From positions 1-64,000 of the forward strand of contig CACJFS010000006.1 in the NCBI GenBank assembly GCA_902592715.1: a stretch of 64,000 bases of DNA. Direction: 5' to 3'. Shown here one piece after another: positions 1 through 64,000 of the stretch (position 1 is its first letter; each line of letters starts with the position of its first letter). Made by a program: the position numbers and the translations under genes. Under the pieces are notes generated by a model. It was not told where the DNA came from, made no database searches, and saw only the letters and a program-made list of their open reading frames with translations. Source of the stretch: an uncultured Pelagibacteraceae bacterium. Lineage in GTDB: Bacteria > Pseudomonadota > Alphaproteobacteria > Pelagibacterales > Pelagibacteraceae.

Positions 1-68
1 CCATAGCCTATCTTCAAAAAAAAATTTAAATATTATTTGTAAAGAGTTAAAATATATAATTAAAAAAG

Positions 69-3000
69 TTAACTAGCTTTTCCAACTAAACTTTTGTTTG
101 TAATAGGATTTTCTAATTTATTTAACATTTCTTTAGGGCAAACTTGCAAGAAATTTTTAACTTCATCGTCAAAATTTTTAATAATCTTTGCTGATAAATT
201 AGAGTTAGTTTCCTCATTATGTTTTAAAACTAAATCTTTTAGATAGTTTTTCCAGTATTCTGTCTCGGGGGTTTGCCAAATTATTGTTTCAGGATTAGCT
301 TTTTTTGCAAATTGACTTTTCGGATCATATATAAATGCCATACCACCAGTCATACCAGCTCCAAAGTTATCTCCTACATCTCCTAATATTACTATTGAAC
401 CTCCTGTCATGTACTCACAACCATTTGAATCACATCCTTCTATAACTGCAGTTGCACCTGAGTTTCTAACAGCAAATCTTTCACCTGCTTGTCCAGCTGC
501 AAAAAGATATCCTGATGTTGCTCCATAAAGTACTGTATTCCCTATTATAGTATTCTCATTTGAAACTAAATTACTCTCATCTTGAAGTTTAATTATAATA
601 GATGCACCTGATAAACCCTTTGCAACATAATCATTAGCATCACCTTTTAATATTAGTTTAAGTCCTTTCACACCAAAGGCACCAAAAGACTGACCGGCAG
701 AACCTTTGAAATTTATAGCAAAAGTATTTTCCTCTAATTTATTATTTCCAAATTTTTTATAAAGATTATAAGAAATTCTTGTTCCAACTGCTCTATCTGT
801 GTTTTCGATTGCATAAACATTTTCTAGAGGCAATTTTCTGTTAATTAAACTTTCTATCTCAGGCCAAATTTTTTGGTCCAAAGTATCTGGAACTTCATTT
901 ATTATGGGTGTTTCACAATATCTTTTATTTATGCCAGGATCAGCTTGAACAAATAAAGGATTTAAATCTAAGTCATCTAAATTTGGTGATCCTTTACTGA
1001 TTTGTCTTAGTAAATCCGTTCTTCCTATTACTTCGTTTAAATTTTTAAATCCTAAACTTGATAAAATTTCTCTAACTTCTTGAGCAATAAAAGAAAATAG
1101 ATTTACTATTTTATCTGGGGTACCAGTAAATTTTTTTCTTAATTCATCATCTTGTGTACAAACTCCAACTGGACATGTATTAGAATGGCATTGTCTAACC
1201 ATTATACAACCCATTGCAACTAGCGCTGTTGTTGCTACACCAAATTCTTCGGCTCCCATCATTGCAGCTATTACAACGTCTCTCCCTGTTTTAATTCCTC
1301 CATCTGTTCTTAATGTAACCAGGTGTCTTAATTTGTTTAAAGTTAATACTTGGTTTGCCTCTGTTAGTCCCATTTCCCATGGAATACCAACATATTTAAC
1401 ACTTGTTTGTGGAGTAGCACCTGTTCCACCATTGTGACCTGAAATTAAAATTATATCTGCTTTTGCTTTAGCCACACCTGCAGCAATAGTTCCTATACCT
1501 GAAGAGGCAACTAATTTTACACCAACTCTAGCCTTAGGATTAATTTGCTTTAAGTCATAAATAAGTTGAGCCAAGTCTTCAATTGAATAAATATCGTGGT
1601 GTGGTGGTGGTGATATTAAAGTTACGCCAGGTGTAGAATGTCTTAGTCTTGCAATTTCCTCTGTTACTTTAAATCCTGGTAATTGTCCACCTTCGCCAGG
1701 TTTTGCCCCTTGAGCAATTTTAATTTCAATCTCATTACAATTATTTAAATAGTTAATGGTTACTCCAAATCTAGCTGACGCAATTTGTTTTACCCTAGAA
1801 TTTGCGCTATCACCGTTATCTAATACTTTAAATCTTTCTTCGTCTTCTCCACCTTCTCCACTACATGAAGCTCCTTTAATTCTATTCATTCCCATGGCAA
1901 GTGTTTCGTGTGCCTCTTTTGACAAAGCGCCATGAGACATACTTCCACTTCCAAATCTTTTCATGATTTCAGTAATTGGTTCAACCTGATCAATATCGAT
2001 TGCCTCTTGATTTTTAAAATCAATTAAATCTCTTAGACTAATTGGTTTTAAACCATATATACCCTTGGTATATTTTTTATAAGTCTCATATGAATTTGAG
2101 CCGACTGCTGCTTGTAAAAGGTGAATTAATTTTCCTTGATATTGATGTGTTTCACCATTTTTTCTATATCTGTAAATCCCACCGATGGGTAAAATATTAG
2201 AGTGAATATCAAATGCATCTTTATGTATAGATCTTATTTTTTTTTCAATACCAGTTAGGCCTATTCCAGAAATTTTAGATAATACTCCTGGAAAATAATC
2301 TTTTACAATTGTTCTGCTCAATCCAACAGTTTCAAAGTTACAGCCTCCTCTATATGAGCTTAAAACTGATATACCCATCTTTGACATTATTTTTAATAGT
2401 CCAAGGTTTACTGATTTAATATATCTAGTTACACACTCATCAAATGAGAAATTACCAAAAAGTTTTTTTGAATATCTTTGATGCAAACTATCAAATGCTA
2501 AGTAAGGATTGACCGTTGTAGCTCCAACACCTATTAATGTTGCAAAAGAATGGGTGTCTAAGGCATCTCCTGTTTGTACATTAATTGATGCATAGCCTCT
2601 CAAACCTAGCTTTATTAAATGAGTATTTATCGCACCAATACATAGTAGTATTGGCATTGGTAATTTTGTTTCGGATATATTTTTATCAGACAAAATAAGT
2701 TGAGTATTACCTTCTCTAACTGCTTTTTCAGCGTTATTTTTTATTAATTCAATAGCTTCTTCTAAACTTTGATCATTATTGAATGTACAATCTAAAATTT
2801 TATAATTATTTCCAAAGTATTTTATAAATTTTTCAAACTGAGTGTTTGATAGAACTGGACTATCTAATACATAAATATTTTCTTCTGTAAGATTAGAAAA
2901 ATCTAGTATATTTCCTAGATTTCCAAACCTAGTTTTCAAGCTCATCACTTTATTTTCTCTAAGAGAGTCGATTGGGGGATTGGTTACCTGACTAAAATTC

Positions 3001-4565
3001 TGTCTAAAATAATGATAAAGAGGCCTGTATTTATCTGATAAAACGGCAAGGGGAGTATCATCTCCCATAGACCCGGTTGCTTCTTTAGCATCCTCGGCCA
3101 TTGGATGCAAAATTAACTCTAGGTCTTCAAGACTATAACCGAAACAATGTTGAATCTTTTTTAAATCAGGACCTGAAAACTCACTTTTTTCATTTTCTAT
3201 AGTTAATGATTTATCTAATTCAATTATTTGATTATTAAAATGTTTATATTCTTTAGACAAATAATTTTTTATTTGATTATTTGTATATACTTTTCCTTTT
3301 TCAATTCTTACACCCAAAATTTCTCCAGGGCCTAATCTTCCTTTTGAAACAATTTTCTTCTCGTTTAAGTCGATCATTCCTGTTTCAGATCCTGCGAATA
3401 GAAGTTTATCTCTTGTAATTGTATATCTAAGAGGTCTAAGTCCATTTCTGTCACTACCTACAATAACCCACTCATTATCAGTTGCAGCTATAGCAGCAGG
3501 TCCATCCCAAGGTTCCATTGTACTGTTTAAAAAGTTAAAAAGTTGTTGATGATCTTTAGGAAGAACTTTACTTTTTTTTGACCAAGCATCTGGAATTAAC
3601 ATTAGTTTCGCTAATGGTGCTGAATGTCCAGAAATATTTAATAATTCGAATACATTATCTAATGACGCAGAATCAGAATTACCTGCAGGAATTACAGGTT
3701 TTAAATTTTCCATATCATCAAATAAAGGACTAAACATTTCCTCTTCGTGAATTCTCATCCAATTGATATTTCCTTTTAAAGTATTTATTTCTCCATTATG
3801 AGCAATCGATCTAAAAGGTTGAGCTAAATCCCAACTTGGAGCAGTGTTAGTAGAAAATCTTTGATGGAAGATTGCATAACGTGAAATGAAACGCTCATCT
3901 TTTAAATCTGGATAAAAATCAGATAAAGATTCTGCTAAAAACATTCCTTTATAAATTATTGATTTCGAACTGAATGAACAAATATAAAAATTATTTAATT
4001 GATTTCTTAGAGCTTCTTTTTCAATTTTTCTTCTAGTTTCATAAAGAGTTCTTTCTAAATCTTTACCATGAATTGACTTATCGTTATGAGTAAAAAGAAC
4101 TTGCGTAATTTCAGGTCTAGTTTGTTCTGCCTTTTCACCTAAAACAGAAGGATCAACAGGTACTTGTCTCCATCCATAGATATTAAAATTTTTTTTTGTT
4201 AATTCACTTTCTACAATTGATCTGCATTGCTCCTGTCCTCCAAAGTCGTTTCTTGGCAAAAAAATCATCCCTACACATAAATCTGAGTTATCGTGCTCGT
4301 GACCTGTTATTTCAATTTTTTCTGCAAAGAAATCATTCGGTATCTCAATATGAATACCTGCTCCGTCTCCAGTTTTGCCATCTGCATCAATAGCACCTCT
4401 ATGCCATACTGCTTTTAGAGCCTCGATACCGTATTCGACTACTTTTCTTGATTTTAGACCTTCAGTTGATGCTACTAGACCTACTCCACATGCATCATGT
4501 TCCATAGTTTCATCATAAACATGGTTTTTTTTTAAAAGTTTACGATTTTTGTTTTGAATATCCAT
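69..4565 (-). CDS. gltB: Glutamate synthase (NADPH) large subunit
   Basis: 1498-aa ORF; class II glutamine amidotransferase N-terminus (HDACGVGLVAS), FMN/Fe-S synthase domain (GHNGGTGATPQTS, CHSNTCPVGVCTQ) and C-terminal GXGXG domain. Confidence 0.97.
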   Translation of the reverse strand: MDIQNKNRKLLKKNHVYDETMEHDACGVGLVASTEGLKSRKVVEYGIEALKAVWHRGAIDADGKTGDGAGIHIEIPNDFFAEKIEITGHEHDNSDLCVGMIFLPRNDFGGQEQCRSIVESELTKKNFNIYGWRQVPVDPSVLGEKAEQTRPEITQVLFTHNDKSIHGKDLERTLYETRRKIEKEALRNQLNNFYICSFSSKSIIYKGMFLAESLSDFYPDLKDERFISRYAIFHQRFSTNTAPSWDLAQPFRSIAHNGEINTLKGNINWMRIHEEEMFSPLFDDMENLKPVIPAGNSDSASLDNVFELLNISGHSAPLAKLMLIPDAWSKKSKVLPKDHQQLFNFLNSTMEPWDGPAAIAATDNEWVIVGSDRNGLRPLRYTITRDKLLFAGSETGMIDLNEKKIVSKGRLGPGEILGVRIEKGKVYTNNQIKNYLSKEYKHFNNQIIELDKSLTIENEKSEFSGPDLKKIQHCFGYSLEDLELILHPMAEDAKEATGSMGDDTPLAVLSDKYRPLYHYFRQNFSQVTNPPIDSLRENKVMSLKTRFGNLGNILDFSNLTEENIYVLDSPVLSNTQFEKFIKYFGNNYKILDCTFNNDQSLEEAIELIKNNAEKAVREGNTQLILSDKNISETKLPMPILLCIGAINTHLIKLGLRGYASINVQTGDALDTHSFATLIGVGATTVNPYLAFDSLHQRYSKKLFGNFSFDECVTRYIKSVNLGLLKIMSKMGISVLSSYRGGCNFETVGLSRTIVKDYFPGVLSKISGIGLTGIEKKIRSIHKDAFDIHSNILPIGGIYRYRKNGETHQYQGKLIHLLQAAVGSNSYETYKKYTKGIYGLKPISLRDLIDFKNQEAIDIDQVEPITEIMKRFGSGSMSHGALSKEAHETLAMGMNRIKGASCSGEGGEDEERFKVLDNGDSANSRVKQIASARFGVTINYLNNCNEIEIKIAQGAKPGEGGQLPGFKVTEEIARLRHSTPGVTLISPPPHHDIYSIEDLAQLIYDLKQINPKARVGVKLVASSGIGTIAAGVAKAKADIILISGHNGGTGATPQTSVKYVGIPWEMGLTEANQVLTLNKLRHLVTLRTDGGIKTGRDVVIAAMMGAEEFGVATTALVAMGCIMVRQCHSNTCPVGVCTQDDELRKKFTGTPDKIVNLFSFIAQEVREILSSLGFKNLNEVIGRTDLLRQISKGSPNLDDLDLNPLFVQADPGINKRYCETPIINEVPDTLDQKIWPEIESLINRKLPLENVYAIENTDRAVGTRISYNLYKKFGNNKLEENTFAINFKGSAGQSFGAFGVKGLKLILKGDANDYVAKGLSGASIIIKLQDESNLVSNENTIIGNTVLYGATSGYLFAAGQAGERFAVRNSGATAVIEGCDSNGCEYMTGGSIVILGDVGDNFGAGMTGGMAFIYDPKSQFAKKANPETIIWQTPETEYWKNYLKDLVLKHNEETNSNLSAKIIKNFDDEVKNFLQVCPKEMLNKLENPITNKSLVGKAS

Positions 4566-6019
4566 TATGCAACCTTCATTTTTTGTTTTGATTGCAGATA
4601 GCTTTCAATTGAAATCGCAGCATCTCTACCGTCTTTAATAGCCCATACAACTAATGAGGCACCTCTTACTATATCTCCAGCCGCAAACACGCCTGGTATA
4701 CTAGTTTCTAGGGTATCAAAGTCAGCTTTAATTGTACCCCATTGTGAAACTTGTAATCTAGGTTCCTGAAATAACACTGGCAAATTTTCTGGGTCAAAAC
4801 CTAAAGATTTAATCACTAGATCAGCATTAATTTCAAATTCTGAGTTTTCTTCTGCAACAGGTCTTCTTCTGCCACTTTCATCTGGATCTGTTAATTTCAT
4901 TTTATCTACAATAATACTTTTAACTTTATTAGTTCCCTTAAACTCTTTTGGATTACTTAACCAAATAAATTCTACACCTTCCTCTTCAGCGTTACCTACT
5001 TCTCTTGCAGATCCAGGCATATTTTCTTTATCTCTTCTGTAAAGGCATTTAACAGATTTAGCTTTTTGTCTTACAGAAGTTCTTACACAGTCCATTGCGG
5101 TATCTCCACCACCAATTACTACTACATCTTTACCTTCAGCATTTAATATTCCATTATCAAACATTTCGACTTTATCTCCTAAGCCTTTTTTATTTGAAGC
5201 TGTCAAGAATTCCATTGCAGGAAAAATATTACTTAAATCATTTCCAGGCAAATTAACTTCTCTTGCTTTATAAACGCCTGTTGAAATTAATAAGGCATCA
5301 TGTTTTGATTGTAATTCCTTCAATGTAGAATCTTTACCAACCTCAAAATTATGAACAAATTTTATTCCACCTTCTTTTAAAAGTTTAATTCTTCTCTCGA
5401 CTACATGTTTTTCTAATTTAAAATTTGGTATTCCGTAGATTAACAATCCGCCTGCTCTGTCGTATCGATCATATATTGTTATTTGGTATCCTTTTTTACG
5501 CAATTCTTCACCGCAAGCTAGTCCTGCAGGACCTGCTCCGATAATTCCAATACTTTGTTCATTTTCAATTTTTACATTTATTGGTTTTACCCAGCCATTT
5601 TCCCACGCTTTGTCGGTTAAATATTTTTCAACTGAACCAATCGTTACTGTTCCATGTCCCGATTGCTCAATTACGCAGTTTCCTTCGCATAACCTATCTT
5701 GTGGGCATATTCTTCCACAAACTTCCGGCATATTATTAGTGCTTTGGGATAAATGATAAGCATCTTCATATCTTCCCTCTGCAGTTAACTTTAACCAATC
5801 AGGTATATTGTTGCTTAATGGACAGTGAACCTGACAAAAAGGAACACCGCACTGTGAACACCTGCTCGATTGTTCTTTAGCTTTTTCATGAATAAACTCC
5901 TGATAAATCTCACCAAAATCCTCTTTTCTTTGGGATTTATCTCTTTTAGGTGGATTTTGTTGACCTATATCCACAAACTTAAGCATTTTATTTGTCATTT
6001 GAATCGGTTTATACACCAC
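4565..6019 (-). CDS. gltD: Glutamate synthase small subunit
   Basis: 484-aa ORF with N-terminal Cys clusters (CSQCGVPFCQVHCPL), dinucleotide-binding GAGPAGLACGEELR and GGGDTAMDC; overlaps the gltB start by 1 nt. Confidence 0.96.
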   Translation of the reverse strand: MVYKPIQMTNKMLKFVDIGQQNPPKRDKSQRKEDFGEIYQEFIHEKAKEQSSRCSQCGVPFCQVHCPLSNNIPDWLKLTAEGRYEDAYHLSQSTNNMPEVCGRICPQDRLCEGNCVIEQSGHGTVTIGSVEKYLTDKAWENGWVKPINVKIENEQSIGIIGAGPAGLACGEELRKKGYQITIYDRYDRAGGLLIYGIPNFKLEKHVVERRIKLLKEGGIKFVHNFEVGKDSTLKELQSKHDALLISTGVYKAREVNLPGNDLSNIFPAMEFLTASNKKGLGDKVEMFDNGILNAEGKDVVVIGGGDTAMDCVRTSVRQKAKSVKCLYRRDKENMPGSAREVGNAEEEGVEFIWLSNPKEFKGTNKVKSIIVDKMKLTDPDESGRRRPVAEENSEFEINADLVIKSLGFDPENLPVLFQEPRLQVSQWGTIKADFDTLETSIPGVFAAGDIVRGASLVVWAIKDGRDAAISIESYLQSKQKMKVA

Positions 6020-6176
6020 AAGCGTAAATCCTTAAAGTATTACTAGGTAATATATACTGACATATATTTTCAAAAAATATTGATTTTATTACATTTTCTA
6101 TTTTATGCATATTTGATATGCATTTAAAAGATTGCCTTATTTAGGTAATCTTTTAACTATCTATTAAAAGTCCTTA

Positions 6177-6944
6177 ATGATTTCAAAATATATAGAAGCA
6201 TCAATTTTAGCGTTTGTACAAGGTTTTTCGGAATTTATTCCAGTAAGTTCCTCTGCCCACCTTATAATTATATCAAAAATATCGAACTTTAGTATTAGTT
6301 CGCTTCAACTAGATATTAGTCTTCACTTGGGTTCCCTTTTGGCAATTATTTTTTATTTTAAAAAGGATTTAGTAAATATTTTGAGAAATAAGTCTTTATT
6401 ATTACTTATAATTTTAGGTTCTTTACCATTAGTTCTTGTTGGTTACTTTATTTATACCTCAGGGTTGATTGAAAATTTAAGAAGTTTAAAAGTAATAGCA
6501 TGGACTACTCTAATATTTGGTATTTTATTATTTATTGCAGACCGATCTAGTATTAAAAATAAAATTGATAGCAGTTTAAGTTTAAAAAATATTTTAATTA
6601 TTGGTATTTTTCAAATTTTAGCTGTTATACCAGGTGTGAGCAGATCAGGTATAATAATTACAGCTTCAAGGTTTTTAAATTTTGATAGAGTAGACTCTTC
6701 AAAAATATCTTTTTACTTATCAATACCTGCATTGACAGGAGCCAGTGTACTTAGCTTAAAAGATTTGGTGAATACGAATATAGAATTGAATATATTATTT
6801 TTATATTCAATAATTTTTTCATTTATAGTTTCTTATTTAACAATCAAATATTTTTTAATTTATGTAAAAAATTTTAATTTAAATATTTTTGTTTATTACA
6901 GAACTTTTCTCGCTTTAATTCTTTTTGTAATTGCTTATAGCTAA
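6177..6944 (+). CDS. uppP: Undecaprenyl-diphosphatase
   Basis: FVQGFSEFIPVSSSAHL and PGVSRSG motifs of the BacA/UppP family; multi-TM. Confidence 0.95.
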   Translation: MISKYIEASILAFVQGFSEFIPVSSSAHLIIISKISNFSISSLQLDISLHLGSLLAIIFYFKKDLVNILRNKSLLLLIILGSLPLVLVGYFIYTSGLIENLRSLKVIAWTTLIFGILLFIADRSSIKNKIDSSLSLKNILIIGIFQILAVIPGVSRSGIIITASRFLNFDRVDSSKISFYLSIPALTGASVLSLKDLVNTNIELNILFLYSIIFSFIVSYLTIKYFLIYVKNFNLNIFVYYRTFLALILFVIAYS

Positions 6945-7825
6945 TTTTTAGTACTAGGTGAAATTTGAGAAGAAATTACTGCAATCAATATTAATAAGCA
7001 ACCAATCATGTTATTAGTACTTAAAAATTGATTGAGAATAATCCATCCTGCTACAGCTGCAAATACTCCCTCGAGAGAATAAATAATTGCTGCTGGTGCC
7101 TCTTCTATATTTTTTTGTGCATACATTTGTAATGTAAAGGCTATACCGCCTGATAATGCCCCTGCGTAAAGAATAGAACTACTTTCCATTAATATTTTTG
7201 AAATATTTAATTCTTCAAAAATATAAGAAAAGATAAATGAGAGTGTTGCAACAAATAATGCTTGAAGTGCAGCATAAAACATTGGGATATCAAATTCTTC
7301 CATGAACTTACCTGCAAAAATTATGTGCAAAGCCCAAAATACTGAGCACAATATAACTAGACCATCCCCTAACATTATTTCTGAGTTAGAAAAATCACTT
7401 AGAAGGTATACACCAAGAATACAAAGACCAATTGCTGGCCATATGCTCCAATGAACTTTTTTGGAGTAGATGAAAAATAACAAAATTGGAACTATTGGTA
7501 CGTAAAACACTGTAAAAAAAGCTGCATTTGCAATATTTGTATATTGGAGAGCAGTTTGTTGTAAAAAAGTTCCCAAAAACAGTGATACTCCCATGAAAAC
7601 TAAGTATTTTATAAAAAGTTTTGTTTTTGAAAGTATTTCAAGTTTAATTTTCTTCCTCTCAAATAATAAGGCAAGTGGCAATATTGTAAAAAAACCAACA
7701 ATAAACCTTGCTGAATTAAAAGTTAATGGACCGATATTATCCATGCCAGTATCTTGGGCAATGAAAGCTGTCCCCCAGATAAAAGTTGTGACTAAGGCGC
7801 AAACCATTGAAAGGGATTTTGTCAT
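6941..7825 (-). CDS. EamA/DMT-superfamily permease
   Basis: about 10 hydrophobic segments, TFIWGTAFIAQ N-terminus typical of EamA transporters. Confidence 0.9.
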   Translation of the reverse strand: MTKSLSMVCALVTTFIWGTAFIAQDTGMDNIGPLTFNSARFIVGFFTILPLALLFERKKIKLEILSKTKLFIKYLVFMGVSLFLGTFLQQTALQYTNIANAAFFTVFYVPIVPILLFFIYSKKVHWSIWPAIGLCILGVYLLSDFSNSEIMLGDGLVILCSVFWALHIIFAGKFMEEFDIPMFYAALQALFVATLSFIFSYIFEELNISKILMESSSILYAGALSGGIAFTLQMYAQKNIEEAPAAIIYSLEGVFAAVAGWIILNQFLSTNNMIGCLLILIAVISSQISPSTKN

Positions 7826-7851
7826 TATATTTAATTAGATAATTTTGTTTA

Positions 7852-8952
7852 TTAATTTATTCCGTTTAACTTACAAGAGCTATCAAAATCCTCTTTGTTA
7901 ATATAACATCCAGACATTTTTCTAACTCCATTAAACGATCCTCTACCATGAAGTATTCGCCAATTATTAAATATTAGAAGTTCTCCAGGTTTAAGTATAT
8001 GTCGCCACTGATAATCTTTATTGTTAGCAATAAGATCAAATGTTTTTATTGCTTCATAAAACTTTAATGTTAAATCTTTTTCAAATCTAAATGGTGCTCT
8101 ATCATAATTATTAAAACTAACTTGGACTATTTCATTATTTTCGTTTAACTTAAATATTGGTCTTTCAGCCTCAAGGCAAACACCATCGCCGATATAATTT
8201 CCCTTAACATTTATTTTAGTCATTAATTCATACATTAGCTGGTTTTCTTTTTTGATTGTTTCTGCTATTTTTAATCCATCAACCATTATCGACTCTCCAC
8301 CTTTAGCATTGTATTTACAACATAACAATAATTGCAATCCTGGGGCGTCATTACTATAAGTTGAGTCTGTATGAGGTCTGAGTTCTTCTTGAGTGTAAGC
8401 GCTATCAGCTTTATTTTCATCTGACTCAAAACTCCATAATCCTCCAAATATAGAGTTTCTTACGTAACCAATTTTATTTGCAATTGTTTCAACAGACTTT
8501 AAATTGGTTTCACAGTTTTTAATTACTGAAAATCCATAGTCATGAAGATTTTTTAAAAAATTTCTAAATCCTTCATTTGATAATATTGAGCTATAATCTA
8601 AAAAAATTTCTTCTTTTATTTCATTAGATTTCCAGATTTTTAAATTAGATTTAATTTTTAATTTCTTTTTTATTTTATTATTAGTTAGAAATTCAGATGA
8701 ATATTTAACTGGTTTTTCTAAATCAGGCCAGGAGACACTCAAATATTTTCCATTTTCAATTATTTCTGCCTTTTTAATTTTTAAATTTATATCTAATGCT
8801 GCTGTATATGTCTTCCTTTGGCTAGATCTTTTATCCCAATTTTGCTCATCTTTTGCATGGTCTCTTAGCCAAATATTAGGAAAAATTTCAGAATTTTCTC
8901 CATTAAAGTGGACGTGTACATCATCTGCTAGTATTTCAATTTTAGTAATCAT
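7852..8952 (-). CDS. Gamma-butyrobetaine hydroxylase-like 2-oxoglutarate/Fe(II) dioxygenase (TauD/TfdA superfamily)
   Basis: N-terminal GBBH-like domain (IWLRDHAKDEQNWD) plus TauD core (LRPHTDSTYSNDAPGLQLL ... NNWRILHGRGSF). Confidence 0.85.
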   Translation of the reverse strand: MITKIEILADDVHVHFNGENSEIFPNIWLRDHAKDEQNWDKRSSQRKTYTAALDINLKIKKAEIIENGKYLSVSWPDLEKPVKYSSEFLTNNKIKKKLKIKSNLKIWKSNEIKEEIFLDYSSILSNEGFRNFLKNLHDYGFSVIKNCETNLKSVETIANKIGYVRNSIFGGLWSFESDENKADSAYTQEELRPHTDSTYSNDAPGLQLLLCCKYNAKGGESIMVDGLKIAETIKKENQLMYELMTKINVKGNYIGDGVCLEAERPIFKLNENNEIVQVSFNNYDRAPFRFEKDLTLKFYEAIKTFDLIANNKDYQWRHILKPGELLIFNNWRILHGRGSFNGVRKMSGCYINKEDFDSSCKLNGIN

Positions 8953-9875
8953 TTACTTAAATTATATGCAAAATTAGACCCAAGATTATCTTTTAATTCA
9001 TTATTAAATTTAGCAGCCTCAGCACCATCTATAATTCTGTGATCATAAGAGAGAGATAGTGGAAGCATAGTTCTTGGAACAAATTTACCATCAATAAATA
9101 CCTGTTTTTTGTAACTTCTACCAACGCCTAGTATAGCAACCTCTGGAAAGTTAATTATTGGTGTAAAAAACGAACCTCCTATGCCACCTAAGCTAGTGAT
9201 GGTCATTGATCCCCCAAAGAATTCTTTTTTATCAATTTTTAGATTTCTACAATCATCACTTACTTTTTTTAATTCCTCACTTAACTCATTGATGTCTTTT
9301 TGATTAGCATCTCTAATTTTAGGAACCATAAGTCCATGTTGAGTATCAACCGCGATACCAACGTGAAAATACTTTTTAAAAGTAATCTTTCCTTTATCAA
9401 TATCATCAATTGATGAATTAAATGATGGAAATTTTTTTAGTGAAAGTACCAATGCTTTAATAATAAATGCAAGTGGAGTAATTTTTATTCTTTCGCCAGT
9501 ATAATTATCTTTAATTGAATTTCTAAATTCTTCCATTTCTGTAATATCAGCCTCATCATGGTTGGTTACATGTGGAATGTTTGTCCATGAATTTACAAGA
9601 TGTGGAGCTGCTATTTTTTTTACTCTAGGAATATCTTTAATTTCGACTTCTCCAAAATCTGAATGTTGATATTCACTTTTAATAATTTTTTCTTTTTGAC
9701 TTTCAACATTATTTTGAGGATTGTTAATTCTAGATGAAACAAAATCTTTTAAATCTTTTTCAACAACCCTGCCTGATCTCTCTGTTCCCTTAACATTATT
9801 TATATCTACTCCCAGTTCTCTTGCAAATTTTCTAACTTTTGGACTTGCAGATATTTTATTTGATTGATCGGACAT
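8949..9875 (-). CDS. aceF: Pyruvate dehydrogenase E2 (dihydrolipoyl acetyltransferase) lacking a lipoyl domain
   Basis: Starts directly with a peripheral-subunit-binding domain (ASPKVRKFARELGVDINNVKGTERSGRVVEKDL), then catalytic domain with LSYDHRIIDGAEAAKF; no lipoyl DK motif. Confidence 0.9.
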   Translation of the reverse strand: MSDQSNKISASPKVRKFARELGVDINNVKGTERSGRVVEKDLKDFVSSRINNPQNNVESQKEKIIKSEYQHSDFGEVEIKDIPRVKKIAAPHLVNSWTNIPHVTNHDEADITEMEEFRNSIKDNYTGERIKITPLAFIIKALVLSLKKFPSFNSSIDDIDKGKITFKKYFHVGIAVDTQHGLMVPKIRDANQKDINELSEELKKVSDDCRNLKIDKKEFFGGSMTITSLGGIGGSFFTPIINFPEVAILGVGRSYKKQVFIDGKFVPRTMLPLSLSYDHRIIDGAEAAKFNNELKDNLGSNFAYNLSK

Positions 9876-12800
9876 TTACATTTTTGTTGGCATGGGTTTA
9901 TTTTTATCAATTTTATACTTTTTGATTGCGTCTTCAGCATACTTTGACGCAACAAGCTGTTCATTAGCTAAAACGCTAAGGCTATAAGCAACTATGTGTT
10001 CTTTATCTACTTCAAAAAAATTTCTTAAGTTTTTTCTTGTATCACTTCTTCCATATCCGTCAGTACCTAATGAATAAAAGCTCTTTTTTGTAAAAGGTCT
10101 TATTTGATCAGCATTTATTCTCATATAATCAGTTGCTGTAAGGATAGGGCCTTGTTGTTTCCCTAAGCATTCCTCTACATATGATTTTTTATTTGTTTCT
10201 GAGGGATTTAGAAGATTAAATCGTTCAACTTCCATTCCATTTTTTCTTAACTCATTAAAACTAGTAACACTCCAAACTTCACTATCGACCTGATATTCTT
10301 TTTTGAGAATTTCTGATGCCGCCATCATTTCTCTTAGTATTGTTCCTGAGCCTAATAATTGAATTTTTGCATCTTTAGAACTTGATGTCTCTTTAATTTT
10401 GTACATTCCCTTGAGAATTCCATCCTCACAATCATCTGGCATTGTAGGGTGGGAATAATTTTCATTCATGGTTGTAATATAATAAAAAATATTTTCATTT
10501 TTTTCATGCATCCTTCTTAAACCTTCTCTAAAAATCACAGCTAATTCAAAATGGAATGTTGGATCATAAGAAATACAGTTTGGAATAGTCGATGCTAACA
10601 AATGACTATGACCATCTTGGTGTTGAAGACCTTCTCCTGCAAGTGTTGTTCTTCCTGCTGTCGCACCAATTAAAAAGCCTCTTGCTTGACTATCTCCTGC
10701 AGCCCAAGCAAAATCCCCTATTCTTTGAAAACCAAACATAGAATAAAAAAGATAAATTGGTATCATTTCAATGTCATGATTTGTATATGCTGTTCCTGCT
10801 GCTATCCAAGAAGACATTGAACCAGCTTCTGTAATACCTTCTTCTAATACCTGACCACTTTTTTCTTCTCTATAGGATGAAAGTTGTGCCGAGTCCTCTG
10901 GCTCATATTTTTGACCTTCATGAGCATAAATACCTATTTTTTGAAAGAAACCTTCCATTCCAAATGTTCTAGCTTCGTCAGGAATAATCGGAACCAATTT
11001 TGGTGCAACATTTTTATCTCTCAAAAGATTAGTTAACATTCTTACTAGTGCCATTGTTGTAGACATTTCTTTTTCACCAGTAGACTTTTTCATAAAATCA
11101 AAAATATCTTTAACTGGTGCTTTAATCGGTTTTGAATATGATGTTCTCTCTGGTATAAATCCACCAAGTTCTAATCTTCTTTTTTTAAGGTATTTAATTT
11201 CTTCAGAATTTTCATCTGGTTTGAAATATTCAATATTTTTGACTTGAGAATCTGTTAAAGGAACATCAAACCTATCTCTGTAATACATCAAATCATCTAC
11301 ATCTAATTTCTTTTGTTGGTGAGTAGTATTCACGCTTTCACCACTTTTGCCCATACCATATCCTTTTATAGTTTTGGCTATTATGACTGTTGGGCTTCCT
11401 TTGTGATTGACCGCTTTATCATATGCAGCATAAACTTTATGAGGATCATGACCTCCTCTATTAAGACGCCAAATATCGGTATCTGACATCGATGAAACTA
11501 ATTCTAATGTTTCAGGATATTTGCCAAAAAACTTTTCTCTTACATACAGTCCATTTCTTGCTTTAAATGCTTGATATTCACCGTCTACGGTCTCATTCAT
11601 AATTTTTACTAAATGTCCCGTCTTATCATTTGCTAAAAGTGAGTCCCAATAAGATCCCCAAATAACTTTTAAAACGTTCCAACCACCTCCTCTAAAAATA
11701 CCCTCTAATTCTTGAATTATTTTTCCATTTCCTCTTACTGGACCGTCTAATCTTTGTAAGTTGCAGTTTACAACAAATATTAAATTATCTAAATTTTCAC
11801 GCGCTGCTAAACCAATCGCCCCAAGTGACTCGGGTTCATCCATTTCTCCATCTCCAAGAAAAGCCCAAACTTTTCTTCCTTCATCCTTAATTAATCCTCT
11901 ATTAATTAAGTATTTCATAAATCTTGCTTGATATATTGCTAACATTGGACCAATTCCCATTGAGACTGTTGGAAATTGCCAAAAATTTGGCATAAGCCAC
12001 GGATGAGGATAAGATGAAAGTCCACCAGTTTGTACTTCTTGTCTAAATCTATCTAACTGCTTTTCATTTAATCTTCCCTCAAGAAAAGCTCTTGCATACA
12101 TTCCTGGTGCACTATGACCTTGAAAATATATTAGATCACCCCCGAATTTATTATTTTTTGCTCGCCAGAAATGATTCATTCCAACATCATACAAGGTTGC
12201 AGCTGATGCAAATGTTCCTATATGACCTCCAAGTTCAGGATATTTTTTATTTGCTCTTACTACCATTGCAGCAGCATTCCATCTAATTAATGATCTTAAC
12301 TTACGTTCTATATTTTGATCTCCGGGTGATCTTTTTTCTTCTTCAGGTGGTATTGTATTCACGTAAGGGGTAGTTTGAGTATGAGGAATTTTAGATCCAG
12401 CTTTATAAGATTGATCAATTAATTGTTTAATTAAAAAATGAGCCCTTTCAGAACCATCATTTTGCAAAACTGCACTTAAGGAGTCTAACCACTCTTTAGT
12501 TTCAACAGGATCAATATCGTCGTTACTACTAACCATTTTAACTTCATTAATCAATCTTGTTTGCTTGATTTGTGTTGGCTCTATAACTTCTTTTTCAACT
12601 TTTGTGTCAGATTTTTTAGCAGTTTCTGCTTCATCTATTAATTTCTCAGTTGAGGGTGGAATTGTTTTGTCTAAAGTTTTACTAATTTTCTTATGTCCAT
12701 CTTTATTTTCTGAAGATAGAGTTAATATTAAATCCCCTTTAGAAACTTTATCACCAATTTTTACATTTATATTTTCAATTGTGCCTTCATAATTGGATGG

Positions 12801-12941
12801 TACTTCAACACTTGATTTATCACTTTCTAATGTGACAACAGGGTCATTTTTATTGATTTTGTCACCTCTTTTTACAAGTACTTCAATTATTTCAACGTTT
12901 TCAAAGTCTCCTATATCAGGAACTAATAAATCTAGATTCAT
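9876..12941 (-). CDS. aceE: Pyruvate dehydrogenase E1 (homodimeric AceE type) with N-terminal lipoyl domain
   Basis: aa ~1-77 is a biotinyl/lipoyl domain (VVTLESDKSSVEVPS, Lys42), followed by an AceE-type E1 (GDGEMDEPESLGAI, TIKGYGMGKSGE). Confidence 0.93.
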   Translation of the reverse strand: MNLDLLVPDIGDFENVEIIEVLVKRGDKINKNDPVVTLESDKSSVEVPSNYEGTIENINVKIGDKVSKGDLILTLSSENKDGHKKISKTLDKTIPPSTEKLIDEAETAKKSDTKVEKEVIEPTQIKQTRLINEVKMVSSNDDIDPVETKEWLDSLSAVLQNDGSERAHFLIKQLIDQSYKAGSKIPHTQTTPYVNTIPPEEEKRSPGDQNIERKLRSLIRWNAAAMVVRANKKYPELGGHIGTFASAATLYDVGMNHFWRAKNNKFGGDLIYFQGHSAPGMYARAFLEGRLNEKQLDRFRQEVQTGGLSSYPHPWLMPNFWQFPTVSMGIGPMLAIYQARFMKYLINRGLIKDEGRKVWAFLGDGEMDEPESLGAIGLAARENLDNLIFVVNCNLQRLDGPVRGNGKIIQELEGIFRGGGWNVLKVIWGSYWDSLLANDKTGHLVKIMNETVDGEYQAFKARNGLYVREKFFGKYPETLELVSSMSDTDIWRLNRGGHDPHKVYAAYDKAVNHKGSPTVIIAKTIKGYGMGKSGESVNTTHQQKKLDVDDLMYYRDRFDVPLTDSQVKNIEYFKPDENSEEIKYLKKRRLELGGFIPERTSYSKPIKAPVKDIFDFMKKSTGEKEMSTTMALVRMLTNLLRDKNVAPKLVPIIPDEARTFGMEGFFQKIGIYAHEGQKYEPEDSAQLSSYREEKSGQVLEEGITEAGSMSSWIAAGTAYTNHDIEMIPIYLFYSMFGFQRIGDFAWAAGDSQARGFLIGATAGRTTLAGEGLQHQDGHSHLLASTIPNCISYDPTFHFELAVIFREGLRRMHEKNENIFYYITTMNENYSHPTMPDDCEDGILKGMYKIKETSSSKDAKIQLLGSGTILREMMAASEILKKEYQVDSEVWSVTSFNELRKNGMEVERFNLLNPSETNKKSYVEECLGKQQGPILTATDYMRINADQIRPFTKKSFYSLGTDGYGRSDTRKNLRNFFEVDKEHIVAYSLSVLANEQLVASKYAEDAIKKYKIDKNKPMPTKM

Positions 12942-13018
12942 TTTTGTAATATATATATATCAATATTTGCTAAAAAAATAATTTACATTATTAATTATGT
13001 ATAAAAACTGTACAAATT

Positions 13019-13095
13019 GCGCCTGTAGCTCAATTGGATAGAGCGCTTGGCTACGGACCAGGAGGTTCTGGGTTCAACTCCTAGCAGGCGCACCA
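13019..13095 (+). tRNA. tRNA-Arg (ACG)
   Basis: Cloverleaf: acceptor gcgcctg/caggcgc, anticodon arm cttgg-ctACGga-ccagg, T arm ctggGTTCAActcctag region, encoded CCA. Confidence 0.95.
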
Positions 13096-13109
13096 AAATG
13101 AAAGGATAA

Positions 13110-13193
13110 ATGAAAATATCACTTGAAAAATCTGTAATATATTTCTTTTGTTTAGTTTTATTATTTATACTAATTATGACAATAATTCTTTAA
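13110..13193 (+). CDS. 27-aa single-TM leader-like small ORF (MKISLEKSVIYFFCLVLLFILIMTIIL)
   Basis: Upstream AAAGGA as SD, stop codon overlaps the downstream thioesterase ATG (TAATG). Confidence 0.45.
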   Translation: MKISLEKSVIYFFCLVLLFILIMTIIL

Positions 13194-13618
13194 TGAAAAA
13201 AAAATTTGAACAATTAAGCAATAAGCCAAGCTACATGAAACATAATGGTGGTTTATTATTTAGATCTATTAGCAAGAAAAAATTTGAGTTTAAAACTAAG
13301 ATTAAAAAAACACATTTAAATAAAGCTGGGATAACCCATGGTGGTTATATTTGTACAATCATTGATGCAGGTGCGGGTACTGCTTGTCACAGAGCAAGTG
13401 GAAATAAACCATGTGTAACTATTTCATTGGATATAAAATTTATAGCTCCCTCGAACACTGGAGACGAATTATTGGGAACAGTAGAAATTCAAAAAGTTAC
13501 AAATTCAATGGTATTTATGAATTGCAAACTCAAGTGTAAAAATAAATTAATTGCAAGTGCAGTTGGGATTTGGAAAATTTTAAGAAGACCTCTTCCAGAT
13601 GCTGGACTAGGTGGATAA
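13193..13618 (+). CDS. PaaI-like hotdog thioesterase
   Basis: HGGYICTIIDAGAGTACHRA and SLDIKFIAPSNTGDELLGT motifs; start set at the ATG at 13193 rather than the listed 13148 because of the TAATG junction. Confidence 0.85.
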   Translation: MKKKFEQLSNKPSYMKHNGGLLFRSISKKKFEFKTKIKKTHLNKAGITHGGYICTIIDAGAGTACHRASGNKPCVTISLDIKFIAPSNTGDELLGTVEIQKVTNSMVFMNCKLKCKNKLIASAVGIWKILRRPLPDAGLGG

Positions 13619-13621
13619 GTC

Positions 13622-15607
13622 TTATTTTCTTAATTGAAGAATAAATATTGGCAACACTAAAAATAAACCAATAATTGATGAACCTAAACCAGGCGCAATA
13701 AATAGTAATGAAATAATTCCTAAATACCATCTTTGAAACGTAGAAACTTTTTTAAATAGATAGCCTGTAAATCCAATTCCAATCAAACCAATTCCAATCA
13801 TCGCAGAAATTAAAGTTACAAAAAAATCATAAAAATTAAACCCTTGAGCAACTAATAATAGAGATGGTGAATAGACAAATACAAAAGGCACAAGGGCTTT
13901 AGCAATTCCTAATCTAAATGCTGTATTACCTGTAGTAAATGGATTTGATCCAGCAATTCCAGCGGCAGCATATGCTGCAAGAGCAACTGGCGGTGTTATG
14001 TCAGCTAAGACACCATAATAAAAGACAAAAAAGTGAGAAACAATGGGCTCAATTTGTAATTGAGTGAGAGCAGGCGCAGCAACAGCAACTAGTATTATGT
14101 ATGTTGCAGTAGTTGGTACTCCTGTACCCATAAATATGCATGATATTGCAATCAATATAAGTGAGAAAAATAATGTTAGATCGGCTAAAGAAAAATAATC
14201 AAAAGGTAAAAAGTTTAAGAAGAAACCTCCAATATCACCAGCCGTTTGGATTACTACATAACCTAATCTAAAACCAACACCTGTTAGTGTAACTACACCA
14301 ACTATAATCCCAATTGATGTTGCAGCAGCCCCAACTGCTAAAGTATTCTTTGCACCTCTTGCAAGACACTCAAATAAGTCGTTAAAAGTAAGTCTATTTT
14401 TTTTTCTAATAAATCCAATAACGACACATGCAATTATTCCATTTACTGCAGCATAATCTGGAGTCCGACCAATTAAAATTAAATATACCAAGATAAATAA
14501 TGGAACTATTGCAAGCCAATTGTCTTGTATAATTTTTATAAATTTAGGAACCTCACTTTCGTTTAAGCCTCTAAGTCCTAATTTTTTTGCCTCTAAATGA
14601 ACCATTACAAAAATTCCAAAATAGTGAAGCAGTGCTGGAATTAATGCAGCTGCTAAAATATCCCTTAAAGGTAATTCTAAATATTCCACCATAATAAATG
14701 CGGCAGCCCCTAAAATAGGTGGAGTTATTTGTCCGCCAGTAGATGCTGTAGCTTCCACAGCTCCAGAAAAATGTGGGGGATATCCAACTTTTTTCATTGC
14801 AGGTATTGTTAAAGATCCAGTTGTTACTGTATTTGCAATTGAGGAACCAGATATGGTTCCTAAAAATGCCGAAGAAAATATTGCAACTTTTGCTGGTCCT
14901 CCAGAGTATCGTCCAGCTATTACCATTGCTAAATCAATAAATAATTGTCCTAGTCCAATACGTGTTGCAAGCACGCCAAACAAAATAAATAAAAAAACAT
15001 ATTGGGCCATAACACCAACAGCGATCCCATAAATGCCTTGATTGGTTATATAAATATGATTTACAAAACCAGCCCAGCTACTGCCTCCATGTTTTAAAGC
15101 TCCAGGAAAAATAGGACCATAAAGTGCGAAAATCATAAATATTACGCATATTAATGGCAATGTGTATCCAATAGACCTTCTTGCTGCCTCAAGAGTCAAA
15201 ATTATAAGAATTGATCCCATTATAACCTCCGTGCTTGATGGATTTCCTACTCTGCTAGCTAATATTTCGGGAGGCAATAAGGGCAAATAAAGTGCGGTTA
15301 TGACAACTAAAATTGAAAAAATAATATCTATTATTGGAACTTTCCTTTTTGATTTGTCATCAGAAAAACTTTTCCAATTATAAAATAGGAATACTAGACC
15401 AACTACAAAGGAGATATGAATGCCTCTATGAAGAATATCTCTAATTGTTCCAAATCCAGAAGCATAAAAATGGTAAATTGACATTGCAACTAATGCAACA
15501 AACGTCAATGATTTAAGGAAATTTTTTAATTTTCTTTCGTTGCTTTTTATTTCAAACTTTTCTTCAAGTTTTGAAACCTCTTCAGGGGAAATATTAAATT
15601 GAGACAT
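13622..15607 (-). CDS. TRAP transporter fused permease (4TM/12TM, TAXI-associated)
   Basis: 661-aa polytopic protein with DctM-like motifs (GTGVPTTATYIILVAVAAPAL; GAVEATASTGGQITPPILGAAAFIM). Confidence 0.92.
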   Translation of the reverse strand: MSQFNISPEEVSKLEEKFEIKSNERKLKNFLKSLTFVALVAMSIYHFYASGFGTIRDILHRGIHISFVVGLVFLFYNWKSFSDDKSKRKVPIIDIIFSILVVITALYLPLLPPEILASRVGNPSSTEVIMGSILIILTLEAARRSIGYTLPLICVIFMIFALYGPIFPGALKHGGSSWAGFVNHIYITNQGIYGIAVGVMAQYVFLFILFGVLATRIGLGQLFIDLAMVIAGRYSGGPAKVAIFSSAFLGTISGSSIANTVTTGSLTIPAMKKVGYPPHFSGAVEATASTGGQITPPILGAAAFIMVEYLELPLRDILAAALIPALLHYFGIFVMVHLEAKKLGLRGLNESEVPKFIKIIQDNWLAIVPLFILVYLILIGRTPDYAAVNGIIACVVIGFIRKKNRLTFNDLFECLARGAKNTLAVGAAATSIGIIVGVVTLTGVGFRLGYVVIQTAGDIGGFFLNFLPFDYFSLADLTLFFSLILIAISCIFMGTGVPTTATYIILVAVAAPALTQLQIEPIVSHFFVFYYGVLADITPPVALAAYAAAGIAGSNPFTTGNTAFRLGIAKALVPFVFVYSPSLLLVAQGFNFYDFFVTLISAMIGIGLIGIGFTGYLFKKVSTFQRWYLGIISLLFIAPGLGSSIIGLFLVLPIFILQLRK

Positions 15608-15611
15608 AATA

Positions 15612-15639
15612 ATGCCCTAGATCTTTAGATCTAGGGCAT
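15612..15639 (-). promoter_or_regulatory. Perfect intercistronic hairpin between TAXI receptor and TRAP permease genes
   Basis: atgccctagatct-tt-agatctagggcat, 13-bp perfect inverted repeat. Confidence 0.85.
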
Positions 15640-15665
15640 AATATATATAGTGTATACTTATAAAA

Positions 15666-16673
15666 TTAATTTATAAGTCCCGCTTCTTTATAGAACTTTT
15701 CTGCACCAGGATGTAACGGCACACCCACTCCAGAAAGAGCAGATTCAGGTGTTATTGTTTTACCTTTGGCATGACCAACATCCATCAGCTTCCTAGACTC
15801 TTTATTCCATAAAGCTTTAGTAATTTGGTAGATAAGTTCATTATCTTCTTTTGCAGAAGTAAACCATTGAGCACCTACTGCTACAGTATTCACTTCATCA
15901 ACACCTTCGTAAGTTCCTGAAGGAATTGGACTTTGTGAGAAAAAACCATATTTTGAAGTTAATGCTTTAGCTCCTGCACCATCTATAGGAACTAATTTTA
16001 CATCAACTGCAGATGCTAACTCAACTATGGCCCCTGTTGGGAAACCCGCTACAACAAAAATTGCATCAACTTTACCATTTCTTAATGCATCGGTAGCTGC
16101 TTTACCTTTTAAAGCTTCAGCTTTTACGTCACTAGTACTTAAACCATTAGATTCTAAAATTAATTTAGCATCAACATACGTACCAGATCCAGGCTCATCG
16201 AGTGAAACTCTTTTACCCTTTAAATCTTTAACAGAATTAATTTTGCTTTTTTTAAGCGCAACTAAATGAATGTGTTCTTGAAAAAGTGCTGCGATAGTTC
16301 TTAAATCTTTTGCTGGTTCTTTTCCTTCCATAGTTCCAGTACCAGTATAAGCCCAATAAGCAACGTCAGACTGTGCAAATCCTGAATTTCTCAAACCTGA
16401 AATAATAGCATTTACATTATCTACTGATCCTCTTGATGAAACAGCAGATGCAATTAAGTTAGGAACTCCACAACTTCCACCTTTTCCGCATTCTCTTGAT
16501 CCTGGCGGTTTAGAAATTGCATTAGCAATCATTCCACCAACTGGATAATAAGTATAAGCTGTTCCTCCTGTACCAATTGTAAAAAATTTTAGTTCTTGAG
16601 CAAATGATTTACCTGACAAACCAAGTGTCAGAAGTAGTATCATTAGAGAACTTTTAAATAAGTTTTTAATCAT
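15666..16673 (-). CDS. TAXI-family TRAP transporter solute receptor
   Basis: Signal peptide then FFTIGTGGTAYTYYPVGGMIANAIS, TAXI receptor signature. Confidence 0.93.
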   Translation of the reverse strand: MIKNLFKSSLMILLLTLGLSGKSFAQELKFFTIGTGGTAYTYYPVGGMIANAISKPPGSRECGKGGSCGVPNLIASAVSSRGSVDNVNAIISGLRNSGFAQSDVAYWAYTGTGTMEGKEPAKDLRTIAALFQEHIHLVALKKSKINSVKDLKGKRVSLDEPGSGTYVDAKLILESNGLSTSDVKAEALKGKAATDALRNGKVDAIFVVAGFPTGAIVELASAVDVKLVPIDGAGAKALTSKYGFFSQSPIPSGTYEGVDEVNTVAVGAQWFTSAKEDNELIYQITKALWNKESRKLMDVGHAKGKTITPESALSGVGVPLHPGAEKFYKEAGLIN

Positions 16674-16749
16674 TTTCTCTCCAATTTATTAATTAATGTT
16701 ACTATTAAATATTAATCAATTATTATTGTCTATATAAATTTAGTGGTAT

Positions 16750-18708
16750 TTATGGTTTCTTAAGTTCATCCAAATTTTTAAATTCATTTAGGATATTTGG
16801 ATTTATTAGAGCTTGAATATTTTTTATTTTATTTCCCTCAATAGTATTTCTAACAGCAATCTCAACTATTTTTCCATTTTTTGTTCTTGGTATATCCGAG
16901 ACCTCAATTATTTTTTTGGGAACATGCCGTGGGGATGCATCTAAACGTATAGCATTTTTTAAGTTTAAAGATAAATCTTCACTTAACGACTTAGGTTTCT
17001 TAAGAACAACAAATAATATAATTCTCACATCATTATCCCATTTCTGGCCTATAACTATTGATTCTTTAACTTCTTTAAAATTATCAACTACAGAATATAT
17101 CTCAGCAGTGCCTAATCTTGCTCCACCAGGATTTAGTGTAGCGTCTGATCTTCCATAAATTACATAACCTCCGTTAGATTTTCTTTCGGCAAAATCTCCA
17201 TGATGCCAAACATTTTTATATTTTTTGAAGTATGCACTCTTATATTTTTCATTATTCTTATCATTCCAAAAAAGTTTTGGCATTGAGGGAAAAGGCGATT
17301 TACAGACTAATTCCCCTTTTTGATTTATTAAAGATTTTCCTCTTTCAGAAAAAACATCAGTATTCATTCCTAATCCATTATTCTGAATCTGTCCCCTGTA
17401 AACTGGTGAATATATATTTCCTAATACAAAGCACGATACTAAGTCTGTTCCACCTGCAATAGATGCTAAATGAACATTTTTTTTTATATTTTTGTAAACA
17501 TAATCAAAACCCTCAGAGGATAAGGGTGATCCAGTAGAGCAAATAGTTTTGAGATACTTTAGTTTAAATTTTTTTTTAATATTTACGTTAAGCTTTTTTA
17601 ATTGGTCAATATACTTAGCGCTTATGCCAAACAATGAGATTTTTTCTTTCTCAGCTATTTTAAATAGTAAATCACTTCTTTTATGCATTGGAAACCCGTC
17701 AAATAGAATAATAGAAGCTTTTGATGCCAAAAAAGTCATTAACCAATTCCACATCATCCATCCACAGGTAGTAAAATAAAAAACATTGTCTCCTGGCTTA
17801 ACATTACAGTGAAGTTTATGTTCTTTTAAATGTTGCAGCAAAACACCACCCGCTCTATGACATATGCATTTTGGTTTCCCTGTTGTTCCGCTTGAATATA
17901 AAATAGCTAGCTCTTTATCAAAATCAAATTTTTTAAATGTAATTTTGCTTTTTACTTTGCGCTTTAATTTATTGAAATAAAAGATTTTTATCCCCTTAAT
18001 TTTTTTTTGTTTTAAATTTTTTTTGCCTGGATAATTGGTAATTAAAACACTTTTAATAGATTTAATTTTTTTAAGAATAGTTGGTAATCTTTCAAGGACA
18101 TTTATTTCTTTACCATTATAATAATACCTATCAGTTATGATTAATAATTTTGGTTTTATTTGAGAAAATCTCTCTATAACTCCTTGTGTACCAAAATCTG
18201 GTGAACAAGAGGACCAGATAGCACCTATTGCACTAGTTGCAATAAAACTTTCAACAGTTTCAATTTGGTTTGCTGTATATGCTGCTATTCTATCTTTATC
18301 TTTAATTTTATTATCTTTAAAAAATTTTACTAATTTTAAAGTATTATTATTTAATTCCTTCCAGGATTTTTCTTCCCTATATCCATTTTCACTAATAAAA
18401 GTTACGGCTTTCGTAGTATCACTTTTCGATAATAAGTTTTCTGCATAATTTAACTTGGATTTTACTAAAAATTTACTTTTAATAATTTCTTTGGGAAAAT
18501 GAAATTTATCATTTTTAATACCTTTAATATTTGAAAATTCCCAAATTGAAGTCCAAAAAAGCTTTGGGTTTTTGATTGTCCAATTAAACAGTTTTTTATA
18601 ATTTTTTTCGGGTTTATAATTAAATTTATTTGATAAAAATTTTTCAAAATCAAATAAATTAGATTTTGATTTTGTTTTAGAATTAGCTTCCCATAGTTTT
18701 TGAGGCAT
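16750..18708 (-). CDS. Acetoacetyl-CoA synthetase
   Basis: 652-aa AMP-forming enzyme; SSGTTGKPKCICH, YGRSDATLNPGGARLGTAEIY, N-terminal AacS-type domain. Confidence 0.9.
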   Translation of the reverse strand: MPQKLWEANSKTKSKSNLFDFEKFLSNKFNYKPEKNYKKLFNWTIKNPKLFWTSIWEFSNIKGIKNDKFHFPKEIIKSKFLVKSKLNYAENLLSKSDTTKAVTFISENGYREEKSWKELNNNTLKLVKFFKDNKIKDKDRIAAYTANQIETVESFIATSAIGAIWSSCSPDFGTQGVIERFSQIKPKLLIITDRYYYNGKEINVLERLPTILKKIKSIKSVLITNYPGKKNLKQKKIKGIKIFYFNKLKRKVKSKITFKKFDFDKELAILYSSGTTGKPKCICHRAGGVLLQHLKEHKLHCNVKPGDNVFYFTTCGWMMWNWLMTFLASKASIILFDGFPMHKRSDLLFKIAEKEKISLFGISAKYIDQLKKLNVNIKKKFKLKYLKTICSTGSPLSSEGFDYVYKNIKKNVHLASIAGGTDLVSCFVLGNIYSPVYRGQIQNNGLGMNTDVFSERGKSLINQKGELVCKSPFPSMPKLFWNDKNNEKYKSAYFKKYKNVWHHGDFAERKSNGGYVIYGRSDATLNPGGARLGTAEIYSVVDNFKEVKESIVIGQKWDNDVRIILFVVLKKPKSLSEDLSLNLKNAIRLDASPRHVPKKIIEVSDIPRTKNGKIVEIAVRNTIEGNKIKNIQALINPNILNEFKNLDELKKP

Positions 18709-18840
18709 AAAAAAATATATTTAATTTTTTGAAATTATGATAACCTTAAAACATTAAATAATAAAAATGAGAACTTTTTCCTCAATGATTCGGACTAGTT
18801 TTAGCCTATTTTTGTTCTTTAGAGGTAACAATATATAGTA

Positions 18841-21354
18841 TTGGTAAAAAAAATCATACCAAAGCTAGAAATGACAAAAAATAAAATCACAGCAGTTCTT
18901 GGACCCACAAATACAGGAAAAACCTTCTTGGCAATAGAGACTATGCTTTCTTTTGATTCGGGCATGATTGGCTTCCCTTTAAGACTTTTAGCAAGAGAAG
19001 TTTATGACAAAATAATAAAAAAAGTAGATCCATCAAAAGTTGCTTTGATTACAGGTGAAGAAAAAATTATACCAATAAACGCAAAATATTTTCTTTGTAC
19101 TGTTGAGTCTATGCCATTGGATAAAAGTTTAGAATTTGTAGGTATTGATGAAATACAAATGTGTAATGACCATGAGAGAGGTCATATTTTTACAGATAGA
19201 TTGTTACATATGAGAGGTGAAAAACTCACTATGCTCATGGGTTCAAATTCTGTAAAAAAAATTATCCAAAAACTTGATGAAGATATTGAATTTAAAAACA
19301 GAGAAAGGCTCTCTAAATTATCTTTTGGTGGTCACAAAAAAATTTCAAGAATAGAGAGAAAAAGCGCTGTAATTGCTTTTTCTACTGAAGAAGTATACGC
19401 GATTGCAGAATTGATAAGACGTCAAAAAGGTGGGGCTGCTATTGTTATGGGCTCACTTAGCCCCAAAACAAGAAACTCTCAAGTAAGTTTATATCAATCT
19501 GGAGATGTTGATTATCTAGTTGCAACTGATGCAATTGGAATGGGAATAAATATGGATCTAGATAATGTTTATTTTTCAAATTTGAAAAAATTCGATGGAA
19601 AAAAACTTAGAAATTTAAATATTTCAGAAATTGGACAAATTGCAGGAAGAGCGGGAAGATATTTAAACGATGGTATATTTGGTACAACAGGTGAATGTAA
19701 AGAAATAGGACCTGAAGAAATTGAGGCATTAGAAACACACAATTTTCCAGATATACAAATGATCTTTTGGAGAAATTCAAAATTAAATTTTGCTAATAAA
19801 GTTTTTTTATTAAAATCTTTAGAAGAAAAACCTCAGAAAGACTGGCTTAGAAGAATAAGTGAATGCCAAGATGAAAAAGTGTTGAAATATTTTCTGAAAG
19901 AGGCTCCAAATATAAAAATTGAGGATAATACTGAAATTTTACAAATACTCTGGGAATGTTGCCAAATACCTGATTTTGTAAAAAAAACTTATGGTCATCA
20001 CTTTGAAGTTGTAAGTAAAATTTTTAGTTTCTTAACAAGTAGAGATAAAAAAGTTCCAAATCACTATATGAAGGAACAGCTATCCTTACTTGATAAATTG
20101 GATGGAAATGTCGACTCTTTATCAAACAGAATTGCTAACGTTAGAACATGGGCTTATGTATCAAATAAAGCAAATTGGGTTGAAAATCAGGACTACTGGA
20201 TAGAAAGAGCTAAAAACCTTGAAGATAAACTCTCAGATAGACTTCACGAAGAATTAACAAAAACTTTTATTGATAAAAGAGCAAGTGTTTTAGCTAGAGG
20301 TTTAAAACAAGATATATTGTTTGAAACAGAGATTATTAATAATGAAGAGGTAATGATTAATGAACAGTACATTGGTCGTTTAAAAGGTTTAAGATTAGAA
20401 TTAGATCTAAAGGTTGATACATTAGATTCTGACGTAAAATCCTTAAAAAAAGCTGCAAGACAAAACGTTGTTCCCGAAATTATAAAAAGAATAACACAAA
20501 TTATTGATACTGGTTTAATTGAACTAAAAGATGATTTTAAAATTTATTGGAACAGCAACCAAATAGCAAAATTAATTCCAGGTTCAGACTATTTAAATCC
20601 GCAAATACAGTTGACTATTGATGAAATGATTGAGAATAGTGAAAAATCAAGACTTAATAATTATTTACAGAACTGGCTAAATAATAAAATTGATTCAGAG
20701 TTAAAAAGTCTAATAGATTTAAAAAATGTTAAAGATAATAATTCAGAACTAAGAGCTCTAGCATATCATCTTTACGAAAATAATGGAGTTGTAAAAAGAG
20801 ATGAAGTTTTAAATTATCTAAATAAACTTAATCAAGATGAAAGAAAAAAATTGAGAAACTTAGGTGTTAAGTTTGGAAGGTATCATATTTTTTTATTTAA
20901 ATTATTTAAACCAAGTTCTGTATCATTAAGAATTTTATTATGGAAAAACTTTAGTGAGAAAAATTTTGATTTCTCGCCGCCAACTTACGGATTGAACTTT
21001 TTAGAAGAAAAGAAAATATTAAATAAAAATCTAATGCTTTTATGTGGTTTTGAAAAATTTGAAAATTTGTATGTTAGAATAGATATTTTAGAAAGGTTAT
21101 TTTTAATGATTTTTAACACTAAATCAGAAGATAAAATTAAAGAGATCAAGTTAATTCCTGAAATGCTGAATTTGTTAGGTTGTAATAAAGAAAATTTTGT
21201 GAAATTAATAAAAAAAATGAATTACAAAACTTATGAGAAAGATAAAAATCTTCACTTTAAATATATTCCATTTAAAAAAGTAATTAAAAAAGATACAAAG
21301 AAAAATATTAATGACAATCCATTTAAAGTACTTTCACAACTTAACTTAAAATAA
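18841..21354 (+). CDS. Suv3-like superfamily 2 RNA helicase
   Basis: ITAVLGPTNTGKTFLAIETML Walker A, GIDEIQM motif II, GRAGRY motif VI; resembles mitochondrial SUV3-type helicases. Listed start is TTG; ATG at 18871 is an alternative. Confidence 0.87.
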   Translation: MVKKIIPKLEMTKNKITAVLGPTNTGKTFLAIETMLSFDSGMIGFPLRLLAREVYDKIIKKVDPSKVALITGEEKIIPINAKYFLCTVESMPLDKSLEFVGIDEIQMCNDHERGHIFTDRLLHMRGEKLTMLMGSNSVKKIIQKLDEDIEFKNRERLSKLSFGGHKKISRIERKSAVIAFSTEEVYAIAELIRRQKGGAAIVMGSLSPKTRNSQVSLYQSGDVDYLVATDAIGMGINMDLDNVYFSNLKKFDGKKLRNLNISEIGQIAGRAGRYLNDGIFGTTGECKEIGPEEIEALETHNFPDIQMIFWRNSKLNFANKVFLLKSLEEKPQKDWLRRISECQDEKVLKYFLKEAPNIKIEDNTEILQILWECCQIPDFVKKTYGHHFEVVSKIFSFLTSRDKKVPNHYMKEQLSLLDKLDGNVDSLSNRIANVRTWAYVSNKANWVENQDYWIERAKNLEDKLSDRLHEELTKTFIDKRASVLARGLKQDILFETEIINNEEVMINEQYIGRLKGLRLELDLKVDTLDSDVKSLKKAARQNVVPEIIKRITQIIDTGLIELKDDFKIYWNSNQIAKLIPGSDYLNPQIQLTIDEMIENSEKSRLNNYLQNWLNNKIDSELKSLIDLKNVKDNNSELRALAYHLYENNGVVKRDEVLNYLNKLNQDERKKLRNLGVKFGRYHIFLFKLFKPSSVSLRILLWKNFSEKNFDFSPPTYGLNFLEEKKILNKNLMLLCGFEKFENLYVRIDILERLFLMIFNTKSEDKIKEIKLIPEMLNLLGCNKENFVKLIKKMNYKTYEKDKNLHFKYIPFKKVIKKDTKKNINDNPFKVLSQLNLK

Positions 21355-21779
21355 TGTTTAATATTTTTAAAAAAGAAGAAACAGAAAAAGAAAATAATCA
21401 TCCATCGATAACGGCAGTGGCTTGTTTGCTAATTCATTCAGCAAGAATTGATGAAAATTATACAGATAAAGAAAAAAAAATTGTTAAAGATGCAATTATT
21501 GAAATGGGAGCTGAAACTAAAAATATTGATAAAATAATACAAGATGCTGAAGAAAAAGAAAAAGACGCAAATCAAATTCTTGATTTTACAAGAGAAATTA
21601 AAAATATTAATGAAGAGGACAAAAAAATTATTATAGAAGCATTGTGGGATATTATATATTCGGATGAAGATGCTGATATGTATGAAACAAACCTAATGAG
21701 AAGACTATCTGGATTACTTTATTTAGACTCAAAAGTTGTAGGTGATATTAAAGAGAAAGTTCGCCAAAAAAAAACATGA
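21354..21779 (+). CDS. TerB-family protein
   Basis: [31 protein letters not shown] ... [27 protein letters not shown], TerB-like helical acidic pattern. Confidence 0.8.
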
Positions 21780-22105
21780 CATATTTAGTAAATGATAAAT
21801 GCATTAAATGTAAATTGATGGATTGTGTTGAGGTATGTCCAGTGGATTGCTTTTACGAAGGTAAGAATATGCTTGTAATTAAACCTGATGAGTGTATAGA
21901 TTGTGGCGTTTGTGAGCCAGAATGTCCAGTAGACGCGATAATATCGGATAATGATGATATCAGTAAAAAATGGTTAGAAGTAAATAAAAAATATGCAGAC
22001 TTATGGCCGAACATTAGTGAAAAAAAAGATCCACCAGTGGATCATGAACAATTTAAAGACGTAAAAGATAAGTATGAAAAATATTTTAAAGAAAATCTTG
22101 AATAA
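21776..22105 (+). CDS. fdxA: 7Fe-type ferredoxin
   Basis: [29 protein letters not shown] and [16 protein letters not shown]. Confidence 0.95.
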
Positions 22106-22901
22106 CAAAAAGACTAAAAAAGTAGTTAAGAAAAAATCTAAAATAGCAAAAAAAATTGATAAGCAAAAAAAAATTTCTAAAGTAATTAAAGCCAAAAAAA
22201 TAACAAAAGAAATAAATAAAAAAAAAATAATAAAAGATAATAAAAAAAAAGATAAAATTGAAATAAAGGGCGATCCATTAAGAATACCTAAGAATAACGA
22301 GCAAAAACCTGAAATTAAAAAAGTAAAAAAGCAAGATACAGAAAAAAGATTGTTTAAAGTCAAAGAGTACGTTGTTTATCCAAAACATGGGGTGGGACAA
22401 ATTATAGAAACTAAAAAAATTAATATAGGTGGGATTGATGTTGAAACATATATTCTTAAATTTGAAAAAGATAAGGCAAATGGAATGGTGCCTGTAAATA
22501 AACAATCTCATTTAAGACCATTGGCAACAATAAATCAGATAAATAAATGTGTAAGTATTTTAAAAAGTAAGCCGAAAATTAAACGATCTATGTGGAGTAG
22601 AAGAGCCCAAGAGTATGAGGCTAAAATATCTTCGGGTAAAATTTATGATTTAGCAGAAGTTGTTAGAGATCTAAATAAAGGAGATGATATTATGATCGAT
22701 CAATCTTACAGTGAAAGGCAATTATTTGAAAAGGCTTATGAAAGACTGCTTACTGAGTTTCATATAGTGATGGGGTCAAGTTTAGAAGATGCACAAAAAA
22801 AGCTTGATAAAGCTTTAAAGAGAAATTTAGAAAAACAGGCACAGAAAGTTGAGGAAAAACCAGTAGCTGAAGAGCCAGTTAATCAAGAACTAACAGAATA
22901 A
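22074..22901 (+). CDS. CarD-family transcription regulator with long Lys-rich N-terminal extension
   Basis: CarD domain ([37 protein letters not shown]) preceded by ~90 Lys-rich residues; start overlaps fdxA, so the exact N-terminus is uncertain. Confidence 0.85.
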
Positions 22902-22906
22902 AAAAA

Positions 22907-22939
22907 AACGCTCCCCACGCAAGCGCTATGAGAAGCGTT
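22907..22939 (-). terminator. Intrinsic terminator of the 27-aa basic peptide gene
   Basis: Minus strand AACGCT...AGCGTT stem followed by a run of T (plus-strand A run 22900-22908). Confidence 0.7.
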
Positions 22940-22961
22940 ATCAGTTAAAAAGAATACTAAA

Positions 22962-23045
22962 CTATCTTCTTTTTTTCTTCTTAGCTTTTTTCTTAGCTTT
23001 TTTCTTAGTTTTCTTTTTAGCAGCTTTCTTTTTTCTTTTAGCCAT
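22962..23045 (-). CDS. 27-aa Lys/Arg/Ala micropeptide MAKRKKKAAKKKTKKKAKKKAKKKKRR
   Basis: Not in the ORF track (too short). Minus-strand GGGAG SD 6 nt before ATG; promoter-like TTGACA-17-TAAAAA, 5' hairpin, and terminator all in place. Confidence 0.75.
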   Translation of the reverse strand: MAKRKKKAAKKKTKKKAKKKAKKKKRR

Positions 23046-23066
23046 CTTTAGCTCCCTTTTTTTATA

Positions 23067-23087
23067 AACGAATCTTTATGATTCGTT
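23067..23087 (-). promoter_or_regulatory. 5'-UTR hairpin of the basic micropeptide gene
   Basis: aacgaatc-tttat-gattcgtt, 8-bp perfect inverted repeat just downstream of the predicted TSS. Confidence 0.65.
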
Positions 23088-23096
23088 AATACCTAA

Positions 23097-23125
23097 TTTT
23101 TATTTTTTTTGAATAGTTATGTCAA
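23097..23125 (-). promoter_or_regulatory. Sigma70-like promoter for the micropeptide gene
   Basis: Minus strand TTGACA (23125-23120), 17-nt spacer, TAAAAA (23102-23097). Confidence 0.5.
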
Positions 23126-23233
23126 ACATATAATTTTTGAAAATAATTTAAAAAAAATTATTTTTTAAATTTTTTTTATTAACATAAAAAAAGTTAAATA
23201 AATCGCTATTAATAAAGTGTTTTCAAAAATATT

Positions 23234-24934
23234 TTAATAAAGTTTTTCAAATTCATTTTGATATTTCTGAATAATTTTATATCTTTTAAGTTTTAAAGTT
23301 GGGGTTAACATTCCATTTTCAATTGAAAATTTTTCATTAATAATAAAAAATTTTTTTATATTTTCTATTTTAGAAAGATTTTTATTTATTTTTTCAACCT
23401 CTTTTTGTATTTGTTCATTAGTTATTTTAGTATTTTCTTCAGATATAACTAATAGAGCAACCAAATACGGTTTGTTATCTCCATAAACAACTGATTGATC
23501 AATGAATGTGGAATTTAATAATTCATTTTCAATTTTAACTGGAGAAATGTTATCCCCACCTGGTGTAATTAAAATATCTTTTTTTCTATCAGTTATTTTT
23601 AAATATCCGTTTTCAAAAATTCCTATATCTCCTGTATATAACCATCCATCTTTTAAAACTTTATTTGTTTCTTCCTCATTCTTCCAATAACCTAACATCA
23701 CATTTTCACCTTTTACTAATATTTCTCCATCTTGAGCTATTTTTACCTCGTTACCTTTGAATGGTGGTCCTACAGTCTCTACTCTAATGTCGTCTATGGG
23801 GTTACAACTTACAACTGGAGAGGTTTCAGTTAACCCATAACCTTGTAAGGTAGGAAGACCTATAGCATTCAAAAAAATACCAACTTCTTTATCAAGGGCT
23901 CCTCCACCCGAAACAAAAGTTTTAAGCTTTCCTCCAAATTGACTTTTGATTTTTTTTCTTACAATTTTTTCTAAAATATTATCTATTAATTTTTCTAAAA
24001 TTGTTAAAGATTGTTTATTAATCTTTTTAGTACCTAGCTCTAACATTTTTAATATTAATTTTTTTTTTAAACCGGTTGATTTATTAAAACTTGAATTAAT
24101 CTTTTGAAATAAATTTTGATAAAACCTTGGCACTGCAGTCATTAATTGTGGTCTACAATCATTCATATTTTTAATTAATTTCTCTATACTTTCTGCATAA
24201 AATATTTTTGCTCCAACACTAATTTGAACAAATTGAACAGTATGTTCATAAGAATGTGAAAGAGGTAACCAGGTTAAAAATCTAGTCTGATCTTCTATTA
24301 AAGGTTTCAATATATCAAGTGCTCCATCACAATTATTTAAAATACCACCATGACTTAATATAACTCCTTTTGGGTTACCTTGTGTTCCTGAAGTATAAAT
24401 AATACAAGCTGGATCATTTCTTTTAATTGTTAAAACTGGGACAATTAAATCTTGATAGTCTAAATTAGAAAATAATTTATTAACATTAATATAAGTGTCA
24501 GTATCTATATCTAATTTTTCAAAAGAAAATATTTTAACTACGAAACTTTTTTTTTTTATGATTTCTTTAACTTTATTAAATTGTTCTTGATTAGAAACAA
24601 ATATTAATTTCGGATTACAATTATCGATTATATATTCATAATCCTTTTCAGCATAAGTTGTATAAGCTGGAACAGTTATCGCTTCAGATAACATTACCGA
24701 AAGATCAGTTATAAACCACTCAGGTCTATTCTCAGATATTAATAAACATCTGTCACCTTTATTTGTATATTTTTTTATTTCTGAAGAGAGTTTTTTAATT
24801 GAATGAAATGTTTTTTCCCATGTAAAATTATTATTAGTATCTTTTAAGGATGTTAAAAGAATATTATTTTTTTTTTGTTTTTTATAACTAATAAAAAATA
24901 GTTCGACTAAATTATTAATATTTTGTGTACTCAT
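23234..24934 (-). CDS. Long-chain acyl-CoA synthetase (AMP-forming)
   Basis: IIYTSGTQGNPKGVILSHGG, LQGYGLTETSPVVS, YTGDIG, DRKKDILITPGGDNISP. Confidence 0.92.
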   Translation of the reverse strand: MSTQNINNLVELFFISYKKQKKNNILLTSLKDTNNNFTWEKTFHSIKKLSSEIKKYTNKGDRCLLISENRPEWFITDLSVMLSEAITVPAYTTYAEKDYEYIIDNCNPKLIFVSNQEQFNKVKEIIKKKSFVVKIFSFEKLDIDTDTYINVNKLFSNLDYQDLIVPVLTIKRNDPACIIYTSGTQGNPKGVILSHGGILNNCDGALDILKPLIEDQTRFLTWLPLSHSYEHTVQFVQISVGAKIFYAESIEKLIKNMNDCRPQLMTAVPRFYQNLFQKINSSFNKSTGLKKKLILKMLELGTKKINKQSLTILEKLIDNILEKIVRKKIKSQFGGKLKTFVSGGGALDKEVGIFLNAIGLPTLQGYGLTETSPVVSCNPIDDIRVETVGPPFKGNEVKIAQDGEILVKGENVMLGYWKNEEETNKVLKDGWLYTGDIGIFENGYLKITDRKKDILITPGGDNISPVKIENELLNSTFIDQSVVYGDNKPYLVALLVISEENTKITNEQIQKEVEKINKNLSKIENIKKFFIINEKFSIENGMLTPTLKLKRYKIIQKYQNEFEKLY

Positions 24935-24941
24935 AAATTTT

Positions 24942-25028
24942 TGGTGGGCAAAGAGAGAATCGAACTCTCACAGTATTGCTACTATTGGATTTTGAGTCCA
25001 ACGCGTCTACCAGTTCCGCCATTCGCCC
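24942..25028 (-). tRNA. tRNA-Leu (CAA)
   Basis: Reverse complement GGGCGAATGGCGGAACTGGTAGACGCGTTGGACTCAAAATCCAATAG...GAGAGTTCGATTCTCTCTTTGCCCACCA; long variable arm, anticodon CAA, encoded CCA. Confidence 0.95.
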
Positions 25029-25034
25029 AAAGCT

Positions 25035-25694
25035 TTGCAAATTTTAACTAATAGTATTAAATCATTTAATATATTAAAAGAAAATATGTTTAAAGAACTG
25101 TTCAATAAAACTATTAAACTTGCAGGTCACAAAAGATCTAAATCTATATTAGGTATTATATCTTTTATAGAAAGTTTTATATTTCCAATACCTCCAGATG
25201 TTTTAATAATTCCTATGACTATAGCTCGAAAGCATGAGTGGTTTCGAATTGCTTTAATTGCAACTTTAGGATCTGTTTTAGGAGCCTGTCTTGGTTACTT
25301 TATTGGATATGTTTTTTTTAATGAAATTGGCCTTAAAATTTTTGAAATTTATGGTGTAGATGATTCATCATTTTTAAAAGATAAAGTATCTTCAGAGGGA
25401 GGGGTCATAGCATGGATTACTCTTTTGGCAATTGCTGGTTTTTCGCCAGTACCATTTAAATTACTTACAATTACAAGTGGTTTTATAAATTTTAATATAT
25501 TGTATTTTGTTATAATTTCTATTTTGACCAGAGGTTCACGTTTTTTTTTAATAGCATTCTTAATTGGAAACTTTGGAACAACAATGAAAAAAATTATTGA
25601 AAAAAAAATTCTTAAGTTTTCAATTTTTTTATCAATTATTTTAATTATTTTTGCTTATTTTGTTTATAAATTTTTAAATAATTTTATAAATTAA
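25035..25694 (+). CDS. YqaA/DedA-like membrane protein
   Basis: SFIESFIFPIPPDVLIIPMTIAR and GSVLGACLGYFIGY motifs; real start probably ATG at 25086. Confidence 0.85.
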   Translation: MQILTNSIKSFNILKENMFKELFNKTIKLAGHKRSKSILGIISFIESFIFPIPPDVLIIPMTIARKHEWFRIALIATLGSVLGACLGYFIGYVFFNEIGLKIFEIYGVDDSSFLKDKVSSEGGVIAWITLLAIAGFSPVPFKLLTITSGFINFNILYFVIISILTRGSRFFLIAFLIGNFGTTMKKIIEKKILKFSIFLSIILIIFAYFVYKFLNNFIN

Positions 25695-25696
25695 AT

Positions 25697-26176
25697 ATGA
25701 TCCGGCTGCCAAATAGAAAAAATTTCTATTTAATTATTTTAATTATTTCTATGATTTCGATTATTTCGGCTTTGTATATTGAATATATACTTCAGTATGA
25801 ACCGTGTAAGTTATGCATTTATCAAAGATTACCCTACATGGCAGCAATATTTATAAGTTTTATTGGATTTAATTATTTTTCCAATGACAAAATTTTAATC
25901 ATTTTAATAATGATATTTGTATTGAGTGCAATAATTTCTGGATATCATTTTGGAATTGAGAATAATTTATTTGATGAACTTTCTGCTTGTGTAAATGACT
26001 CATTAGATATTTCAAATAAGTCAAAATTATTAGAGTCTCTTAATCAAAGTATGCCAGTTAACTGCAAAGATGCTACTTTTAAAATTCTTGGAGTTTCGCT
26101 AGCGGCAATAAATACAATTTTATCAGTTTTAATTGTAATTTTTTCTATTAGAACATTGACTTATGAAAAAAACTAA
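25697..26176 (+). CDS. Disulfide bond formation protein DsbB family
   Basis: 4 TM segments, EPCKLCIYQRLPYM (CxxC) motif. Confidence 0.85.
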   Translation: MIRLPNRKNFYLIILIISMISIISALYIEYILQYEPCKLCIYQRLPYMAAIFISFIGFNYFSNDKILIILIMIFVLSAIISGYHFGIENNLFDELSACVNDSLDISNKSKLLESLNQSMPVNCKDATFKILGVSLAAINTILSVLIVIFSIRTLTYEKN

Positions 26177-26696
26177 TAAAAGAAAATTAGAAGAGTTTAT
26201 AAGAGTAGATCATGCTGGAGAAAGAGGCGCAATCAAAATTTATGAAGGTCAACTGCTTGCTTTAAATACCTTGATAAAAAATGACGATTTAAAAGAAAAA
26301 ATCAGTGAAATGAAAAAACATGAGGAGGAACACTCAAATTTTTTTGAAGATGAAATAGAAAAAAGAAATATAAAACCAACTAAATTACTACCACTATGGG
26401 ATTTGCTTGGGTTAAGTCTTGGATTTGGTTCAACAATACTTGGAAAAAAAGCTGCAATGTTATGTACAGCCTCTGTTGAAGAAGTAATTGATGAGCATTA
26501 TAAGAGCCAAATTGATCAAATAGAGATGGATGAAAAGGCTTTAAAAGAAAAGATTATAAAATTTAGACAAGATGAATTGGACCATAAAGATATAGCCTAC
26601 GGGGAAGGGGCTACAAAAAAAGGTCTTTATTCGATTATGGATAAGGTAATTAAAACTGGTTCTAAGGTTGCTATAAAAATTTCTGAAAAAATTTAG
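26163..26696 (+). CDS. coq7: Demethoxyubiquinone hydroxylase (COQ7)
   Basis: IRVDHAGERGAIKIYEGQ ... HEEEHSNFF ... EEVIDEHY ... DELDHKD di-iron motifs. Confidence 0.95.
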   Translation: MKKTNKRKLEEFIRVDHAGERGAIKIYEGQLLALNTLIKNDDLKEKISEMKKHEEEHSNFFEDEIEKRNIKPTKLLPLWDLLGLSLGFGSTILGKKAAMLCTASVEEVIDEHYKSQIDQIEMDEKALKEKIIKFRQDELDHKDIAYGEGATKKGLYSIMDKVIKTGSKVAIKISEKI

Positions 26697-27281
26697 TTAC
26701 GGTTCAAGTTCAACATCCCAATACAAATAGTCCATCCAACTTTTATGTAAAAAGTTTGGTGGAAAATTCTTACCATTTTTATGAAGGTCCTCTGTGGTAG
26801 GTTGAAAAGGCCATTGGTTTAATGTCATACCTGAATTCTTTATGAGTCTTCCTCCTTTTTTAACATTACAGGACGAACAAGCTGTCACAACATTATCCCA
26901 ATTAGTTTTTCCACCTTTGGATCTTGGGAGTAAGTGATCAAACGTTAATTCATTTTTGCTACCACAATATTGGCAGCTAAATTTATCTCTTAAAAATACA
27001 TTAAATCGAGTGAAGTTGGGATTAGATTGTGGTCTTATATATGATTTGAGAGCAATTACACTTGGAAGTTTCATGCTAAAAGAAGGGCTTCTGATTTGTC
27101 TATCATAATAACTTACAATCGAAACTCTATCTAAGAAAACAGATTTAATTGAATCTTGCCAACTCCACAATGAAAGTGGATAATAACTTAAAGGTCTATA
27201 ATCTGCATTCAAAACTAATGCAGGACATTTTTCTAAAGAAATACTTTGATCAGACAACTCAATCATTCTTAAAACATACAT
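26697..27281 (-). CDS. HNH endonuclease family protein
   Basis: FSCQYCGSKNELTFDHLLPRSKGGKTNWDNVVTACSSCNVKKGGR. Confidence 0.9.
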   Translation of the reverse strand: MYVLRMIELSDQSISLEKCPALVLNADYRPLSYYPLSLWSWQDSIKSVFLDRVSIVSYYDRQIRSPSFSMKLPSVIALKSYIRPQSNPNFTRFNVFLRDKFSCQYCGSKNELTFDHLLPRSKGGKTNWDNVVTACSSCNVKKGGRLIKNSGMTLNQWPFQPTTEDLHKNGKNFPPNFLHKSWMDYLYWDVELEP

Positions 27282-27327
27282 TAAATATATTTTTTATCAA
27301 TACATCTAATATTATATTAAATATTTA

Positions 27328-27984
27328 TTAACTAATTAATTTTTTTTTAATAAAGTTTAATGCCGCACTTGATGCTTCGATAGGTATGTGGTGATCACAA
27401 TTTTTAATCATTAAAGTTTCAATATTAATTTTATTTCTAATAAAAAAATCCTCAGCTTCTAGTAAATTATTTGGCGGCACAATTGGATCATTTTCACCAT
27501 GTATCAATAAAATATCAGTTTTAGTTTTTATTCTTGTAGATAGATCTTTCATGTTTATAATTCTTCCAGAAAACCCCACAATACAACTAAATTCTTTTTC
27601 TGATGTCAGACCAATATTTAATGACATCATGCATCCTTGACTAAAACCAGAAATGCAAATTTGTGAATATTCTAAATTAAAATAATCACTTACCTCTAAA
27701 ATATAATTCTTAAGAACGTTTTCTGCCTTTTTCGACTCTTGAAGTGTATATTCGGGATCCTCATTATTTAAATCAAACCATTGAAACCCTGTTGGATTTA
27801 TACTGCATACTTCATGTGCATCAGGACATAAAAAAACTGTATTTTTCAAAAATCTTTTCCAATTTAAGGTAAGCATACTTATGTCTTTGCCATCACCTCC
27901 ATATCCATGGAGTAAAATTACTGCACTCTTAACTTCCTCGTTGTTTTCTGGTTTTATTATTGTTGTATTTAAAGAAAATTTCAT
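27328..27984 (-). CDS. Alpha/beta hydrolase (phospholipase/carboxylesterase family)
   Basis: AVILLHGYGGDGKD, ISGFSQGCMMSL, IHGENDPIVP, CDHHIP. Confidence 0.9.
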   Translation of the reverse strand: MKFSLNTTIIKPENNEEVKSAVILLHGYGGDGKDISMLTLNWKRFLKNTVFLCPDAHEVCSINPTGFQWFDLNNEDPEYTLQESKKAENVLKNYILEVSDYFNLEYSQICISGFSQGCMMSLNIGLTSEKEFSCIVGFSGRIINMKDLSTRIKTKTDILLIHGENDPIVPPNNLLEAEDFFIRNKINIETLMIKNCDHHIPIEASSAALNFIKKKLIS

Positions 27985-28511
27985 AGGTTTTTTGCTAACC
28001 AGTCAAGTAAAGATTGATCATTAAAATCAATGTAGCCAACAATTCTTCCAACTTCAAAACCGTTTCGGTCTATTAAAATTGTTGTGGGTAATCCTCTAAG
28101 TTTAAATAGCTGTGAAAACTCTGGTCCAGATCCTGTAAATACATCTAAATTCTTAATTTTGATTTCGTCAAAAAACTCTTTTGATTTTTTATAACTGTCA
28201 CCACCAATATTAATTGGGATTATATTAATATTTTTAAATTCACTTAAAGTTTTAATTTTATCTAAAGATGGCATTTCTTTTTTACAAGGAGCGCACCAAG
28301 TAGCCCAGAAATTTATTATTAATGGGTTTGATTTATAATTATTTAAACTTACTTTTTGACCGTCAGATTTAATAAATTCTATATTTTCAATTTTTTTTTT
28401 GTCTTTATATACTATAAGATTCTTAATTTCTGGACGTTCTATTGAATATGAGACGCTAGATGATATTAAGTAAAATATTATTATAAGATAATTTAAAAAA
28501 ATGAATTTCAT
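27981..28511 (-). CDS. TlpA-like thioredoxin-fold protein
   Basis: Signal peptide, NFWATWCAPCKKEMPSLDKI, GLPTTILID. Confidence 0.92.
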   Translation of the reverse strand: MKFIFLNYLIIIFYLISSSVSYSIERPEIKNLIVYKDKKKIENIEFIKSDGQKVSLNNYKSNPLIINFWATWCAPCKKEMPSLDKIKTLSEFKNINIIPINIGGDSYKKSKEFFDEIKIKNLDVFTGSGPEFSQLFKLRGLPTTILIDRNGFEVGRIVGYIDFNDQSLLDWLAKNL

Positions 28512-28534
28512 AAAATTTAAAATAATTAAATATC

Positions 28535-29923
28535 ATGGGAAAAAATAAAAACAATCAACCAATTTGGAATACTAGAATAAAAAAGGAATCAAAAAACCTT
28601 TTTAAAAAGGTTGGTGGATCAATAGCAATTGATAAAAGGTTATTCAGGGAGGATATTGAAGCTTCAATTGTACATGTCGAGATGCTGTTTAGACAAAAAA
28701 TTATAAATTTTAAAATTAAAAATAAAATAGTATGGGGTTTGAATAGAATTCAGAACGAAATTATAAAAAAAAAATTTATTTTTGATGATAAGCTTGAGGA
28801 TATCCATATGAATATAGAACACAGACTTTTTGAGCTGATTGGAGAGGACGCGGGATATATTCACACTGCAAGATCAAGAAATGATCAGGTTGTCACAGAT
28901 TTTAAAATTTGGTTAAGGAAAGCCAATAAAGAAATTGTTAAAAATATTGATATTACAGTTAAAAATATTTTAAAAAAAGCAGAAAAAAATGTTGAAACAA
29001 TTATGCCTGGTTTCACGCACCTAAAAAATGCACAACCAGTTTCCTTTGCTCATTATTTAATGGCTTACTTAGAAATGTTTAACAGAGATAAAAATAGATT
29101 TAAAAATAATTTAGAAAGTCTTAATGAAAGTCCACTTGGTGTGGCTGCTTTAACAGGTACTTCTTTTAAAATAGACAGATTTTACACTTCAAAAAAATTA
29201 GGTTTCCAAAGACCAACTAAAAACTCAATCGATACTGTTTCTGATAGAGATTTTGTAATTGATTTTCTTTATTCTTGTTCTGCATGTGCTGTTCACATTT
29301 CTAGGATTGCAGAGGAATTCATAATCTGGAATTCAGATGCTTTTAAACTTATTAATTTAAATGATAAAATTGTAACTGGATCGTCTATTATGCCTCAGAA
29401 AAAAAATCCTGATCCTCTAGAATATTTGAGAGGCAAAACAGGTTTCATGTTTGGAAATCTATTTTCTATGCTTACAACATTAAAAGGTTTACCTCTTTCT
29501 TATTTTAAGGATTTACAAGATGACAAAGAAATTGTTTTTAAATCGTTTGATCAATTAAAAAATTCCTTAATTATATTAAATGATGTTCTTAAAAATTTTT
29601 CACCAGATAAAAAAAGAATGATTGAACTTGCAGAAATTGGCTACATTACAGCAACTGATTTAGCAGATTACATGGTCAGAGAATTAAATTATCCATTTAG
29701 AAAAGCCTATTTGCAAACAGCTAAAATCATAAATTTTGCTGAAAAAAATAAAAAAAGACTGTCAGAACTCACTGTAAAAGAGATAAATAAAATTGAAAAA
29801 GGTTTAACAGCTGATGTTCTAAAAGTATTTGAACTAAAAAAATCTGTTAATTCTAAAGTTTCTTACGGTGGAACTTCTTTCGACAACATTAAGAAAATGA
29901 TATTAAGTTACAAAAAGAAATAA
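28535..29923 (+). CDS. argH: Argininosuccinate lyase
   Basis: HTARSRNDQV, TGSSIMPQKKNPDPLE signature. Confidence 0.97.
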   Translation: MGKNKNNQPIWNTRIKKESKNLFKKVGGSIAIDKRLFREDIEASIVHVEMLFRQKIINFKIKNKIVWGLNRIQNEIIKKKFIFDDKLEDIHMNIEHRLFELIGEDAGYIHTARSRNDQVVTDFKIWLRKANKEIVKNIDITVKNILKKAEKNVETIMPGFTHLKNAQPVSFAHYLMAYLEMFNRDKNRFKNNLESLNESPLGVAALTGTSFKIDRFYTSKKLGFQRPTKNSIDTVSDRDFVIDFLYSCSACAVHISRIAEEFIIWNSDAFKLINLNDKIVTGSSIMPQKKNPDPLEYLRGKTGFMFGNLFSMLTTLKGLPLSYFKDLQDDKEIVFKSFDQLKNSLIILNDVLKNFSPDKKRMIELAEIGYITATDLADYMVRELNYPFRKAYLQTAKIINFAEKNKKRLSELTVKEINKIEKGLTADVLKVFELKKSVNSKVSYGGTSFDNIKKMILSYKKK

Positions 29924-29925
29924 CT

Positions 29926-30090
29926 ATGATTAAAAAAATAACTTTAATTACTATGTGTCTAATTTTATTAACTTCATGTGGAAGAAAAAATGAGCCAAAA
30001 TATGAGGCATCATTAAATAATAATGTTATGAAATTAAATAATTTTGATAAAGTTTTTAAAATGCCAAAAAAAAATGAAATATATCAATAA
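29926..30090 (+). CDS. 54-aa LptM-like small lipoprotein
   Basis: MIKKITLITMCLILLTSCGRKNEPKYEASLNNN...; lipobox LLTSC; sits between argH and lysA and overlaps the lysA start; not in ORF track. Confidence 0.75.
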   Translation: MIKKITLITMCLILLTSCGRKNEPKYEASLNNNVMKLNNFDKVFKMPKKNEIYQ

Positions 30091-31288
30091 TATTTTTACA
30101 GTTGAAAAATCCAGACTCACTAAAGTAATTAAAAAATTTGAAACACCAATTTTTTGCTACTCTGAAAAAAAAATTAATGAAAATATAAGTGATTTTAAAA
30201 CAAGTTTTAAATCGTTTTCTCCAATCATATGTTTTTCAACGAAGTCAAACTGTAATCTAGAAATACTCAAACTAATTAAAAGAAGTGGATTGGGAGCTGA
30301 TGTTGTCTCAAAAGGTGAATTAATGATTGCACTTAAAGCAGGAATAACTTCCAAAAAAATTGTTTTTTCTGGAGTGGGTAAAACAAGGTCAGAATTGATT
30401 TATGCAATAGATAAAAATATTTTATTGATTAACTGCGAGTCAAAAAGTGAAATATTAGAAATAGAAAGTATAGCAAAATTTAAGAATAAAAAGGTAAATA
30501 TTGGAATTAGATTAAATCCAAATACAGATGCAAAAACAATTAAACAAATTTCAACTGGTAAAAAAGAAAATAAATTTGGTGTTAATGAAAAAACATTTAT
30601 TGAAGTTTCAAAATATATAAAGAGTTCAAAATTTTTAAATCTAAAATGTTTAAGTGTACATATTGGAAGTCAAATTCTAGATTATAAACCTTACCAAAAA
30701 ATGCTTAACGTCTTAGACAAATTAATAAAAAAAATTAACTTTAATTTTGAGTTTATAGATCTTGGTGGTGGTATGGGTATTGACTATAACAAAGACAATA
30801 AAAAATTTAATTATAAAAAATATAATGAAATTATTACTAATTTTTTAAAAAAGCATAAATCAAAAATTATTTTTGAACCTGGTAGATCAATTATAGGTGA
30901 TACCGCAATATTAATTTCAAAAATTATTTATATTAAAGAAAATTCTAAAAAAAATTTTATTATTATAGATGCAGCTATGAATGATTTTATGAGACCTGCG
31001 TTGTATGGAGCTAAGCACAGAATTATTCCATTAAAAAAAACTAATAATATTACTAAGAAAAGTTATGATTTTGTTGGTCCGATTTGTGAAACAACAGATA
31101 AATTTTTAACGACAAATAAATTTCAAAAATTAAATGAGAAAGATTATATCATTATTTGTGATGTAGGGGCATATGGCTCGTCGTTATCTTCAAATTATAA
31201 CATTAGACCAAAACCTGCTGAAATATTAATCAAAGGTTCAAAAATTAGTGTGATTAAAAAAAGACAAAGACTAAAAGATATAATTTAG
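30074..31288 (+). CDS. lysA: Diaminopimelate decarboxylase
   Basis: CFSTKSNCNLEILKLI (PLP Lys), HIGSQI, DLGGGMGIDY, EPGRSIIGDTAIL, CETTDKF; start set at ATG 30074 (listed 30044). Confidence 0.95.
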   Translation: MKYINNIFTVEKSRLTKVIKKFETPIFCYSEKKINENISDFKTSFKSFSPIICFSTKSNCNLEILKLIKRSGLGADVVSKGELMIALKAGITSKKIVFSGVGKTRSELIYAIDKNILLINCESKSEILEIESIAKFKNKKVNIGIRLNPNTDAKTIKQISTGKKENKFGVNEKTFIEVSKYIKSSKFLNLKCLSVHIGSQILDYKPYQKMLNVLDKLIKKINFNFEFIDLGGGMGIDYNKDNKKFNYKKYNEIITNFLKKHKSKIIFEPGRSIIGDTAILISKIIYIKENSKKNFIIIDAAMNDFMRPALYGAKHRIIPLKKTNNITKKSYDFVGPICETTDKFLTTNKFQKLNEKDYIIICDVGAYGSSLSSNYNIRPKPAEILIKGSKISVIKKRQRLKDII

Positions 31289-31291
31289 TTT

Positions 31292-32002
31292 TTGACAACA
31301 ATGATTAGAAAATTTCTATTTTTATTTTTTTTCTTTCTAGGTATATCTATAATTTCAATAATATTCCTTCCATCACTAGTTATGCCAACTAAAGTAGTTT
31401 TGTTTGGTGGAAAAATAATGGGAGTGTGGACTGCCATATGCCTTAAAACTTTTTTACAAACAAAAATTATTGTTAATGGAAAAGAAAATATAATCAAAGA
31501 TGAAAAATTTTTTATTGCTTGCTCTCACCAATCAATGTTTGAGACTTTTTACTTACAAACTATTTTTAATGCACCGATATTTATTTTAAAACAAGAGTTA
31601 ATCAAAATACCTATATTTGGGTGGTATTTGAAAAAGATAGGCTCAATTTCTATTAATAGAAATAAAATTAGCAAAGATAATTTAGGTTTAATTGATAAAA
31701 TAAAAAATTCTGTAAAAAATTCTGAAAGGCCTTTAATTATATTTCCACAAGGAACAAGAGTTTTACCAAACGATATAATTCCTTTTAAAAAAGGGGTTGG
31801 TAGAATTTATGAGGAATTAAAAATAAATTGCCAACCTGTAGCCATAAACTCTGGAAATGTTTGGCCAAAAAATTGGAAGTTATCTTCAAAACAAACTATA
31901 ATTGTTTCTATCATTCCAGTAGTAAAACCTGGAATGGGATCAGCAGACTTTACAAATTATATAGAAGATAAAATATATAATGAGTTAAATTCAATGAATT
32001 AA
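31292..32002 (+). CDS. plsC: 1-acyl-sn-glycerol-3-phosphate acyltransferase
   Basis: CSHQSMFETF (HX4D-like), FPQGTRV. Confidence 0.9.
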   Translation: MTTMIRKFLFLFFFFLGISIISIIFLPSLVMPTKVVLFGGKIMGVWTAICLKTFLQTKIIVNGKENIIKDEKFFIACSHQSMFETFYLQTIFNAPIFILKQELIKIPIFGWYLKKIGSISINRNKISKDNLGLIDKIKNSVKNSERPLIIFPQGTRVLPNDIIPFKKGVGRIYEELKINCQPVAINSGNVWPKNWKLSSKQTIIVSIIPVVKPGMGSADFTNYIEDKIYNELNSMN

Positions 32003-33111
32003 CCCTTCATTGGCATTACAACATAAATGCTATCGTAATCAGCCGGGTCCCTAATTAAAGCAGGTGAACCTGTATCCTTTAAATAAATCTCAATGTTATC
32101 TCCATCAAGTTGGGAAGCAACATCAATCAAATACCTCGAATTAAAACTTATATCTAGCTCGTGCTCAAACTTAACACTTAAACTTTCTTTACCATCTCCA
32201 CTGTTTGTATTATTAACTGAAAGATCAAGATTATCTTTTGAAAGATTAAATTTAACACCATCCTTTTTATCCAATGAAACTGATGCAACTCTATCCACTG
32301 AATTTAAAAATGATTTTAAATCAACTTCTAACTTTTTTTGATTATCTTTAGGTATGACCTGAACATAATTTGGAAATTTTCCATCTATAAGTTTAGATAT
32401 TAAAATACTATTATTAATTTCAAATTTGATTTTTGATTTTATATTCGATATTTTTACTTCACCTTCATAGTCCTCTAATAATGAACAAAGCTGAAAAATT
32501 GTTTTTTTTGGTAAAATTATCTGATCAAATTGTACTTTATTTTGCAATCTTATCTTTGAAATAGACATTCTATGACTATCGGTAGCTGCTGCTGTTAAGA
32601 AATTTTTATCATCAACTTCTGTCTGGTGCAAAAAAATTCCGCTTAGATAATGTCTTGTTTCATCATTAGATACTGAGAATTTGCATTTATTTAGAAGTTT
32701 TAATAATTCTTTTGATTTTATTGAAAATTCATTTTCATTGAAGTTTTCATCAGTTAAAGGAAATTCAGATGCACTGATACAATTTAAATTAAAAACTGAT
32801 TTATCCGACTCTAAATGTAATTTATTTTCACTTGGATTAGAGAAATTTATTTTACTACCAGATACAAACTTTCTTACAATATCATACATAATCGACGAGG
32901 ATGAGGTAGTTTTTCCTTCTTCAAATATTTCAACATTTGGAATTTGATGCACAAAAATTAAATCGAGATCAGTAGCTGTAATCGTAAGCTTAGAATTACC
33001 TACATCTAGCAATACATTTGAAAGTATTGGTAAGGTACTTCTTTTTTCAATTACACCTTGACAATAATTTAAAGATTTTTGAAGATCCTGTTGATTTACG
33101 CTAAACTTCAT
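31999..33111 (-). CDS. dnaN: DNA polymerase III beta clamp
   Basis: MKFSVNQQDLQKSLNYCQGVIEKRSTLPILSNVLL and C-terminal YVVMPMKG; 11-nt overlap with dnaA. Confidence 0.96.
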   Translation of the reverse strand: MKFSVNQQDLQKSLNYCQGVIEKRSTLPILSNVLLDVGNSKLTITATDLDLIFVHQIPNVEIFEEGKTTSSSSIMYDIVRKFVSGSKINFSNPSENKLHLESDKSVFNLNCISASEFPLTDENFNENEFSIKSKELLKLLNKCKFSVSNDETRHYLSGIFLHQTEVDDKNFLTAAATDSHRMSISKIRLQNKVQFDQIILPKKTIFQLCSLLEDYEGEVKISNIKSKIKFEINNSILISKLIDGKFPNYVQVIPKDNQKKLEVDLKSFLNSVDRVASVSLDKKDGVKFNLSKDNLDLSVNNTNSGDGKESLSVKFEHELDISFNSRYLIDVASQLDGDNIEIYLKDTGSPALIRDPADYDSIYVVMPMKG

Positions 33112-34516
33112 TTTCTTTATTATACAAAATCTTATTTTTTAAACTATCAATATTAATATTTAATTCACTATCCTCTTTTTTTAATCTCTCTATAGTTTTA
33201 ACGGAGTGAATTACGGTTGTATGATCTCTATTAGAAAACGATCTACCTATTTCTGGTAAAGACTTAGATGTTAACATTTTAGCAAGATAAATTGCAGTCT
33301 GCCTAGGTCTTACAAGATATCTTGATCTTCTTGGTGAAAGCATTTCATTTTTACTAATTTTATAAAATTTACACACTATTGTCTGGATTGTATCAATATC
33401 CACTTTATTTTCTGTCAAATTGAGTAAATCTTTAAGGATTATTTTAACCTCTGATAAACTTGGAACTTTATTATAAATCCTTGTGAAAGAGACAATTCTA
33501 TTTAAAGCACCAACTAATTCTCTTATGCTAGTTTTAATTTCCGTACTTAAAAATTTTTGAATTTCCTCAGATATTTTTACTTGGTTTGAATAAGATAGTT
33601 TTAACTCTTCTGTTTTAGATTTGATGATTTTATATCTTAGTTCATAATCAGGATTTTGAATATCCACAACTAAACCTCCTGAAAATCTAGATTTTATTCT
33701 CTCTTGAATTCTAGTTAGTTTGTTCGGTGGTCTATCTGCTGAAATAATTATTTGTGAATTTTTATCTAATAACGCATTAAAGGTATGAAAAAATTCTTCT
33801 TGCATTGCTTCTTTGCCATTCATAAATTGAATATCATCGATTAACAAAATATCAGTATTTCTGAAGTACTCTTTAAACTTTACCATTTCATTTGATTTTA
33901 TAGACTTTACAAATTGATACATAAATCTTTCTGCTGATATAAACATAACTTTATTCTTTTCTTTCAACTTTAGACCAATTGCGTTTAATAAGTGGGTTTT
34001 TCCCATTCCTACACCACCATACAAATATAAAGGATTGTAGTGAGCTACATCTGTAGAAACTTTTTTTGATGCTTCAAATGCTAATTTGTTACTTCCTCCA
34101 GTTATAAAATTTTCGAAGTTTTTATTTGGATCTATTCTATTATATTGAAGATAAGAGTCTTTTATAAACGACACATTATCATTATTCGTTTCAATAGGAT
34201 TTTGAGGTGATAAATTTGTCTCGCTAGATTCAGTTTCTTTATTATTTTTTATTGTGAATTCAATTCTTACTAAGTCTTTTTTGTATTCTTTAATTGTCTG
34301 CAATATTTGGTCTAAATATCTTGACGCTATCCAATCTCTTATAAACCTTGTTGAAACTGAAAATAATATATAATTGTGAAATTCCTCAACTAATTCAATT
34401 TTTTTTATCCAGCTCTCAAAAATATCGTTTCCAAACTTTTCTCGTAATTCTTTTTTAATATTTTGCCAGTCAACTTTCTTTTCGAGTGCTTTATTGTTTT
34501 GTAAATTATTTTTCAT
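33101..34516 (-). CDS. dnaA: Chromosomal replication initiator DnaA
   Basis: LYLYGGVGMGKTHLLNAIG, DILLIDDIQF, domain IV RSRYLVRPRQTAIYLAKMLT and RDHTTVIHSVKTIE. Confidence 0.98.
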   Translation of the reverse strand: MKNNLQNNKALEKKVDWQNIKKELREKFGNDIFESWIKKIELVEEFHNYILFSVSTRFIRDWIASRYLDQILQTIKEYKKDLVRIEFTIKNNKETESSETNLSPQNPIETNNDNVSFIKDSYLQYNRIDPNKNFENFITGGSNKLAFEASKKVSTDVAHYNPLYLYGGVGMGKTHLLNAIGLKLKEKNKVMFISAERFMYQFVKSIKSNEMVKFKEYFRNTDILLIDDIQFMNGKEAMQEEFFHTFNALLDKNSQIIISADRPPNKLTRIQERIKSRFSGGLVVDIQNPDYELRYKIIKSKTEELKLSYSNQVKISEEIQKFLSTEIKTSIRELVGALNRIVSFTRIYNKVPSLSEVKIILKDLLNLTENKVDIDTIQTIVCKFYKISKNEMLSPRRSRYLVRPRQTAIYLAKMLTSKSLPEIGRSFSNRDHTTVIHSVKTIERLKKEDSELNINIDSLKNKILYNKENEV

Positions 34517-34785
34517 GAAGAAATTCCACTTAAGACTTATGATAAATTATTGCAATAAGTTTATTTATAAAAACAAAAATAAATAAAATTTATGATTGAA
34601 TAAATTTCTGATTGAATTTTTTTTAAAATTATTTTTTCAACCTAGTGGGGTAAGAAATTTAAAGTTTAAAATCTTACTTAATCTATATCTAGTAATTTTT
34701 TAAATTAATCTTTTAGATATAGTAATTTATTAATAAATTGTACGTTTAAGTTGTATGCGAAAAAGATTTTACTTATTGCAGGTTG

Positions 34786-35046
34786 TTATAAGGAATTAAT
34801 TTTTTTTGTAATTCTTGACACATTCCTTGAGGCGTTTTGTCTTTTAATGATTCCAGTTTTTGCAATTGTCATCAATTCAGAATTTAGCTTGGGTAGAAAT
34901 GCTAATGCTTCTTTTTTATCTTTTTTTTCGATTATAGAGTTCATTTTTTTTAATGCATTTCTAAAACGACTTTTTCTAGATTTATTAACAGCTGTTTGCC
35001 TTTTAATTTTTCTAGTACGTTTAATTGCCGATTTTGTATTCGCCAT
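34786..35046 (-). CDS. rpsT: 30S ribosomal protein S20
   Basis: MANTKSAIKRTRKIKRQTAVNKSRKSRFRNALKKM. Confidence 0.97.
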   Translation of the reverse strand: MANTKSAIKRTRKIKRQTAVNKSRKSRFRNALKKMNSIIEKKDKKEALAFLPKLNSELMTIAKTGIIKRQNASRNVSRITKKINSL

Positions 35047-35096
35047 AAGCGTGAGTGTATATCTTCAGATAATGATTGGGTCAATACAATAATTGT

Positions 35097-35963
35097 TTAT
35101 TTTTGACATAAATTGCAAAAAAAACTAGACCTATTTGAAATAAATTTTTTATGTACTATTCCTTTACAACTATATTTTAAACATTTTTTATTTTCTCTTT
35201 GATAAACATTAAAATTTTTTTGAAAGGAACCTTGGTCTCCACTTGTATTCATAAAATCTCTGATACTTGATCCACCTTTCTCAATTGCTTTTCTTAAAAC
35301 TACTTTTGAAAAATGAGAGATTTTTTGACATTCACTTAAACTAAGTGAATTTACCTCCCTAGATGGTAAAATCTTACATAAAAACAATATTTCACTTGCA
35401 TAAATGTTACCAATTCCTGAAACAAAATTTTGATCAATTAAATAATTCTTAATATTTTTTTTTTTATTTTTAAAATAATTAAAAATATAGTTTTTATCAA
35501 ATAAAGAATCAAAAGGTTCTGGTCCATATTTTTTAAAGTTATTATTTATCTGTTCTTCATTTTTAAAGTAAGAAAAATAGCCAAATCTTCTTGGATCATT
35601 ATAGATTAATTTAAAGTCATCAATTTTGATTTCTACATGATTGTGCTTTTTGGGTAATAATGGAGAATGATAAAAACTGGTGTTTGTTATGGAATTTTTT
35701 TTTCTAGATTTATTAATTAAATGAATAGTTCCTGACATTCCAAGATGTATCATTAAATTAGATCTATCTTCAAATTTAAGAATTAAATGTTTTGAAAACC
35801 TATCTACTTTAATAATTTTTTTTTTTACTATATTTTTTTCAAAATTTTTTGGGATCTTAAACCTTAAATTTCTATTTTTTATTAATATGTCTCTAATAGT
35901 CTTACCTGTAATACTCTTATTCAAAGATTGTTTGACAATTTCTACTTCTGGTAATTCAGGCAT
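35097..35963 (-). CDS. mutM: Formamidopyrimidine-DNA glycosylase
   Basis: MPELPEVEIV N-terminus, FVSGIGNIYASEILF, C-terminal zinc finger. Confidence 0.96.
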   Translation of the reverse strand: MPELPEVEIVKQSLNKSITGKTIRDILIKNRNLRFKIPKNFEKNIVKKKIIKVDRFSKHLILKFEDRSNLMIHLGMSGTIHLINKSRKKNSITNTSFYHSPLLPKKHNHVEIKIDDFKLIYNDPRRFGYFSYFKNEEQINNNFKKYGPEPFDSLFDKNYIFNYFKNKKKNIKNYLIDQNFVSGIGNIYASEILFLCKILPSREVNSLSLSECQKISHFSKVVLRKAIEKGGSSIRDFMNTSGDQGSFQKNFNVYQRENKKCLKYSCKGIVHKKFISNRSSFFCNLCQK

Positions 35964-35996
35964 TTCATACTATATTAGTGTTTTAATATAATTAAT

Positions 35997-36701
35997 ATGC
36001 AACAAAATCTTCAAAATAAAGTAGGACTTGTCGAAGGAGTATTTAATAAAGTCTATGATAAATATGATTTGATGAATGATTTTATGTCATTTGGAATTCA
36101 TAGACTTTGGAAAAAAAACCTTATGAATTGGATGAGTCCAACCAAAGGTAGGAAGTATTTAGATGTTGCTTGTGGAACTGGTGATTTAGGAAAATTATTT
36201 TTAGATTATACAGATAAGAATGGAGAAATTACCTCTTCGGACTCTAACAACAAAATGATTGAAAAAGGCAAAAAAAGACTAAGTAGGTATAAAAATATAA
36301 AATGGGTTGTTGCAGAGGCAGAAAAACTACCATTCGAAAATGACACTTTTGATTTTTATACAATTAGTTTTGGTTTAAGAAATACAAAAAATTTAAGTAA
36401 ATCTTTATCAGAAGCCTATAGAGTTCTTAAACCTGGTGGAAGATATATGTGTTTAGAATTTTCAAAAATTCAAAATTCTAATTTAGATTTTTTATACAAA
36501 AATTACTCGAAATTAATTCCTCACATAGGAAAAGCAGTTGTTGGTGATAAAGACCCTTATGAATATTTGACTAAAAGTATAGAAGAATTTGTTAATCAGG
36601 AAGAATTGATAGATTTAATGAAAGGAAATAATTTTAAAAATTGTTCATATAGAAATTTATCTGGCGGGATAGTAGCTATTCATTCTGGTTGGAAAATATA
36701 A
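35997..36701 (+). CDS. ubiE: Ubiquinone/menaquinone biosynthesis methyltransferase
   Basis: VFNKVYDKYDLMNDFMSFGIHRLWK, YLDVACGTGDL. Confidence 0.96.
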   Translation: MQQNLQNKVGLVEGVFNKVYDKYDLMNDFMSFGIHRLWKKNLMNWMSPTKGRKYLDVACGTGDLGKLFLDYTDKNGEITSSDSNNKMIEKGKKRLSRYKNIKWVVAEAEKLPFENDTFDFYTISFGLRNTKNLSKSLSEAYRVLKPGGRYMCLEFSKIQNSNLDFLYKNYSKLIPHIGKAVVGDKDPYEYLTKSIEEFVNQEELIDLMKGNNFKNCSYRNLSGGIVAIHSGWKI

Positions 36702-38269
36702 TGCTTAAAAGATTAATTACATTATTTAAACTCGGTAGAAAACTCGCTAAATCTGATGTTTTAAGTATTTTATCAAAATTTAATAAACCACCTTTACTAA
36801 TAAGTGTAATATTTAAATTACTTTCCCTTTCCTTTACTAAAAAAGATGAGTCATTTGATAATTTAAGTGAAGGCGAAAAATTATCTAATTCATTAGCATC
36901 TATGGGTACAACATTTATTAAACTTGGCCAATTTTTAGCCACAAGGCCTGATATAATTGGAGATAAATTGTCTAGGGAGCTAGAAAATTTACAAGATAAA
37001 CTTCCACCTTTTTCACAATCCAAAGCTAAAGAAATGATTAAAAAAGATTTAGGTGATGAACTATATAATTCAATAATTAATATAAGTGAGCCAGTTGCGG
37101 CTGCTTCAATTGCCCAAGTACATAAAGCTCAAATTAACGATAATGGAGTTATTAAAAATGTAGCAATAAAAATATTAAGACCAGATATAAAAAAAATTTT
37201 TAACGAAGAAGTAGATGCTTTGATGCTTTTTGCCTACATCATTGAGTCATTAATCAAGAAAACTAAACGATTAAAGCTAGTTGAAGTAGTTTTTTTATTG
37301 AAAGAAATTACCAGTCTTGAGATGGATTTAAGATTTGAAGCCGCTGCAGCTAACGAATATGCAGAAAATACCAAAAATGACGCGGGTTTTGAAGTTCCTA
37401 AAATCTATTGGGATTATACAAGTGAAAATATAATGACGCTTGATTGGATTGAAGGTGTATCAATTAGAGAGACGGTAGAGCTAGAGAAAAGATCAATTGA
37501 CACAAAAAAAATTGCTACTGATATAATTCAACATTTCTTAAGGCATGCAGTAAGAGATGGCTTTTTTCACGCAGATATGCATCAAGGAAATATTTTTGTA
37601 AATGAAAGTGGTCAAATTGTTCCTATAGATTTTGGTATCATGGGAAGGCTAGATAATGTCAGTAAAAGATTTTTAGCCGAAATTTTATTTGGTTTTATAC
37701 AAAGAGATTATAAAAAAGTTGCAGAGGTACATCTTGCAGCAGGACTAGTCCCGAATAATGTACCTGTCAATGATCTTGCTCAAGCATTAAGATCAATTGG
37801 TGAACCAATTTTTGGTCACTCCATAAAAAATATTTCAGGAGGTAAGCTTTTAAAACAACTATTTGACGTTACCGAAAAATTTAATATGCAAACGCAACCT
37901 CAGTTACTTATGTTACAAAAAACAATGGTAGTAGTTGAAGGAGTTGCAAGAAGATTAAACCCTGAAACAAACATATGGGAAACATCCAAACCAGTTCTAG
38001 AAAAATGGCTAAAAGAAACAAAAGATCCTATAAATTCAATTAATGAAACATTAAAAGACTCTGTGGAAGTATTAAAACGTCTTCCAAATTTACCTGAAGT
38101 AATGGATAAAGCAAACCAAGCCCTTAATTATCTTGCAAGTGGTCAAATACCCCAAAATTCGAATTCTTATAATGAATTAAATACTAAAAAAGAAGAAATG
38201 AAGTCATTTAGAAACCAGTCTATTATTGGCTTATTATCTCTTGTAATTTTAACCCTATTGGTATTTTAA
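36701..38269 (+). CDS. ubiB: ABC1/UbiB-family ubiquinone biosynthesis kinase-like protein
   Basis: GTTFIKLGQFLATRPDIIG, AAASIAQVHKA, GFFHADMHQGNIFV; start at TAATG junction with ubiE. Confidence 0.95.
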   Translation: MLKRLITLFKLGRKLAKSDVLSILSKFNKPPLLISVIFKLLSLSFTKKDESFDNLSEGEKLSNSLASMGTTFIKLGQFLATRPDIIGDKLSRELENLQDKLPPFSQSKAKEMIKKDLGDELYNSIINISEPVAAASIAQVHKAQINDNGVIKNVAIKILRPDIKKIFNEEVDALMLFAYIIESLIKKTKRLKLVEVVFLLKEITSLEMDLRFEAAAANEYAENTKNDAGFEVPKIYWDYTSENIMTLDWIEGVSIRETVELEKRSIDTKKIATDIIQHFLRHAVRDGFFHADMHQGNIFVNESGQIVPIDFGIMGRLDNVSKRFLAEILFGFIQRDYKKVAEVHLAAGLVPNNVPVNDLAQALRSIGEPIFGHSIKNISGGKLLKQLFDVTEKFNMQTQPQLLMLQKTMVVVEGVARRLNPETNIWETSKPVLEKWLKETKDPINSINETLKDSVEVLKRLPNLPEVMDKANQALNYLASGQIPQNSNSYNELNTKKEEMKSFRNQSIIGLLSLVILTLLVF

Positions 38270-38277
38270 TTCTCTTC

Positions 38278-39468
38278 ATGAAAAATAAAAAAATACTTCT
38301 AATCATATGTGGTGGAATATCTGCTTACAAAAGCTTAGAAGTGATAAGAGGTTTAAAAAAAAGAGATGTAAGTATTAAAACAATACTTACAAAGAGTGGT
38401 AAAAACTTTGTAACACCTCTATCTATTTCATCACTTTCACAAGAAAAGGTATATGAAGATATATTCAGTGCAGAAAATGAGGCTGAAATGGATCATATTT
38501 CACTTTCTAGATGGGCAGATTTAATTTTAATTGTGCCTGCAACAGCAAATACAATCTCAAAATTAAGTTATGGTTTAACTGACGACCTAGCTAGCACTGT
38601 CGTTTTAGCATCTGATAAACAAGTGTTTTTGGTCCCAGCTATGAATGTCAGGATGTGGGAACACAAATCAACTAAAGATAATTTATCAAAATTAAAAAGT
38701 TATGGTTATAGGATGATTGGCCCAGAAATTGGGGATATGGCTTGCGGAGAGTATGGAAAAGGCAAAATGTCAGAACCTTCATATATATTAGAGAATATAG
38801 AAAATTATTTTAAGAATATTGAAAAAAATAAAAAATATAAAGCATTAGTTACAGCTGGACCTACTCAAGAGTTTATAGATCCAGTAAGATTTATAACTAA
38901 TAAATCAAGTGGAAAACAAGGTTATGAAATAGCTAAATCATTAAGAGATAATGGTTTTGAAACAACACTTATTTCTGGAGAAACAAATTTAGACCCAGTA
39001 GAGGGTGTTAAATTTATTTCAGTTAAAACTGCAGAAGAAATGTTTAGGGAAACTCTCAGCAATCTGCCAACTGATGTTGCTATTTTTAATGCAGCAGTAG
39101 CTGATTTTAAAGTTAAACAGATCAATAGTGAAAAAATTAAAAAAAGTGAATATTTGGATCTTAAGTTAGAAAAAAATATTGACATTTTATCAAACATATC
39201 AAATCATAATTCTCTTAGACCAAGAATTACAATTGGATTTGCAGCAGAATCGCAAAATCTTGAGATAAATTCAAAGAGAAAATTAGACCAAAAAAATTGT
39301 GATTGGATTATTGCAAATGATATTTCTGATAAAACAATAGGTTTTGACTCAGATGATAATGAAGTTTCTATATTTTATAAAAATAAAAAAAGTGAAAAGT
39401 TATTCAAGAAAAACAAATCTTTAATAGCATCTGAGATAGTTAATAGAGTTATCTCTGAGCTTAATTAA
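38278..39468 (+). CDS. coaBC: Phosphopantothenoylcysteine decarboxylase / synthase
   Basis: ICGGISAYKSLEVIRGL, VPAMNVRMWEH, VTAGPTQEFIDPVRFITNKSSGKQG. Confidence 0.96.
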   Translation: MKNKKILLIICGGISAYKSLEVIRGLKKRDVSIKTILTKSGKNFVTPLSISSLSQEKVYEDIFSAENEAEMDHISLSRWADLILIVPATANTISKLSYGLTDDLASTVVLASDKQVFLVPAMNVRMWEHKSTKDNLSKLKSYGYRMIGPEIGDMACGEYGKGKMSEPSYILENIENYFKNIEKNKKYKALVTAGPTQEFIDPVRFITNKSSGKQGYEIAKSLRDNGFETTLISGETNLDPVEGVKFISVKTAEEMFRETLSNLPTDVAIFNAAVADFKVKQINSEKIKKSEYLDLKLEKNIDILSNISNHNSLRPRITIGFAAESQNLEINSKRKLDQKNCDWIIANDISDKTIGFDSDDNEVSIFYKNKKSEKLFKKNKSLIASEIVNRVISELN

Positions 39469-39471
39469 GTA

Positions 39472-39909
39472 ATGGTGAAGGTTTTATTTAAGAGACTTAA
39501 CCAAAAAGCAAAACTTCCAAGTTATAAAACTGCCGGATCTTCAGGAATGGATCTGATGGCATGTATAAATGAAGCTATAACAATAAAGCCGAATGAGTCG
39601 AAGTTAATCCCAACAGGTATTGCAATTGCAATTCCTGAAGATACAGAGGTTCAAATTAGACCGAGATCTGGCCTTGCCGCAAAATCAAGTATTAGTGTAC
39701 TAAATACTCCAGGTACAATTGATAGTGATTATAGAGGAGAGCTAAAAATTATTTTATTTAATCATGGTAAAGATGAATTTACTGTCAATAATGAAGATAG
39801 AGTTGCTCAAATGGTTTTAATGCCTATTTTAAAAGTAGAAATTGAAGAAACAAATGAATTACCAGAGACAATCAGAGGGTCTGGAGGATTTGGATCTACT
39901 GGTAAATAG
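39472..39909 (+). CDS. dut: dUTP diphosphatase
   Basis: AGSSGMDLMA, RPRSGLAAK, NTPGTIDSDYRGE, RGSGGFGSTGK. Confidence 0.97.
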   Translation: MVKVLFKRLNQKAKLPSYKTAGSSGMDLMACINEAITIKPNESKLIPTGIAIAIPEDTEVQIRPRSGLAAKSSISVLNTPGTIDSDYRGELKIILFNHGKDEFTVNNEDRVAQMVLMPILKVEIEETNELPETIRGSGGFGSTGK

Positions 39910-39911
39910 AA

Positions 39912-40661
39912 ATGTTTAGTAACAAGGACCTAGAGCGATATTCACGACAGATTATTTTAAAAAAAGTTGGAGTTTTAGGTCAAAAGAAATTTCAAAATGC
40001 TAAAGTTTTGGTTGTTGGGTGTGGTGGCTTAGGGACACCTGCTATTGATTTACTTTGTCGAGCAGGTATTGGTGAAATTGACATGATGGACCATGATAAA
40101 GTGAGTATATCAAATTTACATCGACAAGTTATGTTCACTGCTGATGATGTTGGAAAATATAAAGTTAATATCTTAAAAAAAAAAATTAATAAAATTAATA
40201 AAAAGGTAAAAGCAAAGACATATAGAGTTAAAGCAGAAGAAAAAAATTTAGGAAAAATTCTTAAACAGTATGATGTTATTGTTGATGGTACAGATAATTT
40301 TAAAGCAAAATTTCTTTTAAATAAATTTTCGATAAAATATAAAAAAAAACTTATTATTGGAGCTATAAGTAAATTTGAAGGACATATTTTTACATTTGAT
40401 TTTAGTTTAAAGAAAAGTCCCTGTTTGAAATGTTTCTACCAAGGAGAACCAGCAGAAGGAGTTTTGGATTGTGAAACAGATGGTATATTGGGATCAACTG
40501 CAGTTATTACAGGCAGCCTACAAGCTAATGAGGTTTTGAAAACAATTTTAAATGTTGGTAAAAATTTAAATTCTCATATTTTAATAATAGATTTATTAAA
40601 TCTTAAATTTAGGAAAGTATTATTTAGAAAAAGAAAAGGATGTATATGCGAAAATATTTAA
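39912..40661 (+). CDS. ThiF/MoeB/HesA-family adenylyltransferase
   Basis: RYSRQIILKKVG, VLVVGCGGLGTPAIDLLCRAG, DGTDNFKAKFL. Confidence 0.9.
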   Translation: MFSNKDLERYSRQIILKKVGVLGQKKFQNAKVLVVGCGGLGTPAIDLLCRAGIGEIDMMDHDKVSISNLHRQVMFTADDVGKYKVNILKKKINKINKKVKAKTYRVKAEEKNLGKILKQYDVIVDGTDNFKAKFLLNKFSIKYKKKLIIGAISKFEGHIFTFDFSLKKSPCLKCFYQGEPAEGVLDCETDGILGSTAVITGSLQANEVLKTILNVGKNLNSHILIIDLLNLKFRKVLFRKRKGCICENI

Positions 40662-41095
40662 TACTTTCATTTCTTTTTCTTCTACCATTTTCATCGATTG
40701 CTCAAGAAAATGACTATTTTCTTATGTTAAAAAATAAAAAAGTAAATGTTAGATATGGCCCAAGCTTTGATTATCCAATTAAATATGTTTATAGAAAAAT
40801 TGAATTACCATTGAAAGTAATTGATAAAAAGGAAAATTTCAGAAGAGTTATTGATTATAAAAAAAATAGCGGTTGGATCCATATTTCACAATTGAGGAAT
40901 TCACTTTCTATAATCACCAAATCTGAAAAAATTCTATTTAAAAAACCTACGAAATATTCAAAACCGTTAGCTAAGTTAGGAGAGGGTCGTCTTTTAAAGG
41001 TTATTAAATGCGAAGAAAAATGGTGTAATATTAAGACTGGTGATTATTCAGGTTGGATTGTTAAAGACGACAAAATTTGGGGTATTGTTAATTAA
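40640..41095 (+). CDS. Secreted SH3-domain protein
   Basis: Signal peptide then KNKKVNVRYGPSFDYPIKYVY and a second SH3-like repeat GDYSGWIVKDDKIWG; start probably ATG 40646. Confidence 0.8.
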   Translation: MYMRKYLILSFLFLLPFSSIAQENDYFLMLKNKKVNVRYGPSFDYPIKYVYRKIELPLKVIDKKENFRRVIDYKKNSGWIHISQLRNSLSIITKSEKILFKKPTKYSKPLAKLGEGRLLKVIKCEEKWCNIKTGDYSGWIVKDDKIWGIVN

Positions 41096-41693
41096 AATCT
41101 GCAGAAAGAGCTTTAATGTTATCTTCCGAAAATTTAGTTGTGTGTGAATACTCCTTATGATCAATACCTACTTCAATTAAATTGCTTTGGTCTTTGAACC
41201 TATTTACTTGATCATTAGAAAATTTAAAATGTATAAACTGAACTGAAGATGCTTTTCCATCATCTGAGGTTCTATCAACATCCATTTCTGGAACTGCATA
41301 AATTTTTTCATCTCCAACTTTAATAAATATATTGTTTTCCACTCCACCTAACTTTCCAAGAAATTCTGCTCTAATTATAGGATTGTCTATCTCAAACATT
41401 AAAGTGGCAACTAATTCTTTTCCATCAGGGATTAAAGGATTGTATGCAGCAAGTTCATCTGCAACTTGTTCATCTCCACCTTTTTCAATGTAAAGCATTT
41501 CTTGTACCTGAGCTATCATTGTTTCATAACATTCAAAATAAAATGTTGCATAAGGCCCTAAAAGAATTCTTCTATTCTTTTTAAACTCAACTAATTCTTT
41601 TCTCATTTGCCTTCTAACCTTAGTGTATGCATCTAAAGGTAGAAGATCTTCTTTTGTAATAATTTTTTCTTTTTTTGACATTCTATAATCCAT
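41088..41693 (-). CDS. DUF3501-family protein
   Basis: KITKEDLLPLDAYTKVRRQMRKELVEFKKNRRILLGPYATFYFECYETMIAQVQEML; position in rubrerythrin/Fe-S operon. Confidence 0.8.
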   Translation of the reverse strand: MDYRMSKKEKIITKEDLLPLDAYTKVRRQMRKELVEFKKNRRILLGPYATFYFECYETMIAQVQEMLYIEKGGDEQVADELAAYNPLIPDGKELVATLMFEIDNPIIRAEFLGKLGGVENNIFIKVGDEKIYAVPEMDVDRTSDDGKASSVQFIHFKFSNDQVNRFKDQSNLIEVGIDHKEYSHTTKFSEDNIKALSADFN

Positions 41694-43008
41694 AACTTTT
41701 TGAGACTATCTCGATTGGATGCACAGCTTCATCATTTATTATGTTTGTGTCATTAGCCAACTGCTTAATATGTTTACCAGCCAATGGACAGTCAGATGCC
41801 ATATATTTATTATTTTTTCTTTTAACAGTGCTTGCGGTAGTTTTGCCCACCTTGTTTGCTATATCATGAGTTTCTTTCATAATGCCAAAAGTTCCTCCAT
41901 GACCTGCACATCTTTCAACAACATCTAATTTAATGTTTGGAATTAATTTAAGCATATCTCTTGCCTTGTTACCCATATTTTGTGCTCTAGCATGACAAGC
42001 ATTATGGACTGTTACTCCTCCATCAATTTCTTTCAAACCATCAACTAAACCCTCTTTATTTGCAATATCCATAACATACTCATCAATATCGAGAGTATTT
42101 TTAGAGATTTTTTTAATTATTCCATCATTTGGCATCAATAAAGGCCATTCAAACTTTAACATCAATCCACAACTTGCAGTTAAGGTTATAACTTTATAAC
42201 CCTTTTCGACATATTTGATTAATTCTCTAGAAACTAACTCTGCTTGCTTTGTAACTTGATCTAAATCTGCTTGTTCCAGATAAGGCATACCACAACAGCC
42301 CGCATAAGAGTGTTCTACTTCTACATTATTATGATGAAGTACTTTTAAAGCTGCCTCTCCAGTTTTTTTCTTGTTAAAATTTACAAAACAAGTGGAGTAA
42401 ATTACAACTTTTCTTTCTTTATATTTTGGTAAAATATTTTTTTTAAATTTTTGAAAATAATTTGCGAATGTTTCTTTATTATATCTTGGTAAAATAGCTC
42501 TTTTGTCTATCCCAGTAAAAAATTCTAAAACTTTTCTAGCAAATTTATTTTTTACATTTGTAATCCAATTAATAAAAAAGCTAAAAAATACTCCTATTTT
42601 TGAATTTCTATCAATTTGAGTTAATTGGTTGGCAGTTTTTGAAATATCACCATTTTTTCTTTGAGCCGTTCTATATCTCAGCATCAAATGAGGAAAATCT
42701 AAATCAAATTCATGTGGTGGGACATAAGGACATTTAGTCATAAAACACATGTCACATAAAGTGCAAGCATCTACAACAGGTTTAAACTTATTACTTGAAA
42801 GATCTGATACCTCACCTCCCTCAGTTTCATCGATGTAATCAAATAATTTTGGAAAACTGTCACACAAATTAAAACATCTTCTACATCCATGACAAATATC
42901 GAAAACTCTTCTCATTTCCTGATCAATTTTTTCAGGATTTATAAAATCTGGATCCTTAAATTTTAATGGATGTCTTGTAGGTGCTTGTGTGCCGCCTTCT
43001 TTACTCAT
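41683..43008 (-). CDS. GlpC/heterodisulfide reductase-like Fe-S oxidoreductase
   Basis: CHGCRRCFNLCDSFP and CTLCDMCFMTKCPYVPP 4Fe-4S motifs; two CCG-like domains (GCCGMPYLEQAD; ERCAGHGGTFG). Confidence 0.88.
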   Translation of the reverse strand: MSKEGGTQAPTRHPLKFKDPDFINPEKIDQEMRRVFDICHGCRRCFNLCDSFPKLFDYIDETEGGEVSDLSSNKFKPVVDACTLCDMCFMTKCPYVPPHEFDLDFPHLMLRYRTAQRKNGDISKTANQLTQIDRNSKIGVFFSFFINWITNVKNKFARKVLEFFTGIDKRAILPRYNKETFANYFQKFKKNILPKYKERKVVIYSTCFVNFNKKKTGEAALKVLHHNNVEVEHSYAGCCGMPYLEQADLDQVTKQAELVSRELIKYVEKGYKVITLTASCGLMLKFEWPLLMPNDGIIKKISKNTLDIDEYVMDIANKEGLVDGLKEIDGGVTVHNACHARAQNMGNKARDMLKLIPNIKLDVVERCAGHGGTFGIMKETHDIANKVGKTTASTVKRKNNKYMASDCPLAGKHIKQLANDTNIINDEAVHPIEIVSKSYGL

Positions 43009-43029
43009 AGATTTTTTATAAATGTGGTT

Positions 43030-43058
43030 TTTGTGGACGGGAGGGGATCGTCCACAAA
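43030..43058 (-). promoter_or_regulatory. GC-rich intercistronic hairpin between rubrerythrin and Fe-S oxidoreductase genes
   Basis: tttgtggacg-ggaggggat-cgtccacaaa, 10-bp perfect inverted repeat. Confidence 0.8.
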
Positions 43059-43064
43059 TTTTAT

Positions 43065-43481
43065 TTACGCGATGCTTTCTAAAGTTTTTTGAAATTTGCC
43101 AGCATGTGATTTTTCAGCTTTTGCTAAAGTCTCAAACCAGTCAGCTATTTCATCAAAACCTTCATCTCTAGCTGTTTTAGCCATTCCAGGGTACATATCT
43201 GTGTACTCATGTGTTTCACCTTGAATTGCAGATTCTAGATTTGCTTTAGTTTCACCAATTGGCTTACCAGTTGCTGGGTCACCAACTTCTTCCAAATATT
43301 CTAAGTGACCATGAGCATGTCCAGTTTCACCTTCAGCAGTTGATCTAAATACAGCTGCTACATCGTTAAAACCTTCAACATCCGCTTTTTGAGCAAAATA
43401 AAGATATCTTCTGTTTGCTTGACTTTCACCAGAAAATGCTTCCTTTAAATTTTCCTCTGTTTTACTACCTTTTAATGACAT
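43065..43481 (-). CDS. Rubrerythrin
   Basis: [25 protein letters not shown] ... [15 protein letters not shown] ... [11 protein letters not shown]. Confidence 0.94.
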
Positions 43482-43595
43482 TTCTACTCCTTCTTTTAAT
43501 AATGATTCTAAGAAGGTTTATATATATGTGATTAATGATAAGTCAACAGTTTAGAATAAATATAATTTATTATTTAAACTATTGATATTATTAAA

Positions 43596-44024
43596 TTATT
43601 TTTGAGATTGATTATCACTCACAATTTTAGCGATAACTTCTACTGATCTTATTTTTTTTCCTGGAATAGTTCTTTTGATATTAACTTCGTCAACATCATC
43701 TTGATGAATATCAATCAATTTATTTTCGTCTTCGTCGAAGAAATGGTGATGATGAGTTACATTTGTATCGTAATAACTTTGTGTAGCATTTAATGGAATC
43801 TCTTTTAAATAACCCTTCTTCATAAATGCGTGAACAGTATTGTAAACAGTTGCTAAAGAAACCTTAATATTTGCTTGATTTTCAATGATTTTAACCAGTT
43901 CTTTAATTGTAAAGTGAAAAGTCTTTTCAGCATCAAACAAGACTTCACAAATTTTAATTCTTTGTTTTGTTGGTCTTAGACCTGATTCTCTTAACTTATA
44001 TATATATTTCTCTGCGTAAGTCAT
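43596..44024 (-). CDS. irr: Irr-like Fur-family regulator
   Basis: [60 protein letters not shown]; next to fabA-fabB-fabI. Confidence 0.85.
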
Positions 44025-44030
44025 TACTAA

Positions 44031-44046
44031 TTATAATTATTCTAAA
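44031..44046 (-). promoter_or_regulatory. Candidate Irr/Fur-family operator upstream of irr
   Basis: TTATAATTATTCTAAA: perfect ICE right half (RTTCTAAA); also 14/15 to the PerR-box pattern TTATAATNATTATAA. Confidence 0.5.
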
Positions 44047-44097
44047 GAATATCTATATTATAATGTTTGTAAATCAAGTAATAAGATTAAAAAAATT

Positions 44098-44598
44098 ATG
44101 AAAAAAAGTTCCTTTAATTATGATGAATTAATAAGTTGCGCAAATGGGGAACTTTTTGGCCCTGGAAATGCAAAATTACCTTCTCCACCTATGCTTATGT
44201 TTGATAGAATTACTGAAATAAGTGAAAAAAATGGAGCTTTTGACAAAGGATTAATGAAGGCTGAACTTGATATAAAAGACGATTTGTGGTTTTTTGATTG
44301 TCACTTTAAAGAAGATCCAGTGATGCCAGGATGCTTAGGTTTGGACGCAATGTGGCAACTGGTAGGTTTTTATTTAGGTTGGCTTGGGAATCCTGGAAGA
44401 GGAAGAGCTTTAGGAGTAAGTGCTGTGAAGTTTACAGGAGAGGTTTTAAAAAATGTCAAAATGGCGACATATATTATTGATATGAAAAGAATATTGATTA
44501 AAGGTGAAACAACTGTTGGATTAGCAAATGGTATTCTTCTTGCAGATGGTAAAAAAATATACTCTGCAGACAGTTTAAAAGTAGGATTATTTAAATAA
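44098..44598 (+). CDS. fabA: 3-hydroxydecanoyl-ACP dehydratase/isomerase
   Basis: [43 protein letters not shown]. Confidence 0.96.
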
Positions 44599-45809
44599 TG
44601 AGGAGAGTAGTAATTACAGGTTTGGGAATTGTTTCGTGTCTTGGAAATAATCAAGAGGAAGTTCATCAATCTTTATTAAATACTAAATCAGGAATTTCTT
44701 TTTCTGAAGAATACAAAGAACATAATCTTAAAAGTCATATTCATGGAAAGCCTAATATTAAACTGGAAGATCACATAGATAGAAAAACAATTAGGTTTAT
44801 GGGTTCGGGGTCGGCTTACAATTATATTGCCATGAAAGAAGCAATTGAAGATTCTGGTTTGGAAGAAAGTGAAGTAAGTAATTTTAAAACAGGAATTGTT
44901 ATGGGTTCAGGTGGACCTTCAATTGAAAATGTTATTTTAGCAGCAGATAAAACTAGAGCTAAGACTCCAAAATTAATGGGACCATTTATAGTTCCAAGAA
45001 CAATGGCAAGTACAGCCTCAGCAACACTTGCTGTTCCTTTCAAAATAAAAGGTACAAACTATACAATGAGCTCTGCTTGCGCAACAAGTGGACACTGTAT
45101 AGGTAATTCTATGGAACTTATCCAAATGGGAAAACAAGATGTAGTTTTTGCAGGTGGTAGTGAAGAAATACACTGGGCGATGACAGCCATGTTTGATGCG
45201 ATGACAGCATTATCTTCAAAATATAATGATACACCTGAGAGAGCATCAAGAGCTTATGACAAAACTAGAGATGGTTTTGTAATTGCTGGGGGTGCTGGAG
45301 TTCTTGTTTTAGAAGAATATGAACATGCAAAAGGTAGAGGGGCTAAAATATACGCAGAATTAACGGGTTATGGAGCAACTTCGGATGGATATGATATGGT
45401 AGCGCCTTCTGGTGAAGGTGCAGTTAGATGTATGGAAATGGCTATGGCAACTTCAAGAAATAAAGTTGATTATATAAATACACATGGAACATCTACTCCA
45501 GTTGGAGATATTACTGAATTAAATGCTGTTAAAGAGGCTTTTGGAAATGAAGTTCCAAAGATTAGCTCAACGAAATCACTATCAGGTCATCCTTTAGGAG
45601 CTGCATCAGTGCATGAAGCAATATATTGTTTAATTATGATGAAAAATAACTTCATTACTGGGTCAGCTAACATAACTGAAATGGATGAAGAGGCTAAAAA
45701 ATTTCCAATTGTTAAGAAAACTGAAACAGAAGTAACTTTAAATACTGTAATGTCTAATAGTTTTGGTTTTGGCGGAACAAATGCAACTCTAATATTTGAG
45801 AAAGTTTAA
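44598..45809 (+). CDS. fabB: 3-oxoacyl-ACP synthase I
   Basis: [51 protein letters not shown]. Confidence 0.96.
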
Positions 45810-45812
45810 TTA

Positions 45813-46598
45813 ATGACATTAATGAAGGGTAAAAAAGGACTGATAATGGGTGTTGCAAACGAAAGATCTATTGCTTGGGGTATTTCACAGAAACTTGCAG
45901 AGGCAGGAGCAGAATTAGCCTTTACATATTTAGGTGATGCTCTTAAAAAAAGAGTAGTACCTCTAGCAGAAAAACTAAATTCTAATGTTACTTTTAGCTG
46001 TGATGTTGAAAAAAAAGAAGACGTAATAAAATTATTTGAAGATGTTAAATCCCAATGGGGAGAAATTGATTTTGTTGTTCACGCAATCGCTTTTTCTGAT
46101 AAATCTGAACTTTCAGGAGAATATCTAAATACGACAAGAGAAAATTTTTTAAGAAGTATGCTAATTTCATGCTTTTCATTTACCGAAGTTGCAAAAGAAG
46201 CTTCAAAAATCATGAAAGATGGTGGAAGCATTATTACACTTAGCTATGAAGCTAACAAAGCAATCCCTAATTACAATGTAATGGGTGTTTGTAAAGCAGC
46301 ATTAGAGTCAAGTGTTAAATACTTAGCAAGAGATTTGGGAGCTAAAGGAATAAGAGTTAACGCAATAAGTGCTGGTCCAATAAAGACTTTAGCGGCATCA
46401 GCTATTGGAGATGCAAAATTTTTATACAAATGGAATGCTGACCACTCATTTTTAAAAAGAAATGTAGATAATATCGATGTTGGAAACTCAGCATTATATC
46501 TTCTAAGTGATATGGCAGGTGGTGTTACTGGTGAAATTCACTATGTTGATGCTGGTTATAATAAAGTAGGTATGCCAGATCCAAAAAATATATCTTAA
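45813..46598 (+). CDS. fabI: Enoyl-ACP reductase (NADH)
   Basis: KKGLIMGVANERSIAWGISQKLAEAGAELAFTY, YNVMGVCKAALESSVKYLA. Confidence 0.96.
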   Translation: MTLMKGKKGLIMGVANERSIAWGISQKLAEAGAELAFTYLGDALKKRVVPLAEKLNSNVTFSCDVEKKEDVIKLFEDVKSQWGEIDFVVHAIAFSDKSELSGEYLNTTRENFLRSMLISCFSFTEVAKEASKIMKDGGSIITLSYEANKAIPNYNVMGVCKAALESSVKYLARDLGAKGIRVNAISAGPIKTLAASAIGDAKFLYKWNADHSFLKRNVDNIDVGNSALYLLSDMAGGVTGEIHYVDAGYNKVGMPDPKNIS

Positions 46599-46610
46599 TA
46601 GTTTGTTAAT

Positions 46611-46760
46611 ATGCTAATTTTAATTTGGTTTGTAGTTTGTATAATATTTATTTTTGTTCAATTAATTCTTGAAGGTTCTGGTCATGCACTGGAAGTTTTT
46701 GCCCTATTGACTGCTATTTCTTTATTTTTAATAAATAAGCTTGGGAAAAAAAATAAATAA
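46611..46760 (+). CDS. 49-aa small membrane protein
   Basis: MLILIWFVVCIIFIFVQLILEGSGHALEVFALLTAISLFLINKLGKKNK; two hydrophobic segments; between fabI and msrB, not in ORF track. Confidence 0.5.
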   Translation: MLILIWFVVCIIFIFVQLILEGSGHALEVFALLTAISLFLINKLGKKNK

Positions 46761-46774
46761 ATAATAACTCATTA

Positions 46775-47272
46775 TTGATTGTGAAAAGAAAATTTTTGAA
46801 AATTGCTGGAGCTTCTATGTTGGGTCTTATATTTTATCCATTAACATTATTAGCAAATAACATAGTGGGTTTTAAAAAAAAATTAAAAAAAGATGAGAGT
46901 GAATATAATATAATAAATCCTGACCTTACAAATGAGCAAAAAATAATAATGTTTGAAGAAGGAACTGAACGTGCTGGAACTAGTGAATTAAACTATGAGA
47001 AAAGAAAAGGTTCATACCATTGTGCAAATTGTGGTGTAAAATTATTTGAGTCTGTTAAAAAATTTGACAGTGGCACAGGATGGCCTTCGTTTACAGAGGC
47101 ACTACCTGGTGTATTTGTAACAAAAACTGATTATTCATTTGGTATGAAAAGAACTGAATATTCTTGTGCAAATTGTGGTGTTCATCATGGTCATGTATTC
47201 AATGACGGACCAGATGGCGGAAAAAGATATTGCAGTAATGGACTTTGCTTACTCTTCGTTCCAGAGAGTTAA
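46775..47272 (+). CDS. msrB: Peptide-methionine (R)-S-oxide reductase with N-terminal export signal
   Basis: Y(H)CANCGVKLFES, FDSGTGWPSFTEAL, YCSNGLCLLFVPES; N-terminal MIVKRKFLKIAGASMLGLIFYP hydrophobic segment. Confidence 0.9.
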   Translation: MIVKRKFLKIAGASMLGLIFYPLTLLANNIVGFKKKLKKDESEYNIINPDLTNEQKIIMFEEGTERAGTSELNYEKRKGSYHCANCGVKLFESVKKFDSGTGWPSFTEALPGVFVTKTDYSFGMKRTEYSCANCGVHHGHVFNDGPDGGKRYCSNGLCLLFVPES

Positions 47273-47634
47273 TCTTTAATTTTCTTCCACTCAGCCATTC
47301 CACCAGATATGTTTTTAACATTTTTTACTCCCATATCTTTCATGGTCTTTGTAGCTAGAGTACCTTGTCCGCCAACACCACAAAAAACAACATATTCTTT
47401 ATCTGGATTATTTTTAACAATATCATTTTCAATTGGACTGCCTTCGGCTAAATAAAATTCTAATAATCCTCTATCCATATGAATGGCATTTCCAATAGTT
47501 TCTTTGGAAAAACTCTCTTTATCTCTTACATCAATAAATTGAACATTAGGATCATTTAGCTTTTTTTTTGCCTCTTCCGGAGTAATATTTTCTATCTCAC
47601 TACTTACAGACATTAATTCATCAAATTTTTTCAT
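47269..47634 (-). CDS. Rhodanese-domain protein
   Basis: VQFIDVRDKESFSKETIGNAIHM, VVFCGVGGQGTLATKTMKDMG. Confidence 0.88.
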   Translation of the reverse strand: MKKFDELMSVSSEIENITPEEAKKKLNDPNVQFIDVRDKESFSKETIGNAIHMDRGLLEFYLAEGSPIENDIVKNNPDKEYVVFCGVGGQGTLATKTMKDMGVKNVKNISGGMAEWKKIKD

Positions 47635-47652
47635 ATATATCCTTTAAATTAA

Positions 47653-49725
47653 TTAAATTACTGCTTGCTTAATTGAAAGTTTTACTTTTCCTCTGTCAAA
47701 TCCAATAACTTTTACTTTAACTTCGTCACCTTCTTTGACAACATCTGTTACTTTCGCAACTCTTTTATCTGCAAGCTCAGAAATATGAACTAATCCATCT
47801 TGTTTGCCTAAGAAATTTACAAAAGCCCCAAACTCCATAATTTTCATAACTTTTCCGTTATAAATTTTATTTAATTCAGCCTTTGCAGTTATGTCTTTGA
47901 TCATTTGCATTGCAATGTTTCTGGACTCTTCATCTGGAGCGGCTACTGTTACTACACCTTCATCGTTAACATCAACTTTAGCACCAGATTTTTCAACAAT
48001 CTCTCTGATTGTTGCACCACCTTTTCCAATTACAGCTGCGATATCTTTTTTATCAACAGTAACTTGTTCCATTTTTGGAGTGTGTTTTCCAACATCAGCT
48101 CTGGACTTACTTAAAGCTTTATTCATTTCACCAAGTATGTGAATTCTTCCATCTTTAGCTTGTTTTAAAGCCTGTTCCATTATTTCAAATGTAATACCTG
48201 TAATTTTAATATCCATTTGTAATGATGTAATACCATCTTTAGTTCCAGCAACTTTAAAGTCCATATCACCTAAATGATCTTCATCACCTAAAATGTCAGA
48301 TAGAACACTAAATTCATCGCCCTCTTTAATTAAACCCATGGCAATACCTGCAACTGGCTCTTTTATTGGAACACCTGCATCCATAAGTGCAAGAGATGCT
48401 CCACAAACAGACGCCATTGAAGAAGATCCATTAGACTCTGTTATCTCTGACACAATTCTAAAAGTGTATGGGAACGTTTCTTTTGAAGGTAATGAAGAAT
48501 TAATTGCTCTCCATGCTAATTTTCCATGACCAACTTCTCTTCTACCGGTTCCAATTCTCCCAGTTTCACCAACTGAAAAAGGAGGAAAGTTATAATGAAG
48601 CATAAATCTTTCTCTATGTTGTCCATCTAAACTTTCTAAACGTTGTTCATCATCAGAAGTTCCTAGAGTGGTAACTACAATTGCCTGTGTTTCTCCTCTA
48701 GTAAATAATGCTGAACCATGCGCCCTTGGCAAAACTCCAACTTCACACATAATAGGCCTTACTTCTTCTAGTCCTCTTCCATCAATACGATTTTTATTTT
48801 TTAAAATGTCAGTTCTTACTATAGATTTTTCTAAATTTTTAAGCTGTGAGTTTACATCTAGGTCTGAGTAATCCTCATTTTCTTCGTAAAGCTTTTTTGC
48901 TTTCTCAGTAATATCAGAAATTTGATTAGATCTATCTTGTTTATCTCTTGTAGAAAAAGCTTTCTTTAAATCTTCAGTAAATTCGTCTGCTAATTTCTTT
49001 TTTATCTCTGAAAGATCTTTTTCTTCAACAATCCATTCGGGTTTTCTACATTCTTTTGCAAGCTCCTCGATCATTTCTATTATTGGAACAAATCCTTCAT
49101 GCCCAAATTTCACTGCCTTCAGCATTTCTTCTTCTGTAAGACCATTTGCCTCTGATTCAACCATTAAAACTGCATCTTTAGTTCCTGCTACAACAAGATC
49201 CAATTTAGAATTTTCTAATTCTTTTTTAGATGGGTTAAGTACGTATTTTCCTTCAATAAAGCCAACTCTAGAAGCTCCAACAGGACCCATAAATGGCATT
49301 CCTGAGATAGCTAAAGCTGCTGATGAAGCGGTAATTGCTAAAATATCTGGTTGATTTTCAGAATCGTATGAAATTACTGTTGGTAACAACTGTACTTCAT
49401 TTTTAAATGCATCTGGAAATAAAGGTCTAATTGGTCTATCAATTAATCTTGAGATTAATGTTTCACTTTCAGTTGGTCTAGCCTCTCTTTTAAAATATCC
49501 ACCAGGAATTTTTCCACCAGCATAATACTTTTCTTGGTAATTGACTGATAAAGGAAAATAATCCATATCCGGATTTACTTTTTTTGCACCAACAACAGTA
49601 GCTAAAATTACTGTTTCTCCACATTGAGCTATTATCGCTCCATCTGCTTGCCTTGCTACTTTTCCTGTTTCTAAACTTATTTTTTTTCCACTAACTTCAA
49701 TCTCTTTTTTTACTACTTTAAACAT
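47653..49725 (-). CDS. pnp: Polynucleotide phosphorylase
   Basis: [31 protein letters not shown] ([12 protein letters not shown]) and S1 domains. Confidence 0.98.
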
Positions 49726-49974
49726 TTACTTCCTTAAATTTAATTTTGTTAATACTGCTTTGTAAGACTCCATATTATTTTTCTTTAAGTAGTCTAATAA
49801 TTTTTTTCTTCTATTTACTGCTCTCAAAAGACCAACCGAAGAATGTTTGTCCTTTTTGAATTGTTTTATGTGTTTAGATAGACTCTCAATTTTTCCAGTC
49901 AATTGAGCAATCTGAACCTCAGAAGATCCAGTATCTTTGTCATGAATTTGAAGTTCTTTTACTTTTTCTTTCAT
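49726..49974 (-). CDS. rpsO: 30S ribosomal protein S15
   Basis: HDKDTGSSEVQIAQLTGKIESLSKHIKQFKKDKHSSVGLL. Confidence 0.97.
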   Translation of the reverse strand: MKEKVKELQIHDKDTGSSEVQIAQLTGKIESLSKHIKQFKKDKHSSVGLLRAVNRRKKLLDYLKKNNMESYKAVLTKLNLRK

Positions 49975-49982
49975 TTTTTCCC

Positions 49983-50348
49983 TTATTTATTTGTTTGTTT
50001 AATTAAATTTTCTATTTTTTCTGCATAATCAAAAGAATCATCTTTCACAAAAAAAAGTTTTGGTAAAAATTTCATTATAATTTTTTTTGATAAAACTTTT
50101 CTGATCATAAATGATGATATTTTTAATTTTTCTATAATTTCCTCTGAATTTTTTCCTCCTAAAGGCATTACAAATATTTTTGCAGTTTTTAAATCTGGTG
50201 ACATCCTAACTTCTGTAACAGTAATTTCTTTTGTAGATAAGTTTGGTATTTTTGCTTCATCTCTTATAAAGAGCGTGCCCAAAGCTTGCTTTATCATTTC
50301 ACCAACTCTTAGTTGTCGTTGTGTTATAGGTTTCCCTAAATGTTTCAT
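49983..50348 (-). CDS. rbfA: Ribosome-binding factor A
   Basis: TQRQLRVGEMIKQAL, VRMSPDLKTAKIFVMPLG. Confidence 0.94.
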   Translation of the reverse strand: MKHLGKPITQRQLRVGEMIKQALGTLFIRDEAKIPNLSTKEITVTEVRMSPDLKTAKIFVMPLGGKNSEEIIEKLKISSFMIRKVLSKKIIMKFLPKLFFVKDDSFDYAEKIENLIKQTNK

Positions 50349-52565
50349 TTAAATTGTTCTCTCGGTTATTGTTGAATTATAAACTTCTATAATGTCTTTT
50401 TTTTGATAATCGGCAAAGTCTTTCAGAGTGATCCCACATTCCAAACCAGCAGAAACCTGCTTTGTTTGGTCTTTTTCTCTAAAAATTGAACCGATTTTTC
50501 CATTAAATATTATTGCCCCATCTCTTATAACCCTTGCACTAGAGTTCTGAGTTATTTCTCCCTCAACTACTTTAGATCCAGCAACTTTACCAACTTTCGA
50601 AACTTTAAAAATTTCAAGAATTTCTGCACTTCCAATTATTTTTTCCTCTACGTCTGGGGATAACAAACCTCCCATCTTTCCTTTTATAAAGTCTAAAACT
50701 TCATAAATTATATTGTAGGAAGAAATTGAAATCTTTTCTTGTTCGGCTCTTTTTTTTGCTTCCTTGCTTGGTTTAACGTTAAATGCAATTATCACTGCAT
50801 TTGAGGCTTTTGCCAAAGTTACATCAGTTTCAGTTACCATTCCTATATCTGATAGAAGTATTTTTGGTTTAACTTCATCATGTTTAATTTGATCAATAGC
50901 ATTTTTGATTGCTTCTGACGAACCATGAACATCTGACTTAATTATTATATTTAATTCTTCTGAGGCTGAATTTTGAAAAGCTGAGTCTTGTGTAACAAAT
51001 GTAAGTGGGATTTTGTCATCTTTAGCTTCTTGTACTCTAGCCTCACATAAAGATTTAGCCTCTTTTTCATTAGGCAAAACAATAAAATCATCACCTGATT
51101 TAGCAGCACCATTTATTCCAATTATTTCAACTGGAGTAGCTGGTTCTGCAATATCAATATTTTTACCTTGATCATTTATTATTGCTCTTACTTTTCCCCA
51201 TTTTAATCCACTCACAAAGTAATCCCCTTTTTTTAAAGTGCCTGCGGTTATGACAATATTTGCAACTGGACCTCTTCCAATATCTATTTTTGACTCTAAA
51301 ACTATTCCTTTTGCATTTGTTTCAAAATCTGTTTTCAAATCTAATAGTTCTGCTTGTAATAAAACAGACTCTACTAACTTATCTAAATTATTTTTAGTTT
51401 TTGTTGAGATCTCTACCATCAAAGTATCACCTGATAAATCTTCAGCTATTAATTCATATTCTAAAAGTTGATTTTTTATTTTTTGTGGGTCTGCTTCAGG
51501 TAAATCACATTTATTTATAGCCACAACTATCGGAACCTTTGCGGCTTTAGCATGCTTTATTGACTCTATTGTTTGTGGTTTAACACCATCATCTGCAGCA
51601 ACAACTAATATTACTATATCTGTCAGCCTAGAACCTCTGGCTCTCATCTCAGTAAAAGCTGCATGACCAGGTGTATCTATAAATGTAATTTTATCATTTT
51701 CATGCTTTATCTGATAAGCACCTATGTGCTGAGTAATACCTCCAAATTCTCCAGAAACTACGTTTGCTTCTCTTAATACATCCAAAACTGAAGTTTTTCC
51801 ATGATCAACATGACCCATTACTGTAACAATGGGGGCCCTGTTTTTTAAATTTTCTGATTTGATCTCTTTTATTTTTTCAATTATGTCTTCGGCCTTTTTC
51901 TCTCTTATAGGATTATGCCCAAATTCTTTAACTAAATATTCTGCTGTATCAGCATCAATTGTGTTATTTATAGTTACTGTTACCCCCATACCAAGCAAGT
52001 GTTTAATAATACTACTAGACTGCTCTGCCATTCTATTAGCTAGCTCTTTGATTGTTATTATCTCTGGAAGGTTTACTTCTCTTTTAATTTGCTTAAAGTT
52101 ATCATTGGTATCAGACTGACTTAAACTTCTATTTTCTTTTTGTTTGGCTCTTTTTAGAGATGCCAAACTTCTTGATTTGGTCTCCGAATGATCATCACTC
52201 AGAGCCCTTGAAATTGTTAGCTTTAATTCCCTTCTTTTACCAACATTTTTATTTGATTTGTTTTCTTTTTGAGGTGTTTCGCCCTTTAGTCTTCTAGTAG
52301 CTCTTTGCTCAGCTAATTTTCTTTTTTCAAAGTCCGTAGAAGGCTGTGGAGATGGTCTAATAAAATTATTAGGTTTTGAGGAAGTATTGTTGCTTGTTTT
52401 ATAATTATTATTATTTTGTCTTAAAAATTGAGGCTTTCCTACAAACTTCGGATTTTTTTTCTCAATAACAACAGTATTTTTTGATTTTGATTTAGCTTGT
52501 TCTATACTGCTAAAAGCTTTTTTTGAACTTCCAACAATTGATAACTTTAATTTTTTTTTCTCCAT
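50349..52565 (-). CDS. infB: Translation initiation factor IF-2
   Basis: VTVMGHVDHGKTSVLD, ITFIDTPGHAAF, AINKCDLPEAD. Confidence 0.98.
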   Translation of the reverse strand: MEKKKLKLSIVGSSKKAFSSIEQAKSKSKNTVVIEKKNPKFVGKPQFLRQNNNNYKTSNNTSSKPNNFIRPSPQPSTDFEKRKLAEQRATRRLKGETPQKENKSNKNVGKRRELKLTISRALSDDHSETKSRSLASLKRAKQKENRSLSQSDTNDNFKQIKREVNLPEIITIKELANRMAEQSSSIIKHLLGMGVTVTINNTIDADTAEYLVKEFGHNPIREKKAEDIIEKIKEIKSENLKNRAPIVTVMGHVDHGKTSVLDVLREANVVSGEFGGITQHIGAYQIKHENDKITFIDTPGHAAFTEMRARGSRLTDIVILVVAADDGVKPQTIESIKHAKAAKVPIVVAINKCDLPEADPQKIKNQLLEYELIAEDLSGDTLMVEISTKTKNNLDKLVESVLLQAELLDLKTDFETNAKGIVLESKIDIGRGPVANIVITAGTLKKGDYFVSGLKWGKVRAIINDQGKNIDIAEPATPVEIIGINGAAKSGDDFIVLPNEKEAKSLCEARVQEAKDDKIPLTFVTQDSAFQNSASEELNIIIKSDVHGSSEAIKNAIDQIKHDEVKPKILLSDIGMVTETDVTLAKASNAVIIAFNVKPSKEAKKRAEQEKISISSYNIIYEVLDFIKGKMGGLLSPDVEEKIIGSAEILEIFKVSKVGKVAGSKVVEGEITQNSSARVIRDGAIIFNGKIGSIFREKDQTKQVSAGLECGITLKDFADYQKKDIIEVYNSTITERTI

Positions 52566-52575
52566 TTATCATCTC

Positions 52576-54129
52576 TCAATCTTTGTACGCTTTATCTCGC
52601 GCTGACATAATTAAATTATCAGCTTCTTGCTTTGATAGAGCAAAATCTTCTAAGTATCCTCTAATTTTTACTTTTTCACCTTTTATTACATCAAATGTAC
52701 CAGTAAGTTCATCTGATGCTAAATCCGCTAGATCTGTTAAAGATAAAACCTTCTGTTCTCCTAATGTAACTAGCATACCTGGAGTAAGTCCTTCATGATT
52801 AATTAAATCATTTTCTAAGCCTAGATCTTTTATTCTTTTTGAAATTTCTTCTTGATCTTTTTCATAAAATTCTTTTGCTCTTTCAATCAATTCTTTTGCA
52901 GTATCCTCTTCAATACCTTCGATTTTAGTAAGAGCATCAGATGAACTATCTTTTATATCATCTATTGATGAAAATCCTTCAGCTACCAATAATTGTCCTA
53001 GAGTTTCATCTAGTTCAAGGTTTTTAACAATATTATCAGTTTTTTCTTTAAATTCTAGTTGTCTTCTTTCAGAGTCCTCTTGCTCTGTCATTATATTAAT
53101 TTCGTAGTTTAATAATTTAGTAGCTAATCGTACGTTCTGCCCTCTTCTTCCAATAGCTTTACTTAAATTATCCTCAGTTAATATTACATCTAGTTTCTTG
53201 GCTTCATTATCTACATTTACTCGCTGCACCTCAGCAGGAGACAACGCATTAGCAACTACCACTGCCGTATCCTCTGACCAATTTACAATATCAATTTTTT
53301 CACCTTGAAGTTCATTTACTACTGCTTGGACTCTACTCCCTCTCATTCCCACACATGCTCCGACAGGGTCTAAAGAAGTATCTATCGCTCTAACACATAT
53401 TTTTGCTCTACTTCCAGGGTCTCTTGCTGATGATTTGATTTCAATTAATCCATCGTATATTTCTGGAACCTCTTGAATAAATAATTTATCCATAAATTTT
53501 GGGTGCGCTCTTGATAAAAAAATCTGCTGTCCTCTTGGCTCTCTTCTTACATCTAGGCAATAGGCTTTAACTCTATCACCAGCTTTAATATTTTCTCTTG
53601 GAATCATTTCGTTTTTTTGAATTATTGCTTCGGTTCTTCCTAAGTCAACAATTACATTTCCAAACTCTAACCTTTTTACTATTCCACTTAAAATTGTATC
53701 TTTTTTATCAATAAAATCATTGTACTGTCTTTCTCTTTCTGCCTCTCTTACGTTAAAACTTATAACTTGTTTTGCAGTTTGAGCTGCTATTCTTCCAAAA
53801 TCAAAAGATGGCAAAGGTTGTAGAACTTCATCACCAATTTTTTTGTCTTTGTTAGATTGATTTAATTTTACTGCATTTTCTAATGTGATTTCTATGTTCG
53901 CATTTTCAGGATTTTCGACTATTAATAACTTTCTAAATATTTCTATATCTCCATTATCTCTATCAATCTCAACTTTTATCTCATTTTCTTGCCCGAATTT
54001 TGATTTTGCGGCTTTAGCAATACCTGTTTCCATTGATCCTATAATAAGTTCTTTATCAATAGATTTCTCCAATGCTACTGCCTCAGCAATTCTTAATAAT
54101 TCTAATTTATCAGCTCTTCTATTTAACAT
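52576..54129 (-). CDS. nusA: Transcription termination/antitermination factor NusA
   Basis: S1/KH domains (ARDPGSRAKICVRAIDTSLDPVGACVGMRGSRVQAVVNELQGEKID); start set at ATG 54129 because the listed 54165 start lies inside the metK terminator. Confidence 0.96.
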   Translation of the reverse strand: MLNRRADKLELLRIAEAVALEKSIDKELIIGSMETGIAKAAKSKFGQENEIKVEIDRDNGDIEIFRKLLIVENPENANIEITLENAVKLNQSNKDKKIGDEVLQPLPSFDFGRIAAQTAKQVISFNVREAERERQYNDFIDKKDTILSGIVKRLEFGNVIVDLGRTEAIIQKNEMIPRENIKAGDRVKAYCLDVRREPRGQQIFLSRAHPKFMDKLFIQEVPEIYDGLIEIKSSARDPGSRAKICVRAIDTSLDPVGACVGMRGSRVQAVVNELQGEKIDIVNWSEDTAVVVANALSPAEVQRVNVDNEAKKLDVILTEDNLSKAIGRRGQNVRLATKLLNYEINIMTEQEDSERRQLEFKEKTDNIVKNLELDETLGQLLVAEGFSSIDDIKDSSSDALTKIEGIEEDTAKELIERAKEFYEKDQEEISKRIKDLGLENDLINHEGLTPGMLVTLGEQKVLSLTDLADLASDELTGTFDVIKGEKVKIRGYLEDFALSKQEADNLIMSARDKAYKD

Positions 54130-54145
54130 AATTTTATTAGCAAAA

Positions 54146-54169
54146 AAAAATGGGCCTAAGCCCATTTTT
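54146..54169 (-). terminator. Intrinsic terminator downstream of metK
   Basis: Minus strand AAAAATGGGC-TTAG-GCCCATTTTT followed by further T. Confidence 0.9.
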
Positions 54170-54225
54170 GAATTTTCAACAATGTGTTTGGAATATAGTT
54201 ATTTTGAGTTAGTTTTCAACAATAT

Positions 54226-55389
54226 TTACTTGCTAAAAACATCTGATTTGTCTGTTTTTTCCCATGAAAATGAACCATCACTCTCCGGAATTCTTCCAAA
54301 ATGCCCATAAGCTGCAGTTTTTTCATATATTGGTTTGTTTAAACTAAGCATTTCTCTAATTCCTCTAGGGCTTAAATCAAAATTTTCATTAATAAGTTTT
54401 TCAACATGCATGTTTTTTTCTTCATCATTGTCAAACAAATCAACGTAAATTGATAGTGGTTTAGATACACCAATTGCATAAGCTAATTGAATTAAACATT
54501 TATCAGCAATTTTAGATGCAACAACATTTTTAGCTAAATATCTTGATGCATATGCTGCTGATCTATCCACTTTTGTTGGATCTTTTCCTGAAAATGCTCC
54601 ACCTCCATGAGGTGCAGCTCCTCCATATGTGTCTACAATAATCTTCCTGCCCGTTAAACCACTATCCCCATCTGGACCTCCAATTACAAAATTTCCAGTA
54701 GGATTGATGTATATCTCCTTTTCATCAAGACTTCCTAATAAGTTTTTAGGTATAGATCTTTCTATGTAAGGCATACAAAGTTCTTTAACTTGAGCCAAGT
54801 TAACATCTTTAGAATGTTGTGTAGAAATTACAACTGATGTTACAGCTGCTGGCATACCGTCTTTGTATTCAATGGTAATTTGACTTTTTGAGTCTGGTTC
54901 AATTCCATTCAACTTTCCTGATTTTCTGTCTTCGGCCATTAGTCTTAAGATTTTGTGTGAATAATGAATTGGAGCTGGCATTAACACATCTGTTTCATTG
55001 CATGCATATCCAAACATAATTCCCTGGTCTCCAGCACCTTCATCTTTATTACCTGCAGAGTCTACTCCCATTGCAATATCAGCTGACTGAGAGTGTAAAT
55101 GTGTTTCGATTTTAGTTTGATCTCTCCAAGAAAAGCCATCTTGGTCATAGCCAATATCTTTAATACAATCTCTAACTTTAGAAATTAATTCATCTTCTTT
55201 AAGCTCTGGACCTCTTACCTCTCCTGCCAATACAACTTTATTCGTTGTTGTTAAAGTTTCACAAGCAACTCTTGCTTGAGGTTCGGAAGCTAAAAAACTA
55301 TCAACAACCATATCTGAAATTCTGTCACAAACTTTGTCTGGGTGTCCTTCTGACACTGATTCACTAGTAAATAAAAAATTTTTCTTCAT
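54226..55389 (-). CDS. metK: S-adenosylmethionine synthetase
   Basis: [51 protein letters not shown]. Confidence 0.98.
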
Positions 55390-56912
55390 TAATTCCCCCG
55401 TTTTTTAAAAAAAAAAATTAAACTAATATAAATAGATAGAAAATAAAAGAAGATCTTATTGCCATAAGAACTAAAAATAGTTTTATTGGACTGTTTAAAA
55501 GAGTTAATTTCAATAAATCCCTTATCAGTTGATAAAATTAGTTCTAATTGCTGACCTTTTGCATTAATAAAGGCTGAAATTCCATTGTTTGCAGACCGAA
55601 TAACAGGCTTACCTTCTTCAATTGACCTGAAAATTGAGTGTGAAAAATGCTGATGTGGACCGATTGAGTCACCAAACCATCCATCCTCAGATATATTTAA
55701 AATAAAATCATAATTTTGATTACTTTTATTTATTTGACCAGAATAAATGATTTCATAACAAATAAGTGGAATAAATTTAAAATTGTTCAAACTAAGAGGA
55801 GGCCTAGAGTTATCTGGAGAAAAAGACTGATATCCTTGAGTAATTTTTTTGAAACCCAAATTACTTAATATTTTTTCAAAAGGTAAAAACTCTCCAAATG
55901 GTACTAATTTATTTTTGGAATATTTTCCCAAAACATTAAGCTCACTATTTAGTAATAGCAGAGAATTATAAACCTTTTTATTTTCATAAATATTCATACC
56001 CAAAATAATCTTATCTTTTTTAGAAAAATTTCCTAAAAAAAGATCTTTATACTTTTTAAGTTCCTCAAAATGAATACTTGAGAAAATTCCCTCAGGCAAA
56101 ACAAACAATGTTCCATTTGACGATGCTGGTTCAGAAATATCAATTAATTCTGAGATAAATTCACTAGGATTTTCATTTTGAAAATACCTATTAATATTTA
56201 TTTTTGGAGAGATTATTTTAATAGTAAATCCTAAATCCTCCGTCTCAGCTAATTCAAATTTTTTTAAATTTGAATATCCCCAAAAATAATTAGTAAAAAT
56301 AAATAGTAATGAAAAAGTAAATATACTTATTTTTATTTTTTTTTTTAAATTAAAAAATAAAATTGCTGGCAATAAATAAAGTAAAATAACTATTGAGTTA
56401 AAAGCATAAGTTCCTGTTAAAGAAAGTAATTGAATGAATTCTAAATTGTTTACAAAACTAAAAGCAATTAAGTTCCATGGAAATCCACCAAATATAAAAC
56501 TTCTAATATACTCAAATATAGACAAAGAAGTAGTAAAGATTAAAATTGATAAAAAGTTTTTTTTTGGCTTTAAAAGAGAAAAAATTAAAGTTGAGGTACC
56601 ATAAAATAAACCTAAAAATAACGGTATTAAAATTAATGCAAACGGAATCAAAGGTTTAAAAATATCTTCGAAAGTAAGTGAATTGGTTATCCAATATAAA
56701 TTAGAAATGAAATAACCAAAACCAAACATCCATCCGATATTAAAAGATATAAATTTATCTTTTGAATAAAATAGTAAACTCCAAAAAAAAAATGAGTATG
56801 AAAAAAAATTTACATAAAATAGATTATAAGGTGGAAGACTAAATGAGGATATTATACCTAGTGAAAATATAAATGAGTATAATAAAAATTTATTTTTATA
56901 TAATAAAGTCAA
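55389..56912 (-). CDS. lnt: Apolipoprotein N-acyltransferase
   Basis: Multi-TM N-terminus plus nitrilase-like domain ([48 protein letters not shown]). Confidence 0.95.
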
Positions 56913-57355
56913 TTTACTTTATGAAAATATTTCAATATTAGTTTTTCTTTTCTAAGCATAGTTTTAAAATCGTTAAATTTTTTATGATCATAACCAATTA
57001 AATGTAGATATCCATGTATCCATAATTTATCAAACTCCAAAAAAAAATTAGTTTTTTTTGCTCTTTTTTTTATAATTTCATAACTAATTGCTATATCACC
57101 TACGTACAGATTTTTTTTTTCTTTAATTTGCATAGGAAAAGACAAAACATCAGTAGTTTTATTTTTTTTTCTGAATTTAAAATTTAAGCGTTTTATTTCT
57201 TTATTGTTAGATAAAAGTACAGAAAATTCATGATTTTTGCTTTTAAATAAAGGTGATCTAGATAAAATTTTAAGCCTTTTGTTTAAATATTCATTCGGTT
57301 TTTTTATAATTCTTTTCCAACTTGAATAGCCTGATATTACATTCGCCTTTATCAT
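56909..57355 (-). CDS. ybeY: Endoribonuclease YbeY
   Basis: NKTTDVLSFPMQ-like motif and HGYLHLIGYDH. Confidence 0.94.
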   Translation of the reverse strand: MIKANVISGYSSWKRIIKKPNEYLNKRLKILSRSPLFKSKNHEFSVLLSNNKEIKRLNFKFRKKNKTTDVLSFPMQIKEKKNLYVGDIAISYEIIKKRAKKTNFFLEFDKLWIHGYLHLIGYDHKKFNDFKTMLRKEKLILKYFHKVN

Positions 57356-58356
57356 CCAGAGCTTTGATCAGAATATGCCTTAACAATTTTAGATACAAGT
57401 GGGTGTCTAACCACATCTTTGTGGTCGAAATCAATTACAGAAATTTCTTTTAAGTGTCCTAGCAATTTTTTTGATCTTTGTAATCCTGAAAATGATTTGT
57501 TTGGTAAATCTATTTGAGTAGGGTCACCGTTAATAACTATTTTAGAATTTTCTCCTATTCTAGTTAAAAACATTTTGATTTGAGTATCTGTTGCATTTTG
57601 TGCCTCATCAAGAATTGCAAATGAATTTTTTAATGTTCTACCTCTCATGAATGCTAAAGGGGCTATTTCAATATCACCTACCTCTATTTTTTTTTGTATT
57701 TTTTCAAAATCTAATAAATCATACAAGGAATCGTATAATGGTCTTAGATATGGATCTACTTTCTCTTTCATATCTCCAGGTAAAAATCCAAGTCGTTCTC
57801 CAGCTTCAACTGCAGGTCTAGATAAAATAATTCTCTCTATTTTTTTATCTAGTAACATAGTTAGCGCTACAGCAACTGCTAAAAAAGTTTTACCTGTCCC
57901 AGCAGGCCCTGCTGAAATGATTATATCGGACTCCTTTAATGCTCTAACATAATCTTTCTGTTTTTCAGACCTTGGAATTACAGATTTTTTTGGAGTTTTA
58001 ACAATATATTCTATTTTTTTCTCAGAATTATTTTTTTCATCTATCATAAATTTATTTATTGAAGAAAATATATCTTTTTTTTCAACTGTTCCATTGTTTA
58101 AAAATTGTTCAGTCAAGAATTGTATAGCATTTTTAATTAAGTTATTCTTTTCTGGATCACTTTTTACAAGGATAGAATTTCCTCTTGAATATAAGCTAGT
58201 TTTTGTAATTTTCTCTAACTCTTTTAAGTTATTATTAAACTCACCTGCTACACCTAATAACAAATCATTATTTTGAAATATTATACTTAATGTATTATTT
58301 TCAGAATATACAAATTTTAATTCTGAAGTAATATTTTTAATTTTAGTATTATTCAA
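57352..58356 (-). CDS. PhoH-family ATPase
   Basis: ISAGPAGTGKTFLAVAVAL, FAILDEAQNATDTQIKMFLTRIG. Confidence 0.95.
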   Translation of the reverse strand: MNNTKIKNITSELKFVYSENNTLSIIFQNNDLLLGVAGEFNNNLKELEKITKTSLYSRGNSILVKSDPEKNNLIKNAIQFLTEQFLNNGTVEKKDIFSSINKFMIDEKNNSEKKIEYIVKTPKKSVIPRSEKQKDYVRALKESDIIISAGPAGTGKTFLAVAVALTMLLDKKIERIILSRPAVEAGERLGFLPGDMKEKVDPYLRPLYDSLYDLLDFEKIQKKIEVGDIEIAPLAFMRGRTLKNSFAILDEAQNATDTQIKMFLTRIGENSKIVINGDPTQIDLPNKSFSGLQRSKKLLGHLKEISVIDFDHKDVVRHPLVSKIVKAYSDQSSG

Positions 58357-58357
58357 T

Positions 58358-59692
58358 TCAGGCTGCTTTCATTTTTTTATTTACTAAACCAAATAGAGTA
58401 TTTTGGTTACTAGTTTGAATTTTTACTTTTACAATTTTACCAATATCACTCTCCACTCCATCAAAAATTACAGGTGAAATATATTTATTTCTTCCAAAAA
58501 ATTTGTTTTGTTTTTTCATTTTATTTTCAACAAGTACATCAACTATATCATTCTCCATTGATTGATTGATTTCTATTTGATTATTAAAAAGCTTCTCCTG
58601 AATTATTTTAAGTCGTTCTTTGGCTATATTTTTATTAATCATTTCTAATTTTGATGCTTTTGTCCCCGGTCTCGGACTAAAAATAAAGGAAAAAGAATTT
58701 ATAAATCTAATTTTTTTTAACAAGTTACAGGTATCATGAAAATCTTTTTCTGACTCTCCAGGATAACCAATAATAAAATCACTTGAAAATTCGATCTCTT
58801 TATTAATTTTTTTTAATTTTCCATAAACTTTTAAGTAATCGTCAACGGTATGTTTCCTATTCATTAATTTTAACATTCTATCAGAACCACTCTGAATTGG
58901 TAAATGAACAAAAGGCATTAATTTTTTATTAGAAGAATAACAATCAATTAAATCGTCAGTCATATCTCTCGGGTGTGAAGTTGTATATCTAATTCTCTCT
59001 AATTCTGAATATTGATTTAAATGATTTATTATGTGAGAGAGTCTAAATTCTTTAGAATTTTCTATATGTGAGTAAGCATTAACATTCTGTCCAAGTAATG
59101 TTATTTCTTTTGCACCGTTTTTAATCAATTGCTCTGCTTCAGCAATAATTTTATTGAATGGTCTTGAATACTCTGGCCCTCTTGTGTAAGGAACAACACA
59201 AAAATGGCAAAACTTATCACATCCTTCTTGAATAGTTAGGAAAGCAGATATTTTATTATTATTATTTTTAATTTTGTCGAAGTATCCAAATTTTGAAATC
59301 GTATCAAACTCTGTTTCTTCTTGTTTAGTATTAAATTCATGTTCTTTTAATAAGTCATTTATTTTATGATAAGCCTGAGGTCCTATAACGATATCAATAT
59401 AAGGCTCCCTTTTTAACATTTCTTCATTTTCTGCTTGAGCAACACATCCTGCAATAACCATAATTGGTTTTTTTTTATCTCTGTATAACTTTTTTACTCT
59501 ACCTATTTCATGATAGACTTTTTCTTTTGCTTTGTCCCTAATGTGACAAGTATTTAAAATATAGCATTCTGCATTCTCTTGGTTCTCTGTCTTCACAAAA
59601 CCTAACTTACTTACATTGTCATAAATTCTATTCGAGTCATATTCATTCATTTGACATCCAAATGTTTTAATGAATATATTCTTCTGTTTCAT
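58358..59692 (-). CDS. miaB: tRNA-2-methylthio-N6-dimethylallyladenosine synthase
   Basis: FIKTFGCQMNEYDS, radical-SAM CDKFCHFCVVPYTRG, TRAM domain. Confidence 0.97.
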   Translation of the reverse strand: MKQKNIFIKTFGCQMNEYDSNRIYDNVSKLGFVKTENQENAECYILNTCHIRDKAKEKVYHEIGRVKKLYRDKKKPIMVIAGCVAQAENEEMLKREPYIDIVIGPQAYHKINDLLKEHEFNTKQEETEFDTISKFGYFDKIKNNNNKISAFLTIQEGCDKFCHFCVVPYTRGPEYSRPFNKIIAEAEQLIKNGAKEITLLGQNVNAYSHIENSKEFRLSHIINHLNQYSELERIRYTTSHPRDMTDDLIDCYSSNKKLMPFVHLPIQSGSDRMLKLMNRKHTVDDYLKVYGKLKKINKEIEFSSDFIIGYPGESEKDFHDTCNLLKKIRFINSFSFIFSPRPGTKASKLEMINKNIAKERLKIIQEKLFNNQIEINQSMENDIVDVLVENKMKKQNKFFGRNKYISPVIFDGVESDIGKIVKVKIQTSNQNTLFGLVNKKMKAA

Positions 59693-59700
59693 AAGTTTAA

Positions 59701-60309
59701 TTAATATTGAATTTTTGCATTAAATGACACCGATCTTCTTTCTTCATCTGTTCCTGTAAAAGGATAAACAGTATGCATTAAATAATTCGGAAATAAATAG
59801 AAATCACCCTGCTCTGGTTTCACTAGAAAAGTAGATTTTGAGAATAAATTAGGAGATCCAAAAATTAATTGCAATTTACCATTTTCGTTAGTTTTTTTAT
59901 CAGGTTGTGACGTATTACCTAAGTTAGATGGGACTTTTAAATAACCTACACCAGATATATCTCCGGTGTGCCAATGAACAGGATTATAATCGTTTTGAAA
60001 TTGTCTTACTACCCAAGACTTAATCAATTGAAAATTTTTAATTTCCTTTTTTAATTCCGTTTTTGCCCAACTTGAAACATTATGTGCTAAAAATTCAGCC
60101 CATTTAATTTTTTTCATAAAATCTACCTCCATCAAAAACTCTTGCTGAACTTTGCCTATAAGTTTATCTCCTTCATCTAATTTTTTTATTTTTTGTTCAT
60201 CTTTGATTACTAGATCAACGTATTCGTTTATTCTTTGAATCATCTCGTTTGGCATTTTTATTTTTACAATCGAAGGGCCAAAGGGTTTTAAAACTTCAAA
60301 ATTTTCCAT
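59701..60309 (-). CDS. Putative 2-oxoglutarate/Fe(II) oxygenase
   Basis: YNPVHWHTGDISGVGYLKVP ... YLFPNYLMHTVYPFTGTDEERRSVSFN: HxD...H...R pattern. Confidence 0.75.
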   Translation of the reverse strand: MENFEVLKPFGPSIVKIKMPNEMIQRINEYVDLVIKDEQKIKKLDEGDKLIGKVQQEFLMEVDFMKKIKWAEFLAHNVSSWAKTELKKEIKNFQLIKSWVVRQFQNDYNPVHWHTGDISGVGYLKVPSNLGNTSQPDKKTNENGKLQLIFGSPNLFSKSTFLVKPEQGDFYLFPNYLMHTVYPFTGTDEERRSVSFNAKIQY

Positions 60310-60735
60310 TTATTTTTTTTTTATTCCATACAGTTCCAACTTATGATCAACTAATTTGTATCCATACTTTTCGGCAACCTTTTTTTGTAATTTTTCAATC
60401 TCTTCATCTACAAATTCTATAATTTCTCCAGATTTAATATCTATAAGATGGTCATGATGGCTTTCAACTAACGTTTCATATCTAGCTTTTCCACCTTTAA
60501 AATCATGCTTTGTTAATATTCCAGACTCTTCAAAAAGTTTTACTGTTCTATAAACTGTAGCAATACTTATTTTTGGATCTAATTTTGAAACCCTTTTGTA
60601 TAACTCATCAACATCTGGATGATCAGATTCTCCATAAACTTCTTTTGACTCAGATAAAACTTTTGCTATTATTTTTCTTTGATCAGTGAGTTTAACACCT
60701 TTCTCTTGACATATTTGTTCTATAGTTTCAGACAT
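60310..60735 (-). CDS. fur: Fur-family transcriptional regulator
   Basis: GVKLTDQRKIIAKVL, ISIATVYRTVKLFEESGIL, SHHDHLIDIKSGEIIEF. Confidence 0.92.
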   Translation of the reverse strand: MSETIEQICQEKGVKLTDQRKIIAKVLSESKEVYGESDHPDVDELYKRVSKLDPKISIATVYRTVKLFEESGILTKHDFKGGKARYETLVESHHDHLIDIKSGEIIEFVDEEIEKLQKKVAEKYGYKLVDHKLELYGIKKK

Positions 60736-60743
60736 TGTTTATT

Positions 60744-61124
60744 TTAACTTGAGTATATAGGTTTTATCAAATCTTTAATTATTAATTTTTTTTTATCAAA
60801 TTGTAATAAATTTAAGTAATTATTATTTATTAAATCTGATGATTTAAAACCTATTAAATTGGCTTTATTTGCCAAAGATAATGATTTTGCAATTGATAAG
60901 GATATTCTTAAGCTTGTAAATTTTCCAGGCCCTAAATTTACAAAAATTCTATCAATATCACCTATCTTTAATTTTTTTTTGTTTATAAAATTTAAAAGTA
61001 ATTCCATAAATTTATCAAAGTTTTCTCTACTGTTTGTGTGTATGCTAGTATATGATTCTTTATCAGCAATGATCACAAAAACAATTTTTTCGTTAGCCGC
61101 ATCAATTATTAAATTTATCTTCAT
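60744..61124 (-). CDS. tsaB: Short TsaB-like tRNA t6A biosynthesis protein
   Basis: NLGPGKFTSLRISLSIAKSLSLANKANLIGFKSSDL matches the TsaB GPGSFTGLRIG core; only 126 aa. Confidence 0.8.
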   Translation of the reverse strand: MKINLIIDAANEKIVFVIIADKESYTSIHTNSRENFDKFMELLLNFINKKKLKIGDIDRIFVNLGPGKFTSLRISLSIAKSLSLANKANLIGFKSSDLINNNYLNLLQFDKKKLIIKDLIKPIYSS

Positions 61125-62121
61125 TTACCTATTTTTTTTAAATGCTTATGCAGATACTGTAAACAAAAAATATGAACCTAAAGAAAAGGGGATTTTGGCT
61201 TTGATGTATCATAGATTTGAAGAAAATAAATATCCTTCTACCAATATAAAAATTGGTGTATTTCAAGATCATTTAAATATTATCAGAGAAAATAATTTCT
61301 CTTTTTTAAATCCAAAAAACTTTGAATTAGAGTTTAATAAAGTAAGTGAAGAAAAAAAAATTTTACTTACTATTGATGATGCATTCTCTTCTTTTTATTT
61401 AAATGCATGGCCAATTCTAAAAAGAGACAAGATCCCTTTCATTTTATTTGTTTCAACAGAGGCTGTAGGTAATAAAGGTTATATGAGTTGGGATGAAATT
61501 ATAGAGATATCAAACGAGGATTTTGTATTTATAGGAAATCACTCACATTCACATGAATACTTAGTAAAATATAATTTTGAAAAATTTAAAAAGGATATTA
61601 TCAAGTCAATGAAAATATTTAGTGAAAATCTAGGTTACAATTCTAAGTTTTTTTCATACCCATTTGGGGAGTATAGTTTAGAACAAAAGAAATATATTAC
61701 AGAAAAATTTGACTATGCTTTTGGTCAACATTCAGGAGTTATAGATTTAAATAAAGATAGATATGAGTTGCCTAGATTTCCAATAAATGAGAGGTACGGA
61801 GACCTTGAAAGATTCAAATTTTTAATTAATCTTTTGCCAATTCAATATAAATTCATAACTCCAGAAGAAAAATTTTTAGTAAGTGATAATAATCCACCTG
61901 AACTAATAATTGAATTTTTTAAAGATCAACCTAATATTAAAAAAATAAATTGCTTTTCAAATGAAGGTGGTGATTGGAAAAACTCTAAACTAAATTATAA
62001 AAAAGATAAAATTGAAGTTATCTTTACTGAAAAATTTATACCAAGAAGAGGGAGAATTAATTGTTCAATGCAAGATAAAGATGGATGGAGATGGTTTGGA
62101 ACTCAATTTACTCTAAATTAA
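61069..62121 (+). CDS. Exported polysaccharide deacetylase-family protein
   Basis: ILALMYHRF, LLTIDDAFSSFY, GNHSHSHEYL; signal peptide after ATG 61069; the listed start at 60859 runs antisense through tsaB. Confidence 0.85.
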   Translation: MITKTIFSLAASIIKFIFIYLFFLNAYADTVNKKYEPKEKGILALMYHRFEENKYPSTNIKIGVFQDHLNIIRENNFSFLNPKNFELEFNKVSEEKKILLTIDDAFSSFYLNAWPILKRDKIPFILFVSTEAVGNKGYMSWDEIIEISNEDFVFIGNHSHSHEYLVKYNFEKFKKDIIKSMKIFSENLGYNSKFFSYPFGEYSLEQKKYITEKFDYAFGQHSGVIDLNKDRYELPRFPINERYGDLERFKFLINLLPIQYKFITPEEKFLVSDNNPPELIIEFFKDQPNIKKINCFSNEGGDWKNSKLNYKKDKIEVIFTEKFIPRRGRINCSMQDKDGWRWFGTQFTLN

Positions 62122-63195
62122 ATTTTTCATTTTTAAACTTGTTGGTAAAATATCTACATCATCAAAATCAGTTAAAGAATTCTGATTAATAATTTTTTTA
62201 AGAACTTCTGTATATTCTTTACCTGTTTCAGCATATTTTTCTAAAAAATTAACTAGTTTTAAACTATTTAACTTTTCATCATTATCTCTTTGAATTGCTC
62301 GTTCAATTCTAAATTGTTTATAGCTAGGATGTGTATTTAAATTTCTTTGATAAGCTCTTACAGAAGCTTTCAAAATTTTAAACTTTGCGACTTTATGTTT
62401 TTTATCTTTTTCAACTTCTAAAGGCTTAATACCTTCACCGGACCAAGTCCATTGTCCAAATAATGCATTACCTTCTTGTGCAAATCTCGAACTTCCCCAA
62501 CCAGTTTCTTTTGCAGCTTGAGCTATTGCTAATGAAACTGGAATTTCATCCATTCTTATTTTAAGTTTTGCTAAATCATTATTTTTAATACCATACTGTT
62601 TAAATTTAAGTTCAACCCAGGCTTTATCACGTGATGAGGTATTATTTTTATTTAAAATTTCAAAAAGTTTTTTTCGATCAAATCTAATTTTAAGATTTTC
62701 CTCAATAATCAATGGTAGTACAATTTTAATAAATAGTTTTTTTCTTTTTTTGGGACTTTCAATATTTTTTAGTTCTTTAGGAAGCTTTGTTAATTGATTT
62801 CCTACATTGACTAATTTAGTTTTTTTAACAGTATCGAGATCATATCCATTGTCTTTAAATAATTCTTCAATTGTTGAGGCGCTCAATCTTTGAGGATCTT
62901 TATCCTCTTCATCTTTACCAAAAACATCAATGTCTTCAAAAATATTCCATGAAAATCTATCTTTTGTTGTATCTTTTATTATTTTATTTTTTTTATTCTG
63001 CTTATCTAATATTTCGTCAAAACTTTGTTTTGAGGAATTAAGAATAACTTCGTTTGATTTAAAATTATTTTTTATAAAACTAACTGAATTTGGTAAAATT
63101 GAGAATACTAAAATTATAGATAAACTTGTTAACAAAGTTTTAAAAAAATTTAGATTGCTATTATCTTGTTTTTTTATAAAACTTTTTTTTTTCAT
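62113..63195 (-). CDS. Bax/glucosaminidase-family protein
   Basis: N-terminal TM, VSLAIAQAAKETGWGSSRFAQEGNALFGQWTW catalytic motif. Confidence 0.87.
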   Translation of the reverse strand: MKKKSFIKKQDNSNLNFFKTLLTSLSIILVFSILPNSVSFIKNNFKSNEVILNSSKQSFDEILDKQNKKNKIIKDTTKDRFSWNIFEDIDVFGKDEEDKDPQRLSASTIEELFKDNGYDLDTVKKTKLVNVGNQLTKLPKELKNIESPKKRKKLFIKIVLPLIIEENLKIRFDRKKLFEILNKNNTSSRDKAWVELKFKQYGIKNNDLAKLKIRMDEIPVSLAIAQAAKETGWGSSRFAQEGNALFGQWTWSGEGIKPLEVEKDKKHKVAKFKILKASVRAYQRNLNTHPSYKQFRIERAIQRDNDEKLNSLKLVNFLEKYAETGKEYTEVLKKIINQNSLTDFDDVDILPTSLKMKNLI

Positions 63196-63231
63196 AACTC
63201 TTCACGATTCTTATAATTGATAGAAGTAATA

Positions 63232-63774
63232 TTATACAGCTAAAACTTCTTTAACTTCTGGGATATAATGACAAAGTAGATTTTGGACGCCTTGTTTTAA
63301 AGTTAAAGTTGAAGAAGGACATCCAGAACAACTACCTTTTAATATAACTGTAACTTTTCCATCTTTAAATTCTTTAAATGTTATGTCTCCACCATCTCTC
63401 GCCACAGCTGGCCTTATTTTAGTTTCTAATATTTTAATAATTTTATTTTCAATTTCACCATAATCATTACTATCGTCTAATTCTGACTTTTTGTTTATAA
63501 TAAACTCATTACCTTCATCATAGAATTCGTTTAAATGTGAAATAACAATATGCTTTATATTTTCCCATTTTTCATCTTGAATTTTATTAATTGATAGAAA
63601 ATCCTCACTCAAAAATATTCCTGTAACACCATTAATTGATAAAATATTTTTTAATAAGGGAATTTCTGTTTGGTTCGCATTTAAAAATTCATAAGGCCCA
63701 TCGTTTGATACCCTTTTACCTGTAATGAATTTAAGAGAATTTGGGTTTGGAGTTTCCTGAGTTTGGATAAACAT
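63232..63774 (-). CDS. Nfu-type Fe-S scaffold protein
   Basis: N-terminal Nfu_N (TQETPNPNSLKFITGK), C-terminal LKGSCSGCPSSTLTLKQGVQNLL. Confidence 0.95.
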   Translation of the reverse strand: MFIQTQETPNPNSLKFITGKRVSNDGPYEFLNANQTEIPLLKNILSINGVTGIFLSEDFLSINKIQDEKWENIKHIVISHLNEFYDEGNEFIINKKSELDDSNDYGEIENKIIKILETKIRPAVARDGGDITFKEFKDGKVTVILKGSCSGCPSSTLTLKQGVQNLLCHYIPEVKEVLAV

Positions 63775-63812
63775 ACTTCTTATATAGCCATAAATTCTTA
63801 AATTTAAAGAAT

Positions 63813-64000
63813 TTAAAAACCTATTATTTTCTTCATTTCTTTTATTTTTTTTCCTGCGATTTCTTCGGCCTTATTTGCTCCATCTGCAAGAACTTTATCT
63901 AAATAATTTTGATCATTGATCAATTTTTTTATCTCATCGGAAATTGGCGAAATTTTACCTGATAAAACTTCAGCTAATTGACTTTTTAGATCTGAAAAAT
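63813..64000 (-). CDS. trpS: Tryptophanyl-tRNA synthetase, C-terminal fragment (runs off the window)
   Basis: Minus strand translates to FSDLKSQLAEVLSGKISPISDEIKKLINDQNYLDKVLADGANKAEEIAGKKIKEMKKIIGF*, typical TrpS C-terminus. Confidence 0.8.
   Translation of the reverse strand, partial: FSDLKSQLAEVLSGKISPISDEIKKLINDQNYLDKVLADGANKAEEIAGKKIKEMKKIIGF

Follow-up and report, generated by a model that had tools for sequence, protein, structure and literature searches.

SAR11 bacteria (Pelagibacterales) are the most abundant bacteria of the ocean, dominate its surface and have very small, streamlined genomes. In one of them, an uncultured member of the Pelagibacteraceae, the DNA between carD and the next gene holds an open reading frame (ORF) for a strongly basic peptide of 27 amino acids (aa), which raises the question whether so short an ORF is a gene and what its product might do. 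The window, i.e. the whole stretch of DNA that was analysed, comprises 64,000 nucleotides. An earlier note made from its letters had proposed the promoter, hairpin, Shine-Dalgarno sequence, ORF and terminator listed here, an anatomy which proved right to the base on the minus-strand reading.

22074 to 22901, plus strand: carD, encoding a CdnL-type RNA polymerase-binding protein (PF02559 and PF21095), the convergent neighbour
22900 to 22938, minus strand: intrinsic terminator with a GC stem (22938-22908) and a T run to 22900, abutting the end of carD
22945 to 22960, minus strand: conserved segment of the 3'UTR, TTAGTATTCTTTTTAA, with complementarity to codons 9-14
23045 to 22962, minus strand: ORF of 27 codons for the 27-aa peptide MAKRKKKAAKKKTKKKAKKKAKKKKRR, net charge +20
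23052 to 23056, minus strand: Shine-Dalgarno (SD) sequence GGGAG, 6 nt from ATG, invariant in an alignment of 41 sequences
23067 to 23087, minus strand: 5'-terminal stem-loop AACGAATC-ATAAA-GATTCGTT, beginning some 3 nt from the predicted start of transcription
23097 to 23125, minus strand: promoter, assigned by sequence and conservation, with TTGACA (23125-23120), 17 nt and TAAAAA (23102-23097)
23234 to 24934, minus strand: AMP-binding acyl-CoA ligase-like gene (PF00501), upstream and on the same strand as the ORF

By sequence alone the TTGACA/TAAAAA promoter is unexceptional. Three promoter-like sites were observed in the sequence scan versus 1.6 expected in shuffles, TAAAAA matches TATAAT in 4/6 positions, and a promoter scanner favours an 18-nt spacer with AAAAAT (10/12 matches) over 17 nt with TAAAAA. 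Its support is therefore conservation: the elements TTGACATAAC..CAAAAAAAATAAAAA are kept in close relatives and TTGAC(A) is found in every genus read. A terminator scan gave one terminator-like site versus 0.1 in shuffles, and the stem is retained through U-A/U-G/C-G and C-G/U-A changes across relatives. In addition, the RNA folds 3 SD better than shuffled sequences. The entire cassette of 240 bp is conserved along its whole length in relatives, so its signals are not a product of chance. The ligase-like gene adjoins the polybasic gene in the first of the two Pelagibacterales families (f1) and has no match in the loci of the second (f2).

Selection on the peptide itself is seen in the codons. 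A scan of genome contigs for CarD yielded 80 Pelagibacteraceae loci, 73 of them informative; the other seven contigs stop before the ORF start. All 73 carry the ORF convergent to carD, always with 27 aa and interrupted by neither stops nor frameshifts, and the only replacements are between lysine and arginine, at residues 5, 24, 25 and 27. When mapped on a tree built from the carD core, the changes at codon positions 1, 2 and 3 amount to 0, 28 and 35, respectively; none turns Lys into Glu, and position 1 contributes none of the 12 variable sites. Since AAA/AAG can mutate with equal ease to GAA/GAG and to AGA/AGG, the lack of position-1 changes means selection on the peptide. The chance of this lack is (2/3)^63 when naively counted per change and 0.008 when just the 12 variable sites are counted. 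Codons 5 and 6 change together, which resembles a single event or recombination, so that the number of events is an upper bound.

A covariance model of the cassette matches 317 of 397 Pelagibacterales genomes, with all 13 genera (13/13) and both families represented. Fourteen non-matching genomes from the same genera were examined: 13 have no detectable carD and in one the contig stops inside carD. The non-matches are thus due to a missing carD or a broken contig, and true absence is ruled out for these 14. In both families the gene and carD converge wherever CarD could be read. The polybasic ORF is a protein-coding gene conserved order-wide in the Pelagibacterales; a stand-alone gene with full signals, as the earlier note had it, is borne out by frame integrity, codon-level constraint and the kept 5' hairpin. 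Outside the order, about 45 other alphaproteobacterial carD loci were examined over some 1.4 kb downstream of the gene, and no small basic ORF was found there. A degenerate pattern of the second-family N-terminus had no match in 289 genomes of the class, a sample which holds no second-family genome and hence no internal positive control. An origin outside the order was rejected on these two results, and since those carD loci offer no counterpart, the direction of length change (shrinkage or growth) is unrooted.

First-family peptides comprise 21-58 aa, among them MAKRRKKKKGKKKAKKRRRRR (21 aa), MPKRRKKAKKAKKKAKKKAKKRRRR (25), MAKRRKKAKKATKKKAKKATKKKGKKKKATKRRKKR (36) and an AKP-rich form of 58 aa. 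Those of the second family, of the type MEELKVIFAKARKKAKKKAAPKKRKKAAKRKPAKKKKAAPKK..., reach 40-99 aa and consist of repeats, e.g. MEDLKIIFAAAKKKAKKKAAPKKKKAAPKKKK..., with AAPKKK/AAKRKPAK units; within genus g10 the copy number of the repeats gives lengths of 40, 60, 76, 79 and 85 aa. Length differences among the members preserve the reading frame. Between genera the ORF drifts in sequence and length, while charge, Ala/Pro spacing and an Arg/Lys-rich C-terminus are retained. Fifty distinct peptides with 1,860 residues contain 67% K+R, no acidic residue past residue 3 and just four hydrophobic residues past residue 10, so that a hydrophobic core is lacking. A type I toxin-like peptide, a class in which a hydrophobic segment is expected, was ruled out because this segment is missing.

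Some features are restricted to particular lineages. Second-family members start with a conserved head, MEELKVIFAKA / MEDLKIIFAAA (L141-L148, L203-L207), which the first family lacks, and in L141 and L143-L147 their transcripts end in a tandem pair of terminator-like hairpins, the second of which adjoins carD. At one locus of genus g9 (L139; minus strand, about 1440-1780) a frameshift within eight consecutive A leaves the ORF with a hydrophobic tail, either through an assembly or sequencing error or as a real change.

Conservation concerns charge, Ala/Pro spacing and the basic C-terminus rather than a fold. That these persist while length and sequence drift is typical of a protein that binds nucleic acid electrostatically, such as chlamydial Hc2, and not of a folded protein. 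The product may well be a highly expressed, disordered polybasic peptide that binds nucleic acids, a miniature histone H1 tail packing DNA and/or RNA; we hold this reading with middling confidence. Judged from its anatomy, the gene would yield a short mRNA of high output, as it combines a strong promoter and a strong terminator with a good ribosome-binding site and a 5' hairpin that probably stabilises the RNA. Its peptide would most likely bind nucleic acid electrostatically and, once bound, would compact or neutralise DNA and/or RNA, serving the nucleoid or the RNA pool of SAR11 as a minimal H1 tail.

The histone H1-like proteins Hc2 (HctB) of chlamydiae and BpH1 of Bordetella likewise contain Lys/Arg repeats with Ala/Pro/Thr/Val and no acidic residues in the basic part, and change in length through in-frame gain and loss of repeats, in Hc2 lysine-rich ones (PMC2848022). 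In the SAR11 family, Lys/Arg plus Ala/Pro/Thr repeats without acidic residues were found among the 50 peptides, most clearly in the second family, and in-frame repeat gain or loss in g10 and f1. Differences exist as well: Hc2 and BpH1 have 165-237 aa versus 21-99 aa in SAR11, sequence homology is not detectable, and the SAR11 gene is tied to carD and a conserved leader, with no link to a developmental cycle. The earlier note had likened the composition to histone H1/HU-type tails; the longer second-family relatives do resemble H1 tails and Hc2, but an HU-like domain is absent. No Pfam or NCBIfam family, Hc1/Hc2 models included, was hit at cut-off by short or long members, low-complexity queries being hard for HMMER. 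Against the H1-tail reading, the fixed 27 aa of the window's clade would not obviously be needed for a loose role of charge only, and a polybasic composition is equally compatible with a ribosomal or RNA-chaperone role. It is a tentative and rather doubtful proposal that this genome-encoded, protamine- or H1-tail-like polycation, whose length differs between lineages of the order from up to 99 aa down to 21 aa, plays a major part in packing the SAR11 nucleoid and that no smaller histone-tail-like protein is known from a free-living bacterium.

Polybasic tails look as if they were common in the Pelagibacterales lineage. Long, variable Lys-rich N-terminal extensions occur on several unrelated SAR11 proteins (carD of the window, 22074-22901; L114, L122, L125, L131, L136), which include CarD itself, a RecA-like ORF and an ORF with an acetyl-CoA-synthetase-like start.

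Because the 27 aa are fixed in the window's clade, the main rival is an additional small protein of the ribosome, whose polybasic helix would occupy an rRNA pocket and which annotation would have overlooked for its size. The small-subunit peptide bTHX (Thx), basic and about 26 aa long, is similar in these respects, but carries Gly, Trp and Tyr as anchor residues, and aromatic or Gly anchors are absent from the SAR11 peptide. In size, charge and missing annotation the SAR11 peptide matches bS22, which has 61% K/R, is unannotated in Borrelia and was discovered solely by cryo-EM; like eL41 and mS38 it is tiny, very basic and unannotated in genomes (PMC10618245). Presence throughout the order, extreme conservation and, in the window's clade, a constant length would suit a component of the ribosome, and the structured leader is compatible with autoregulation. 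While the composition fits a basic helix of about 24-33 aa, the length does not stay constant: bS22 occupies a single pocket and is length-conserved, whereas the SAR11 peptides differ in length by more than a factor of four over the whole order (21 to 99 aa), and even a single genus spans 40 to 85 aa, a range which is hard to place in a single rRNA pocket. Furthermore, three members searched against the PDB gave no sequence match up to E 10, although composition filters may hide one. We regard a ribosomal peptide of the bS22 type as unlikely, if still the best of the alternatives.

A second rival places the function in the RNA, as a structured or dual-function small RNA in which the frozen sequence and the ORF-3'UTR pairing matter and the peptide is secondary. 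Synonymous sites are indeed nearly frozen. The five Ala codons of the ORF, all GCT, show no change versus 16-27 per conserved Ala codon in carD, and at Lys codons 7-18 there are 0.125 changes per codon versus 7.65 at conserved carD Lys codons. All 41 aligned sequences share the 5'UTR GGGAGCTAAAG and the 3'UTR TTAGTATTCTTTTTA without a change, and hairpin, 3'UTR and terminator are conserved. Part of this freeze is explained by avoidance of A-runs, the longest of which in the ORF has 7 nucleotides versus a mean of 10.1 with permuted Lys codons (P 0.016); the AAG share is 0.35 in the ORF versus 0.07-0.25 in neighbouring genes. Three non-exclusive causes can be named: very high expression and A-run avoidance probably contribute, and so, perhaps, does base pairing between codons 9-14 and the 3'UTR. 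In 23 of 26 representatives this pairing beats that of shuffled UTRs; a lineage's own UTR, however, outdoes the mean of foreign UTRs in just 18 of 26. The clearest coordinated change is found in L211/L215/L227, with UTR TTCTTTTTCTT opposite AAGAAAAAGAA. An ORF-3'UTR helix is thus suggestive only and was dropped as a proven structure, as own UTRs are not reliably better than those of other lineages. In a same-genus member of 35 aa (L120) the complementarity is gone and all other signals are retained.

The leader hairpin is the sole inverted repeat of its type in the genome. Its 5' arm CGAATC is present in all leaders read and it folds in each lineage; the 3' arm varies, with G-U variants and two-sided A-U to G-C changes in L228, L230 and L244, the hairpin itself being kept. 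Genera g2, g3, g4 and g8 have a longer leader stem, AATCAC...GTGAT, in some lineages a further stem, CUCC...GGAG, covers the SD, and the inner CCC/GGG stem of the f2 leader becomes CGC/GCG in L148. The SD may be sequestered in the leaders of the second family and of g2, g4 and g8, and the leader as a whole would fit an RNA-stabilising 5' hairpin with translational control in some lineages. A mini-hairpin over SD and start (AGCUA...UGGCU) was discarded, being disrupted in relatives with MPKRRKK.

Structured RNAs of Cand. P. ubique have been described (Meyer et al. 2009; PMC2704228); organism group and conserved intergenic elements are alike, but the carD intergenic region is absent from the GC-ranked Table 1 and from the motifs. 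Rfam at gathering score, over positions 15000-32000, matched a tRNA alone and nothing for this transcript. Codon position 1 is unchanged, replacements are K<->R only, the frame survives many length changes and charge is kept while the ORF sequence changes across genera. The codon-position result speaks against a pure regulatory RNA, and we consider it quite improbable that the RNA is the functional molecule.

A polycation directed at RNA and not packing DNA, i.e. an RNA chaperone, a former of condensates or a modulator of translation or the degradosome, draws on the same composition data as the H1-tail reading and has a precedent in Hc2, which binds RNA as well and represses translation (PMC2848022). 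Sequence cannot separate it from DNA binding, and we give it a small probability, lower than that of a functional RNA. A chance low-complexity ORF in AT-rich intergenic DNA, for which an A-rich region and a short ORF speak and nothing else, is ruled out for practical purposes by order-wide conservation of ORF, signals and position and by the codon-position result.

The gene measures less than 100 bp in much of the order, has no curated family match and is under the length limits of common gene callers; no real loss was seen in any lineage checked. Trypsin would probably cut the peptide into fragments of one to a few residues, which would make it invisible to trypsin-based proteomics. A literature search for published expression data or a SAR11 nucleoid study gave nothing relevant. 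If the peptide packs DNA, SAR11 possesses a compaction factor resembling a histone tail; if it is ribosomal, SAR11 ribosomes contain a previously unknown component. The series from 99 to 21 aa also shows what small size suffices for a functional polycationic protein.
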